Positions 1-48,043 of a stretch of DNA of 48,043 bases are shown in pieces; positions within the stretch are counted from its first letter, which is position 1; every line of letters starts with the position of its first letter. Source of the stretch: an uncultured Acidobacteriota bacterium (lineage in GTDB: Bacteria; Acidobacteriota; Thermoanaerobaculia; UBA5066); the NCBI GenBank assembly GCA_903845115.1, contig CAIMWE010000102.1, positions 1 to 48,043 on the forward strand, given 5' to 3'. Position numbers and translations under genes: made by a program. The notes below the pieces were generated by a model, which searched no databases, was not told where the DNA came from, and saw only the letters and a list, made by a program, of their open reading frames with translations.

Positions 1-1696
1 TCTGGTCGGCGACGCGGGTGATGGTGGTGACGAGGGTGGAGATGGAGCGGGCGCGGTCGGAGATGGCGGCGAGGCGGAGGGAGACGGAGGAGGAGGAGGC
101 GGAGATGCGGCGGACGGAGCCGTCCATCTGGGAGAGGGCGGCGCGGCCCTCGACGGCGCGGACGGCGGTCTGGGAGGCGACGGAGGCGACGGCGTCGATC
201 GTGCCCGCGAGCTGGCGGGCGGTGGAGGAGATCTGACGGGCGGAGGCGGAGACCTGGGGGGTCGCGGTGGCCTGGTGGGCGACGGAGTCCTCGAGCTGGC
301 GGGCGGAAGCGGCGATCTGCGTGGCGGAGGTGACGACCTGGATGCCGGAGCGCTGGACCTGCCTGACGAGGGAGGAGAAGGCGGCGGCCATGGAGGCGAA
401 GGCATGGGAGAGGAGGCGGGTCTCGTCGCGGGAGCGGGCGGGGAGGGGCGAGGGCGCGAGGGCGCCGCGGAGGTCGCCGCGGCCGAGCCGCTCGGCCTCG
501 CCGAGGAGGAGGACGAGGGGGCGCGCGAGGCGGTGGGCGAGGAAGAGGCCGACGGCGGCGGCGAGGGCGAGGGCGAGGACGCCGCCGAACGCGGCGTGGC
601 GCAGCAGGCGGTCGAAGGCGGCGTTCATCCGCGACCCGGCCCCCAGGAAGTCCCGCTCGTCCGTCCCCGCGTTGAGATACCAGTCCCAGGGCCCGAAGTA
701 GGTGTCCGCGACGACCCTCGTCCAGCTCCCCGGGTCGTCCGGGTTCTGCCACTGGTATCTAGTGGTGCCGATGGCCCCGGGCTCCCGGTTCACCGCCGCG
801 AGGACCGTGTCGCGAACGAACGCCTTGCCGGCGGCGTCGCGGATGTTCCAGATGTCCTCGCCGTCCCGCGCCCCCCCGCGGGAGATGAAGTAGACGCCGC
901 GCTGCCGGCCCTTGGCCCCGAGGATCGCGAGGTAGCCCTTTTCGCCCACCTTCGTCTCGACGATGGTCCGGTAGAGGGCCTCGAGCTCCCGCCCCCCGAC
1001 CGCGACCATGGCCATGCCCGCGACGCGCCCCGACGGATCCCTGAGCGGCTCGGTCGAGGTCAGGAACAGCCTGCCGCCGATGCGGACCATGGCCCGGTGC
1101 GTCGCCCCGGCGAGCGCCGCGACGACGGCCGGTTCGGGGCTGCCGTCGGGCGTGGCCGCGGGGAGGAGGCTTCCGGTCATCCGGAGGCCGCCCTCGGCCT
1201 GGATGCTGCTGGCGATGGCCAGCATGTCGCCCCGGTCGTCGAGGCGCTGGTAGATCGTGCTGAGGACTCCCGTGCTCGTATTGAGCTCGTCGACGACCGG
1301 CTGGGGGAGGTTGAAGGACCGCTGGGCCGCGAGCGGCCTCTTCCCGACGCTGACCAGGGGAGCGGCCAGCGACTGGCCGGGCAAGGACGCCAGCTCCCAC
1401 CGTATCAACGGCCCGCTCCAGGAGATCCCGCCGGCCTCCCTGACCAGCCTCTGGAAATGGGAGAGCCCCTCCGTCAGGCGCGGAGCCAGGAGCCCGTCGA
1501 TCGTGCCGCACGTCGTGTAGAGGTCCCGCACGTACTGGCCGAGGTTCATGCGGGCGACGGACTCGAGTTCCGCGGCCACGTCCCGGGAGGAGCTCCTTCG
1601 CCCCGAAGCGGTGAGCGCCACGAAGGCGAGGACGGGCAGGGCTGCGGCAGCGAGCGCGAGCGCGACCAGCTTCGTCCGCAGACCGAAACCCCTCAA
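1..1696 (-). CDS. methyl-accepting chemotaxis protein with Cache sensor, partial (C-terminus beyond left edge)
   Basis: Chemoreceptor that would sense a periplasmic ligand and control a CheA/CheW array. Reading the minus strand from a TTG at 1696 gives about 565 residues with no stop before the edge. A membrane segment lies at residues 8-29. A large extracellular region (30-360) resembles the Cache_3-Cache_2 fusion, with GEKGYLAIL and a DGEDIWNIRDA stretch. A second membrane segment at about 367-388 (LALALAAAVGLFLAHRL) is followed by a HAMP-like linker and the start of the signalling coiled coil, rich in Ala, Ser and Thr and ending in ITRVADQ, the beginning of the receptor hairpin tip. The TTG follows a GGGAGGAGG ribosome site; an in-frame GTG at 1714 is an alternative. 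It lies 87 bases after the ABC ATPase, so it is probably the last visible gene of the operon. The family call is firm; the ligand is unknown. Confidence 0.9.
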   Translation of the reverse strand, partial: MRGFGLRTKLVALALAAAALPVLAFVALTASGRRSSSRDVAAELESVARMNLGQYVRDLYTTCGTIDGLLAPRLTEGLSHFQRLVREAGGISWSGPLIRWELASLPGQSLAAPLVSVGKRPLAAQRSFNLPQPVVDELNTSTGVLSTIYQRLDDRGDMLAIASSIQAEGGLRMTGSLLPAATPDGSPEPAVVAALAGATHRAMVRIGGRLFLTSTEPLRDPSGRVAGMAMVAVGGRELEALYRTIVETKVGEKGYLAILGAKGRQRGVYFISRGGARDGEDIWNIRDAAGKAFVRDTVLAAVNREPGAIGTTRYQWQNPDDPGSWTRVVADTYFGPWDWYLNAGTDERDFLGAGSRMNAAFDRLLRHAAFGGVLALALAAAVGLFLAHRLARPLVLLLGEAERLGRGDLRGALAPSPLPARSRDETRLLSHAFASMAAAFSSLVRQVQRSGIQVVTSATQIAASARQLEDSVAHQATATPQVSASARQISSTARQLAGTIDAVASVASQTAVRAVEGRAALSQMDGSVRRISASSSSVSLRLAAISDRARSISTLVTTITRVADQ

Positions 1697-1783
1697 CTGC
1701 CTCCTCCCCCGCACCGGGGAACCCTCTCGATCGAGGGTCCGGCCCCGGGATTGTACGTCGGGCTCCGGCGCGTCCGCCGGTTC

Positions 1784-2596
1784 TCAGACATAAAAGCTCC
1801 GGAGGAGACCGGCCGCCGCGGCGTCCAGGCGGTCCGACCTCCGCACCTCCTCGAAGCGAGCCAGGAGGTCCTCCGGGCGGAGGCCCCGCTTCTCCTCTCC
1901 CGCCACCTCGTGGATGACCTTCCCGCGGTGCATCATCACCAGCCGGTCGCCGAAGTGGACCGCCTGGGCCATCGAGTGGGTGACCATCAGCGTCGTCAGC
2001 CGGCCCTCCTCGACGGCGGTCTTCGTCAGGCGGATCACCTGCTCGGCCGTCTTCGGGTCGAGCGCCGCCGTGTGCTCGTCGAGAAGGAGGAGGCGGGGCT
2101 TCACCCACGTCGCCATCAGGAGGGTCAGCGCCTGCCGCTGCCCCCCCGAGAGCGTTCCGATCTCGTTCTCGAGGCGGTCCTCCAGGCCCATCCCGAGGGC
2201 CGCGACCCGCTCCCGGATCTCGCGCCGCAGTCCGCGCGTCAGGGCCGGCCCGAGGCCCCGCGCCTTCCCGCGGCGCGCCGCGAGAGCGAGGTTCTCGGCG
2301 ATCGTCATCGTCGGAGCGGTCCCGCTGAACGGGCCCTGGAAGACTCGCCCCACCTTCCGGGCCCGCCGGTCCTCGGGCCAGCGGGTGACGTCCTCGCCGT
2401 CCAGCCGGATCGAGCCGGCGTCCGGGAGGAAGGTTCCGGCGACGGCGTTCAGGAGGGTCGACTTGCCCGAGCCGTTCGTCCCGATCACGACGACGAAGGA
2501 GCCGTCGGGGACGGAGAGGGTGACGCCGCGGAGGGCGCAGACCTCGTCCGCCGTCCCCGGGTGAAAGGTCTTCTCGACGTCCCGGACCTCAAGCAC
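1784..2596 (-). CDS. ABC transporter ATPase (TrpXYZ-like / COG1101 type)
   Basis: Cytoplasmic nucleotide-binding subunit of an importer, 270 residues. Walker A is GTNGSGKST (about residues 39-47), the signature is LSGGQ, and Walker B reads LLLLDEHTAALD. DEHTAALD, with His after the catalytic Glu, is typical of the ATPases that pair with COG4120 permeases and COG2984 binding proteins. The start is a GTG at 2596, inside the last codons of the permease gene (8-base overlap), so translation is probably coupled. The next gene downstream is the chemoreceptor. The substrate cannot be read from this subunit; characterised relatives (TrpXYZ) import tryptophan or other aromatic compounds, but many members of the family are uncharacterised. 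Confidence 0.93.
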   Translation of the reverse strand: MLEVRDVEKTFHPGTADEVCALRGVTLSVPDGSFVVVIGTNGSGKSTLLNAVAGTFLPDAGSIRLDGEDVTRWPEDRRARKVGRVFQGPFSGTAPTMTIAENLALAARRGKARGLGPALTRGLRREIRERVAALGMGLEDRLENEIGTLSGGQRQALTLLMATWVKPRLLLLDEHTAALDPKTAEQVIRLTKTAVEEGRLTTLMVTHSMAQAVHFGDRLVMMHRGKVIHEVAGEEKRGLRPEDLLARFEEVRRSDRLDAAAAGLLRSFYV

Positions 2597-3524
2597 CGGA
2601 GACCTTCTTCCGCCTGGCGGAGCGCTCGAGGAGGCGCGGCAGGACGAGGGCGGCGAAGACGAACGCGGCGGTCACGAGCTTGAGGTCGTTCGGGTCGAGG
2701 CCCCAGCGGAGCGCGAGCGCGATGAGGAGCCGGAAGAGCACGCACCCGAGGACGGTGCCGGCCAGCGCCAGGCCGAGGCGGCTCGACCGCACGAGGGCCT
2801 CGCCGATGATCACGCTGGCGAGGCCCCACACCACCATCCCGATCCCCATCTGGACGTCCGCGAACCCCTGGTACTGCGCGAGGAGCGCCCCGGAGAGCCC
2901 GACGAGCCCGTTTGCCAGCGCGAGGCCGGCGACGGTCGTCCGGTCCGTGTCGACGCCCAGCGCCCGGACCATCTGGGCGTTGTTTCCGGTCGCCCTCATC
3001 GCGGTTCCCAGGTTCGTCCGGAAGAAGGCGTAGAGGAGCGCGGCGACGGCCACGGCGACGAGGAACGCCCCGCCCAGCATCGCCAGGTCCCGCACCGCGA
3101 CCTCCCAGCCGAGGACGCCGACGCTCCGGGCGCCCCCCGAGAGCCGCTCTCCCGCCCGCCCGGCCACCTCGGCCAGCGACGGAACCGAGAGGAGGGGGAT
3201 GTTGCTGCGCGCCATCACTCTCAGGTTGACGGAGTAGAGGGCGGTCATCACGAGGATCCCCGCGAGGAGGCTGGGGATCCGGAAACGCGTCGCCAGGACC
3301 CCGGTGACCGTCCCCGCGGCGGCGGCGGCCGCCGCCGCCGCGAGGGTGGCCAGGCCGGGTGGCGTCCCCCTCACCAGCAGGACCGCGGCGGTGGCCGCGC
3401 CGAGCGTCAGCGAGCCGTCCGTCGTGATGTCGGCCACGGCGAAGACCCGGAAGGAGACGTAGACCCCGAGGGCCAGGACCGAGAGGATGAACCCGATCGT
3501 GAGGGAGCCGATCAGGAGGTTCAC
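2589..3524 (-). CDS. ABC transporter permease (COG4120 / TrpY-like)
   Basis: Integral membrane subunit of the same importer, 311 residues with about eight hydrophobic segments. Recognisable pieces are the opening LLIGSLTIGFILSVLALGVY, the ITTDGSLTLGAA motif, TNLGTAMRATGNN in the coupling region and ALANGLVGLSGALLAQYQG, all typical of branched-chain-type permeases of the COG4120 branch. The GTG start at 3524 shares four bases (GTGA) with the stop of the STAS gene. A longer reading frame upstream in this phase is Arg/Pro-rich and antisense-like, and I reject it as part of the protein. The gene sits between the STAS protein and the ATPase in the operon. Confidence 0.92.
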   Translation of the reverse strand: MNLLIGSLTIGFILSVLALGVYVSFRVFAVADITTDGSLTLGAATAAVLLVRGTPPGLATLAAAAAAAAAGTVTGVLATRFRIPSLLAGILVMTALYSVNLRVMARSNIPLLSVPSLAEVAGRAGERLSGGARSVGVLGWEVAVRDLAMLGGAFLVAVAVAALLYAFFRTNLGTAMRATGNNAQMVRALGVDTDRTTVAGLALANGLVGLSGALLAQYQGFADVQMGIGMVVWGLASVIIGEALVRSSRLGLALAGTVLGCVLFRLLIALALRWGLDPNDLKLVTAAFVFAALVLPRLLERSARRKKVSGA

Positions 3525-4756
3525 TTCGGGCCGCCTTCCCGGGCGGCCGGGACGACCGGGGCCGCCCAGAGCGCCCCGGAGAGGAAGAGGCTCTCTCCCG
3601 AGCCGTAGATCTCGCGCACGTCGGGCAGGAGGTGGAGAAGGGCGAGGAGCCGCTCCTCCTCGAAGAGGCCCCGGACCATCGCCTCCAGGGAGGGAGCGCC
3701 GGCCGGAAGCGCCCGGAAGGTGAAGGCGGCGGCGTGCGCGTGAACGGCGGGGAGCGGAGCGGCGCCGGCGGGGCGGACGAACGGCGCGAGGGCTGTCCCC
3801 TCCGTCCCGGTCGCCACGCCGACGACGAGGGCGGTCGCGCGCTCGTGGACGCGCTCCGCGGTGAAGGAGAGGGAGTCGCGCACGCCGGGAAACGCGAAGA
3901 GGTCCCCGGCCCCGACGGGAGAGCGCCGGAGGGCCGCCCCCATGAGCCCCGCCGACTCCGCCACGACCACGAAGGCGGCGGCCGGGGAGCCGGTCAGCTC
4001 GAGGGCGGCCGCGACGAGCCTCGAGAGAGGGAGAGACCCGGCGGACATCCCCACGTCGAAGCGGAGCAGACTGGAGAACGGACCCGAGCACGCGACCCCG
4101 TACAGGGCCTGCACCTTCGGGACGAGGCCCCCCCGCGCCATCACGTCGTCGGGCGCGCGAGCCCCGTCCGTGGGAAGGCACGCGGCCGCTCCGGCGACGG
4201 CCAGGAACTCGCCGAAGCGGTCCCGGCAGTCGTCGAAGCTCTCTCCGAAGGCCCCGAGCCCGAGGCCGAGGGTCCCTGGAGGGAAGGGGAGCCCGGTGGT
4301 GGACGCCGCGTCGAACGCGCCCGCCGGAAGGCGATCCGGATCTCCCACGAGACGGCAGGTCATCGCGCCGCCCGCCGGGAGGGAGTGGACCCGGCCCACG
4401 ACTCCCGCCACCGTCTCGAAGGGCTGCGGGCCCGGCGCCGCCGTCGCCTTCCCGCCGGCGTCGAGGAGGTCGTCGAGTCCGCCCAGCCGAAGGACGTCGA
4501 GGACGGCGGGCGACGCCTCCGCCACCTGCAGCTCCCCTCCCAGCCCCGCGGCGGCCTGGTGCGCCTTCAGGAGGACGCGGATCCCCGCGGAGCTGAGGAA
4601 GCTCACCTCCGCGAGGAGGAGCCGGAGCCGTCTCGCGCCCGACCGGACCGCGTCGTCCAGCTCCCTCTCCAGGGCCGAGGAGCCGTGGGCGTCGAGACGG
4701 CCGGCCACCCGGATCTCGGCCGCGTCCCCGGTCAGGACCCGCTCGATCCTGGTCAC
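3521..4756 (-). CDS. STAS-domain protein with uncharacterised C-terminal domain
   Basis: 411 residues. The first 100 or so form a STAS domain of the SpoIIAA/anti-sigma-antagonist type (EIRVAGRLDAHGSSALE, then SFLSSAGIRVLLKAHQ), which keeps a Ser at the usual phosphorylation site. The remaining 300 residues belong to no family I recognise. They have a mixed alpha/beta look, with conserved-looking patches such as LRFDVGMSAGSLPLS and IYGSGESLFLSGALW. No membrane segment is obvious. The GTG start at 4756 overlaps the binding-protein stop by four bases, and the stop overlaps the permease start by four. Its place between binding protein and permease suggests that it connects transporter state to signalling, but that is inference. 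It could instead be a partner-switch protein for one of the operon's regulators. Confidence 0.85.
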   Translation of the reverse strand: MTRIERVLTGDAAEIRVAGRLDAHGSSALERELDDAVRSGARRLRLLLAEVSFLSSAGIRVLLKAHQAAAGLGGELQVAEASPAVLDVLRLGGLDDLLDAGGKATAAPGPQPFETVAGVVGRVHSLPAGGAMTCRLVGDPDRLPAGAFDAASTTGLPFPPGTLGLGLGAFGESFDDCRDRFGEFLAVAGAAACLPTDGARAPDDVMARGGLVPKVQALYGVACSGPFSSLLRFDVGMSAGSLPLSRLVAAALELTGSPAAAFVVVAESAGLMGAALRRSPVGAGDLFAFPGVRDSLSFTAERVHERATALVVGVATGTEGTALAPFVRPAGAAPLPAVHAHAAAFTFRALPAGAPSLEAMVRGLFEEERLLALLHLLPDVREIYGSGESLFLSGALWAAPVVPAAREGGPK

Positions 4757-5862
4757 CGGCCCACCCCCCTGCCGGCGCGGGCGAGGAGGGACGCGGGCAC
4801 CGCCATCCCGAGCGACGCGGCGGGGATGCGGACCCCCTTCTCGTCGATCACGACGGCCGCTTTGGAGCGGACGTCGTCGGGGACGGTCCAGCGGTCGCGC
4901 AGCTCCCCGAGGCCCTGGAGCCGGAGGGCCAGCTGCCGGGGGACGACGTTCTCCACCTTCACCGTCGCGGGGTCGAGGCCCGCGAGGAGCCGTCCCGTCA
5001 GCTGGCCCGCCACCCGCCCGACCTCGCGGTAGTCGGCGCCGAGGCCGGCGAGCGCTCCCTCCTCCACGTGTCCCGGGGCGTTCGCGAGGACCGGGATCCT
5101 CGCCTCGCGCGCCGCCACGACGACCGAGGCGAACGCCGTCTCCACGACGTTGTCGCCGCCGACCCAGAAGGCCTCGGCGCCCCGCGAGGCGAGGGAGCGC
5201 GCCCCCTCCGCGACGTCCGTGGAGGAGTCGACCGGCGCCTCGAGAAGCTCGATCCCCAGCTCGGCCGACACCTCGCGCGCGAGCCGCACGCACGCCTCGG
5301 CGGCGGAGTCGGACTGGCACCAGACGGTCCCGACCCTCTTCAGCTCCGGCCGCAGCCGGCGGGCCAGGTGGAAGAGCTCCCGGACCGGCTGGAACGTCCC
5401 GATGCCGACGAGGTGGCGGGGGTGCCCGAGAGGGTCGCCCGGCGTCAGCCCGACCTTCGCGGCGAACGGGTCGGTGACGACGCAGAAGACGTGGAGCAGC
5501 CGCCCGTCGCGGTTCGCGTTCGCGAGCGCCTGGAGGGCCGGCGTCGAGACCGTCACGGCGGCGTCGAACCGTCCCCCGGCGATCTCCCTGGCGATCGCGT
5601 TCGCCGTCGCAAGGTCGTTCTCGGCGTTGAACCGCCGCACCTCGAGGCCGGCTCCTTCGCGGAAGCCCTGCTGCGAGAGGCCCTCGAGGACTCCCCGGAC
5701 CCCGTCGTCGAGGATCTGCCGGCTCGTCATCTGGAAGAGGGCGAGTCGCGGGGCCCGGCCCGCCCTCGGCCGGCGGTGGCTCCAGTCGGAGGCGAGCAGG
5801 ATCGCGGAGGCGGCCGCCGCCAGGAAGAGCCCGAGCGACAGCCTCCTCAGGGCGAAGAGCAC
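4753..5862 (-). CDS. ABC transporter substrate-binding protein (COG2984 / TrpX-like)
   Basis: Exported binding protein, 369 residues. A hydrophobic signal segment covers residues 3-23 (LFLAAAASAILLAS). The mature part begins APRLALFQMTSRQILDDGV, and VSTPALQALANA and HVFCVVTDPFAAKVGL match the type-I-fold family that feeds COG4120 permeases. The GTG start at 5862 has AGGCGGAG about eight bases upstream and overlaps the HD-GYP gene by 16 bases. Binding proteins of this family are common beside cyclic-di-GMP and PAS-kinase genes, where they may sense as well as transport. Here a chemoreceptor and kinases share the operon, which supports a double role (inference). The ligand is unknown. Confidence 0.92.
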   Translation of the reverse strand: MLFALRRLSLGLFLAAAASAILLASDWSHRRPRAGRAPRLALFQMTSRQILDDGVRGVLEGLSQQGFREGAGLEVRRFNAENDLATANAIAREIAGGRFDAAVTVSTPALQALANANRDGRLLHVFCVVTDPFAAKVGLTPGDPLGHPRHLVGIGTFQPVRELFHLARRLRPELKRVGTVWCQSDSAAEACVRLAREVSAELGIELLEAPVDSSTDVAEGARSLASRGAEAFWVGGDNVVETAFASVVVAAREARIPVLANAPGHVEEGALAGLGADYREVGRVAGQLTGRLLAGLDPATVKVENVVPRQLALRLQGLGELRDRWTVPDDVRSKAAVVIDEKGVRIPAASLGMAVPASLLARAGRGVGR

Positions 5863-6971
5863 GTCGAGCTCTCCGCCTCCAGCGTGAACCGGTCCCAGAT
5901 CCGGGCGAACTCCCCTTCCATCTCGCGGAAGGCGGCGAGGATGCGCGGGTCGAAGTGGTCGGGGCTCGTCCGGCCGTCCCCCTTCACGATGGCCCGGACC
6001 GCTTTCTCGTGGCTGAAGCCGGGCTTGTAGGGGCGGAGGCTCCTCAGGGCGTCGTACTGGTCGCCGATGGCGAAGATCCTGGCCGCGAGCGGGATGGCCT
6101 CCCCGGCGAGGCCCTCCGGGTACCCGCCGCCGTCCCAGCGCTCGTGGTGCGACCGGGCGATCTCGACCCCCATCCTGACGGAGGCGTTCCTCGGGTACTC
6201 CACGAGGACGGATTCGAGGGTCTCTGCGCCGGCGGCGGCATGCGTCTTCATGACCGTCCACTCGTCCGGGGTGAGGGGTTCCCGCTTGAGGAGGACCGCG
6301 TCGGGGATGCAGACCTTCCCGATGTCGTGGAGCGGCGACGCCCACTCGATGATGTCGATGAAATCCCGGCCGATCCGCCGGGGGAAGGCGTTCCGCCCGT
6401 CCAGGTGCGCGGCCAGCACCCGGCAGTACTGGCGGACCCGGAAGAGGTGGGCTCCCGTGTCCTCGTCCCGCGACTCGGCGATCTTCGCGATCGCGAAGAT
6501 CGTCGCCCGGTGCGCCTCGGAGATCTCCTTCACCTGCTCGGCGACCAGCTCGGAGAGGTGCCGGTTGTGCCGCTCGAGCTCCTTCCGGAGCGCGCGGAGG
6601 TTGAGGTGCGTCGTGATCCGCGCTTCCACCTCCTCGAAGTGGAAGGGCTTGGAGACGTAGTCGACGCCGCCGGCCGAGAACGCGCGCAGCTTGTCCTCGG
6701 TCTCCCCGAGGGCGCTGATGAAGATGACCGGGATGTCCCGGAAGCGGCTGTCGGCCTTCAGCTTCGCGCAGACCTCGTAGCCGTTCATCCCGGGCATGTT
6801 GATGTCGAGGAGGATCAGGTCGGGCGGCTCCGCCTCGACGGCCTGGAGGGCCAGGGCGCCGCTCGGCACTGGGCACGGCCGGTACCCCTGCTTCGCGAGC
6901 ATCCTCCCCAGGAGGCGCAAGTTGGCGAGGGTGTCGTCGACGATCAGGATGTCCGCCTTCGGCTCGCTCAC
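5847..6971 (-). CDS. response regulator with HD-GYP phosphodiesterase output
   Basis: 374 residues. A receiver domain (about 6-125) has phospho-acceptor Asp in LILLDINMPGMNGYEV and Lys in YVSKPF. A short coiled linker follows, then an HD-GYP domain (about 145-345) with HDIGK and HHERWDGGGYPEGL, so the metal ligands and the GYP motif are intact. Such proteins hydrolyse cyclic di-GMP to pGpG or GMP. It is the only enzymatic signalling output in the operon besides the kinases, so it is the natural phosphorylation target of the upstream kinases. The GTG start at 6971 overlaps the stop of the CHASE kinase by four bases. It has no DNA-binding domain. Confidence 0.95.
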   Translation of the reverse strand: MSEPKADILIVDDTLANLRLLGRMLAKQGYRPCPVPSGALALQAVEAEPPDLILLDINMPGMNGYEVCAKLKADSRFRDIPVIFISALGETEDKLRAFSAGGVDYVSKPFHFEEVEARITTHLNLRALRKELERHNRHLSELVAEQVKEISEAHRATIFAIAKIAESRDEDTGAHLFRVRQYCRVLAAHLDGRNAFPRRIGRDFIDIIEWASPLHDIGKVCIPDAVLLKREPLTPDEWTVMKTHAAAGAETLESVLVEYPRNASVRMGVEIARSHHERWDGGGYPEGLAGEAIPLAARIFAIGDQYDALRSLRPYKPGFSHEKAVRAIVKGDGRTSPDHFDPRILAAFREMEGEFARIWDRFTLEAESSTCSSP

Positions 6972-9900
6972 GGACGGTCCTCCGGACCCGCCCCGCCCTG
7001 GTCCGAGAGAAGGTCCCCGATCCGCTCGTACTCGAAGCGCTCGGCGAGGTCGCGGATCGTCCAGGCGGCCGCCGGGACGATCCGCGACAGCTCGTCCGCG
7101 AGGGCGAGGATCCGGTCCAGGTCTCCCCGGGAGGTCGCGGAACGGATCGCGTCGCGCAGCGGTTCGGGGATCTCCAGGAGCGCGGCCGGGGTCGCCACGG
7201 CCTCTTCCGTGCCGGCGCTCTCCATGACGTACCGGATTCCCAGCGCGTCGCCCACCTTCCGAAGGAGGTCCGGCTTGCCGAAGGGCTTGCTCACGAAGTC
7301 GGTCCCGCCGGCCTCCAGCACGCGGAGACGGTCCTCCTCGAAGGCGCTCGCCGTCACGGCGATGACCGGGACCTGCTCGCCGCCCTCGAGACCCCGGAGG
7401 GCCCGGATCGCCTCGAGGCCGTCCATCCCGGGCATCCGGAGGTCCATCAGGACGAGGTGGGGCCGCCACGCCTGGAAGGTGGCGAGCGCCTCCGCCCCGT
7501 CGTCCGCCGTGCGGACCTCGAACCCCACCCGCTCGAGCATCTGCGCGGCCACCTGGCGGTTCTCCTCGACGTCGTCCACCACGAGTAGGCGCCGCCGCTG
7601 CTCGGCCTCCGGCAGGCCGCGGATCCCGCCCGGCGGCGCCGACCCTGAGGCCGGGCCCCGCTCGTCGGCGAGGACGGCCACCTCCAGGGAAAAGACGCTC
7701 CCGACCCCGGGATGGCTCCGGACCGTGATCTCCCCGCCCATCAGCCGGGCGAACGCGCGGCTGATCGCGAGGCCGAGGCCCGTCCCTCCGGGGGAGCGGT
7801 CCCCGGAGCGCGCCTGCTCGAACTGCTGGAACAGCCGCGGGAGGTCTGCCTCCGCGATGCCGGATCCCGTGTCCTCCACGTCGAAGATCAGGCGGAGGTC
7901 GACCGCGGAGAAGGCGACGGACCGGGCCCGGACGAGGACGCCCCCCTGCCGCGTGAACTTCACGGCGTTGTCGAGGAGGTTGACGAGGATCTGACGCAGC
8001 TTGGTCCCGTCGACGAGGACGTCCCGGGGCAGGGTCCCGATCCGCCGGACCTCGAGCACCAGCCCCTTCTCCTCGGCCCGGTGGCGGAACATCCGCTCGA
8101 CCTCCTCGAGGAGCGCGTGAAGGTCCGTCCGGACGGGGTGCAGGGTCGTCCGCCCGGCCTCGATCTTGGACATCTCGAGGATGTCGTTGAGGAGGGAGAG
8201 GAGGTGCTCGCCGCCCCGGCTGATCGCCCGGAGCTGCTCGTGCTGCCGGGGCGTCAACCCGGAGTCGCCGAGCAGGAGCTGCGAGAAGCCGAGGATCGAG
8301 TTCATCGGCGTCCGGATCTCGTGGCTCAAGTTGGCCAGGAACGAGGACTTGGCGAGGTTGGCGGCGTTGGCCCTGACGGCCAGCTCGTTCGCCCGCGCCG
8401 TCTCCCCCTGGAGCCTCGAGTTGAGCCTGCCGGCCTCTTCGAAGGCGGCCCGGATCTCGGCGGCGGCGGCTTCCTGGGCCTCTTCCGCTCCCTTGCGTTC
8501 CGTGACGTCCCGGCTGATTCCCAGGATTCCGATCAGCTCTCCGGAGGGCCCGTAGTAGGGCGTCTTGAACGTGTCCACGAGAATTCGCCGGCCGTCGGGG
8601 TACGAGACCCACTCCTCGTTGTGGCGCGGCCGGAGCTGGGCCAGCATCAGACGGTCCTGCTCCTGGAAGGAATCCGCGACCTCGCGGGGGAAGAGGTCGT
8701 AGGTCGAACGCCCCACGATCTCCTCCCGCGGGCGGCCCAGGAGCTCGGCGAACCGCGGGTTGCAGGCCAGGCAGACGCCGGCCGTGTCCTTGATGTAGAC
8801 GAAGTCCGGGATGGAATCGAGGAGGCTCCGGATCAGGGCGTCCCGCCGCCGCAGCTCCGCCTCGGCCTGACGCCGCTCGGTGATGTCGACGAAGGTCACC
8901 ACGGCCCCGACGACCCGGCCGTCGGACCGCTGCGGGAAGGACCAGTACTCCGACGGGAACGAGGTCCCGTCGGCCCGCCAGAACGGCTCGCCTTCCACGT
9001 GGGTCCCGGTCCCGGCGCGGAACGCCCGGTAGATCTGGCACGTCTCCTCCGCCAGGGGGCTCCCGTCCTCGCGGGTGTGGTGGATCAGCCGGTGCATGTT
9101 CCGCCCCAGCAGCTCCGAGGCGCTGCCGTATCCGAGCAGCCGCAGGCAGGAGGAGTTGCAGAAGGTGCAGTTGCCGTTCGTGTCGAGCCCGTAGATGGCT
9201 TCGGCGGTGGAGTCCAGCAGCAGCTGGAGCTTCTCCCTCTGCTCGTCGGCGGTGGCGAGCGCGCGCCGCTCGGCACGGGAGAGGGAGAAGAAGAGCTGGA
9301 GGAGCGCGAGGCTCGCGACGACTCCCGCCAGCAGGATCGCGTGCGGGCTGCTCCCGCCGACGCTGGCGATGAAGTCGGGGCGCGGCGTGGCCTTCAGGCG
9401 CCAGACCTTCCCGGCTACCTCGAGGCGCCGCCGGGTCGCCCACCCCTCCTCGGGCGCCGGAGAGGGGGTGCCGGTCGCGTAGAGGAGGTCCTCCGGCCTC
9501 TCGGAGTCGCCGTCGAAGAGCTGGAGGTTCAGGAAGCGCTGGGAATCCCCGACGATTCCCTCCATCAGGTTCTGCATCCGGAAAGCCATGTAAGGCCAGC
9601 CGAGGAAGGCCGCCCGCCGCTCGGCCACCGTGAAGAGGGGCATCCCCCGTCGATAGGCCGGAGCGTAGATCAGGGTCCCCGCCTGGACGCGGGTGGCCGT
9701 CTCCTGGTAGAGCTTCACCCGGGCGCTCAGCGTCACGACCCCGGTGTCCCGGGCCTGGGACATCGCGGCCCTCCGGATGCCCTCCGCGTACATGTCCCGG
9801 GAGAAGGCCCTCTGGTTCCGTTCGTCGAACGGCTCCAGGAAGATGATCGAGCTGACCCCTCCCTCGGGCGGCAGCGGGCCGCCGGGCTGGACCGTGTAGT

Positions 9901-10315
9901 CGGGGAACCCCTCCTCGCGCATCCGGCGGACGTGGGCGTCCAGCTCGCTCGCCGGCACCCACTCCGCGAAGCCCAGGCCCTGGACGCCGGGATTGAGCTG
10001 GTCCAGCTCCAGCCCGGCCGCGTACTGTCGCCAGTCGGCGCGGGTGATGCCGCGCGGGAGAAGGGAGACGAACTCGGCGGCGCCGCGGAGGATCTGGACG
10101 TGGGTCGACATCCGGTGCGTGATCCGCTCCGTCACGATGTCGACCTCGGCGTCGAAGCGGTCGCGGACCCGCTGCTGCTCGCCGTGCCGGACGAAGAGCC
10201 AGACCGACACCGTCATCGTCAGCGCCACGGCGAGGCCCAGCCACGGCAGCCAGGAGCGGTCCCTGAGGAGCCTGCGAAGCGAGGCGGCGAGGGGCCGGAC
10301 CCGGCCGTCGGTCAT
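6968..10315 (-). CDS. membrane hybrid histidine kinase: CHASE-PAS-PAS-HisKA-HATPase-REC-tail
   Basis: 1115 residues. TM1 is at 22-42, a periplasmic CHASE domain at about 70-265 (IIFLEPFDERNQRAFSRDM) and TM2 at about 326-345. PAS domains lie at 362-485 and 492-608. The phospho-acceptor His is about residue 665 in LSHEIRTPMNSILGFSQL. The ATPase domain has DVEDTGSGIA and GGTGLGLAIS. A receiver at about 925-1040 carries Asp in LVLMDLRMPGMDGLEAIR. A 60-residue C-terminal tail with AERFEYERI is shared with the other kinases here. The ATG at 10315 overlaps the preceding stop by four bases. The N-terminal half closely parallels the kinase at 28435-31893, which ends in an HPt domain instead. The CHASE ligand is unknown. 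Confidence 0.94.
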   Translation of the reverse strand: MTDGRVRPLAASLRRLLRDRSWLPWLGLAVALTMTVSVWLFVRHGEQQRVRDRFDAEVDIVTERITHRMSTHVQILRGAAEFVSLLPRGITRADWRQYAAGLELDQLNPGVQGLGFAEWVPASELDAHVRRMREEGFPDYTVQPGGPLPPEGGVSSIIFLEPFDERNQRAFSRDMYAEGIRRAAMSQARDTGVVTLSARVKLYQETATRVQAGTLIYAPAYRRGMPLFTVAERRAAFLGWPYMAFRMQNLMEGIVGDSQRFLNLQLFDGDSERPEDLLYATGTPSPAPEEGWATRRRLEVAGKVWRLKATPRPDFIASVGGSSPHAILLAGVVASLALLQLFFSLSRAERRALATADEQREKLQLLLDSTAEAIYGLDTNGNCTFCNSSCLRLLGYGSASELLGRNMHRLIHHTREDGSPLAEETCQIYRAFRAGTGTHVEGEPFWRADGTSFPSEYWSFPQRSDGRVVGAVVTFVDITERRQAEAELRRRDALIRSLLDSIPDFVYIKDTAGVCLACNPRFAELLGRPREEIVGRSTYDLFPREVADSFQEQDRLMLAQLRPRHNEEWVSYPDGRRILVDTFKTPYYGPSGELIGILGISRDVTERKGAEEAQEAAAAEIRAAFEEAGRLNSRLQGETARANELAVRANAANLAKSSFLANLSHEIRTPMNSILGFSQLLLGDSGLTPRQHEQLRAISRGGEHLLSLLNDILEMSKIEAGRTTLHPVRTDLHALLEEVERMFRHRAEEKGLVLEVRRIGTLPRDVLVDGTKLRQILVNLLDNAVKFTRQGGVLVRARSVAFSAVDLRLIFDVEDTGSGIAEADLPRLFQQFEQARSGDRSPGGTGLGLAISRAFARLMGGEITVRSHPGVGSVFSLEVAVLADERGPASGSAPPGGIRGLPEAEQRRRLLVVDDVEENRQVAAQMLERVGFEVRTADDGAEALATFQAWRPHLVLMDLRMPGMDGLEAIRALRGLEGGEQVPVIAVTASAFEEDRLRVLEAGGTDFVSKPFGKPDLLRKVGDALGIRYVMESAGTEEAVATPAALLEIPEPLRDAIRSATSRGDLDRILALADELSRIVPAAAWTIRDLAERFEYERIGDLLSDQGGAGPEDRP

Positions 10316-11586
10316 CCGGGAACGCCCCCCGCCGGGGGGACCGCCGGGATCGAGAAGGAGAAGGTGGCCCCTTGCCCGACGGCGCCCTCGGCCCAGACCC
10401 GGCCGCCGTGGCGCTCCACGACGCGCTGGACCAGCGCGAGCCCGATCCCCGTCCCTTCGAACTCGGTCTCCCCGTGAAGGCGCTGGAAGACCCCGAAGAG
10501 CTTCCCCGCGTAGGCCATGTCGAAGCCCGCGCCGTTGTCTCGCACCCGGAAGACGACCTTTTCCCCCTCGACGGCTCCCTCGACCTCGACCACGGGACGC
10601 TCCGCCTTCGACGAGAACTTGACCGCGTTCGAGAGCAGGTTGACCCAGACCTGCTTCAGGAGCGCCTCGCTTCCCTGGACCGCGGGGAGGTCCCCGAGCC
10701 GGAAGTCGATCTTCGCGCGGAGCCCGGGGTCCGGGACCAGCTCCTCGAACGTCGCGCGGGCCAGCTCCTGCATCTCCACCCGGCCGCTCACCAGCTCGGT
10801 CCTCCCGGTCCTGGAGAAGGTCAGCAGGTCCTCGATCAGGCGCGCCATCTTCGTCACGTTCTTCCGGACCGTCTCGAGCAGCCGCTGGCCGTCCGGGCCG
10901 AGCGCCGCGCCGTGGTTCCTGACGGCCATCGCGGAGAAGCCCTCGATCGCCCGCAGCGGCGCTCGCAGGTCGTGGGAGACCGAGTAGGAGAAGGCCTCCA
11001 GCTCCCTGTTCGACGCCTTCAGCTGCTCCGTCCGCTCCTCCACCCGCCGTTCCAGGTCCGCGTTCAGCCGCTGGACCTGCTCCTCCGCCGCCTTCCGCTC
11101 CTCCACCTCGACCCGCAGCCGCACGTTGCTGGCCGCCAGCTCGCCGGTCCGGTGCTTGACCCGTTCCTCGAGGTCCGCGTTCATCCTCCGGAGCGAGCGG
11201 CGCAGCTCGGTGATGGCGAGATGCGTCTTGATGCGCGCCAGGATCTCGCCGGGCTGGAACGGCTTCGTGACGTAGTCGACGCCCCCCGCTTCGAAGGCCC
11301 GCACCTTGTCGTTCTGGTCGCCGATCGCGCTGAGGAAGATGACCGGCACCTCCCGCCAGCGGACGTCGGCCTGCAGCTTCGCGCAGACCTCGTAGCCGTT
11401 CATCCCGGGCATGTTGATGTCGAGGAGGATCAGGTCGGGCGCCTCGCTCTCGACCGCCTTGAGGGCGAGCGCCCCGTTCGGGACGGGCCGGCACTTGTAA
11501 CCCTGCTTCCCGAGGATCCCGCTCAGGAGGCGCAGGTTGTCGGGGATGTCGTCGACGATCAGGATGTCGGCCGTCGGTTCGATCAC
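10312..11586 (-). CDS. response regulator-histidine kinase fusion (REC-coiled coil-HisKA-HATPase)
   Basis: Soluble protein of 424 residues. The receiver (about 8-125) has LILLDINMPGMNGYEVCAKL and DYVTKPF and is very like the receiver of the HD-GYP protein two genes downstream. A long charged coiled coil (135-200) leads to a kinase of the phytochrome-like class, with His about 206 in SYSVSHDLRAPLRAIEGFS. ATPase motifs are NLLSNAVKF, VRDNGAGFDM and GTGIGLALV. Such a protein can take a phosphate on its receiver and so control its own kinase, placing it in the middle of a relay. The GTG at 11586 shares four bases with the previous stop. It lacks the C-terminal tail found in the hybrid kinases. 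Confidence 0.94.
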   Translation of the reverse strand: MIEPTADILIVDDIPDNLRLLSGILGKQGYKCRPVPNGALALKAVESEAPDLILLDINMPGMNGYEVCAKLQADVRWREVPVIFLSAIGDQNDKVRAFEAGGVDYVTKPFQPGEILARIKTHLAITELRRSLRRMNADLEERVKHRTGELAASNVRLRVEVEERKAAEEQVQRLNADLERRVEERTEQLKASNRELEAFSYSVSHDLRAPLRAIEGFSAMAVRNHGAALGPDGQRLLETVRKNVTKMARLIEDLLTFSRTGRTELVSGRVEMQELARATFEELVPDPGLRAKIDFRLGDLPAVQGSEALLKQVWVNLLSNAVKFSSKAERPVVEVEGAVEGEKVVFRVRDNGAGFDMAYAGKLFGVFQRLHGETEFEGTGIGLALVQRVVERHGGRVWAEGAVGQGATFSFSIPAVPPAGGVPG

Positions 11587-14500
11587 GAGAGATCCTCCAG
11601 CCGCCCAGCGGCCCGGTCCGAGAGAAGAGCCGTGATCCGATCGTACTCGAACCGTTCGGCGAGGTCCCGCAGGACCGCGGCGGCGGCGGGGTCGCCGGCC
11701 GCCAGCTCGCCCGTCAGGCTCAGGAACCGGTCGAGGTCGGCCGTGACGACCGCGGTCCGGAGGGCCTCGAGGAGCGGCCCGGGGATGGGGCGGGCGAGCG
11801 GAGGCTCCGTCGGGGACGGCGCGGGCGCCGGCTCGACGTCGTCCACCACCAGGATGCGGCGGCGGGTCTCGCCGGGAGGGAGGCCGGCCACGTGGCGGGC
11901 CGGCGGGGTCGCCAGGGGAGCCGGGCGCGCCGCGGCGCCCACCGGCAGCGTCACGGTGAAGACGCTCCCCCGGCCCACCCGGCTGGCGACGGTGATCTCC
12001 CCGCCCAGGAGGTGGGCGAAGCCCCGGCTGATGGCCAGGCCCAGGCCGGTCCCGCCGGTCGTCTCCCGGCCGGTCCGGGTCTGCTCGAACCGCTGGAAGA
12101 GCCTCGGCAGCTCCTCCTCGGAGATGCCGGGGCCGCTGTCCTCGACCTCGACGACGAGGAGCCGCTCCGGACCGCCGGCCGGACCGGCCGCCACCCGGAC
12201 CTTCAGGCCGCCCGTGGCCGTGAACTTCACCGCGTTGCCCACCAGGTTGATCAGGATCTGCCGGAGCTTTCTCTCGTCGGTGACGACGCGGCGGGGAAGG
12301 CCGGCCGGCCGCTCGACCTCGAAGGCGAGCCCCTTGGCCTCGGCCCGCATCCGGAACATCGACTCGACGTCCCAGAAGACGTTGTGGAGGTCGACCTCCG
12401 CCCGGTCCACCCCGACCCGCCCCGCCTCGATCTTCGACATCTCCAGGATGTCGTCGATGAGGCCCATCAGGTGCTCCCCGCTCCGGTTGATCGCCCGCAG
12501 CTGCTCCCGCTGGCGGGGGGCCAGGCCGGAGTCCCCGAGGAGGAGCTGCGAGAAGCCGAGGATCGCGTTCATCGGCGTCCGGATCTCGTGGGACATGCTG
12601 GCCAGGAAAACGCTCTTCGCGCGGTTCGCGGCCTCCGCGGCCTCCTTGGCCTCGCCCAGGCTCTTCGCCTCGCGGGCGAGGACGTGGTCGGTGATCTCCT
12701 GGATGGTCCCCGCCGAGCGGAGGGGCTTCCCGTCCCCGCCTTGCTCCGTCCGCCAGCGCGCCCTCACCCACTTGACCCGCCCGTCGGGGGTCAGCAGCCG
12801 GTGGTCGATCTCGTGGGGGTCCGGATCCGCGAAAGAGGCGGCGTACGCCTCCTGGACCCGCTCCCGGTCCTCGGGGTGGACGGCCTCGAAGAACGCCTCC
12901 GCGGAGGTCCCCCACGCCGCCTCGTCCCGTTCGAAGAGGCGGAAGATCTCCGGGGACCGGACGATGGTCCCGGTCGTCGCGTCGAGGTCCCAGCTCCCGA
13001 GGAGGGCGAGGGCCTGAGCCTGCTCCATGCGCTCCTTGCTGGCCAGGAGCTCGTCGGTGAGGCGCCGGCTCTCGGTGACGTCGGTCCAGACGGCGGCGAT
13101 GCGCGGGAGACCGCGCAGGGTGATCCTCCGTGCGCGGACGTGGACGATCCGGACCTCCCCGTCGCGGCTCCGGTGCCGGTTCTCGAAATCGGCGCTCCCC
13201 TGATCGAGGATCCGCTCGATGTTCCGGCGGGTCGCTTCCGGCGAGAGTTCCGCCTGGATCCGGCCGATTCCCAGCCGGGCGAACTCCTCCCGGGTGTACC
13301 CGAGGTTGCGGTGCGCCGCCTCGTTGAATTCGAGGAAGCTCCCGGTCTCCGGATCGGCGAGGACGATCGAGTCCAGCGCCTGGCCGACGATGGAGGAGAA
13401 GATCTCCTCCCGGGCCCGGAGGGCCTCCTCGGCCTCCCTGCGCTCGGAGATGTCGCGGACGATGGAGAGCTTGCAGGCCCGTCCGGCGAGCTCGAAGGTC
13501 CGGGAGCTGACCTCGACGGGGAACGGCGTCCCGTCCTTGCGCCTGTGAGTGGTCTCGAAGACGGTCCCGGCCGGCCGGCCGGCCGCCTCGAAGTCTTCGT
13601 CCAGGGTCTCCGCCGATTCCGGCGCGCGGAGATCCCGGATGGTCAGCCGGAGCAGCTCGTCGGCGGAGTAGCCGTAGAGCGCAACGGCGCGGTCGTTGGC
13701 CTCGACGAGGCGGCGGTCCTCGTCCACGACGAGGATGGCGTCGTTCGCGTGGCGCATCACGAGGGCCAGCCGCGCGGCCGCCTCGACCCGGGCCTGTTCC
13801 GTCTCCCAATGCCTTCTCACCAGCGCGTGCTGGCGCTGGCTCCAGAGGAGGCGGATCAACCCCGCGCCGAACGCGAGCAGCAGGAGGAGGCCGAGGGCCA
13901 GCCGCCGCGCCTCTTGCCGGGTCGGCTCGTACGCCTCCTGGAGGTCCATCTTCGCCAGGAGGAGCCAGGGCGTGCCCGGGACCGCGCGGGCGGCTCCCAG
14001 GGAGGGGACGCCCCGGTAGTCGAGCCCCTCCAGGTAGCCGCCTTCGGGGGCGAGGGGCGAGCGGTCGTTCAGGAGGGAGGAAGGGCGGAAGGGGAGGCGC
14101 ATCCCTGTGGGGGCGTCCGGCCTGTAGCGAAGGGGACCGAGCGTGACGAGCGCTGACCGCTCGCGGCGGACCAGGAGGCTCTCGGCCGTCTCGTTCTGGG
14201 AGGGCCAGAGCTTCAGCAGCGGGAAAAGGTGGGAGCCCGCGTCGATCCTGAGGGAGACGGCGCCGGCGAAAGAGGTGCCGTCCGCCGAGTGCAGGGGCGC
14301 CACGAGGTCCAGGTAGGCCGCGGTGCCCTCGACGGGATGGAGGTCGCCGACGACCACGCCGTTCGTCCGGCGCGCCTCGTGGAGCAGACCCGGAGGCAGC
14401 GCCTGCCCCGAGGCGGACCCGGGCGGCAGCTCGAGGACTGGCCGGAGCTCGCGGTCGAAGAGAGTCAGCGCCTCGTAGCCGTAGGCGATCCTCAGCTTCT

Positions 14501-15491
14501 CGAGATAGGCCTCCAGCCGGGAGACGGCTCCTCCGGCCGGCCGGGGGCCGGCGGCCAGCTCGGATTCCGGCACGAGGAGAGTCAGCTCGGTCAGGACCCG
14601 CGCGTCACTCACCCGCTCCCGGTACCAAAGCGCGATCTGGAGGCTCTTGTATTCGGCGACCGCGTTGAGCTCGGCGGTCAGCTCGCCCCTCTCCTGATCG
14701 ACGTGGATCCGGAGGTAGACGCCTGCCAGGAGGAGGACGGAAGCCAGGAACGCGAAGAGGATGGCGATCACCAGGTGCCGCTTCCGGCGCTCCGGGTCCG
14801 GGAACTCCGCGGTCCGCTTCAACTCCCCGAATACCAGGCTGTCGGCCTCTTCCCTCAGCCCGGAAGCCACGGCGAGCGCCGCGCCGAGCGCCGCGAGGGC
14901 GGCGGAGGCCGGGAACCACAGCGGCCTCGTCCCGCTACCGAGGAAGAACGGCAGGCCGGCGAGGATCGCGATGGCGGTGACCGTGCAGGTGGCGGCCACG
15001 ACCAGGGCGGCCAGCAGGCCGGCCCTCCGCCAGAAGGAGCGCAGGGCCCGGCCGCGGGCGAGCGCCAGGAGGCTCAGCGAGGAGAGGAGCAGCATCGTGG
15101 CCGCCGCGGGAGTCATGTGAGTGACCGACGTTCCGGCGGCGCCGGCGGCGTTGCTCGCGAGGAGCCGCTCCCAGTCCCAGCGGGCGCCGGGCCAGGCCGC
15201 GTTCCGGAGGCCCAGGACGATCGCGGCCGTTCCCGCGGCACCGGAGGCGAGGAGGGCGGCCGCGCGCGCCGCCGCATTCCCGGGGCCGGCCTGGAGGGCA
15301 CCGAAGGCGGCGCAGAGGAGGAGGAGCGCCAGGGCGGTGGCGGGAGCGATCAGGCCCGGGCCGCCGTGGTGGAAGGCGAGGGGATCGCCGAGCCACATCC
15401 CCACGAGGAAGACGAGCGCCACGCCACCGGCCACCGCGGTGCCCAGCGCCGCCAGGATCCGTTCGGGCCGGCTGGTGCTCCCGTCAGGCAT
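11583..15491 (-). CDS. large membrane sensor kinase with deleted receiver domain
   Basis: 1302 residues. A multi-helix hydrophobic region (about 12-215) of unrecognised, MASE-like appearance is followed by another membrane helix (240-262), a Cache-like extracellular region (262-515) and a helix at 528-548. Three PAS domains (about 575-690, 695-815, 820-940) precede HisKA, His about 969 in MSHEIRTPMNAILGFSQL, and an ATPase domain with EVEDSGPGIS and GGTGLGLAIS. Beyond this the sister kinases have a full receiver. Here only RRRILVVDDVE remains and runs directly into a Pro-rich linker and the shared tail (AERFEYDRI). The receiver core, including its phospho-Asp and Lys, is gone with the frame kept. 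The start is an ATG overlapping the upstream gene by eight bases. Confidence 0.93.
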   Translation of the reverse strand: MPDGSTSRPERILAALGTAVAGGVALVFLVGMWLGDPLAFHHGGPGLIAPATALALLLLCAAFGALQAGPGNAAARAAALLASGAAGTAAIVLGLRNAAWPGARWDWERLLASNAAGAAGTSVTHMTPAAATMLLLSSLSLLALARGRALRSFWRRAGLLAALVVAATCTVTAIAILAGLPFFLGSGTRPLWFPASAALAALGAALAVASGLREEADSLVFGELKRTAEFPDPERRKRHLVIAILFAFLASVLLLAGVYLRIHVDQERGELTAELNAVAEYKSLQIALWYRERVSDARVLTELTLLVPESELAAGPRPAGGAVSRLEAYLEKLRIAYGYEALTLFDRELRPVLELPPGSASGQALPPGLLHEARRTNGVVVGDLHPVEGTAAYLDLVAPLHSADGTSFAGAVSLRIDAGSHLFPLLKLWPSQNETAESLLVRRERSALVTLGPLRYRPDAPTGMRLPFRPSSLLNDRSPLAPEGGYLEGLDYRGVPSLGAARAVPGTPWLLLAKMDLQEAYEPTRQEARRLALGLLLLLAFGAGLIRLLWSQRQHALVRRHWETEQARVEAAARLALVMRHANDAILVVDEDRRLVEANDRAVALYGYSADELLRLTIRDLRAPESAETLDEDFEAAGRPAGTVFETTHRRKDGTPFPVEVSSRTFELAGRACKLSIVRDISERREAEEALRAREEIFSSIVGQALDSIVLADPETGSFLEFNEAAHRNLGYTREEFARLGIGRIQAELSPEATRRNIERILDQGSADFENRHRSRDGEVRIVHVRARRITLRGLPRIAAVWTDVTESRRLTDELLASKERMEQAQALALLGSWDLDATTGTIVRSPEIFRLFERDEAAWGTSAEAFFEAVHPEDRERVQEAYAASFADPDPHEIDHRLLTPDGRVKWVRARWRTEQGGDGKPLRSAGTIQEITDHVLAREAKSLGEAKEAAEAANRAKSVFLASMSHEIRTPMNAILGFSQLLLGDSGLAPRQREQLRAINRSGEHLMGLIDDILEMSKIEAGRVGVDRAEVDLHNVFWDVESMFRMRAEAKGLAFEVERPAGLPRRVVTDERKLRQILINLVGNAVKFTATGGLKVRVAAGPAGGPERLLVVEVEDSGPGISEEELPRLFQRFEQTRTGRETTGGTGLGLAISRGFAHLLGGEITVASRVGRGSVFTVTLPVGAAARPAPLATPPARHVAGLPPGETRRRILVVDDVEPAPAPSPTEPPLARPIPGPLLEALRTAVVTADLDRFLSLTGELAAGDPAAAAVLRDLAERFEYDRITALLSDRAAGRLEDLS

Positions 15492-18400
15492 CGTCCGGAC
15501 CGTCCTCGAGCAGGGTCGCCAGCCGCTCGTACTCGAATCGCTCGGCCAGGTCGCGGAGCTTCGCGGCGGCTCCAGGATCGCTCGTCTCCACCTCGTCCAG
15601 CAGCGCGAGGATCCGCTCCAGGTCCCCGCGCGCGACGGCGGCGAGGATCGCGGCGCGGAGCGGACCGGGCAAGGCCCGGAAGGGAGGCGCGCCGGCCTCG
15701 GCCGCCCCGGCGCCGGCCCTTTCGCTCCCGTCGGCGGACCGGCCGGCCAGGAGGTCGGCGACGGTGCGGAGCAGGCCGGTCTCGCGGAACGGCTTGCCGA
15801 TGAACGCGTCGCCCCCGGCTTCCTCGACCCGCTGCCGGTCTTCCTGGAAGGTGCCCGCCGTGACGGCGACGATGAGGGCGTGCCGCCCCTCGGGCGTGCC
15901 GCGGATCGTCCGGATCGCCTCGAGGCCGTCCACGCCGGGCATCCGGATGTCCATCATGACGAGATCGGGCCGCCACGCGGCGAAGAGGTCGATCGCCTCG
16001 CGGCCGTCGTCGGCGGTCCTCACCTCGAAGCCGGCGCGCGAGAGCATCGCGGAGAGGACCTCGCGGTTCTCGGCCACGTCGTCCGCCACCAGGATCCTCG
16101 CCGGGAGCCCGTCGGGCCGCGGCCGCCCGAACCGCGGGTGCCGGTCCCCGCTCGGAGAGGCGGGTAGCCCGGAGCAACGTTCCACGGCGACGTCCACGTT
16201 GAAGATGCTGCCGGACCCGACGCGGCTCCTGACCGTGATCTCGCCGTCCATCAGCTTCGCGAAGCCCTGGCTGATGGCGAGTCCCAGGCCGGTCCCCGTG
16301 CGGGCCTCCCGGCCGCTCCGGGTCTGCTCGAATTGCCGGAAGAGGAGGGGCAGCTCCTCGGGGGGGATCCCCGGGCCGGTGTCCTCGACGCCGATCAGGA
16401 GGCGGGAGCCCCCCCTGGAATCGCCGCGGGTCCAGGCTCGGGCCGTCACGCTGCCGCTCTTCGTGAACTTCACGGCATTGCCGAACAGGTTGATCAGGAT
16501 CTGACGCAGCTTCCCCTCGTCGGTCACGACGTACCGGGGCAGGTCCTGGGCCCGTTCCATGCGAAGGACCAGCCCCTTCTCCGTGGCCTTCAGCCGGACG
16601 AGGGTCTCCACGTCCCAGAAGAGGGCGTGGAGGTCCACCACGGAAGGGTTCAGGACGACGCGGCCGGCCTCGATCTTGGACATCTCCAGGATGTCGTCGA
16701 TGAGGGTCAGGAGGTGGTCGCCGCTCCTGCTGATCGCCTGGAGATGCGCCTGCTGCCGGGGATTGAGCCCCGGGTCGCCGAGGAGCAGCTGCGAGAAGCC
16801 GAGGATCGCGTTCATGGGCGTCCGGATCTCGTGCGACATGCTCGCGAGAAACGCGCTCTTGGCCCGGTTCGCGGCCTCGGCGGCATCCTTGGCTAGGGCG
16901 AGGACCTTCGCCTGGCGCGCCAGCACGTGATCGGTGATGTCCTGGGCGGTGCCGGTCGAACGGACGGGCTGGCCGTCGCCGGCGTACTCCGTCCGGCCTC
17001 TCCCGCGGACCCACTTGACCCGCCCGTCCGGCATCAGGAGGCGGTAGTCGACCTCGATGGGCCCCCTGCCGGCGACGGAGCTCTCGAACGCCGCGATGAC
17101 CGCGTCCCGGTCTTCCGCGTGGATCGTGGCCAGGAACCCCTCGTAGGAAGCCTGGACCCGGGCCGGGTCGACCTCGAACAGCTGGTACATCTCCGGGGAC
17201 CACGCCAGCGTTCCCCTCTTCAGGTCGAGCTCCCAGTATCCGAGACTGGCCAGCGCCTGGGCCTCCTCCAGCCTCCTCTTGCTCGCCTCCAGCGCGAGCT
17301 GCACCCGTTTCAGCTCCGTGATGTCGATGACGGAGGCGACGAGGCAGACGGGGCGGCCGTCCGGATCCTGGATCCTCCTGGCCTCGACGTGGGCCGCGAA
17401 GGTCGTCCCGTCCTTCCTCCTTGCGGTCTGCTCGCCGACCCACACGGTCCCTTGCATGATGAGGGCCACCGCCGCCGCGGCTGCGGCCGGGTCCCGCCAG
17501 AAGTCGAGGATCGGGCGGTCGAGCACCTCGGAAGCGGAGGCGTACCCCCAGTCCCTCAGGAAGGCGGTGTTGACGTAGCTCAGCCTCCCGTCGAGGCCGG
17601 CCATCGCCATCGGGTTGAGGGACGACACGAGGGCGCTCTCCTGGACGCGGAGATGGCCCGCGAGCCTCCACTCCTCGGTGACGTCCCTCATGGTGGAGAA
17701 GACCCTGTAAGGGGAGGCCTCGTCCCGCCGGAACTGGGGGACGGCGGTCACCACGAGCCAGGTCGTTCCGTCTCTCCCCGGGATGCGGATTCCCACGACG
17801 CGGTCCTGGACCAGCTTCCCCGTCCGGAGGGCGACGATCGGCGGGTGCTCGTCAAACGGAAGGGGAGAGCCGTCCTCCCGGACGAGCTCCAGGTCGGGCA
17901 AGAACGAGGCGCGTCCCCGCATCCGGGCGAGCGTCAGGCCGAGCATCCGCTCCGCCGCCGGGTTCGCCGTGATGATCTCCCCGGACGCCTCCCGGTAGAT
18001 GACGCCGAGGGTCATCGCGTCGAACAGCGAACGGAAGCGGGCCTCGCTGTCGCGGAGCGCCTCCTCGGCCTTCCGGCGCGCCGAGATGTCCCTCGTGACG
18101 CCGAGGATCTGCGTGACCCGGCCCGAGGGGTCGCTCAGGAAAGTCGTCACGACCTCGGTCTCCACCGTGGTCCCGTCCTTCCGGGGCTGGGTCGCCTGCA
18201 AGACGGTGGTCCGCTGGGACTCGTCTCCGCCTTCGGTCGCGCGGATCCTCGCCTCGAGGAGCGCGGAAATTTTCTGGGCGGACTCCTGCGAGAGAGCGGT
18301 TTCCAGGGGCAGCGCCATCACTTCCGCCTGGGTGTATCCCCGGAGCTGCAGGACCGACGGGCTGATGTAGGTGAACCGGCGGGAGGCGACGTCGCCCAGC

Positions 18401-18852
18401 CAGATGACGTCCTTCGAGTTCTCTGCGAGGAGGCGGAAGCGTCTCTCGCTGTCGAGAAGAGCCCGGGCGCTTCGCCTCGCCTCGGTGACGTCCCGGAGGA
18501 AGGCATAGGAGTGGACGCCGGTTTCGCCGCGGGCCGGCGAGACGCTCACCTCGACGTCCTTCACCGAGCCGTCGCGGCACCGCCATCCTCCCTCGAACCG
18601 GACCTGGCCCGACTCGAGGATCTGCCCCATCATCTCCGGGACGCTCCTCCCGGGAGGTGGGATCGCGTGGTCGGCGACCCGCTCTCCGAGCAGCTCGGCG
18701 CGGGACCACCCCGCCATCGCGCAGAGGGCCTCGTTGACCTCCAGGAACCGCCCCTCGACGCTCAAGACGGCGAACCCGTCCATCGACGTATCGAGGGCGG
18801 CCTGGTAGCGGAACCGGCTCGTCTCGTCCCGGGCCGGGACGCTCCTATCCAC
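15484..18852 (-). CDS. soluble hybrid histidine kinase with five PAS domains (PAS x5-HisKA-HATPase-REC-tail)
   Basis: 1122 residues without membrane segments, so cytoplasmic. Five PAS modules lie at about 18-130, 135-262, 268-388, 395-510 and 520-640. HisKA follows, His about 673 in MSHEIRTPMNAILGFSQL, then an ATPase domain (GVEDTGPGIP, GTGLGLAIS), a receiver at about 925-1040 (LVMMDIRMPGVDGLEAIR, IGKPF) and the conserved tail (AERFEYERL). It begins with GTG at 18852, overlapping the stop of the PAS-only gene by eight bases (GTGGATAG). PAS1 to PAS4 align in order with the PAS-only protein upstream. PAS1 and the kinase-receiver part are very close to the kinase at 20517-23105, so this is a tandem paralogue family. 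Confidence 0.95.
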   Translation of the reverse strand: MDRSVPARDETSRFRYQAALDTSMDGFAVLSVEGRFLEVNEALCAMAGWSRAELLGERVADHAIPPPGRSVPEMMGQILESGQVRFEGGWRCRDGSVKDVEVSVSPARGETGVHSYAFLRDVTEARRSARALLDSERRFRLLAENSKDVIWLGDVASRRFTYISPSVLQLRGYTQAEVMALPLETALSQESAQKISALLEARIRATEGGDESQRTTVLQATQPRKDGTTVETEVVTTFLSDPSGRVTQILGVTRDISARRKAEEALRDSEARFRSLFDAMTLGVIYREASGEIITANPAAERMLGLTLARMRGRASFLPDLELVREDGSPLPFDEHPPIVALRTGKLVQDRVVGIRIPGRDGTTWLVVTAVPQFRRDEASPYRVFSTMRDVTEEWRLAGHLRVQESALVSSLNPMAMAGLDGRLSYVNTAFLRDWGYASASEVLDRPILDFWRDPAAAAAAVALIMQGTVWVGEQTARRKDGTTFAAHVEARRIQDPDGRPVCLVASVIDITELKRVQLALEASKRRLEEAQALASLGYWELDLKRGTLAWSPEMYQLFEVDPARVQASYEGFLATIHAEDRDAVIAAFESSVAGRGPIEVDYRLLMPDGRVKWVRGRGRTEYAGDGQPVRSTGTAQDITDHVLARQAKVLALAKDAAEAANRAKSAFLASMSHEIRTPMNAILGFSQLLLGDPGLNPRQQAHLQAISRSGDHLLTLIDDILEMSKIEAGRVVLNPSVVDLHALFWDVETLVRLKATEKGLVLRMERAQDLPRYVVTDEGKLRQILINLFGNAVKFTKSGSVTARAWTRGDSRGGSRLLIGVEDTGPGIPPEELPLLFRQFEQTRSGREARTGTGLGLAISQGFAKLMDGEITVRSRVGSGSIFNVDVAVERCSGLPASPSGDRHPRFGRPRPDGLPARILVADDVAENREVLSAMLSRAGFEVRTADDGREAIDLFAAWRPDLVMMDIRMPGVDGLEAIRTIRGTPEGRHALIVAVTAGTFQEDRQRVEEAGGDAFIGKPFRETGLLRTVADLLAGRSADGSERAGAGAAEAGAPPFRALPGPLRAAILAAVARGDLERILALLDEVETSDPGAAAKLRDLAERFEYERLATLLEDGPDDA
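18484..18812 (-). repeat. duplicated PAS segment, copy in the five-PAS kinase
   Basis: This stretch aligns without gaps to 22731-23059 (constant offset of 4247 bases). In the first 60 bases I count one difference; further along differences are more frequent. It encodes most of the N-terminal PAS domain. Such high DNA identity inside otherwise diverged paralogues suggests recent duplication or gene conversion. Confidence 0.85.
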
Positions 18853-20524
18853 CGGTCCCGCTTCTTCCCGGGACCCCGCCCAGCGGCCCGGGCACGCCCC
18901 CGAGGGAAGGGGCGCCCTGGGCGCTCGCGAGGGCCTCCCTCATCCGCTCCATCTCGCGGCTCAGCTCCGCCTCCGCCCGCTTCAGGTCCGAGATGTCGAT
19001 CACGGAACCGACGAGGCAGAGGGGCTGGCCGTCCGGGGCCTTGACCATGGTGCCCAGGACCCGCGCGTCGAAGAACGACCCGTCCTTCCGCTTCGCGACC
19101 ATCTCTCCGATCCAGCTCTTCCCCTCCAGGACCTGCGCCATCGGCGCCGCGGAGGCGGCCGGGTCCCGCCAGAAGTCGACGACGGGACGGCCGAGCACCT
19201 CGGAAAGCGAGCCGTATCCCCAGTACTTCAGGAAGGCGTCGTTGGCGTAGGTGAGCGACCCGTCGAGGCTGGCCAGGGTCATCGCGTTGATCGACGACGC
19301 GAGGGCGGCCTCCTTCAGCCGGAGCTGGCTCGCCGTCTTCCGCTCCTCCGTGACGTCCCTGAAGGTGGTCAAGACCCTGAACGGGGACGCTTCGCCCGGC
19401 CGGAACTGGGGGATGGCGTTCCCCTCGACCCAGGTGATCCCGTCCCTACCCCGGGCCTGGAAGCCCAAGATCCAGTTCTGGAAGAGGGCGCCCGTCCGGA
19501 GGGCGACGATCGGCGGGTACTCCTTCCGGGGAAGGGGAGAGCCGTCCTCCCTGAAGAACTCGAGGTCCGGTTCGAGCGAGGGGCGCCCCCGCATCTCGTC
19601 GAGCGTCAGGCCGATGATCCGCTCGGCAGCGGGGTTCGCGGCGACGACCTCGCCGAAGGCGTCCCGGTAGACGACGCCGAGGGGGATGGTCTCGAACAAC
19701 GCGCGGAAGCGTTCCTCGCGCTCCCGGAGCCTCTTCTCGGCCCTCCGCCGCACCGAGATGTCCCTCGTGACGCCGAGAATCTGGACGACCTTCCCGGAGG
19801 AGTCGCTCACGAGCGTGGTGACGATCTCCGTCTCCACCGTGGTGCCGTCCCTCCGTGGCTGGATCCCCTCCGAGACGTCCGTCCTCTGCGACTCGTCCCC
19901 TCCCTCCACCGCCCGGATCCTCGCGTTGAAGACCGCGTCCATCGCCCGGGCCGAATCCGGCGTCAGGGCTGCCTCCGCCGGCCGGCTCATGACCTCGGCC
20001 GGGGTGAATCCCCGCAGCTGGAAGACCGACGGGCTGACGTAGGTGAGCCGGCGAGTGGCGACGTCGAGGAGCCAGATGACGTCGTTCGAGTTCTCCGCGA
20101 TGAGGCGGAAGCGCCGTTCGCTCTCGGAGAGCTCCTTCCGGGCCTCGACCCGCTCCGTGATGTCCCGGAGGAAGGCGAAGAAGAGAGTGTCGCCCCCGAC
20201 GACTGCCGTCGTGATGCTCACCTCGACGTCGAGGAGGGCGCCGTCGCGGCACCGCCAGCCCCCCTCGAAGCGCCCGCTCCCCGCCCGGACGATCTCCGCC
20301 ATCCTCTCCGGGACGCTGATCCCCGGCGGCGGGACGGCGAAGTCGGTCAGGTGCCCGGTGAGCATCTCGGCGTGCGAGGAGCGGCTCATCGAGCAGAGGG
20401 CGTCGTTGACCTCCAGGAACTCCCCGCCGGGACCGACGACGGCGAAACCGTCCATCGACGTCTGGAGGGCGATCCGGTAGCGGAGCCCCATCTCGTTGGC
20501 TTCGGTCGGGGTCTCTCTATCCAT
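18845..20524 (-). CDS. PAS-only protein (four PAS domains), kinase half lost
   Basis: 559 residues: four PAS domains at about 20-130, 133-262, 265-390 and 395-520, in the same order as PAS1-PAS4 of the next kinase (both carry a DESQRT segment in PAS2 and PPIVALRTG in PAS3). No HisKA, ATPase or receiver follows. Instead it ends in EALASAQGAPSLGG-VPGPL plus about 11 residues. That closing stretch matches the receiver-tail linker of the kinase at 20517-23105 (EALAST-GAPSLGG-VPGPL), so the kinase and receiver were probably removed by an in-frame internal deletion. The ATG at 20524 overlaps the upstream stop by eight bases (ATGGATAG). It may still sense and pair with the neighbouring PAS kinases, or be decaying. 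Confidence 0.88.
   Translation of the reverse strand: MDRETPTEANEMGLRYRIALQTSMDGFAVVGPGGEFLEVNDALCSMSRSSHAEMLTGHLTDFAVPPPGISVPERMAEIVRAGSGRFEGGWRCRDGALLDVEVSITTAVVGGDTLFFAFLRDITERVEARKELSESERRFRLIAENSNDVIWLLDVATRRLTYVSPSVFQLRGFTPAEVMSRPAEAALTPDSARAMDAVFNARIRAVEGGDESQRTDVSEGIQPRRDGTTVETEIVTTLVSDSSGKVVQILGVTRDISVRRRAEKRLREREERFRALFETIPLGVVYRDAFGEVVAANPAAERIIGLTLDEMRGRPSLEPDLEFFREDGSPLPRKEYPPIVALRTGALFQNWILGFQARGRDGITWVEGNAIPQFRPGEASPFRVLTTFRDVTEERKTASQLRLKEAALASSINAMTLASLDGSLTYANDAFLKYWGYGSLSEVLGRPVVDFWRDPAASAAPMAQVLEGKSWIGEMVAKRKDGSFFDARVLGTMVKAPDGQPLCLVGSVIDISDLKRAEAELSREMERMREALASAQGAPSLGGVPGPLGGVPGRSGTGG
18891..18938 (-). repeat. short tail-linker repeat marking a deletion scar
   Basis: These 48 bases near the 3' end of the PAS-only gene match 20701-20748 in the next kinase upstream, with the first 27 bases identical. 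They encode the EALAS...GAPSLGG linker that in the intact kinase sits between receiver and tail. Here it follows the fourth PAS domain directly. Confidence 0.85.
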
Positions 20525-23105
20525 CGGTGTCCCTCTCTTCCAGGAGCTCGAGCAGCCGGCCGTACTCGAACAGGCCGGCGAGCTCGCGCACGCGGATCGC
20601 GGCCGCCGGGGCTTCCCTCTCCAGGAGCCCGGCGAGCTCCAGGACCCGGTCGAGGTCGGCCCGGACGACGGCGGCCCGGAGCTCCCCGCGGAGCGGTCCG
20701 GGCACGCCCCCGAGGGAAGGGGCGCCCGGGGTGCTCGCGAGGGCCTCCTCGCCGTCGCTCGAGGAGACGAACCGGCGCTCCAGGAGCGTGCCGACGGTGT
20801 CGAGCAGGTCGGCCTCGCGGAACGGCTTGGCGAGGAACGCGTCGCCCCCGGCCTCCTCCACGCGCTTCCGGTCCTCCTGGAACGTGCTCGCGGTGACGGC
20901 GACGATCGGGACATGTCGTCCTTCCGGCGTGCCGCGGATCGCCCGGATCGCCTCGAGGCCGTCCACGCCGGGCATCCAGACGTCCATCAGGACGAGGTTG
21001 GGGCGCCACGCCGAGAAGAGGTCGATGGCCTCCCGGCCGTCGTCGGCCGTCCTCACCTCGAAGCCGGCGCGGGAGAGCATCCCGCAGAGGACCTCGCGGT
21101 TCTCGGCCAGGTCGTCCGCCACCAGGATGCGCCGGAGGGCCGGGTCCGGCGAGGAACGCTCCACCGGGTGGCCATTCCCTTTCGGAGGGGCCGGCGCCTC
21201 CGCGCTCGGTCCCACGGCGACGTCCACGTTGAAGATGCTCCCGGAGCCGACGCGGCTCCGGACGGTGATCTCGCCTCCCATCAGCCCCGCGAAGCCCTGG
21301 CTGATGGCGAGGCCCAGCCCCGTCCCCGTCCGGGCGGCCTGCCCGCTCCGGGTCTGCTCGAAACGGTGGAAGAGGAGAGGGAGGTCCTCCGGGGGAATCC
21401 CGGGCCCGGTGTCCTCGACCCCGATCAGGAGGCGGGTCTCGCCGGAGGAGGCGGGGCGGCTCCACGCCCGGACCGTCACGCTGCCGGCCGTCGTGAACTT
21501 CACGGCGTTGCCGATCAGGTTGATCAGGATCTGCCTCAGCTTCACCTCGTCGGTCACGACGTACCGGGGCAGGTCCGAAGCCCGCTCGACGCGCAGGTTC
21601 AGCCCCTTTCCGGACGCTTTCAGCCGGAAGAGGGTCTCGAGGTCCCAGAAGAAGGCGTGGAGGTCCACCTCCGCCGGATTGAGGGTGATGCGGCCGGCCT
21701 CGATCTTGGACATCTCGAGGACGTCGTCGATGAGGGTCAGGAGGTGCTCCCCGCTCCGGTTGATCGAGCGGAGCTGCTCCAGCTGTCCGGCGGTCAGGCC
21801 CGGGTCGCCCAGCAGGAGCTGCGAGAAGCCGAGGATCGCGTTCATGGGCGTCCGGATCTCGTGGGACATGCTGGCGAGGAACGCGCTCTTGGCCCGGTTC
21901 GCCGCCTCGGCCGCGTTCTTCGCCTCCGCGAGCCGGTGCGCCTCCAGGGCGAGCCGGTGGTCGGTGATGTCCTGGATGGTGCCGGACGAACGGATGGGCG
22001 TGCCGTCCGGGGCGTACTCGGTCCGGCTCTGTTCGTGGACCCACTTGACCCGGCCGTCGGACATCCGGAGGCGGTATTCGATCGTGCAGAGGGTCCTCTC
22101 GGCGACGGACTTCGCGTGGGCCGCGTTCGCCGCCTCCCGGTCGTCCGGGTGGATCGTGGCCAGGAGGGTCTCGCCGGCGGTGCGCGATTCCGCCGGGCCC
22201 AGCTCGAAGATGCTGAAGATCTCCGGGGAGCAGGCGAACTCCCCGGGGAGGAGGTCCCATTTCCAGTGGCCGAGGAGGGCCGCCCTCTGGGCCTCCTCCA
22301 GCCGCTCCTGGTTCGCCATGAGCGCGAGCTCGGCCTCCTTCAGCTCGGTGACGTCGGTGCAGGCGCCCGACAGCCGGACGACCCTTCCCGACTCGTCCTT
22401 CGTTCCGGCGCCGACGTCGCGCCACCAGGCGTACGAGCCGTCGGTCCGCCGGACCCGGAACTCCAGGGCGAAGGGCGTCCCCTCCCTGGCGTGGTCCCGG
22501 ATGGTGGCGGCGACGCGGGACCGGTCGTCAGGGTGGGTCAGCTCCAGGAAGGCGGCCGCCGTCAGCGGCGACCGGTCGACTGCGATCGCCATTCCCAGGT
22601 CGACGTAGCCCGACCACTCCAGCCGGCCGGTGCCGAGGTCCCACTCCCAGATCGTCACCTTCCCCGAGGCGGTGGCGGTCTCGAGCAACTCCTTCTCCCG
22701 GCGCAGCTCCGCCTCGATCCTCTTTCTCTCGGTGACGTCCCGGAGGAAGGCATAGGAGTGGACGCCGGCTTCGCCGCGGGCCGGCGAGACGCTCACCTCG
22801 ACGTCCCTCACCGAGCCGTCGCGGCACCGCCATCCCGCCTCGAACCGGCCCCGTCCCGACTCGAGGATCTGCCGCATGATCTCCGGGACGCTCCTCCCGG
22901 GGGGAGGGATCGCGTGGTCGGCGAGCCGCTCTCCGAGCAGCTCGGCGCGGGAGCAGCCCGTCATCGCGCAGAGGGCGCCGTTGGCCTCCAGGAACCGCCC
23001 GTCGACGCTCACGACGAAGAAGCCGTCCATCGACGTCTCGAGGGCGGCCTGGTACTGGAGCCGCGTCGCTTCGGCCGCGGGCGGGAGGTCGCTAGCCGTC
23101 GGCAT
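20517..23105 (-). CDS. soluble hybrid histidine kinase (PAS x3-HisKA-HATPase-REC-tail)
   Basis: 862 residues, cytoplasmic. PAS domains lie at about 18-135, 140-262 and 265-385, the last two of the PAS_3 type. The phospho-His is about 412 in MSHEIRTPMNAILGFSQL. The ATPase domain has NLIGNAVKF, GVEDTGPGIP and GTGLGLAIS. The receiver at about 665-780 has LVLMDVWMPGVDGLEAIR and LAKPF. The C-terminal tail (about 800-860) ends FEYGRLLELLEE. The ATG at 23105 overlaps the previous gene by 14 bases. The first PAS domain is nearly identical at DNA level to that of the five-PAS kinase, without gaps over more than 300 bases, which points to duplication or gene conversion. Confidence 0.95.
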   Translation of the reverse strand: MPTASDLPPAAEATRLQYQAALETSMDGFFVVSVDGRFLEANGALCAMTGCSRAELLGERLADHAIPPPGRSVPEIMRQILESGRGRFEAGWRCRDGSVRDVEVSVSPARGEAGVHSYAFLRDVTERKRIEAELRREKELLETATASGKVTIWEWDLGTGRLEWSGYVDLGMAIAVDRSPLTAAAFLELTHPDDRSRVAATIRDHAREGTPFALEFRVRRTDGSYAWWRDVGAGTKDESGRVVRLSGACTDVTELKEAELALMANQERLEEAQRAALLGHWKWDLLPGEFACSPEIFSIFELGPAESRTAGETLLATIHPDDREAANAAHAKSVAERTLCTIEYRLRMSDGRVKWVHEQSRTEYAPDGTPIRSSGTIQDITDHRLALEAHRLAEAKNAAEAANRAKSAFLASMSHEIRTPMNAILGFSQLLLGDPGLTAGQLEQLRSINRSGEHLLTLIDDVLEMSKIEAGRITLNPAEVDLHAFFWDLETLFRLKASGKGLNLRVERASDLPRYVVTDEVKLRQILINLIGNAVKFTTAGSVTVRAWSRPASSGETRLLIGVEDTGPGIPPEDLPLLFHRFEQTRSGQAARTGTGLGLAISQGFAGLMGGEITVRSRVGSGSIFNVDVAVGPSAEAPAPPKGNGHPVERSSPDPALRRILVADDLAENREVLCGMLSRAGFEVRTADDGREAIDLFSAWRPNLVLMDVWMPGVDGLEAIRAIRGTPEGRHVPIVAVTASTFQEDRKRVEEAGGDAFLAKPFREADLLDTVGTLLERRFVSSSDGEEALASTPGAPSLGGVPGPLRGELRAAVVRADLDRVLELAGLLEREAPAAAIRVRELAGLFEYGRLLELLEERDTDG
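20701..20748 (-). repeat. short tail-linker repeat, copy in the intact hybrid kinase
   Basis: Partner of 18891-18938, located between the receiver and the C-terminal tail of the three-PAS kinase. Only this copy keeps its normal domain context. Confidence 0.85.
22731..23059 (-). repeat. duplicated PAS segment, copy in the three-PAS kinase
   Basis: Partner of 18484-18812; same strand, same reading frame and same domain (first PAS). The intervening 4 kb contains the PAS-only gene and most of this kinase, so recombination between the two copies could delete or duplicate a gene-sized unit. Confidence 0.85.
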
Positions 23106-25857
23106 TCCGCTTCCCCAGGATCTCCAGCAGCTGCCGGTACTCGAAGCGCTCGGCGAGGTCGCGGACGAGCGCGGCGGCCATCGGGTCTTCCCTCTCCAGG
23201 AGCGCGGCGAGGTCCAGGACGCGGCCGAGGTCGGCCCTCACGACGGCGGCCCACAGCTCCCCGCGGAGCGGCTCCGGGATCTCGGGGATCGCCGTCGGGA
23301 TCTCGGAGGCCTCCTCCCCGTCCGCCTCGGTCTCCATGGCGTACTCCACCCCCAGCGCGGTCCCCACCTGCCAGAGGAGGTCGGCCTCCCGGAAGGGCTT
23401 GCCGAGGATCCCGTTCCCTCCCGCCTCCAGCACTCGTTTCCGGTCCTCCTCCGGGGCGCCCCCCGTCAGCGCGAGGACGGGGACGGATTCCCCGCCCTCG
23501 AGCTTCCGGAGGGTCCGGATCGCCTCGAGCCCCACCATCCCGGGCATCCTCAGGTCCATGAGGACGGCGTTCGGCCGCCACTCCCGGAAGAGCGCGAGGG
23601 CGCCGGCGCCGTCGTTCGCGGTCCGGACCTGGAACCCCACGCGCCGGAGCATCGCCGAGGCGACCTCCCGGTTGGCGGCGGTGTCGTCCGCCACCAGGAC
23701 TCGCCTCCGTCCCTCGCCCTGCGGCAGGCCCCGGACCCGCCCGGTCGGCGGCGACTCGCGGGGGGTGGCCTGCTCGTCGACGGCGGCGCTCACCTCCACC
23801 GTGAAGACGCTCCCCACGCCGGGCCGGCTCCGGACCGTGATGTCCCCGCCCATCTGCCTGGCGAAGGCGCGGCCGAGCGCGAGGCCCAGGCCGGTCCCTC
23901 CGGCGGGCTCGGCAACGTCGTGCGCCCTCTCGAACCGCTGGAACAACCGGGGGAGGTCGTTCTCGGCGATTCCGGGCCCGGTGTCCTCGATGTCGACGAT
24001 CAGGCGGATCTCGCCGACGCGGGAGGAGACCGACCGGACGGTGACGAGGACGCCCCCCTGCCGGGTGAACTTCATCGCGTTGCCGAGGAGCTTGCCGAGG
24101 ATCTCCCGGAGCTTCGTCTCGTCGATCACGACGTGTCGCGGAAGCGCGCCGACCCTCTGGATCTCGAACGAGAGGCTCTTCTCCTGGGCCCGGGGACGGA
24201 AGGTCCTCTCGACGTCCTCCAGGAGGAGGGGGAGGTCGACGGAGACCGGGTTCAGGGTCGACGGCCCGGCCACGATCCGGGACGCCTCGAGGAGGTCGTT
24301 GATCAGCTCCAGGAGGTGCTCGCCGCCGCGGCGAATCGCGTCGAGGTGCTCCCGCTGCACGCGGGTCAGCCCCCTGTCGTCCATCATCAGCTGGGAGAAG
24401 CCGAGGACGGCGTTGAGCGGGGTGCGGATCTCGTGCGAGATGTTCGCGAGGAAGGCGCTCTTGGCCCGGTTGGCCTGCTCCGCCTCGTCCTTCGCCTTCT
24501 CGAGCTGCCGCTCCACCTCCTTCCGTTCCGAGAGGTCTAGGTTCACGGCGACGAACCCGGAGACCTCTCCCGTCTCGCTCCGGAGGGGGGAGATCGAGGT
24601 GGACTCCCAGAAGAGGTCGCCGTTCTTGCGGCGGTTGCAGATCTCCCCGCGCCAGGTCTCGCCCTTCAGGATCGTGCCCCACAGCTCGTCGTAGAAGGAG
24701 ACGGCGTGGAGGCCCGACTTGAGGATCCGCGGGTTCTGCCCGATCCCCTCCCGGGCGCTGAAGCCGGTCGAGGACTCGAACGCCGGGTTCACGTACTCGA
24801 TCCGCCCGTCGCGATCGGTCACGATGACGGCCGCGGGACTCTGCGTCACGGCGAGGGAGAGCTTCCGGAGCGTGGCCTCCGACTCCAGGCGCTCGCACGT
24901 GACGCCGACCTGGAGGCTGACCTGCCGCATCACCTCGAGGTCGTCGGGCGCGACCCCCCCGTCCCCTTCCCCGAGGAACTCGAGGATCGCGAAGATCCGG
25001 TCCCGGGTGGAGACCGGCAGGGCGCAGACGTACCCGAGGCCCGCCGCTCTCGCGATCGCATCGCGGCGAAAGAGGTGGGGAGGCGGTGGGAGAGCCGTCC
25101 ACGCGGGGAGACCGGACTCCAGGGCGCTCCGGAAGAAGGCGTCGGACTGCCCGAGCTGCGAGGGGGCCGCGACCTTGAGGAAGTCCTGGAACCTCTCGCT
25201 GTCGGTGAGGTGCCAGTAGCCGCTGTCGACGAGCCGCCCGGTCGAGGTCTCGAGCAGGAAGGCGTGCCCGACCGGCCAGCCCCAGTGGCCCGCGACGCAG
25301 CGGATCGCGCCGAGGAGGGCCTCGCCGGAGGACCTGGCGGCGTTCGCGGCCGACGCCACGTCCCTGAGCAGCTCGGCGCGCTGCTCGCTGACGAGGAGCT
25401 GGGCCGTCCGCTCCTTCACGAGCATCTCGAGGTCCGCCCGGTACTTCCCCAGCTCGTCGTCGACCCTCGCCTTCTCGTCGCGGAGCCGCTTCGCCGCGAG
25501 GGCGAGCTCCACGGCCCCCGCGAGCCGGCCGAGCCGGTCCTTCACGAGGAAATCGGAGGCCCCGGCCCTCATGCACTGGACGACCGTCTCCTCCCTCGCG
25601 TCGCCGGTCACGACGAGGAACGGGACGTCGACGGCCTGGATGCGGAGGAGCTCCAGCGCCCGGAGGGCCCCGAAGCCGGGAATCGCCAGGTCGGCCAGGA
25701 TGACCTCGGGCCGGGCCGAAAGGGCGGAGAGGTAGGCCTCCTCGGTCTCGACCCGCTCCCACTCCGGGTGAAGGCCCGCCTGGCGGAGCTCGAAGAGCAT
25801 CAGCTCCGCGTCGGCCGGCTCGTCCTCGACGATCAGGACTTTCAGGGGCGTGGGCAA
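23092..25857 (-). CDS. soluble hybrid histidine kinase (REC-GAF-PAS-HisKA-HATPase-REC-tail)
   Basis: 921 residues with receivers at both ends. The N-terminal REC (5-125) has Asp in VILADLAIPGF and Lys in FLVKDRL. A coiled coil and a GAF domain (about 160-325) follow, then PAS (328-450) and HisKA, His about 474 in ISHEIRTPLNAVLGFSQL. ATPase motifs are DIEDTGPGIA and GGTGLGLALG. The C-terminal REC (735-850) has AVLMDLRMPGMVGLEAIR and LGKPF, and the shared tail has AERFEYRQL. The start is TTG at 25857 with GAGG five bases upstream, 24 bases after the preceding gene; this is the only gap inside the kinase run. Having input and output receivers suggests a relay position just after the first gene of the operon. 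Confidence 0.94.
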   Translation of the reverse strand: MPTPLKVLIVEDEPADAELMLFELRQAGLHPEWERVETEEAYLSALSARPEVILADLAIPGFGALRALELLRIQAVDVPFLVVTGDAREETVVQCMRAGASDFLVKDRLGRLAGAVELALAAKRLRDEKARVDDELGKYRADLEMLVKERTAQLLVSEQRAELLRDVASAANAARSSGEALLGAIRCVAGHWGWPVGHAFLLETSTGRLVDSGYWHLTDSERFQDFLKVAAPSQLGQSDAFFRSALESGLPAWTALPPPPHLFRRDAIARAAGLGYVCALPVSTRDRIFAILEFLGEGDGGVAPDDLEVMRQVSLQVGVTCERLESEATLRKLSLAVTQSPAAVIVTDRDGRIEYVNPAFESSTGFSAREGIGQNPRILKSGLHAVSFYDELWGTILKGETWRGEICNRRKNGDLFWESTSISPLRSETGEVSGFVAVNLDLSERKEVERQLEKAKDEAEQANRAKSAFLANISHEIRTPLNAVLGFSQLMMDDRGLTRVQREHLDAIRRGGEHLLELINDLLEASRIVAGPSTLNPVSVDLPLLLEDVERTFRPRAQEKSLSFEIQRVGALPRHVVIDETKLREILGKLLGNAMKFTRQGGVLVTVRSVSSRVGEIRLIVDIEDTGPGIAENDLPRLFQRFERAHDVAEPAGGTGLGLALGRAFARQMGGDITVRSRPGVGSVFTVEVSAAVDEQATPRESPPTGRVRGLPQGEGRRRVLVADDTAANREVASAMLRRVGFQVRTANDGAGALALFREWRPNAVLMDLRMPGMVGLEAIRTLRKLEGGESVPVLALTGGAPEEDRKRVLEAGGNGILGKPFREADLLWQVGTALGVEYAMETEADGEEASEIPTAIPEIPEPLRGELWAAVVRADLGRVLDLAALLEREDPMAAALVRDLAERFEYRQLLEILGKRNADG

Positions 25858-25881
25858 GGCGGCCTCGTCATCGCGGCGCCG

Positions 25882-27348
25882 TCACGGCGTGGAGCCGGTC
25901 TCCCGCATCCGGATCTCGACCCGGACGCCGGGGCCGTCGCTCCGGTTCTCGAGCCGGACCGAGCCGCCCGCCTCGGCGACGAGGAGGGCCACGTACGCCA
26001 GGCCGAGACCGGTGCCGGGCAGCTCCCCGGTCGGCCTCGCCTCGAGCTGGTAGCCGGGGCGCCAGAGGCTCTTCAGGGCCTCCGGCGGAAGGTGAACGCC
26101 GTCGTCGAGGACGTCGAGGCAGACCCCGCCGCCCTCCGGCCGGCGGAGGCACAGCAGCAGGCTGGGCTGGCCCTCCGGGTGGGCTCGCAGGGAGTTCCGG
26201 AAGAGCTCGAAGAGGACCGGCTCCAGGCGGCTGGCGGAGAGGGGGAACGGCGCGTCGCCTCCTCCCTCCCCGAGGCCGGTCACCGTGACGGGCGTTTCGA
26301 TCCCGGCGAGGTCGGCGGCCCTCCGGGCGATCCCGGGAAGCGCGGCCGCGGCGCACGGCTCCTCGGGGCCGATGAAGGCCGTCTGCTGCGAGAACGTAAG
26401 CAGGTCGAGGACGTGCTGCCGGAGCCGGTCCGACTGCGAGGTCATCTCGGCGACCCACTCGTCGAGCTCGCCCGGGGCGAGCGTCTGCCGGTCGTGGGAG
26501 ATCACGTCGAGCGCGCCGAGGATCCCGTTCAGGGGGGTGCGGAGCTTGTGGCCGAGGACGTGCCCGATCGTCCAGGAGTCGCGAAAGGAGCTGACGGCCG
26601 GCGTGACGTCGCGGAGGCAGATCGACGTTCCGTCCGTCCCCCCGTCGAAGAGGTCGACGCGGAGCCAGAGGGGGGCGGCGGCCGCCGTCCCCGGGCGGAC
26701 GAGGTGCCGGTCGATCCTCTCCGCGAAGGGGGGAGGCCAGCCGGCGAAGGCGTCCTCGGGGCTGGCGACGTAGAGGGCCAGCGCCCGCTCGAGGAAGGAG
26801 ACCCCGGCGTCCGCGGGCGGGGCCGGAAGGCCGAGGAGCCGCCGGGCCGCCTCGTTCGTCCAGGCCGTCGTCCCGTCCGGACGGAGGAGGAGGATCCCGT
26901 CCTCGCTCCCCTCGGCGAGCCAGGTGAGGCGGGCCCTCTCGTCCGCGAGGCGGCGGTACCGGTTGACCTTCGAGAGGGTCCTGAGCCTGGCCCGCAGCTC
27001 CGGCACGCTGATCGGCTTGCCGAGGAACTCGTCGGCCCCGGCGCCCAGCGCCTCGAGGCGGGAGGCCCGGTCGTCGAGCGAGGTCACCACGACGATCGAG
27101 ACCTCGGCCAGGACCGGGCTGGCGCGCAGCCGCTTTAGGACCTCGATCCCGCTCATGCCGGGCATGACGAGGTCGAGGAGGATGACGTCCGGGGGCGTCC
27201 GGGCGGCCTTCTCGAGCCCGTCGGCCCCGTTCGTCGCTGTCTCGACGTCGTATCCGGTGCCGGCGAGCGCTGACTGGACGGTCTGGAGCGCGTACGGGTT
27301 GTCGTCGATCAGGAGGACGCGGAATGCGGAGATGGTGCAACTCCTCAA
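25882..27348 (-). CDS. divergent response regulator-histidine kinase (REC-PAS-HisKA-HATPase), first gene of the operon
   Basis: About 488 residues. The receiver (8-125) has VILLDLVMPGMSGIEVLKRL and FLGKPI. A weak PAS-like region spans 140-250. A HisKA-type helix has HKLRTPLNGILGALD, His about 267. The ATPase domain is divergent: the N box is reduced to LFRNSLRAH and G1 is DVLDDGVHLP, but GTGLGLAYV is clear. The start is uncertain. TTG at 27348 is the most upstream choice, with only a weak ribosome site, while a good GAGGAG lies seven bases before an in-frame ATC. The gene faces 172 non-coding bases with a possible -10 element, so it probably opens the operon. The C-terminus carries no tail domain. 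Confidence 0.88.
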   Translation of the reverse strand: MRSCTISAFRVLLIDDNPYALQTVQSALAGTGYDVETATNGADGLEKAARTPPDVILLDLVMPGMSGIEVLKRLRASPVLAEVSIVVVTSLDDRASRLEALGAGADEFLGKPISVPELRARLRTLSKVNRYRRLADERARLTWLAEGSEDGILLLRPDGTTAWTNEAARRLLGLPAPPADAGVSFLERALALYVASPEDAFAGWPPPFAERIDRHLVRPGTAAAAPLWLRVDLFDGGTDGTSICLRDVTPAVSSFRDSWTIGHVLGHKLRTPLNGILGALDVISHDRQTLAPGELDEWVAEMTSQSDRLRQHVLDLLTFSQQTAFIGPEEPCAAAALPGIARRAADLAGIETPVTVTGLGEGGGDAPFPLSASRLEPVLFELFRNSLRAHPEGQPSLLLCLRRPEGGGVCLDVLDDGVHLPPEALKSLWRPGYQLEARPTGELPGTGLGLAYVALLVAEAGGSVRLENRSDGPGVRVEIRMRETGSTP

Positions 27349-27445
27349 TGTACCGCCGGGCGGTAACCACGTGAATTATGGGGACGGCGGGTCGATCCGT
27401 CCGTCAGACGAAGGAGCACCGGGGAGTAGGCGAAACACTCTTCTG

Positions 27446-27451
27446 AGTATA
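27446..27451 (-). promoter_or_regulatory. possible -10 element of the 27-kb signalling operon
   Basis: On the minus strand the bases read TATACT, close to the sigma-70 consensus and one of the few AT-rich spots nearby. It lies about 95 bases before the first start codon. I find no good -35 hexamer at the right distance, so this is only a candidate. Confidence 0.3.
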
Positions 27452-27520
27452 AGGGTTTGTCCTGCGTTTGGCGGGGTGGGACCGGGCCTCTTCCCTTGTC
27501 CGGCCCGTAGGCCCCTCCCG

Positions 27521-28438
27521 TCAGGTCGGGGCGGGCTCCAGGCACCGCACGCGGTCGCGTCCCTCGTCCTTGGCGAGGTAGAGCGCCCGGTCGGCGGCCG
27601 AGACGAGGAGGTCGGCGGTGACGGGCTCTCCCGGCTTTGCCGCGACGCCGATGCTCACGGTGACCGGGAGCGAGCCAGAGGGAAGGTCCACGGGGAGGGC
27701 CGACACCGCGGCCCTGATCCGCTCGGCGACCGCCAGCCCCGTCGTCCGGTCCGCGCCCGGGAGCACCGCGAGGAACTCCTCCCCGCCGACGCGCCCGACG
27801 ACGTCCGAGTCGCGGAGCGCCGAGGTCATGCGGCGAGCGATCTCGACGAGGACGGAGTCGCCCGCCTGGTGCCCGTACCGGTCGTTGACGAGCTTGAAGT
27901 GGTCGACGTCGCAGAGGGCGACGGCCACCGACGTCCGGCTCCGCCGCGCCCGGGACAGCTCGCGCTCGAGCGTCTCGAGGATGGCGCGGCGCGAGAGGAC
28001 GCCGGTGAGGGCGTCGTGGGCGGCCTGCTCGCGGTAGGCCTCCCGGGACGCCGTCAGCTCGGCCTCCAGCTCCAGGATCCTCTTCCCGGCGCGGAGCCGG
28101 ACGCGGAGCTCCTCGGGCTCGAACGGCTTGGTGATGAAATCGTCGGCCCCCGCCTCCATCCCTTCGACGAGAGCGTCCCGGCTCCCGAGGGCCGTCAGGA
28201 GGATGACGTAGAAGTAGCCGGGTCTGTCCTGCCGGCGGAGGTCGGCGCAGATCGCCGGGCCCTCCCGTCCGGGCATCTTCCAGTCCAGGATGACGAGCCG
28301 GGGGCTCTCCTCTGACATCAGGACGCTCCACGCGGCGTCCCCGTCGGCCACGGCCGTCACTTCGTAGCCCCAGTGCCCGAGGACCGCCGACAGGGCCAGC
28401 CTCGACACGGCGTCGTCGTCCGCCACGAGGATCTTCAC
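27521..28438 (-). CDS. response regulator diguanylate cyclase (REC-GGDEF)
   Basis: 305 residues. The receiver (3-120) has LVILDWKMPGREGPAICADL and FITKPF. A short coiled coil joins it to a GGDEF domain (about 135-300) whose active site reads GGEEF, a catalytically competent variant. RDSD lies five residues before GGEEF, which is the RxxD inhibitory site, so product inhibition by cyclic di-GMP is expected. The GTG at 28438 overlaps the stop of the CHASE-HPt kinase by four bases, making that kinase the likely phosphodonor. It would synthesise the messenger that the HD-GYP protein at 5847-6971 degrades. Confidence 0.96.
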   Translation of the reverse strand: MKILVADDDAVSRLALSAVLGHWGYEVTAVADGDAAWSVLMSEESPRLVILDWKMPGREGPAICADLRRQDRPGYFYVILLTALGSRDALVEGMEAGADDFITKPFEPEELRVRLRAGKRILELEAELTASREAYREQAAHDALTGVLSRRAILETLERELSRARRSRTSVAVALCDVDHFKLVNDRYGHQAGDSVLVEIARRMTSALRDSDVVGRVGGEEFLAVLPGADRTTGLAVAERIRAAVSALPVDLPSGSLPVTVSIGVAAKPGEPVTADLLVSAADRALYLAKDEGRDRVRCLEPAPT

Positions 28439-31400
28439 GAGAGCAGCTCGCTCGCTTCGAGGGCCGTCCGGAGCCTCTCGAGCTCGTGCCGGAGCGAGGG
28501 GAAGGCCATCCTCACCGCGTCGATCCCGTCCGTGCGGAGCGCCGCCTCCAGCCCCTGCGCCTTCGCCCGGAAGGCCTCGCCGCCGAGAGTCGCGGAAGCC
28601 CCCCGGAGGGCGTGGAGGTCGTGGGCCACCGCCGCGGCGTCGCAGGATTCCAGGCCGGCCTCGAGATGCGCGAGCTGCCGCGGGGCATCCGCCAGGAAGA
28701 GCCGGACGACCTCTCCGGCGGTCTCGGCGTCCCCCATCACCCGCGACAGGAGCTGCCCGGCGTCGAACACGGGGAGGGAGCCTTCCGTCGGACCGCTCCC
28801 CGCGGGCGGCGCGGGAACCTCTCCTGCAGCCTCGCCGTGCAGGTAGCGGTCCAGGGTCAGGATCAGCTCGTTCGGGCGGATCGGCTTCGACAGGTAGTCG
28901 TTCATCCCGGCCTCCAGGCACCTTTTCCTGTCGTCCGGCATCGCGCCTGCCGTCATGGCGACGATCGGGATGGCGGGGTCCAGCGCACGCGACCGGGGAT
29001 CCCGGATCGCGCTCGTCGCTTCCAGCCCGTCCATCTCCGGCATCTGAACGTCCATGAGCACCACGTCGTAGTGGGCGCGCCGGAGGGCGGCGACCGCCTC
29101 GCGGCCGTTCCGGGCGAGCTCCGCGGCGAGGCCCAGCCGCTCCAGGAGGGCCAGGGCCACCTCCTGGTTGACCGGGTTGTCCTCCACGAGAAGGGCGCGG
29201 GCCCCGCCGTAGTCCCGCTCCGGGACGGGCTGCCCGGACCCGCCGGGCGGCGCCTCACCCTCTCTCGCCCGCGCATTCCGGAAGCGCGCCGTGAAGAAGA
29301 ACTCCGATCCCTCTCCCTCGCGGCTCGAAACCCCGATCTCGCCTCCCATCAGGGCGACGAGCTGGCGGGAGATGGCGAGCCCCAGCCCGGTGCCGCCGTA
29401 TTTCCGCGTGGTGGAGGCGTCGACCTGCGAGAAGGTCTGGAAGAGGGCGTCGAGCTTCCGGGCCGGGATGCCGATTCCCGTGTCCCGCACGGAGAAGCGC
29501 AGGAGGGGGTCCGTTCCGCCGGCGGGCACGATCCCGGCCCGGATCGCCACTTCCCCGGCGGAGGTGAACTTGACGGCGTTCCCCGCCAGGTTGAGGAGGA
29601 CCTGCTGGAGCCGGTGCGGGTCGCCCCGGAGGCGGCGCGGCGTCCCGGGCTCCGTGGAAGAGAGGAGCGTCAGCCCTTTCGCCGCGGCCTGGACCGTCAT
29701 CGGCGCGGCGACCTCGTCCATCAGCTCCTGGAGGTCGAAGTCCGATTCCTCCAGCTCCAGCTTGCCGGCCTCTACCTTCGACAGGTCGAGGATGTCGTTG
29801 ACCAGCGAGAGAAGGGACTCGCCGCTGACGCGCGCCGACTCGGCGAAGTGCCTCTGCCTGGCGTCCAGGCCGGTCTCGAGCAGCAGGCCGACCATCCCGA
29901 TGACGCCGTTCATCGGGGTCCGGATCTCGTGGCTCATGTTGGCCAGGAACGAGGACTTGGCGAGGCTCGCGGCCCTGGCCTGCCCGGCCAGGTCGTTCGC
30001 CCGCGCCGTCTCCTCCTGGAGGCTCGCGTTGAGCCGTTCGGTGCTCTCCAGGAGGCCGGCGAGCCTCTCCCTCTCGGCCGCCAGGGCCTCCTCCGCCCTC
30101 CTGCGGTCGGTGATGTCGTGAGCGATGGAGAGGAGGTGCGGCACGCCGTCGATGTCGAGGACGGCGCCCGACATCAGGCAGACGAGGAGCGTCCCGTCCT
30201 TTCGCCGGATGCTCGTCTCGAGGCTATCCAACCGTCCTTCGCGCCCCAGGATCTCGACGAAGCGGGTCCGTTCCCCGGGGTTCTGCCAGACGTTGAGCTC
30301 CAGGGTGTTCCTTCCGACGAGCTCCTCCGGCGCGTAGCCCGTCAGCCGCGAGAGCGCCGGGTTGACGGAGACGAGCACCCCGTCCCCGAGCCGGCTGATC
30401 GCGATGGCTCCTGGGTTCAGGTCGAAGACGCTCCGGAGCTTCTCCTCGCTGGCGCGGACAGATTCCTCCGCCCTCTTCCGCTCGGTGATGTCGCGGCTGA
30501 CCCCCAGGATGCCCAGCAGCTCGCCGGAGGGGGCGTAGTACGGCGTCTTGAACGTGTTCAGGCGGATCCTCTGCCCGTCGGGCCGGAGGACCCAGTCGTC
30601 GTGCTGCCGGGGGAGGCGCTCATCGAGAACCAGGGAATCGTTCGACTTGAAGGAATTCGCGACCCCCTCCGCGAAGAGGTCGCGGGCGGTTTTCCCGACG
30701 ATCTGGTCGAGGGGGCGGCCCACGAGCGCGGCGAAGGAGGGGTTGCCGCCCAGGTACCTGCCGTCCCGGTCCTTGAAGAAGATGACGTCGGGAATCGAGT
30801 CGAGCAAGATCTGGAGCTGCTCCCTCTGCTCGTCGGCGACGGCGAGGGCGCGCCGCTCCGAGCGGGCCAGCGAGACGAAGAGCAGGAGGAGCGCGAGGCT
30901 GGCGAGGAGCCCGCCCGCCAGGATCACCACGTGGTTCCGGCTCCGGAGGCTCGCGACGAACTCGGCCCGGGGCGAGGACTTCAGGGTCCAGACCCTCCCG
31001 GCCACCTCGAGGCGTCTCCTCCTCGTCCAGGTCTCCTCCTTCGAGGGAGAGGCTTCGGAGACGGCGTAGAGGAGCTCCTCCCCCCTCTCCGAAGCGCCGT
31101 CGAAGAGCTCCAGGTTCAGGCGCAGTTCGGACTCCCCGGCGATCGCGTCCATCAGGTTGGACATCCGGAAGGCCAGGTAGGCCCAGCCCATGAAGGCCGC
31201 CTGCCGCTGCGCCACCGTCTCCAGGGGCGCCTCCCGCCGGAAGACCGGGGCGTAGAGCAGGGTCCCCGCCTGGACCTTGCTGTCCGTCTCCTGGTAGAGC
31301 TTCACCTTGCCGCTGAGCGTCACGACCCCGGCGTCCCGGGCGCGGTGCATGGCCGCTCGCCGGGTCGCTTCGGCGAGCATGTCCCTGGAGAAGGCGCGCT

Positions 31401-31893
31401 GGTTCCGGTCGTCGAAGGGCTCGATGAAGACGATCGAGCTGATCCCTCCCGCCGGAGGCAACGGGCCGCCCGGGTGAACGGCGTAGTCCGGAAAGCCCTC
31501 CGCCCTCAGGCGCCGGACGTGGGCCTCCAGGCCCTCCGTCGGCACCCACTCGGCGTACCCCATCGCCTGGACGCCCGGGTTGAGCCGGTCCAGCTCCTGC
31601 GAGGCCACGAAGTGCTTCCATTCCCGCCGCGTGGGCCCGCCGGGCGTCACGGAGACGAACTCGGCGGCGGCGCGGAGCATCTGCTCGTGGCTGGCCATCC
31701 GGCGGACGATCCGCTCCGCCACGGTGGCGACCTCGGCGTTGACCCGGTCCTGGATGCGCCGCTCCTCGGAGCGCCGGAGAGTGGACCAGGCGGACAGGCC
31801 CAGCCCGAGAAGCAGGACCAGCCCCAGCCACGGCCGCCAGGAGCGGGCGACGAGGTTCCACGGGTTCCGGGGCTGGTGGCTACCGCAGATCAT
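28435..31893 (-). CDS. tripartite membrane hybrid kinase: CHASE-PAS-PAS-HisKA-HATPase-REC-HPt
   Basis: 1152 residues. TM1 is at about 21-40, CHASE at 70-260 (IVFIEPFDDRNQRAFSRDM) and TM2 at about 325-345. Two PAS domains (about 365-610) are followed by HisKA, His about 654 in MSHEIRTPMNGVIGMVGLLL, an ATPase domain with RDTGIGIP and GGTGLGLAIS, a receiver (905-1020) with VVLMDVQMPEMDGLEAT, and an HPt domain (1045-1145) with His about 1094 in LHALRGASATLGG. This is a BarA/EvgS-like phosphorelay able to pass phosphate to a separate regulator, most likely the REC-GGDEF protein it overlaps. The ATG at 31893 has GAGGT three bases upstream. The sensor half is paralogous to 6968-10315. Confidence 0.95.
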   Translation of the reverse strand: MICGSHQPRNPWNLVARSWRPWLGLVLLLGLGLSAWSTLRRSEERRIQDRVNAEVATVAERIVRRMASHEQMLRAAAEFVSVTPGGPTRREWKHFVASQELDRLNPGVQAMGYAEWVPTEGLEAHVRRLRAEGFPDYAVHPGGPLPPAGGISSIVFIEPFDDRNQRAFSRDMLAEATRRAAMHRARDAGVVTLSGKVKLYQETDSKVQAGTLLYAPVFRREAPLETVAQRQAAFMGWAYLAFRMSNLMDAIAGESELRLNLELFDGASERGEELLYAVSEASPSKEETWTRRRRLEVAGRVWTLKSSPRAEFVASLRSRNHVVILAGGLLASLALLLLFVSLARSERRALAVADEQREQLQILLDSIPDVIFFKDRDGRYLGGNPSFAALVGRPLDQIVGKTARDLFAEGVANSFKSNDSLVLDERLPRQHDDWVLRPDGQRIRLNTFKTPYYAPSGELLGILGVSRDITERKRAEESVRASEEKLRSVFDLNPGAIAISRLGDGVLVSVNPALSRLTGYAPEELVGRNTLELNVWQNPGERTRFVEILGREGRLDSLETSIRRKDGTLLVCLMSGAVLDIDGVPHLLSIAHDITDRRRAEEALAAERERLAGLLESTERLNASLQEETARANDLAGQARAASLAKSSFLANMSHEIRTPMNGVIGMVGLLLETGLDARQRHFAESARVSGESLLSLVNDILDLSKVEAGKLELEESDFDLQELMDEVAAPMTVQAAAKGLTLLSSTEPGTPRRLRGDPHRLQQVLLNLAGNAVKFTSAGEVAIRAGIVPAGGTDPLLRFSVRDTGIGIPARKLDALFQTFSQVDASTTRKYGGTGLGLAISRQLVALMGGEIGVSSREGEGSEFFFTARFRNARAREGEAPPGGSGQPVPERDYGGARALLVEDNPVNQEVALALLERLGLAAELARNGREAVAALRRAHYDVVLMDVQMPEMDGLEATSAIRDPRSRALDPAIPIVAMTAGAMPDDRKRCLEAGMNDYLSKPIRPNELILTLDRYLHGEAAGEVPAPPAGSGPTEGSLPVFDAGQLLSRVMGDAETAGEVVRLFLADAPRQLAHLEAGLESCDAAAVAHDLHALRGASATLGGEAFRAKAQGLEAALRTDGIDAVRMAFPSLRHELERLRTALEASELLS

Positions 31894-31917
31894 TTACCTC
31901 GACTCTACAACAAGCGC

Positions 31918-31933
31918 GAGGGCCGCAGCCCTC
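31918..31933 (-). terminator. weak hairpin after the fibre-like gene
   Basis: A 6-bp GC stem (GAGGGC/GCCCTC) with a four-base loop lies in the 56-base gap between the fibre-like gene and the CHASE-HPt kinase. On the minus strand a loosely T-rich CTTGTTG follows shortly after. It could end transcription of the exported-protein operon, but the stem is short. Confidence 0.3.
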
Positions 31934-31949
31934 CAGCTCCTGCCGGCTG

Positions 31950-33680
31950 TTAACGGAGCATCACGAGCATCTCGACGACACCGGTGCCGCTCTCGTGGCC
32001 CTGAAGAGCCTTGCCGATGACGGACCCGGCGCGTACGTTCTCGGGAGCGAGCATCGCGTGGCCGGGCGTGCTGGACGAGACGAGGAGGTCGCCCGGGGCG
32101 ATCGCGCCATTCTCGTCTGTCACGCGGACCGGGACGCGGCCAACCAGGGCGAGAGCGGGCCCCGAGGCATCCTCGACGCCGGCGTTCATCAGGACTCCGG
32201 GCTTCGTGGTGACGACGCCGGCGACGGAGCGGCTGACGGCACGGCTCGAGAGACGGTAGTGGAGCGGGCTCCCGGGGTCGATCTCCACGACGTCTCCCGG
32301 CTCGGGGAGGCGGCCGGTCGTGGGGATCAGCTCGGCCACGTCGGCGCCGCCGGTCTGCGTGCCGCCGTTGAAGAAACCCTTTCCGGCGTTGTCGATGCGG
32401 GCGACGTTCCCGGCGCCGTTCGAGAAGACGGCAATGTTGCCCGTGCCGGCGGAGTGGACCTCGAGGACGTTCACTTCGCCCGGGTTGGACTGTCTGAAGC
32501 GGGCGGCCGGGCCGGTCCCGTTCGTGGTGACACCGAGGGCGTAGCTCCCGTTCGAAGCGTTGATGTTCTGGAAATACCCGGCGATGCCGGTCCCGCCGCT
32601 GAGTCCGGCCTCCCCGATGACGCCGATACCGTCCTTCGTGTTGAATCCGCGGACTCCGTAGCCGGCGTCGTCGTTGCGTCCCACAACCGCCCCGACTCCG
32701 CTGCCCCCCCGGTTCCTGCCGACGACCGCCTCGCCGAGGGTGTTGTCACCGATGACGCCGGCGGCCGAGATCGAGTTCGCGACCCCCCAGACCGCGATAC
32801 CCCCCGAAGAGGTCGAGAAGATCCCCGTCCCGGTTCCTGCCTGCAGGACGTCGACGCCCCTCGCCCCGTTCGCCGGGTTCGACAGCTGGACCGACACGCC
32901 GCCGCCAGTGCCGGCCGTGATCGCGGTCACGGTCGTCGCTGTGTTGGAGGCAGCGGGGATCGAGAAGTACGCGGGGGTGCCGTCACCCGTGGCCGTGCCG
33001 TGAATGGCGAAGCCGGTACCCGCGGTGTCCCCACGGATCACGCTGGCCGTGCTTGCCGCATTGCTCACTGTTACGTGGACGCCGCGCCCGAGCCCGGCCT
33101 GGTTGACGACGAGGGCCTCGGCGGTGCTCGCGGCGTTCGAGACGTCGAACTGCCCCGCGGGTCCGGTCTGGCTCTGCCCGTGGACGCCGGTTCCCCCGCC
33201 GAGGCTCACCCCTTCGACGCCGAACCCGTTCGCTGCGTCGTTGCGTCCCTCGACTCCGGCGGCGCCGGCGACGACGGCGACTCCCCAGAGGCCGTGAGTC
33301 GAGAGGCTCGTCCCATAGACGCCGACGCTCGCGGATGAGGTCCCGGCGATCCCGGGACCGCTGGAGTTGTCCCCGCGGATCGCCTCGGTCTGGCCCAGGC
33401 TGACCCCGCTTCCGCTGCCGCGCTGGAAGAACCCCGCGCGCCCGGTTCCAGGGTTGACGACGCCGAAGAGGTCGGTGCCGAGGGAAAAGGACGGGATGGT
33501 GACGGCGCCGTTCTCGAGGACGCGGAGACGGTCGGTGGCGCCCGCGGCGTCCTTGACGACGAATGCGCTGTTGCTGGCGGGCTGGACGACGACGTCGGCG
33601 GCGTAGGCCCTGCCGGCGGCGAGGGAGCTGGCCGCCGCGAGGGCGACGAGGAGCATGACGGAGCTTCTGTTTCTGGTCAT
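31950..33680 (-). CDS. exported Gly/Ala-rich repeat protein with conserved fibre-like C-terminal domain
   Basis: 576 residues. Start ATG at 33680 with GGAGAG seven bases upstream; residues 8-28 are a signal peptide ending near GRAYAAD. The body (about 50-440) is a series of degenerate units rich in Gly, Val, Asn and Thr (for example YGVRGFNTKDGIGVIGE and VVGRNRGGSGVGAVVGRND), suggesting a beta-helical or fibrous shaft. The last 130 residues (GADVAELIP, then GDVVEIDPG, VAGVVTTKPGV, GDLLVSSSTPGHAM, VIGKALQ) form a compact domain I have seen in exported repeat proteins of Acidobacteria- and Planctomycete-like genomes and which resembles phage-tail-type assemblies. The biochemical role is unknown; a surface structure is likely. 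Confidence 0.88.
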   Translation of the reverse strand: MTRNRSSVMLLVALAAASSLAAGRAYAADVVVQPASNSAFVVKDAAGATDRLRVLENGAVTIPSFSLGTDLFGVVNPGTGRAGFFQRGSGSGVSLGQTEAIRGDNSSGPGIAGTSSASVGVYGTSLSTHGLWGVAVVAGAAGVEGRNDAANGFGVEGVSLGGGTGVHGQSQTGPAGQFDVSNAASTAEALVVNQAGLGRGVHVTVSNAASTASVIRGDTAGTGFAIHGTATGDGTPAYFSIPAASNTATTVTAITAGTGGGVSVQLSNPANGARGVDVLQAGTGTGIFSTSSGGIAVWGVANSISAAGVIGDNTLGEAVVGRNRGGSGVGAVVGRNDDAGYGVRGFNTKDGIGVIGEAGLSGGTGIAGYFQNINASNGSYALGVTTNGTGPAARFRQSNPGEVNVLEVHSAGTGNIAVFSNGAGNVARIDNAGKGFFNGGTQTGGADVAELIPTTGRLPEPGDVVEIDPGSPLHYRLSSRAVSRSVAGVVTTKPGVLMNAGVEDASGPALALVGRVPVRVTDENGAIAPGDLLVSSSTPGHAMLAPENVRAGSVIGKALQGHESGTGVVEMLVMLR

Positions 33681-33714
33681 CGGTGTCTCTCCTGCAGTAA
33701 GGCGCGTGTGCCGG

Positions 33715-33984
33715 TCAGTTCTTCTTCGCGGCACCGGCCGGCGAAGGGGAGGAGGAAGCGAGAGGGGCCTGGGCGGCTGCCGGGGCCTTGGCGTCCTTCG
33801 ATGCGGCCGGAGCCACGGGGGCCGCCGAAGGGAGGGAAGAGGGGAGCTGGGCCGGAGCGGCCGCCCTGGTGGGCTGGGCCGCGGCCTTTGGCGGCGCCGG
33901 GGCGGGGTTGGCGGAAGGGAGGCTCGCCAGCTCCACGGCGGCCCCGGCGAGAAGGACGAACGGGAAGGCGCGGACGTTGAACAT
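33715..33984 (-). CDS. small Ala/Pro-rich exported protein
   Basis: 89 residues. A short hydrophobic N-terminus (FPFVLLAGAAVELASL) is followed by a low-complexity Ala/Pro/Ser/Lys segment ending AAKKN. AAGGAG lies about ten bases before the ATG. It sits tightly between two exported-protein genes on the same strand (15 bases from one, 34 from the other), which supports it being real. The composition alone could arise by chance in such GC-rich DNA, so confidence is moderate. No function is evident. Confidence 0.55.
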   Translation of the reverse strand: MFNVRAFPFVLLAGAAVELASLPSANPAPAPPKAAAQPTRAAAPAQLPSSLPSAAPVAPAASKDAKAPAAAQAPLASSSPSPAGAAKKN

Positions 33985-33999
33985 CTCTCTGGTTCTCCT

Positions 34000-34785
34000 T
34001 CAGGCCGAGAGCCGGCGCACGGCGAAGAAGCCGCCGGCGGCGAGCGCCAGGGCGAAGGCGATGGACCCCCAGGTGGAGAGGGCCGGGACGGAGTTGATCT
34101 CCTCTCCGGCCGCGAACCACCTGACGAGGTTTCCCGAATCGACCGAGTGGTAGGTCGAGGCGGGGCCGGGAGCGACCTCCGCCCCGACGGCCCGATTGTC
34201 CATGGCGTCGACATAGCTGACGGACTGGCTCGGATGAGCCTTGAGGACGGCGCGGGTGCCGGGGACGGTGCTCCGGACCTTCAGGAGCTTGCCGGCGCTG
34301 CCGGAGAGCGTCAGGGTGCCGTCGACGATCTGCAGCTTTCCAGCCTCGAAGCGGTGCTCGCGGCCGGAAGCCGTGACGACGGAGAGGCTGGCGAAGGCGG
34401 TATCGCCCAGGATGGCCGAGAAGGGGGCCGGGCAGTCGTCGACGAAGGAGACGGTCCCGGTGCCGGCGGTGAAGGCCGAGACGGCGGGCGTCGCGAAGGT
34501 GCCGGAGAGCCCCAGGGTAGAGGACCCGCCGAGGAGGGTGCCCGTGCCCGTCACGACGAGGTTTCCGAACCCGGCCGCGGTCGAGCCTCCGGCATCGAGC
34601 GTGCCGGCGACGGCGAGGTCGGCGCACCCTGCGCGAACAGTGGCGTCGGCGAAACTGACCGTCGAACCGGCTCCCACGGTGAAGGCGGCGCCATGGGCAG
34701 CCGAGGCCGAGACGGCCAGAGCGACGAGGAGCGTTGCAAACGCAGGACCCGGACCCGTACGGCTACGGACTGGCTTCGGGGACAT
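34000..34785 (-). CDS. exported protein with IPTL-CTERM-like sorting signal
   Basis: 261 residues. ATG at 34785 preceded by GGAGGAGAGG; an N-terminal signal peptide (FATLLVALAVSASAAHG, about 16-33) gives a Thr/Ser/Gly-rich mature part that looks like a beta-helix (AFTVGAGSTVSFADA, TLLGGSSTLGLSGTFA). The C-terminus has the tripartite form of an IPTL-CTERM signal: VPALSTWG, then a hydrophobic helix (IAFALALAAGGFFAV) and a basic end (RRLSA). Proteins with this signal are thought to be processed at the membrane for surface display. An upstream in-frame extension is low-complexity and starts without a ribosome site, so I exclude it. It is the first gene of a three-gene exported-protein operon. Confidence 0.88.
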   Translation of the reverse strand: MSPKPVRSRTGPGPAFATLLVALAVSASAAHGAAFTVGAGSTVSFADATVRAGCADLAVAGTLDAGGSTAAGFGNLVVTGTGTLLGGSSTLGLSGTFATPAVSAFTAGTGTVSFVDDCPAPFSAILGDTAFASLSVVTASGREHRFEAGKLQIVDGTLTLSGSAGKLLKVRSTVPGTRAVLKAHPSQSVSYVDAMDNRAVGAEVAPGPASTYHSVDSGNLVRWFAAGEEINSVPALSTWGSIAFALALAAGGFFAVRRLSA

Positions 34786-35213
34786 CCTCTCCTCCTTCGG
34801 GACCGACAGGTCGATCCGTTGCGGCGTCGCCGCAGTGCACGAGACGTTCAAGAAACCGAGAGAAGGTCCGGGGATCCCCGTGACAGCGGGCGCCGGGTTC
34901 GATGACGCGGCCGTGCCGGGATCTCGACGGAAAGGCGGGCAGGACCCTCGAGGAGCACGGACCGGATCTTTCACCGGACGACGCCGGCCACCCGTGAACG
35001 TTCGATTCCTGCTCAGCACCATGACCGGTACCTCACGCAATCCGATTGCCTGTTTGCCCTGGAGAACGAACTGCCCTCGAAGAACCTGGCCTTCGCCGGG
35101 ACTACACCCTGTGCTCGGGACCGAGGCTGCGAAGAGGTGTCCGGGTCAAGGACGATTCGTCGTGTTCGAGCGGAATGCGACCGCGAGGGCGATGGTCGCC
35201 TCGGCCGCGATGG
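34786..35213. other. non-coding stretch upstream of the exported-protein operon
   Basis: About 430 bases without a convincing gene. Open frames on both strands here are Arg/Pro-rich and lack ribosome sites. It should hold the promoter of the minus-strand operon, but I see no clear -35/-10 pair. The right part borders the broken end of the MFS fragment, so some of it may be decayed coding DNA. Confidence 0.5.
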
Positions 35214-35655
35214 CCGGCCGGGGTGACCGTGGCGATCAGGGCGTCCTGCGGGGCCGAGCGGATCCCCTTGCCGACGCGGTCGACGAAGCGCAGTCCCAGC
35301 ACGGCCGCCCAGTTCCCGGCCAGCGACATCACGGGCCTGATCGCCGACGACAGGCCGTACCCGGCGACCACGAGGGGCTTCCGGCGCCGGAGCGGTCGGC
35401 CAGGCGGCCCGACACGATCTTCAGGGCCGACGACGTGGTCTCGGCGGTCCCCTCGATCCAGCCGAGAGCCATCGCGGGCGCCCCGCCCAGCGAGGCGAGG
35501 AAGAGAGGGAGCAGGGGGAAGATCATCTCCGAGCCGACGTCGGTCAGGAACGACACCCACCCGAGGGAGACGACGATCCTCGGGATGGGAGACGGAGTTC
35601 CGTCCGAATGCTGGCCAGACACCGGAACCGGCGCTCCTCTCTCTGCCACGCGCAT
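35214..35655 (-). pseudogene. MFS transporter remnant, frameshifted and truncated
   Basis: The minus strand from an ATG at 35655 encodes the beginning of a major facilitator (SFLTDVGSEMIFPLLPLFLA, then ALGWIEGTAETTSSALKIVS, GRLADRSG). At about 35384-35388 the frame breaks: the family's GRRKPLVVAGYG continues in another frame and goes on through RFVDRVGKGIRSAPQDALIA to about 35214, where similarity ends. A missing base, most simply one C, restores the GRRKP junction. Only about the first 145 residues of a protein usually near 400 residues remain, so both a frameshift and a large 3' loss have occurred. A sequencing error could explain the frameshift but not the truncation. Confidence 0.85.
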
Positions 35656-35846
35656 CGATCGGGGGCGCGGCGCGATTCCGGAGAAGTTGGCCCGATCGGG
35701 CGAAGGGAAGCGGGCGCCACGGAAGATAGAATGCCCGGGTCTCGAAAGCAGTCGAACGCGCGTCGCTCGGATCGCGTCTCGACCGGCCCCGAGGAGCGGC
35801 GCGACGGAGGCCGGCCCTGACCCGGTGGAGTGAAGGAGGTTCCGGT

Positions 35847-36233
35847 ATGAAACGGATGATGGCTCTGGGTTTCGCGGTCTTCTTCGTGGTTCTCCTCGGA
35901 GCGGCCGGACCGGTCCGGGCCGACCGCGACTGGGCGGTGGGGAAATGGCGGATCCGGCAGAATTTCTCGGAGCACCACAGGGAGACCGTCTTCAAAGGCC
36001 GTCTCACGATTCGCCGCGAGGGGCACGAGTTCACGGGGCGGATCTACTTCGATGCCGTCGGGAGGTGGGAAGCGCTGCGGGACGTCCACGTCTCGGACGA
36101 CACGATCCGGTTCTTCCGACCGGAGCACCCCCAGGAGTTCCGCGGCCGCCGGACCGATCACGGCATCGAGGGGACCTGGCAGGCCCGGGAGAGGCACGAC
36201 AAGGAGTGGACCTGGAGCGCCAGGCGCGACTGA
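35847..36233 (+). CDS. small exported protein of unknown function
   Basis: 128 residues. AAGGAGG lies seven bases before the ATG. The signal peptide covers about 1-25 (MALGFAVFFVVLLGAAG, cleavage near VRAD). The mature part is about 100 residues, rich in Arg, Trp and Phe with alternating hydrophobic residues (GKWRIRQNF, FTGRIYFDAVGRWEAL, IEGTWQARER), which suggests a small beta-barrel or lipocalin-like fold. I do not recognise the family. It is 37 bases upstream of recO on the same strand but may be independent. Confidence 0.82.
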   Translation: MKRMMALGFAVFFVVLLGAAGPVRADRDWAVGKWRIRQNFSEHHRETVFKGRLTIRREGHEFTGRIYFDAVGRWEALRDVHVSDDTIRFFRPEHPQEFRGRRTDHGIEGTWQARERHDKEWTWSARRD

Positions 36234-36270
36234 ACCGGCCAGGGCCGGGCTCCGGGGGAGAATCCGCCCG

Positions 36271-36900
36271 ATGTCGTTGCTCTCCGGCACGGGCTTCATC
36301 CTGCGGCTCGACCCGATCTCCGAGAAGGACCTCGCCGTGTCGGCGCTGGTGCGGGGGCGAGGGGTCGTCCGCGGCGTGGTCCGCGGCGCCCGCGGGAACG
36401 CCCGGAAGGCCGCGGCCCTCCAGCTCCTGACGGAAGTGTCGGTGACGGTCTACCGGCGAGAGGGGGCCGACCTCGCCCGGTTCGACTCGCTCGAGATCGT
36501 CCAGAGCGCCTTCCACCTGGCCGCGCGAGCCGAGACGGCCATGCTCCTGCCGTACCTGGCGGAGCACCTCCTCACCTTCGTCCCCGATTCGGACCCGGGC
36601 GAGGAGGTCTACCGGCTGACGCGCCACGTCCTCGACGCTCTCTCCGAAGGGGCCGACGCCGACCTTTCGGCCCGCTACTTCGAGGTGTGGCTCCTCCGCT
36701 TCGCGGGGCTCCTCCCGGACCCGGAGGGGATCCCGCTCGCGGCCCGCGAGGTGGTCGCGGCGGTCCAGCGGACTCCGCTCCCGCGGGTGCCGGAGTTCCC
36801 GCGGACGGCGCTCCGGGAGACCGAGGAGATCTGCCGGGATATCCGCCGCGAGTTCCTCGGCCACGAGCTGAAGAGCTACCGGTTCCTCGGCCTCACCTGA
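36271..36900 (+). CDS. recO: DNA repair protein RecO
   Basis: 209 residues. RecO binds single-stranded DNA and works with RecR to load RecA in the RecF pathway. The N-terminal OB-fold begins [19 protein letters not shown] and is followed by the basic [18 protein letters not shown] stretch typical of RecO. The helical C-terminal part contains [15 protein letters not shown] and [15 protein letters not shown]. The protein is somewhat shorter than common RecO (about 240) and lacks the Cys zinc-binding cluster found in some members. The ATG at 36271 has GGGGAG about ten bases upstream; upstream in-frame sequence is not RecO-like. It is followed 70 bases later by glyQ. Confidence 0.88.
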
Positions 36901-36970
36901 AGGCGGGGAAGCGGCGCGGACGCGTGCTAACCTTTGCGGCTCGCGAGAGTTCCAACATGTCGAGGTCAAG

Positions 36971-37882
36971 ATGGATTTCCAGACGCTGATCCTGAAACTG
37001 TCCGAATACTGGGCCTCGAAGGGGTGCCTCATCGAGCAGCCTTGGGACGTCGAGGTGGGGGCGGGGACGATGCACCCGGCCACCTTCCTCCGCGTTCTCG
37101 GCCCCGAGCCGTGGGCGGCGGGCTACGTCCAGCCCTCCCGCCGGCCGGCCGACGGCCGCTACGGCGAGAACCCGTTCCGCCTGGTGAAGCACCACCAGTT
37201 CCAGGTGGTGATCAAGCCCTCGCCGATCGACATCCAGGACCTCTACGTGGAGAGCCTCGTGGCGATCGGCATCGACCCGAGGGAGCACGACCTCCGGTTC
37301 GAGGAGGACAACTGGGAGTCCCCGACCCTGGGAGCCTGGGGGGTCGGCTGGCAGGTCCTCCTGGACGGGATGGAGATCACGCAGTTCACCTACTTCCAGC
37401 AGGCGGGGGGGATCGACCTCTCGCCCGTCACCGCCGAGATCACCTACGGGCTGGAGCGGCTGACGATGTTCCTGACGAAGAAGCGGAACGTGTACGAGAT
37501 CGAGTGGACCCCGGGCGTCCTCTACGGCGAGGTGCGCAAGCAGGACGAGTACGAGGTCTCCAAGTACGGGTTCGAGGTGGCCGACACCGGCCTCTTCCAG
37601 CTCCTGTTCGACAAGTTCGAGGGGGAGGCGCGCCGCTGCCTCGACGCGGGGCTGGTCCTCCCCGCCTACGACTTCGCCCTCAAGTGCTCGCACGCCTTCA
37701 ATATCCTCGACGCGCGGGGCGCGGTCTCGGCCACGGACCGCGTCGGCGTCATCCGCCGGGTGCGGGAGCTGGCGGTTCGCTGCGCCAAGGCCTACGTCGC
37801 CTCGCGCGAGAGGCTGGGGCACCCGCTCCTCCCGAAGAGCCCCGCGCCCCCCGCCGGCGGGGCCGAAGGAGTGGAGGCCTGA
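36971..37882 (+). CDS. glyQ: glycyl-tRNA synthetase alpha subunit
   Basis: 303 residues. The alpha subunit forms the catalytic core of the bacterial alpha2beta2 glycyl-tRNA synthetase, activating glycine with ATP. The family is unmistakable: [21 protein letters not shown] at the start, [37 protein letters not shown] and [13 protein letters not shown]. The length is normal apart from a short Pro/Ala-rich C-terminal extension. GAGGTCAAG precedes the ATG. glyS begins two bases after the stop, so the subunits are co-translated. Confidence 0.98.
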
Positions 37883-37883
37883 G

Positions 37884-39950
37884 ATGGCGGAGCTCCTGCT
37901 CGAGATCCTGGCCGAGGAGATCCCGGCCGGTACCCTTCCCGGCGCCCGCGTCGACCTCCTCGAGAAGGTCGCTCGCGCCCTCGCCGGGGAGCGGATCGGA
38001 GGGACGTTCTTCGTCCACTCCACCTCCCGCCGCCTGATCCTCACCTCTCCCGACCTGCCGGACCGGCAGGAGGACCGGACGGTGGAGGTGACCGGCCCCC
38101 CCGCCTCCGCCGCGTTCGACGCGGAGGGGAATCCCACGAAGGCCGCGATCGGCTTCGCGAAGGCGCAGGGAATCGACGTCGGCTCGCTCGTCGTCGAGGA
38201 GACGCCGAAGGGGAAGTACGTCGTCGCCCGGAAGACGATCGAGGGGCGCTTCACCCCCGAGGTGCTCGCCGAGATCCTCCCGGCGCTGGTCGAGAAGATG
38301 ACGTTCCCCAAGATGATGCGGTGGGGCGACGGCAAGCCGCTCTGGGTCCGTCCGGTCCACTCGGTCATCGCGCTCTTCGACGGGGTCGTCATCCCCTTCA
38401 CCCTCTTCGGCGTCGAGACCTCCCGGACGACGACCGGGCACCGGACGCTCGCCCCCTCCCGGATCGTCGTGACGGGGGCGGCGGACTACTTCGCCAAGCT
38501 CCGGCACGCGTTCGTGGAGCCGGACGCCTCGATCCGTCGCGAGGCGCTGTCCGCCCAGGCCGCCGAGCTCGCGGAGGAGGCGGACGGAGTCCCCGCGTCG
38601 GACCCGTCGCTGGTCGACACCTGGTCCCACCTCGTGGAGTGGCCCGGCCTCGTCCGTGGCGCCTTCGAGGAGGCCTACCTCGAGCTGCCCGAGGAGATCC
38701 TGGTCACCTCGATGCGCGAGCACCAGAAGATGCTCCCCGTCCGGGCGGACGACGGCTCCATCCGGAATGCCTTCCTGGCCGTCTGCGACCAGGCCAGCGA
38801 CCCGAAGGGCTACATCGCCCAGGGGAACGAGTGGGTCCTCGACGCCCGCTTCGCCGACGCCCGCTTCTTCTACCAGGAGGACCGGAAGCAGAAGCTGGAA
38901 GAGCGCCTCCCCCGCCTCGGGCGCCTCCAGTTCCAGGAGAAGCTGGGGAGCTACCTGGCCAAGACAGGGCGGATCGAGAAGCTCGCGGGCCAGCTCGCCT
39001 CCCGCCTCTCCCTCGAGGCCGCGTCGCCGGACGCGGTCCGCGCCGCGGGGCTCCTGAAGGCCGACCTCGTCACCGACATGGTCCGCGAGTTCACCGACCT
39101 CCAGGGGGTCGTGGGCGGTCTCTACGCGAAGGAGGAGGGGGAGCCCGAGGCGGTCTGGCAGGCGATCTACGACCAGTACCGGCCCGCCTCGGCCGACGAC
39201 TCGGTCCCCAGGAGCGACGCCGGGGGGATTGCCGCGCTCGCCGACCGCCTCGACACCCTGACCGGCCTCTTCGGCCTCGGCCTGATCCCCACCGGCTCCA
39301 GGGACCCGTACGCCCTCCGGCGCGCGGCCCTCGGCGTCGTGAAGATCCTCCTCGACCGCGGGTGGCGCCTGGACCTGCCGGCCGCCTGCGCCGACGCCTT
39401 CGCCCTCCACGAGGGACTCCCCAGGCCCGCCGCGGAGACGCTCCGGGACCTGGACGCGTTCCTCCTCGAGAGGGTCCGGTTCCTCCTGGAGAAGCGCGGC
39501 TTCGCGGCGGACGAGGTGGAGTCGGTCCTGACGACCGACACGCGCGACGTCTGCGACGTGGCGGAGCGGGTCGCGGCGGTCGCCGCGGTCCGGAAGCGGG
39601 CGGACTTCGTCCCCCTGGCCATCGCCTTCAAGCGGGTGCAGAACATCCTCGCCCAGGCGGGCGAGCCGGACGGCGAGATCGACCCGGCCCTGGTGACCGA
39701 GGAGGCCGAGCGGGCGCTCGCCTCCGACTACTTCCAGGCCCGCGGGATGCTCGACGAGCTGATCGGCCGGCGCCACTGGGGCGAGGCGCTCGCGGTGATG
39801 GCCTCCCTCGGCCCGCCGCTGGACCGCTTCTTCACCGAGGTGATGGTGATGGCGGAGGACCCGGCCCTCCGCCGGAACCGGGTCGCCCTGCTGAGGTCGA
39901 TGCGGGACCAGTTCTACCGCGTGGCGAGGTTCAGCGAGATCCAGAGTTGA
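37884..39950 (+). CDS. glyS: glycyl-tRNA synthetase beta subunit
   Basis: 688 residues, the normal length. The beta subunit binds tRNA-Gly and completes the alpha2beta2 enzyme. Recognisable parts are LLEILAEEIPAGTLPGARVD at the N-terminus, KMTFPKMMRWGDG, VTSMREHQKMLPVR, DARFADARFFYQEDRK and the C-terminal anticodon-binding region around FKRVQNILAQAGE. The start is one base after the glyQ stop. The stop codon lies inside a perfect 14-bp inverted repeat. Confidence 0.98.
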   Translation: MAELLLEILAEEIPAGTLPGARVDLLEKVARALAGERIGGTFFVHSTSRRLILTSPDLPDRQEDRTVEVTGPPASAAFDAEGNPTKAAIGFAKAQGIDVGSLVVEETPKGKYVVARKTIEGRFTPEVLAEILPALVEKMTFPKMMRWGDGKPLWVRPVHSVIALFDGVVIPFTLFGVETSRTTTGHRTLAPSRIVVTGAADYFAKLRHAFVEPDASIRREALSAQAAELAEEADGVPASDPSLVDTWSHLVEWPGLVRGAFEEAYLELPEEILVTSMREHQKMLPVRADDGSIRNAFLAVCDQASDPKGYIAQGNEWVLDARFADARFFYQEDRKQKLEERLPRLGRLQFQEKLGSYLAKTGRIEKLAGQLASRLSLEAASPDAVRAAGLLKADLVTDMVREFTDLQGVVGGLYAKEEGEPEAVWQAIYDQYRPASADDSVPRSDAGGIAALADRLDTLTGLFGLGLIPTGSRDPYALRRAALGVVKILLDRGWRLDLPAACADAFALHEGLPRPAAETLRDLDAFLLERVRFLLEKRGFAADEVESVLTTDTRDVCDVAERVAAVAAVRKRADFVPLAIAFKRVQNILAQAGEPDGEIDPALVTEEAERALASDYFQARGMLDELIGRRHWGEALAVMASLGPPLDRFFTEVMVMAEDPALRRNRVALLRSMRDQFYRVARFSEIQS

Positions 39951-39972
39951 GGCGCGGGGCGCCTCAACTCTG
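39942..39972 (+). terminator. strong hairpin spanning the glyS stop codon
   Basis: Perfect inverted repeat with arms 39942-39955 and 39959-39972 (14 bp) and a GGG loop. It contains the glyS stop (39948-39950). No run of U follows on the plus strand, so it is not a classical intrinsic terminator; it may act as a 3' end stabiliser or a Rho-linked stop. Confidence 0.6.
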
Positions 39973-40045
39973 ACGAGGGCGATCAACATTGATCGGGAGA
40001 ACCCGAATGCGGGTTCTCCCGCGCGGAGACGCTTCGCGCCTCCGC
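39973..40045 (+). repeat. palindromic repeat unit, copy 1
   Basis: First of two direct repeats with a 73-base period. It holds a perfect 12-bp hairpin (arms 39994-40005 and 40010-40021, loop AATG) and a second hairpin (arms 40023-40032 and 40036-40045, 9 of 10 pairs, loop TTC). It resembles REP-type intergenic palindromes. Confidence 0.8.
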
Positions 40046-40105
40046 ACGAGGGCGGCCAGCATTGATCGGGAGAACCCGAATGCGGGTTCTCCCGCGCGGA
40101 GACGC
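40046..40105 (+). repeat. palindromic repeat unit, copy 2
   Basis: Second copy of the 39973 repeat, about 60 matching bases with three or so differences near the left end. The first hairpin is conserved exactly (arms 40067-40078 and 40083-40094). The second hairpin is lost because sequence after 40105 diverges. Confidence 0.8.
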
Positions 40106-40227
40106 CGCTCCCTCTCCGGGGCGGGAAGGACGCGCGGACGGTTCGTCCGGGTCGTCTCTGACTGACCGTTAACGCGGTGGGCGGGGTATCCTCGGGGCGA
40201 TCCGGGAATTTGCTGAGGAGGATGACC

Positions 40228-40809
40228 ATGAAGGGATTCGATCCGCTGCGCGTTGCCGCCCTGACGATGGCCCTGGGGATGCTCGCCGTCTCGACGCCGC
40301 TGACGGCCGGAGAGCTGGCCGGGGTGAAGCTGCCCGACACGATGACCGCCGGCGGGAAGACGCTGAAGCTCAACGGCCTCGGGTTGCGCAAGAAGGCGAT
40401 CTTCAAGGTCTACGTCGGGGGGCTCTACCTGGAGACCGCCTCCAAGGACGCCGGAGCGATCCTGGCCGCCGACGCCCCGAAGGCGGTGACGATGCAGTTC
40501 CTCCGGAGCATCGAGAAGGCGAAGCTGGTCGAGGCGTACACGGAGGGGTTCGAGAACAACGCGAAGGAGAATGCGGCGGCCCAGAAGGCGAACGTCGACA
40601 GGTTCCTCGGGCTGGTCGCCGACGTGAAGGAGGGGAGCCAGTTCACCGTCGCCTACGTCCCCGGAGCCGGGACGGCCGTCCTGGTCGACGGGAAGGAGGC
40701 CGGGAAGTTCGAGGGGAAGGCGTTCGCCGACGTGGTCTTCGCCATCTGGCTCGGCCCCAAGCCGCCTTCGGCCGACCTGCAGAAGGGGATGCTCGGTCTC
40801 GGGAACTGA
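40228..40809 (+). CDS. exported chalcone-isomerase-like domain protein
   Basis: 193 residues. The ATG at 40228 lies six bases after GAGGAGG; the ATG at 40222 is too close to that site. A signal peptide (AALTMALGMLAVSTPLTAG, about 10-28) precedes a chalcone isomerase-like domain: LNGLGLRKKAIFKVYVGGLYLE, then DAPKAVTMQFLRSIEKAKL and VDGKEAGKFEGKAFADVVFAIWLG. Bacterial members are periplasmic with no established isomerase activity; some may bind fatty acids. The promoter should be within 40106-40227, but I see no clear elements. Confidence 0.88.
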   Translation: MKGFDPLRVAALTMALGMLAVSTPLTAGELAGVKLPDTMTAGGKTLKLNGLGLRKKAIFKVYVGGLYLETASKDAGAILAADAPKAVTMQFLRSIEKAKLVEAYTEGFENNAKENAAAQKANVDRFLGLVADVKEGSQFTVAYVPGAGTAVLVDGKEAGKFEGKAFADVVFAIWLGPKPPSADLQKGMLGLGN

Positions 40810-40876
40810 GCCCGGAGGCCCGGGAAGGGAGGCCGCCGCTCCGGTTCGGGGGGAACCGGGTAGACTGCGGCCGCTT

Positions 40877-42964
40877 ATGACCGTTTCCGAACTCAAGACG
40901 TTCCTGCAAGAGAAGAGGTTCGACGTCGTCGAGAGGGCCTTCCTGGACGCGCTGGAAGACCCCCTCCCAAACTCGGACCTCCTCCTGGCCGTCCTCCAGG
41001 GCCTGACCCGTACTGGACAGAAGAGTCTCCTCCAGAAGCTCGCCTCCACCGCCGACAGCCTGCTCAAGGGAGGTCCCGAGCCTCTCGCCCGCCTCCGGTG
41101 GGAAATGCTGAAGGAATCGGTGAAGGGAGGGGGCACGCCCTCCACGCCGGACGGCTTCCACCGCCTGTTCGAGGACGCGATCGCGGCGGCCAACCCCGAC
41201 AGCCCCTCCCTCCCGACGCTGCTCGGCCGGTTCAAGTTCCGCGAGGCGAAGGTCCCGCTGGACGGGATGGCCCGGCTGGAGAAGGTGGAGAAGTGGCTCC
41301 CGTTCGAGGTGGGCCGCGTCTTCGCGCTCCCCGGGCGGGGACCCGGCAAGGTCGTGGAGATGAACTTCGCCCTCGACTCGATCCGAGTCGACTTCGAGAA
41401 GGCGAAGGGGATCGCGATCCCGATCGGCGTCGCCGCCAAGGGGATGATCGCGCTTCCCGAGGGGCACTTCCTGCGGGAGAAGCTGACGACGCCCGGCCCC
41501 CTGGCGGAGGCGGTCCAGGCCGACCCGTCGGCGGCCCTCCAGCGGGTGGTCGCGTCGTACGGCCGGAACGTCACCTTCCAGGAGCTGAAGGAGGCGATCA
41601 CCGGTCTCGTGGCCGAGGACAAGTGGAACTCCTGGTGGACGGCGGCCCGGAAGCACCCCCAGGTCGTCCTCCACGGCACCGGGAAGAACTCGACGATCGA
41701 GTGGTCCGGCTCGGCGGGCGAGGCCGACGACGTCCTGCTCGCGAAGTTCGAGAAGGCCCCGGCCGAGGACCAGCTCGACTTCTTCAGGAAGCACGCCAAG
41801 CGCTCGGCGGACCTCGCCGGACGCCTGGCGAAGGTCCTCGCGGTCGAGGCGGAGCGGCTCCGCACGAGCGACCCCGCCGAGGCGTTCGAGATCGCGGTGG
41901 CCATCGAGAAGACCCCCGGGGCAGAGATCTCGTTCCCCCCGGACGAGCTGGTCCCGAACGAGGCCGTCCCGTTCCTGGCGCGGATCTCGGACCGCGCCAC
42001 CCGAGAGCGGGCCCTGGAAGTGGTGGCCCGGCGCGACAAGGCCGCCGCGACGAAGCTTTGCGCGGACTGGTTCATGAAGGAGGAGGACGTCCGGACGCTG
42101 GACCTCCTGAGCCGGCGGCTCCTCGAGGCCGACCCGGAGCTGCACACCCAGGTCCTGGACCGGCTGCTGAAGAACCCGAAGCAGGGTCCGCGGGCCTTCT
42201 ACTGGTTCGGCCAGCAAGCGTCGGAGAACGAGTCCTTCCGGTCGAAGCTGAACCCCAGCGTGCTGGCGCGGCTCCTGGACTCGATCTCGTGGTCGGAGCT
42301 GTCGGCCGTGCGCGTGAAGATCCGCGAGATGTTCGACCGGACCGGCATCGTCGCGTCTTGGCTCCTGAAGCAGGCGACGCTCGCCGAGGCCCAGTCGTTC
42401 CTGGAGGTCCTGGGCCGGAACCACGACCTGGAGTACCACCGGCGCCTCGGCCTGGTGAAGGCCGCCGAGATGCGGTTCCCGGAGCTCCGGAAGGCCGGGC
42501 ACGACGAGGAGCCCTTCTTCGTCACCCCGGAGGCGCTCGAGGCCCGCCGGCAGGAGCTCGACCACGTCAAGAACGTGGAGATCCCGGAGAATGCCCGGGA
42601 GAAGCAGATCGCCGCGGCGGAGGGCGACCTTTCGGAGAACTTCGAGTACAAGGCGCGGATCGAGAAGCAGCAGGTCCTGGCGGCGCGGGCTGCCCGGCTC
42701 CAGTCGCAGCTGGCTCTCGCGCGCTCGCTCGACCCGGCCACGATCGACACGACCGAGGTGCGTCCCGGGACCCGGATCACGCTCGCGGCGATGACGGGCG
42801 AGAAGGTCGTCACGCTGCTGGGGCCCTGGGACTCCGAGCCCGAGAACGGCATCTACTCCTACCTCTCGGACCTGGGGAAGGCCCTGCTCGGGAAGAAGAG
42901 CGGGGAGACCGTCCAGATCCTCGGCGTCTCGGCGGTGATCTCGAAGATCGAGCCCTGGAGATGA
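40877..42964 (+). CDS. GreA/GreB-family transcription factor with a ~540-residue N-terminal extension
   Basis: 695 residues. The C-terminal 150 residues are Gre-like: TPEALEARRQELDHVKNVEIP opens the coiled coil, EGDLSENFEYKAR is the tip-proximal motif with acidic residues, and VRPGTRITLAAMTGEKVVTLLG begins the FKBP-like domain. Gre factors bind the RNA polymerase secondary channel and stimulate cleavage of backtracked RNA. The first 540 residues are mostly helical and end near LEYHRRLGLVKAAEMRFPEL. They contain no domain I can name and are far longer than GreA (about 158 residues). The start is an ATG at 40877 without a clear ribosome site. Similar long Gre fusions are known from some spirochaetes and, I believe, Acidobacteria. 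Confidence 0.85.
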   Translation: MTVSELKTFLQEKRFDVVERAFLDALEDPLPNSDLLLAVLQGLTRTGQKSLLQKLASTADSLLKGGPEPLARLRWEMLKESVKGGGTPSTPDGFHRLFEDAIAAANPDSPSLPTLLGRFKFREAKVPLDGMARLEKVEKWLPFEVGRVFALPGRGPGKVVEMNFALDSIRVDFEKAKGIAIPIGVAAKGMIALPEGHFLREKLTTPGPLAEAVQADPSAALQRVVASYGRNVTFQELKEAITGLVAEDKWNSWWTAARKHPQVVLHGTGKNSTIEWSGSAGEADDVLLAKFEKAPAEDQLDFFRKHAKRSADLAGRLAKVLAVEAERLRTSDPAEAFEIAVAIEKTPGAEISFPPDELVPNEAVPFLARISDRATRERALEVVARRDKAAATKLCADWFMKEEDVRTLDLLSRRLLEADPELHTQVLDRLLKNPKQGPRAFYWFGQQASENESFRSKLNPSVLARLLDSISWSELSAVRVKIREMFDRTGIVASWLLKQATLAEAQSFLEVLGRNHDLEYHRRLGLVKAAEMRFPELRKAGHDEEPFFVTPEALEARRQELDHVKNVEIPENAREKQIAAAEGDLSENFEYKARIEKQQVLAARAARLQSQLALARSLDPATIDTTEVRPGTRITLAAMTGEKVVTLLGPWDSEPENGIYSYLSDLGKALLGKKSGETVQILGVSAVISKIEPWR

Positions 42965-43065
42965 CCACGAGGGCCCTCCGCCCGCTCTTCCTGAACTGAC
43001 GCCCGGGCCCGGCGATTCCGCGTCGGGGCCCGATTCCGGCAGAATGACCCCGGAAGAATGAGAAC

Positions 43066-45426
43066 GTGAAGCTCCGCCGCCGCCTCGGCGCCCTCCCCGG
43101 CCCGCTCGTCGCCCTGGTCCTCGGCGGGCTCGCGCTCTTCGCGCTGGCCGGCGGAGTGGTCGTCGCCTACTACGGCCGCGTCGTCACGAAGACGATGGAA
43201 GGGCGGCGGTACAGCCTCCCGGCCCGCCTCTACTCCGACGTGTGGGTGCTCCGGACCGGCGACGCCCTCGGGCTGGAGGACGTCCTGCACCGGCTCCAGC
43301 GGCTCCACTACTCGACCGACCCCTCCCCCGACGCCATCCCCGCGAAGGGGCGCTTCCAGGTCGCGAAGGGCGGTCTACTCGTCTCGCCGAACGACCGGGA
43401 GACAGCCTACGGCCGGCAGCCGGGAGTCCCCGTCCGGGTCGAGTTCTCGGGGCGCCGCGTCGCGGGGATCCGGCGGGCCGCGGACGGCGCCGCCGCCCAG
43501 TTCGCCGTCTTCGAGCCCGAGGTGGTCGGCTCGGTCTTCGACCGGAAGATGGAGGACCGGACCCTCGTCCGCCTCCCCGAGGTTCCGAAGGTGGTGATCG
43601 ACGCGATCATCTCGACGGAGGACCGGGACTTCTTCACCCACGCGGGCCTCTCCCCGAAGAGGCTCGTCGGCGCGGTGCTCCAGGGGGCGATGCACCGCCG
43701 CCAGGTCCGGGGCACCTCCACGCTGACCCAGCAGCTCGTGAAGAACCTCTTCCTCACGCCGGAGCGGACGATGCGGCGGAAGCTGGTGGAGGCCCTGATC
43801 TCGGTGATCGTGGAGACCCGGTACTCGAAGGACGAGATCCTCGAGTCGTACCTGAACGAGATCTACCTCGGCCAGCGCGGCTCGGTGTCGGTGACCGGGA
43901 TCGAGGAGGCGTCGCGCTTCTACTTCGGCAAGCCGGTCACGGCCCTCGACCTCCCGGAGGCGGCCCTCCTCGCGGGGCTCATCTCCTCTCCCGGCCGGTA
44001 TTCCCCGTTCCGCGCCCCGGAGGCCGCGAGGGAACGGCGCGCGGTGGTGCTGAAGGGGATGCGGGAGCTGGGGAAGGTCGACGAGGCCGCGTACCGCAAG
44101 GCGCTGGGTGCCCCGCTCACGAGCGTCTCGAAGCCGCGGACCGGGATCCAGGCCCCGCACTTTGTCGACTTCGTCCTGGCGCAGGCCAAGGAGACCCGGG
44201 AGACGATCTCGCAGGACGGGCTCTCCCTCTTCACCACCCTCGACCCCGAGATGCAGGCGGCGGCCGAGGCGGCGGTACAGAAGGGGCTGGAGGAGCTGGA
44301 GAGGAAGTTCCGGCGCCTCCACCCGAAGGCCGGGGCGGAGCCGCTCCAGGCCGCGATCATCGCCCTCGACCCGGCCACGGGGTCGATCCGGGCGCTCGTG
44401 GGCGGGCGCGACTACCAGTCCAGCCAGTTCAACCGGGTGGTCCAGGCGAGGCGCCAGCCGGGCTCGCTCTTCAAGCCCTTCGTCTACCTGGCCGCGCTCT
44501 CGAGGCGCGACCTGCACCCGCCGATCACGGCGGCCACGATCCTCCAGGACTCGCCGATCTCCCTCGTCTACGACATGGGGGAGGAGAACGCCTGGACCCC
44601 GAAGAACTACGACAGCGAGTTCCGGGGACCGGTGACCGTCCGGCAAGCGCTCGAGCAGTCGCTCAACATCCCGACGGTCCGCGTCGCGATGACCGAGCCG
44701 GAGAAGGGGAAGTCGCTCCTCCCCGACATCATCGAGACGGCCCGGAAGGCGGGGATCACGTCGGTCATGAAGCCGTACCCGTCGCTGGCCCTCGGCTCGT
44801 TCGAGATCAGCCCGATGGAGATCGCCGCGGCCTACGCCCCGTTCGCCAACGGCGGCTTTCGGGTCCACCCGAGCGCGCTGCTGGGACTCGTGGGGTCGGA
44901 GGGGCGGCGGCTGGACGGGAAGGATCAGCCGGTCGTCCGGGTGGCCGATGCCAGCGCGGTGGCGATCCTCGACTCGCTCCTGCGCGGGGTCGTGGACCGC
45001 GGGACCGGAGGGTCGGCGCGCCGGCTGGGCGCCCAGGGGATCTTCGCCGGCAAGACGGGGACGACGAACGACGGCCGCGACGCCTGGTTCATCGGCTTCT
45101 CCCCGAGGCTCCTCGTGACGGTCTGGGTCGGCTTCGACGACAACAGGGGGCTGAACCTCTCCGGGTCGATGGCCGGCGTCCCGCTCTTCGCGGAGTTCGT
45201 CCGGCGGCTGCCCTCCCACTACTTCGAGGTGCCGTTCCCGGAAGGGCCAGGGGTCGTCACCGCGTCGATCGACCCGACGACCGGCTACCTCGTGACGGAG
45301 GACTGCCCCGAGTCGTTCAACGAGCTCTTCCTCGCGGGGACGCAACCGAAGGAGAGGTGCCCGATCCACCGGAGCGGCGGCGGCCCGGCCCTGATGCCGT
45401 CGGGCGGGGCGGGGGGAGCGTTCTGA
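43066..45426 (+). CDS. bifunctional peptidoglycan synthase (PBP1b-like, class A PBP)
   Basis: 786 residues. The membrane anchor is at about 15-36 (LVALVLGGLALFALAGGVVV). A UB2H-like segment follows (about 45-135; YSLPARLYSDVWVL), typical of PBP1b and its activator contact. The glycosyltransferase 51 domain (150-325) has STEDRDFFTHAG, RGTSTLTQQLVKN and EIYLGQRG. The transpeptidase (about 400-680) has SLFK in RQPGSLFKPFVY, SLN in EQSLNIP and GKTGTT, so all active-site motifs are intact. The start is GTG at 43066 with a weak GGAAG upstream. The C-terminus is short and Gly-rich. It polymerises and crosslinks lipid II in the periplasm. Confidence 0.96.
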   Translation: MKLRRRLGALPGPLVALVLGGLALFALAGGVVVAYYGRVVTKTMEGRRYSLPARLYSDVWVLRTGDALGLEDVLHRLQRLHYSTDPSPDAIPAKGRFQVAKGGLLVSPNDRETAYGRQPGVPVRVEFSGRRVAGIRRAADGAAAQFAVFEPEVVGSVFDRKMEDRTLVRLPEVPKVVIDAIISTEDRDFFTHAGLSPKRLVGAVLQGAMHRRQVRGTSTLTQQLVKNLFLTPERTMRRKLVEALISVIVETRYSKDEILESYLNEIYLGQRGSVSVTGIEEASRFYFGKPVTALDLPEAALLAGLISSPGRYSPFRAPEAARERRAVVLKGMRELGKVDEAAYRKALGAPLTSVSKPRTGIQAPHFVDFVLAQAKETRETISQDGLSLFTTLDPEMQAAAEAAVQKGLEELERKFRRLHPKAGAEPLQAAIIALDPATGSIRALVGGRDYQSSQFNRVVQARRQPGSLFKPFVYLAALSRRDLHPPITAATILQDSPISLVYDMGEENAWTPKNYDSEFRGPVTVRQALEQSLNIPTVRVAMTEPEKGKSLLPDIIETARKAGITSVMKPYPSLALGSFEISPMEIAAAYAPFANGGFRVHPSALLGLVGSEGRRLDGKDQPVVRVADASAVAILDSLLRGVVDRGTGGSARRLGAQGIFAGKTGTTNDGRDAWFIGFSPRLLVTVWVGFDDNRGLNLSGSMAGVPLFAEFVRRLPSHYFEVPFPEGPGVVTASIDPTTGYLVTEDCPESFNELFLAGTQPKERCPIHRSGGGPALMPSGGAGGAF

Positions 45427-46310
45427 AGGGCCGCGCCCTGAAGCTGGACGTCGCTCCCCGATTCGACCTCGACCTCGTCGCGAGGAGCCACGGGTGGTAC
45501 GACCTCGCCCCGTTCCGGTACGACGAGGAGAGCGGGGCGCTGTCGTTCACGGCGCAGGAGGAGGGCCGGCCGTTCGCGGTGACCGTCCGGAGCCGGGACG
45601 GCGAGCTGACGGCGAGCGCGAGCCGGGGGACTTCTTCTCGGACGGTCCGTGTGGCCGTCCGGCGGGTCCTCGACCTGGACGCCGACCTCGCCCCGTTCCA
45701 CGCCCTCTGCCGCGCGGCGAAGGGGGACGGCTTCTCGTGGATCGCGCGGCGCGGAGGGGGCCGGATCCTCCGCTCCCCGAGCCTCTTCGAGGACGCGGTG
45801 AAGGTCCTCGCGACGACGAACTGCTCCTGGAGCCTGACGCGGCTGATCGTGAACGACCTGATCGCCGTCGCCGGGGCGGGAGGGGCCTTTCCTACGCCTG
45901 CGGCCGTCGCGGCGCTCCCCGAGGCCCGCCTCAGGAAGGAGGCCCGCCTCGGCTACCGGGCCCCGTTCCTGGCGGCGTTCGCGGACCGGGTCGCCTCGGG
46001 GAAGCTCGACCTCTCCCGGTGGGAGGACCCGGCGAGGGGCGACGACGAGGTGGAGCGGGAGATCCGCGCGGAGGCCGGCTTCGGCCCGTACGCCGCGGCG
46101 TCGATCGGCCGCCTCGTGGGGCGGCATGCGAAACTGGGGCTCGACTCGTGGTCGCGCAAGAAGGTGGCGGCGATCCGGTTCCAGGGGCGGACGGTGAGCG
46201 ACTCCCGCGTGGAGAGGATCTACGGCCCGTTCGGGAAGTGGGCCGGCCTGGCCTTCTGGCTGGACGTGACCCGCGACTGGCACGAGGGACGGGAGCGGCT
46301 CTGGCCGTGA
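45423..46310 (+). CDS. HhH-GPD DNA glycosylase (AlkA/OGG-like), probable CTG start
   Basis: About 295 residues. The N-terminal part (LDVAPRFDLDLVARSHGWYDL) resembles the beta domain of AlkA/OGG enzymes. The core contains LFEDAVKVLATTNCSWSLTRLIV, the helix-hairpin-helix segment GFGPYAAASIGRLVGRH and LGLDSWSRKK with the expected catalytic Asp. I see no OGG-type catalytic Lys at the usual place, so a monofunctional alkyl-base glycosylase is more likely. No ATG, GTG or TTG exists near the start; CTG at 45423 overlaps the PBP stop as CTGA and follows GGGGGAG five bases upstream, matching the style of other coupled junctions here. Confidence 0.82.
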   Translation: MKGRALKLDVAPRFDLDLVARSHGWYDLAPFRYDEESGALSFTAQEEGRPFAVTVRSRDGELTASASRGTSSRTVRVAVRRVLDLDADLAPFHALCRAAKGDGFSWIARRGGGRILRSPSLFEDAVKVLATTNCSWSLTRLIVNDLIAVAGAGGAFPTPAAVAALPEARLRKEARLGYRAPFLAAFADRVASGKLDLSRWEDPARGDDEVEREIRAEAGFGPYAAASIGRLVGRHAKLGLDSWSRKKVAAIRFQGRTVSDSRVERIYGPFGKWAGLAFWLDVTRDWHEGRERLWP

Positions 46311-46332
46311 AGCCGGCGCCGGGGGGAGCGAG

Positions 46333-47076
46333 ATGAAGCGGATCATCCTGGTGGGGGCGACCGACGGGATCGGGAGGGCGCTGGCCGCACAATGGGCCGG
46401 CCGCGGCTGCTGGGTGACCTTGACCGGCCGGACCCCATCGAAGGTCGAGGCCCTCGCCGCCGACCTGAAGGCCAGATACCCCGACGCCACCGTGAACGGC
46501 GTCGTCTGCGACCTCCGCGACCGGGCCCGCCTCGAGCCTGCGTTCGCCGAGGCGATCGCGAAGACGGGGCACTGCGACCTCTTCGTCTACGTGGCGGGCG
46601 TCCTGAAGGAGACCGACGGGGAGACGTCGGTCGGAGCGGACGACGCGGAGATGCTCGACGTGAACTGCGTCTCGGCCGCGGTGATGCTGGGCCTGGCCGC
46701 GAACTACTTCCGGGCGGCCGGGCGAGGCCAGATCGTCGGCATCTCGTCGATCGCGGGGGACCGCGGGCGGAAGGGGAACCCGGCCTACAACGCGTCGAAG
46801 GCGGCGATGACGACGTTCCTCGAAGGGCTCCGGAACCGCCTCCACCCGTTCGGCGTGAAGGTGACGACGGTGAAGCCCGGGTTCGTCGCCACGAAGATGA
46901 TGGCTGGCCGGACGGGCCTCCCCTGGACCGCCCCGGTCGAGGTGGCGGCGCGGACCATCGCCCGGCGGGTCGAGCGCGGGGACGAGGTCTTCTACGTCTA
47001 CCGGCGGTGGGGCCTCCTGGGCCTGGCGCTCCACCACGTCCCGCGCTTCGTCTTCAAGAGGTTCGGCCCGGCGTGA
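46333..47076 (+). CDS. short-chain dehydrogenase, DprE2-like
   Basis: 247 residues, one Rossmann domain. The nucleotide motif is VGATDGIGRAL (about 7-17); the catalytic Ser is in GISSIAGDRG and the Tyr/Lys pair is YNASK. The C-terminus (VFYVYRRWGLLGLALHHVP) is hydrophobic, suggesting membrane association. ATG at 46333 with GGGGGGAG upstream. The next gene is a DprE1-like oxidase overlapping it by four bases. In mycobacteria DprE1/DprE2 epimerise decaprenyl-phospho-ribose to arabinose; an analogous ketone-reduction step is inferred here. The pairing, rather than the sequence alone, suggests the DprE2 role. Confidence 0.85.
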   Translation: MKRIILVGATDGIGRALAAQWAGRGCWVTLTGRTPSKVEALAADLKARYPDATVNGVVCDLRDRARLEPAFAEAIAKTGHCDLFVYVAGVLKETDGETSVGADDAEMLDVNCVSAAVMLGLAANYFRAAGRGQIVGISSIAGDRGRKGNPAYNASKAAMTTFLEGLRNRLHPFGVKVTTVKPGFVATKMMAGRTGLPWTAPVEVAARTIARRVERGDEVFYVYRRWGLLGLALHHVPRFVFKRFGPA

Positions 47077-48043
47077 GCGCGCCTCCCCCCGAGTTCGTCC
47101 CGGGCTTCGGTCTCTACAACTTCTCGGTCTCCGAGGTCCACCGCCCCGCGACGCGGGAGGAGCTGGCGGCTCTCCTCTGCCGCCTCTCGTCGGAAGGGCG
47201 GCCGGTCGTCTTCCGGGGGGCGGGGCAGTCCTACGGCCCGGTGAACACGAATCCCGCCGGACCGGTCGTCGACCTTTCGCGGATGAGCCGCGTCGTCTCG
47301 TTCGACGCGAGGAGCGGCCTCCTGCGCGCCGAGGCGGGGGCGACGCTCGGCGACGTCTGGCGTCTCGCCGTCGGCGACGGGTGGTGGCCGGCCGTGGTGA
47401 CCGGGACGATGAAGGTGACGCTGGGCGGCTGCGTCGCGGCCAACACGCACGGCAAGAACCACTGGCGGCGCGGGTCGTTCGTGGACCACGTCGTCGAGGT
47501 CGTCGTGGCGGGCCGGGACGGGGCGATGCGGACGATCCGGGCGGACGACCCCGCCTTCCGGTCGGTGGCGGGCGCCTTCGGCGCGACGGACGCGGTCGTC
47601 GAGGTGGCGCTGCAGCTGAAGAGGATCGAGACCGGCTTCCTCGACGTCGAGGGGTTCTGCCTCCCGGACCTCGCGGCGACGCTCGACTGCCTCGACGCGA
47701 GGAAGGACGACCGGGAATACCTCGTGGCCTGGGTCGACTGCTTCCCGCGGGGCGCGAGTCTCGGACGGTCGGCGGTCCACCTGGCGAACCACGCGAAGCG
47801 GGCCGCCGGGGAGGACGGCGGCCTCTCGGTGGCCGCTCAGGAGAAGGAGCTGCCCGACAAGGTGGCCGGCCTCGTCCCCAAGGCGCTGGTCGCCCGGGCC
47901 CTCGGCCTCTTCACGTTCGACCTCGGGATGCGCTTCGTGAACCTGGGGAAGTTCCTGGCGGGACGGGCAGCGGGGAAGCACCGCTACCGCCAGACCCTGG
48001 CCGGGTTCAACTTCCTCCTCGACGCCCTCCCGAACTGGCGGAA
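47073..48043 (+). CDS. FAD-linked oxidoreductase, DprE1-like, partial (C-terminus beyond right edge)
   Basis: The first 323 residues are visible; the frame stays open to the edge. It has a PCMH-type FAD-binding fold: VFRGAGQSYGPVNTNP, then GWWPAVVTGTMKVTLGGCVA and AANTHGKNHWRRGSFVDHVV. The HGKNH segment with the nearby GSF matches DprE1, whose His carries the covalent or tightly bound FAD in relatives. GTG at 47073 overlaps the SDR stop (GTGA). It would oxidise a polyprenyl-phosphate sugar that the SDR reduces again. The C-terminal half, including the residue equivalent to the mycobacterial inhibitor-binding Cys, is not in the window. Confidence 0.88.
   Translation, partial: MSAPPPEFVPGFGLYNFSVSEVHRPATREELAALLCRLSSEGRPVVFRGAGQSYGPVNTNPAGPVVDLSRMSRVVSFDARSGLLRAEAGATLGDVWRLAVGDGWWPAVVTGTMKVTLGGCVAANTHGKNHWRRGSFVDHVVEVVVAGRDGAMRTIRADDPAFRSVAGAFGATDAVVEVALQLKRIETGFLDVEGFCLPDLAATLDCLDARKDDREYLVAWVDCFPRGASLGRSAVHLANHAKRAAGEDGGLSVAAQEKELPDKVAGLVPKALVARALGLFTFDLGMRFVNLGKFLAGRAAGKHRYRQTLAGFNFLLDALPNWR

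Follow-up and report, generated by a model that had tools for sequence, protein, structure and literature searches.

A long-form GreA with a predicted Tudor-like barrel and winged helix is the only Gre factor found in an acidobacterial genome

Introduction

Gre factors are usually regarded as small proteins with a transient mode of action and shared access to the secondary channel of RNA polymerase. The solved chain of E. coli GreA (1grj, 158 aa) carries no N-module, and we take its acidic tip pair to be D41 and E44 in the usual numbering. Proteins of 700-900 aa with a C-terminal Gre part are also annotated in the public families: NCBIfam PRK14720 (NF011309, 906 positions) is named 'transcription elongation factor GreA', and PRK06330 (NF004969, 718 positions) is named 'transcript cleavage factor/unknown domain fusion protein'. 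We take the two families to represent the long GreAs of spirochaetes and of chlamydiae, respectively. A Chlamydiales table names a 'Transcription Elongation Factor GreA C-terminus' (PMC3899948). A search by title and abstract, with most subscription journals outside its coverage, found no literature describing the N-module of long GreAs.

Here we analyse a long greA in a window of 48,043 nucleotides, which is contig 102 of a 5.85 Mb genome (96.11% complete) from an uncultured bacterium of the Acidobacteriota class Thermoanaerobaculia. By sequence comparison, the protein is a diverged variant of a GreA architecture that is annotated but has lacked an explanation. To this we add its predicted domain content, the finding that the sampled members of the class and about half of the sampled Planctomycetota use the long form exclusively, and a testable docking hypothesis.

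Results

Coding evidence and the Gre module

The gene is a single unbroken open reading frame from ATG to stop (Table 1). Compared with the nearest relative (L015), residues 1-329 of the N-part differ by 19, 14 and 86 substitutions at the first, second and third codon positions, and these 329 codons hold 75 synonymous and 32 amino-acid-changing differences. Because third-position and synonymous changes dominate, the N-part is a genuine coding sequence under purifying selection. The neighbourhood (37884-45426) consists of glyS, a chalcone-isomerase-like protein (Chalcone_3, E 7.4e-53), the long greA and then a bifunctional penicillin-binding protein with a UB2H domain. On the minus strand opposite greA, open frames at 40643-42565 (640 aa) and 39964-42147 (727 aa) look like shadow frames of a GC-rich genome, not genes.

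Pfam recognises GreA_GreB_N at residues 548-615 (E 4.1e-17, 62.6 bits against a cut-off of 24.5) and GreA_GreB at residues 625-681 (E 9.9e-13, 48.3 bits against a cut-off of 26.9), and beyond these two domains no Pfam family matches the 695-aa protein at E <= 10. The greA model TIGR01462 matches at E 9.2e-30, a score below its cut-off. The predicted fold of residues 545-694 superposes on E. coli GreA with a Z of 16.0 (2.6 A over 148 aa, 27% identity), and the sequence alignment to 1grj spans residues 551-681. Both proteins share the tip pattern GDLxEN, which reads GDLKEN in E. coli and GDLSEN here, and D584 and E587 are invariant in a 76-row alignment, into which all 75 relatives with both modules were entered without redundancy filtering. 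Residues 545-695 make up a GreA module that is complete and keeps its tip acids. An earlier reading made from the sequence alone had placed the Gre module in the last fifth of the protein and had noted a retained acidic tip, and both points are borne out, as is its suggestion that transcript cleavage is plausible.

Table 1. Features of the long greA locus, in window coordinates
Feature	Residues	Coordinates	Strand	Evidence
Long GreA, full coding sequence with stop	695 aa	40877..42964	+	ORF list, Pfam domains, codon comparison
-10-like hexamer TAGACT, ending 10 nt before the ATG		40861..40866	+	sequence
First helical solenoid segment (predicted)	1-143	40877..41305	+	AlphaFold2 model
Tudor-like barrel (predicted), resembling Tudors of UvrD/PcrA and CarD	138-193	41288..41455	+	domain model, structural and profile comparison
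Winged-helix domain (predicted)	195-282	41459..41722	+	AlphaFold2 models, structural matches, alignment
Second helical solenoid segment (predicted)	280-542	41714..42502	+	AlphaFold2 model
Gre coiled-coil domain	545-618	42509..42730	+	Pfam, AlphaFold2 model, superposition on 1grj
Acidic tip GDLSEN with D584 and E587	583-588	42623..42640	+	sequence, 1grj alignment, 76-row alignment
Gre C-terminal globular domain	625-695	42749..42961	+	Pfam, AlphaFold2 model, superposition

Relation to the annotated long GreA families

Searched alone, residues 1-546 of the window protein match PRK06330 (E 2.7e-9, residues 148-259) and PRK14720 (E 8.7e-9, residues 137-262). Since the N-part by itself matches both families in the barrel/winged-helix region, the long GreA is already a known architecture, and the window protein shares with these families a homologous N-module and a C-terminal Gre part at the end of a long chain. 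Three planctomycete members align to PRK06330 and PRK14720 over most or much of their length. The window protein differs in that its solenoid has diverged and in that neither equivalog cut-off is reached, with 157.3 of 714 bits for PRK14720 and 126.6 of 697 bits for PRK06330.

Predicted anatomy of the N-module

The full-length AlphaFold2 model, built from 76 sequences, has a mean pLDDT of 93.3 and a pTM of 0.64, the latter meaning that the relative placement of the N-module and Gre is loosely defined. The model places two helical solenoid segments on either side of a small beta barrel and a winged helix, so that the 'very long helical N-terminus' of the sequence-only reading holds for the solenoid segments and falls short for the two small domains between them. 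The barrel strands lie within residues 148-182. The winged helix occupies about residues 217-276, with helices at 217-228, 234-241 and 247-258 and a hairpin at 263-276, and the model confidence drops to 83 and 74 around residues 531-550. Residues 124-282, modelled separately from 63 sequences, gave a pLDDT of 91.4.

Among the most conserved positions of the N-module in the 76-row alignment are the barrel glycines G146, G153, G155 and G157, together with five residues on helix three of the winged helix (W250, W254, A257, R258 and K259), which form the highly conserved motif W-x3-W-x2-A-R-K. One Phycisphaerae long GreA (L113:3401-5602) is without the barrel glycines and the H..WG pattern, its N-module and Gre being otherwise recognisable.

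No sequence relatives of the N-module were found in the PDB or Pfam at useful E-values. Structural matches of the winged helix include the forkhead protein FoxP3 (9d2j, Z 8.1) and ASXL1 (8h1t, Z 6.6), where a Z of about 8 can reflect a common arrangement. The matched ASXL1 domain (8h1t_K) is presumably the HARE-HTH; a HARE-HTH reading of the winged helix was set aside, as it was one among several tied matches. Spliceosome, karyopherin and AP-complex rows in the structural search were taken as generic solenoid similarity.

Comparison of the barrel with polymerase-docking domains

Among the best structural matches of the barrel are the UvrD/PcrA and CarD Tudors, in the company of eukaryotic Tudors, other barrels, TraI and MscS-type channels. 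The UvrD/PcrA Tudor 7egt_B superposes with a TMt of 0.80 and a Z of 6.9 (1.3 A over 47 aa, 28% identity), 7egs_B (UvrD with a polymerase lobe) with a Z of 7.5, and the CarD docking domain with a Z of 6.7 for 4l5g (1.8 A over 52 aa) and 6.6 for 4kbm. Foldseek returned no match of the domain model at E <= 0.001; MscS-type channels and a C39 peptidase domain head its list, the best E-value being 0.018 for a mechanosensitive channel, and 7egt_B stands at 0.052. Because the Foldseek E-values are weak and a Z of about 8 can be common, the barrel and winged-helix folds rest on the model and homology is not assured.

The barrel was also compared by hhalign, where all values are pairwise profile scores controlled by column shuffles and not database searches. 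The docking-domain profile comprised 31 domains of the same class, 30 of Mfd type and one CarD. Against it, the Acidobacteriota barrel profile scored 22.5, with 17.3 as the best of 200 shuffles, and a run with other settings agreed (21.5 against 10.7 for the best of 60 shuffles). The planctomycete barrel profile, from 26 long GreAs, scored 34.6 at a probability of 93%, with 17.6 as the best of 150 shuffles. As a yardstick, the UvrD Tudors themselves score 21.0 against the same 31 domains. The likeness to the RNA-polymerase-interaction domains of CarD/CdnL and Mfd thus includes a Tudor fold and a profile similarity above all shuffles tried (60, 200 and 150), whereas the long GreA barrel is embedded in a Gre protein and lies below Pfam detection in the window segment. 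For Pfam CarD_TRCF_RID (PF02559), no match was obtained in the window barrel segment, and 1 of 63 rows matched at E 0.18. The unrelated barrel family MlaD matches 11 of the 63 barrel segments, with a best E-value of 0.0017 and none for the window segment, and an MlaD identity of the barrel was set aside as weak.

The relation to the UvrD/PcrA Tudor is less clear. Against 30 UvrD Tudors, the Acidobacteriota barrel scored 18.3 (best shuffle 16.8) in an alignment out of structural register, and the planctomycete barrel scored 19.7, with 2 of 150 shuffles higher. As the first score is marginal and off register and the second lies within the shuffles, sequence does not establish a link between the barrel and UvrD. 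The structural match is close, and the pattern H-x(2-3)-W-G-x-G, kept in 25 of 26 planctomycete barrel rows, is similar to the H..[FWY]G.G found in 22 of 30 UvrD Tudors. In PcrA, mutation of a set of residues that includes H681 and W684 was reported to weaken polymerase binding (PMC5397179). The window barrel has A and R at the equivalent columns, and the seven other Acidobacteriota rows compared all have T, F, A or E for the histidine and R, K or Q for the tryptophan. With the H/W pair missing in the window, the barrel, if it docks here, must use other residues. UvrD-type docking as the main reading is weakened by the missing pair and by the profile scores. The earlier proposal that the N-part gives polymerase contacts is matched to this extent, that the N-module holds a predicted fold which contacts RNA polymerase in other proteins.

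Distribution of long and short GreA

Profile searches of the source genome (96% complete) found one GreA_GreB_N and one GreA_GreB match, both in the long greA, and no second Gre. The sequence-only reading had advised looking for a normal greA elsewhere in the genome, and the long form is the only Gre that these searches found. Long GreA matches were obtained in 30 of 30 genomes searched, its own included, with partial matches at contig ends in G007 (residues 619-695 only) and G001 (residues 1-329 only). Among 76 loci found from the N-module alone, by a scan with one conserved peptide pattern that is not a census, Gre lies in the same open frame in 75, and the remaining one is cut at a contig end. 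The 76 named relatives include three Planctomycetota; nearly all others are Acidobacteria/Acidobacteriota, often Thermoanaerobaculia or Holophagales, and a few have no stated phylum.

A wider sample covered 199 Acidobacteriota and 119 Planctomycetota genomes. A Gre match is present in 167 of the 199 Acidobacteriota (32 have none at E <= 0.001). A strong N-module match (E 4.6e-108 or better) occurs in 21, namely all 20 sampled genomes of the class, the source genome included, and one from elsewhere in the phylum (G054). Each of these 21 genomes has exactly one Gre match, in frame with the N-module; in G023 the first part of the long greA sits on another contig. Twelve further Acidobacteriota have only weak N-module matches (E 1.4e-7 to 6.9e-4); outside the class, some genomes of this phylum have two Gre matches.

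In the Planctomycetota, 99 of 119 genomes have a Gre match and 20 have none at E <= 0.001, one of these 20 carrying an N-module at a contig end. Strong N-module matches (E 7.8e-37 or better) occur in 61 genomes and weak ones in three more; the N-module and Gre share one frame in 60 of the 61, and in G359 the contig ends first. Across both phyla, the two modules are therefore in the same frame in 81 of 82 strong-match genomes (20 class members, G054 and 60 of the 61 Planctomycetota). The other 39 planctomycete genomes with Gre have short forms, 36 in frames of up to 364 aa and three in long frames without an N-module. Planctomycete long forms were counted by N-module profile search and not by frame length, a proxy that was dropped: 63 of 99 frames are at least 693 aa, but three of these carry a short GreA. 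For G250, G343 and G282 (L203-L205), the family scan found no N-module, and L203 and L204, when aligned, show an unrelated upstream open frame. None of the 119 Planctomycetota genomes has two Gre matches above the cut-off. Because no sampled genome has the long form beside a second Gre, long and short GreA are mutually exclusive in the sampled genomes. Most genomes in which no Gre match was found are incomplete assemblies.

In a maximum-likelihood tree without an outgroup, built from 154 columns of 70 Gre modules, a branch with support 95/88 separates 25 long forms of both phyla from 45 short forms. The long forms are 18 from the class and the named relatives, G054 and six planctomycete proteins (6 of 60 planctomycete long forms), and the short forms are 26 planctomycete rows, taken as the best-scoring minus four loci, and 19 hand-picked acidobacterial ones. 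This topology fits a single fusion that was then inherited or transferred, the long form replacing the short, and it speaks against repeated fusions with each phylum's own short GreA.

Start of the gene

The -10-like hexamer before the ATG of the window (Table 1) has counterparts in the relatives. Starts were picked near the aligned N-terminus with ATG preferred, and three of 76 loci were dropped because their upstream DNA was short or masked, leaving 73, the window not among them. In 28 of the 73, the end of a TAnnnT box falls 6-16 nt upstream of the chosen start, against a mean of 3.7 and a maximum of 11 in 500 shuffles, and a Shine-Dalgarno-like stretch precedes the full-length start in 20. 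In 21 of the 73, a -10-like box is placed 8-11 nt upstream of the chosen start, and a Shine-Dalgarno stretch is often absent there. Since -10-like boxes sit at this distance in many relatives, the pattern suggests nearly leaderless greA transcripts that would start at the full-length start codon, and expression of the long protein probably relies on a promoter of its own, the leader being very short in many members. In four loci (L040, L041, L042 and L047), greA apparently begins at a TTG, which shares bases with the TGA stop of the gene upstream (GGTTGA), and translation of greA may be coupled to that gene there.

The sequence-only reading would have been overturned by a separate internal promoter for the Gre part. 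A crude scan of 40780-43120, which also misses the box at the full-length start, returned no promoter-like site. At the level of translation, an in-frame ATG within residues 520-555 occurs in 31 of 76 rows and is accompanied by a Shine-Dalgarno-like stretch in four; the window is one of these four, with the ATG at 42470 (M532) just before Gre and AAGG upstream. An extra short Gre product may thus exist in this species.

Discussion

We propose that the protein is the cell's Gre-type cleavage factor in a long form, tethered to RNA polymerase by its N-module, a reading that we hold to be somewhat the more probable one and in which the docking part is inferred. By analogy with E. coli GreA, the coiled coil would enter the secondary channel, and D584 and E587 would help the polymerase active site to cut backtracked RNA. 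The N-module would act as a second hand on the polymerase, a role with less support than cleavage: the Tudor may dock on the polymerase surface, most likely on the beta subunit, as the Tudors of CarD, Mfd and UvrD/PcrA do, and the winged helix may touch DNA or a neighbouring part of the polymerase. The solenoid would then span the distance as a spacer, with a hinge at residues 531-550, and the outcome would be a factor that stays with the elongation complex rather than binding transiently.

Three other readings have to be weighed against this one. The N-module may be a scaffold that brings another partner (a ribosome, a chaperone or a repair factor) to the polymerase, so that the barrel and winged helix bind this partner, and not polymerase or DNA, while Gre still cleaves. 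A scaffold would suit the usual role of helical solenoids in binding proteins, the generic repeat proteins among which this solenoid has its structural matches, and the lack of the H/W pair in the window and the other Acidobacteriota rows compared. However, the barrel scores above shuffled controls against the Mfd/CarD docking domains, and in the 82 strong-match genomes the N-module is never apart from Gre, one case being cut at a contig end; we therefore rate the scaffold as rather unlikely. A different doubt concerns the Gre module itself, as Gfh1 and Rv3788 keep the acidic tip residues and yet inhibit the polymerase (PMC4598747). The long GreA could likewise be an inhibitor or regulator that keeps the tip and stimulates no cleavage, and the genomes without a Gre match, which are mostly incomplete, may mean that cleavage help is dispensable. 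The near identity of the tip to that of 1grj, the TIGR01462 match, though below its cut-off, and the fact that the long form is the only Gre found in the genome make this reading improbable.

The fusion itself would mean little if an internal start gave rise to the Gre part as a separate product, whether as an addition or as the main form. The M532 codon with its AAGG is the reason why we raised our estimate of this reading slightly, and even so it is the most improbable of the three: methionine stands at that column in 25 of 76 rows and few of the rows pair an internal ATG with a Shine-Dalgarno-like stretch, the crude scan returned no internal promoter-like site, and in many relatives a -10-like box precedes the full-length start. 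These comparisons do not support a separate internal start of the Gre part.

If the only Gre used is a form whose extra domains resemble polymerase-docking and DNA-binding ones, then factor exchange, fidelity and transcription-coupled repair may differ in the groups concerned, which are one Acidobacteriota class and about half of the sampled Planctomycetota. Through PRK06330 and PRK14720, Chlamydiae and Spirochaetes apparently use the long form also, on our assumption about these families, and the 'unknown domain' of a public family gains a testable reading.

A further step, which we consider possible but doubtful, is that the long GreA is an old, separately inherited cleavage factor with its own CarD/Mfd-type docking domain and winged helix, forming a three-point clamp in which cleavage-based rescue would be combined with the mode of docking seen in repair and initiation factors. 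Such a factor would be a competitor of Mfd, CarD or UvrD for the beta subunit and would so determine, in these phyla, if a stalled polymerase undergoes cleavage rescue or goes to repair. PcrA and Mfd were reported to bind at different places on the beta subunit and not to compete with each other (PMC8318588). The source genome has two separate CarD_TRCF_RID matches in frames of 1166 and 216 aa, which we read as Mfd and CarD, together with one UvrD-Tudor match and one DksA/TraR-type zinc-finger match.
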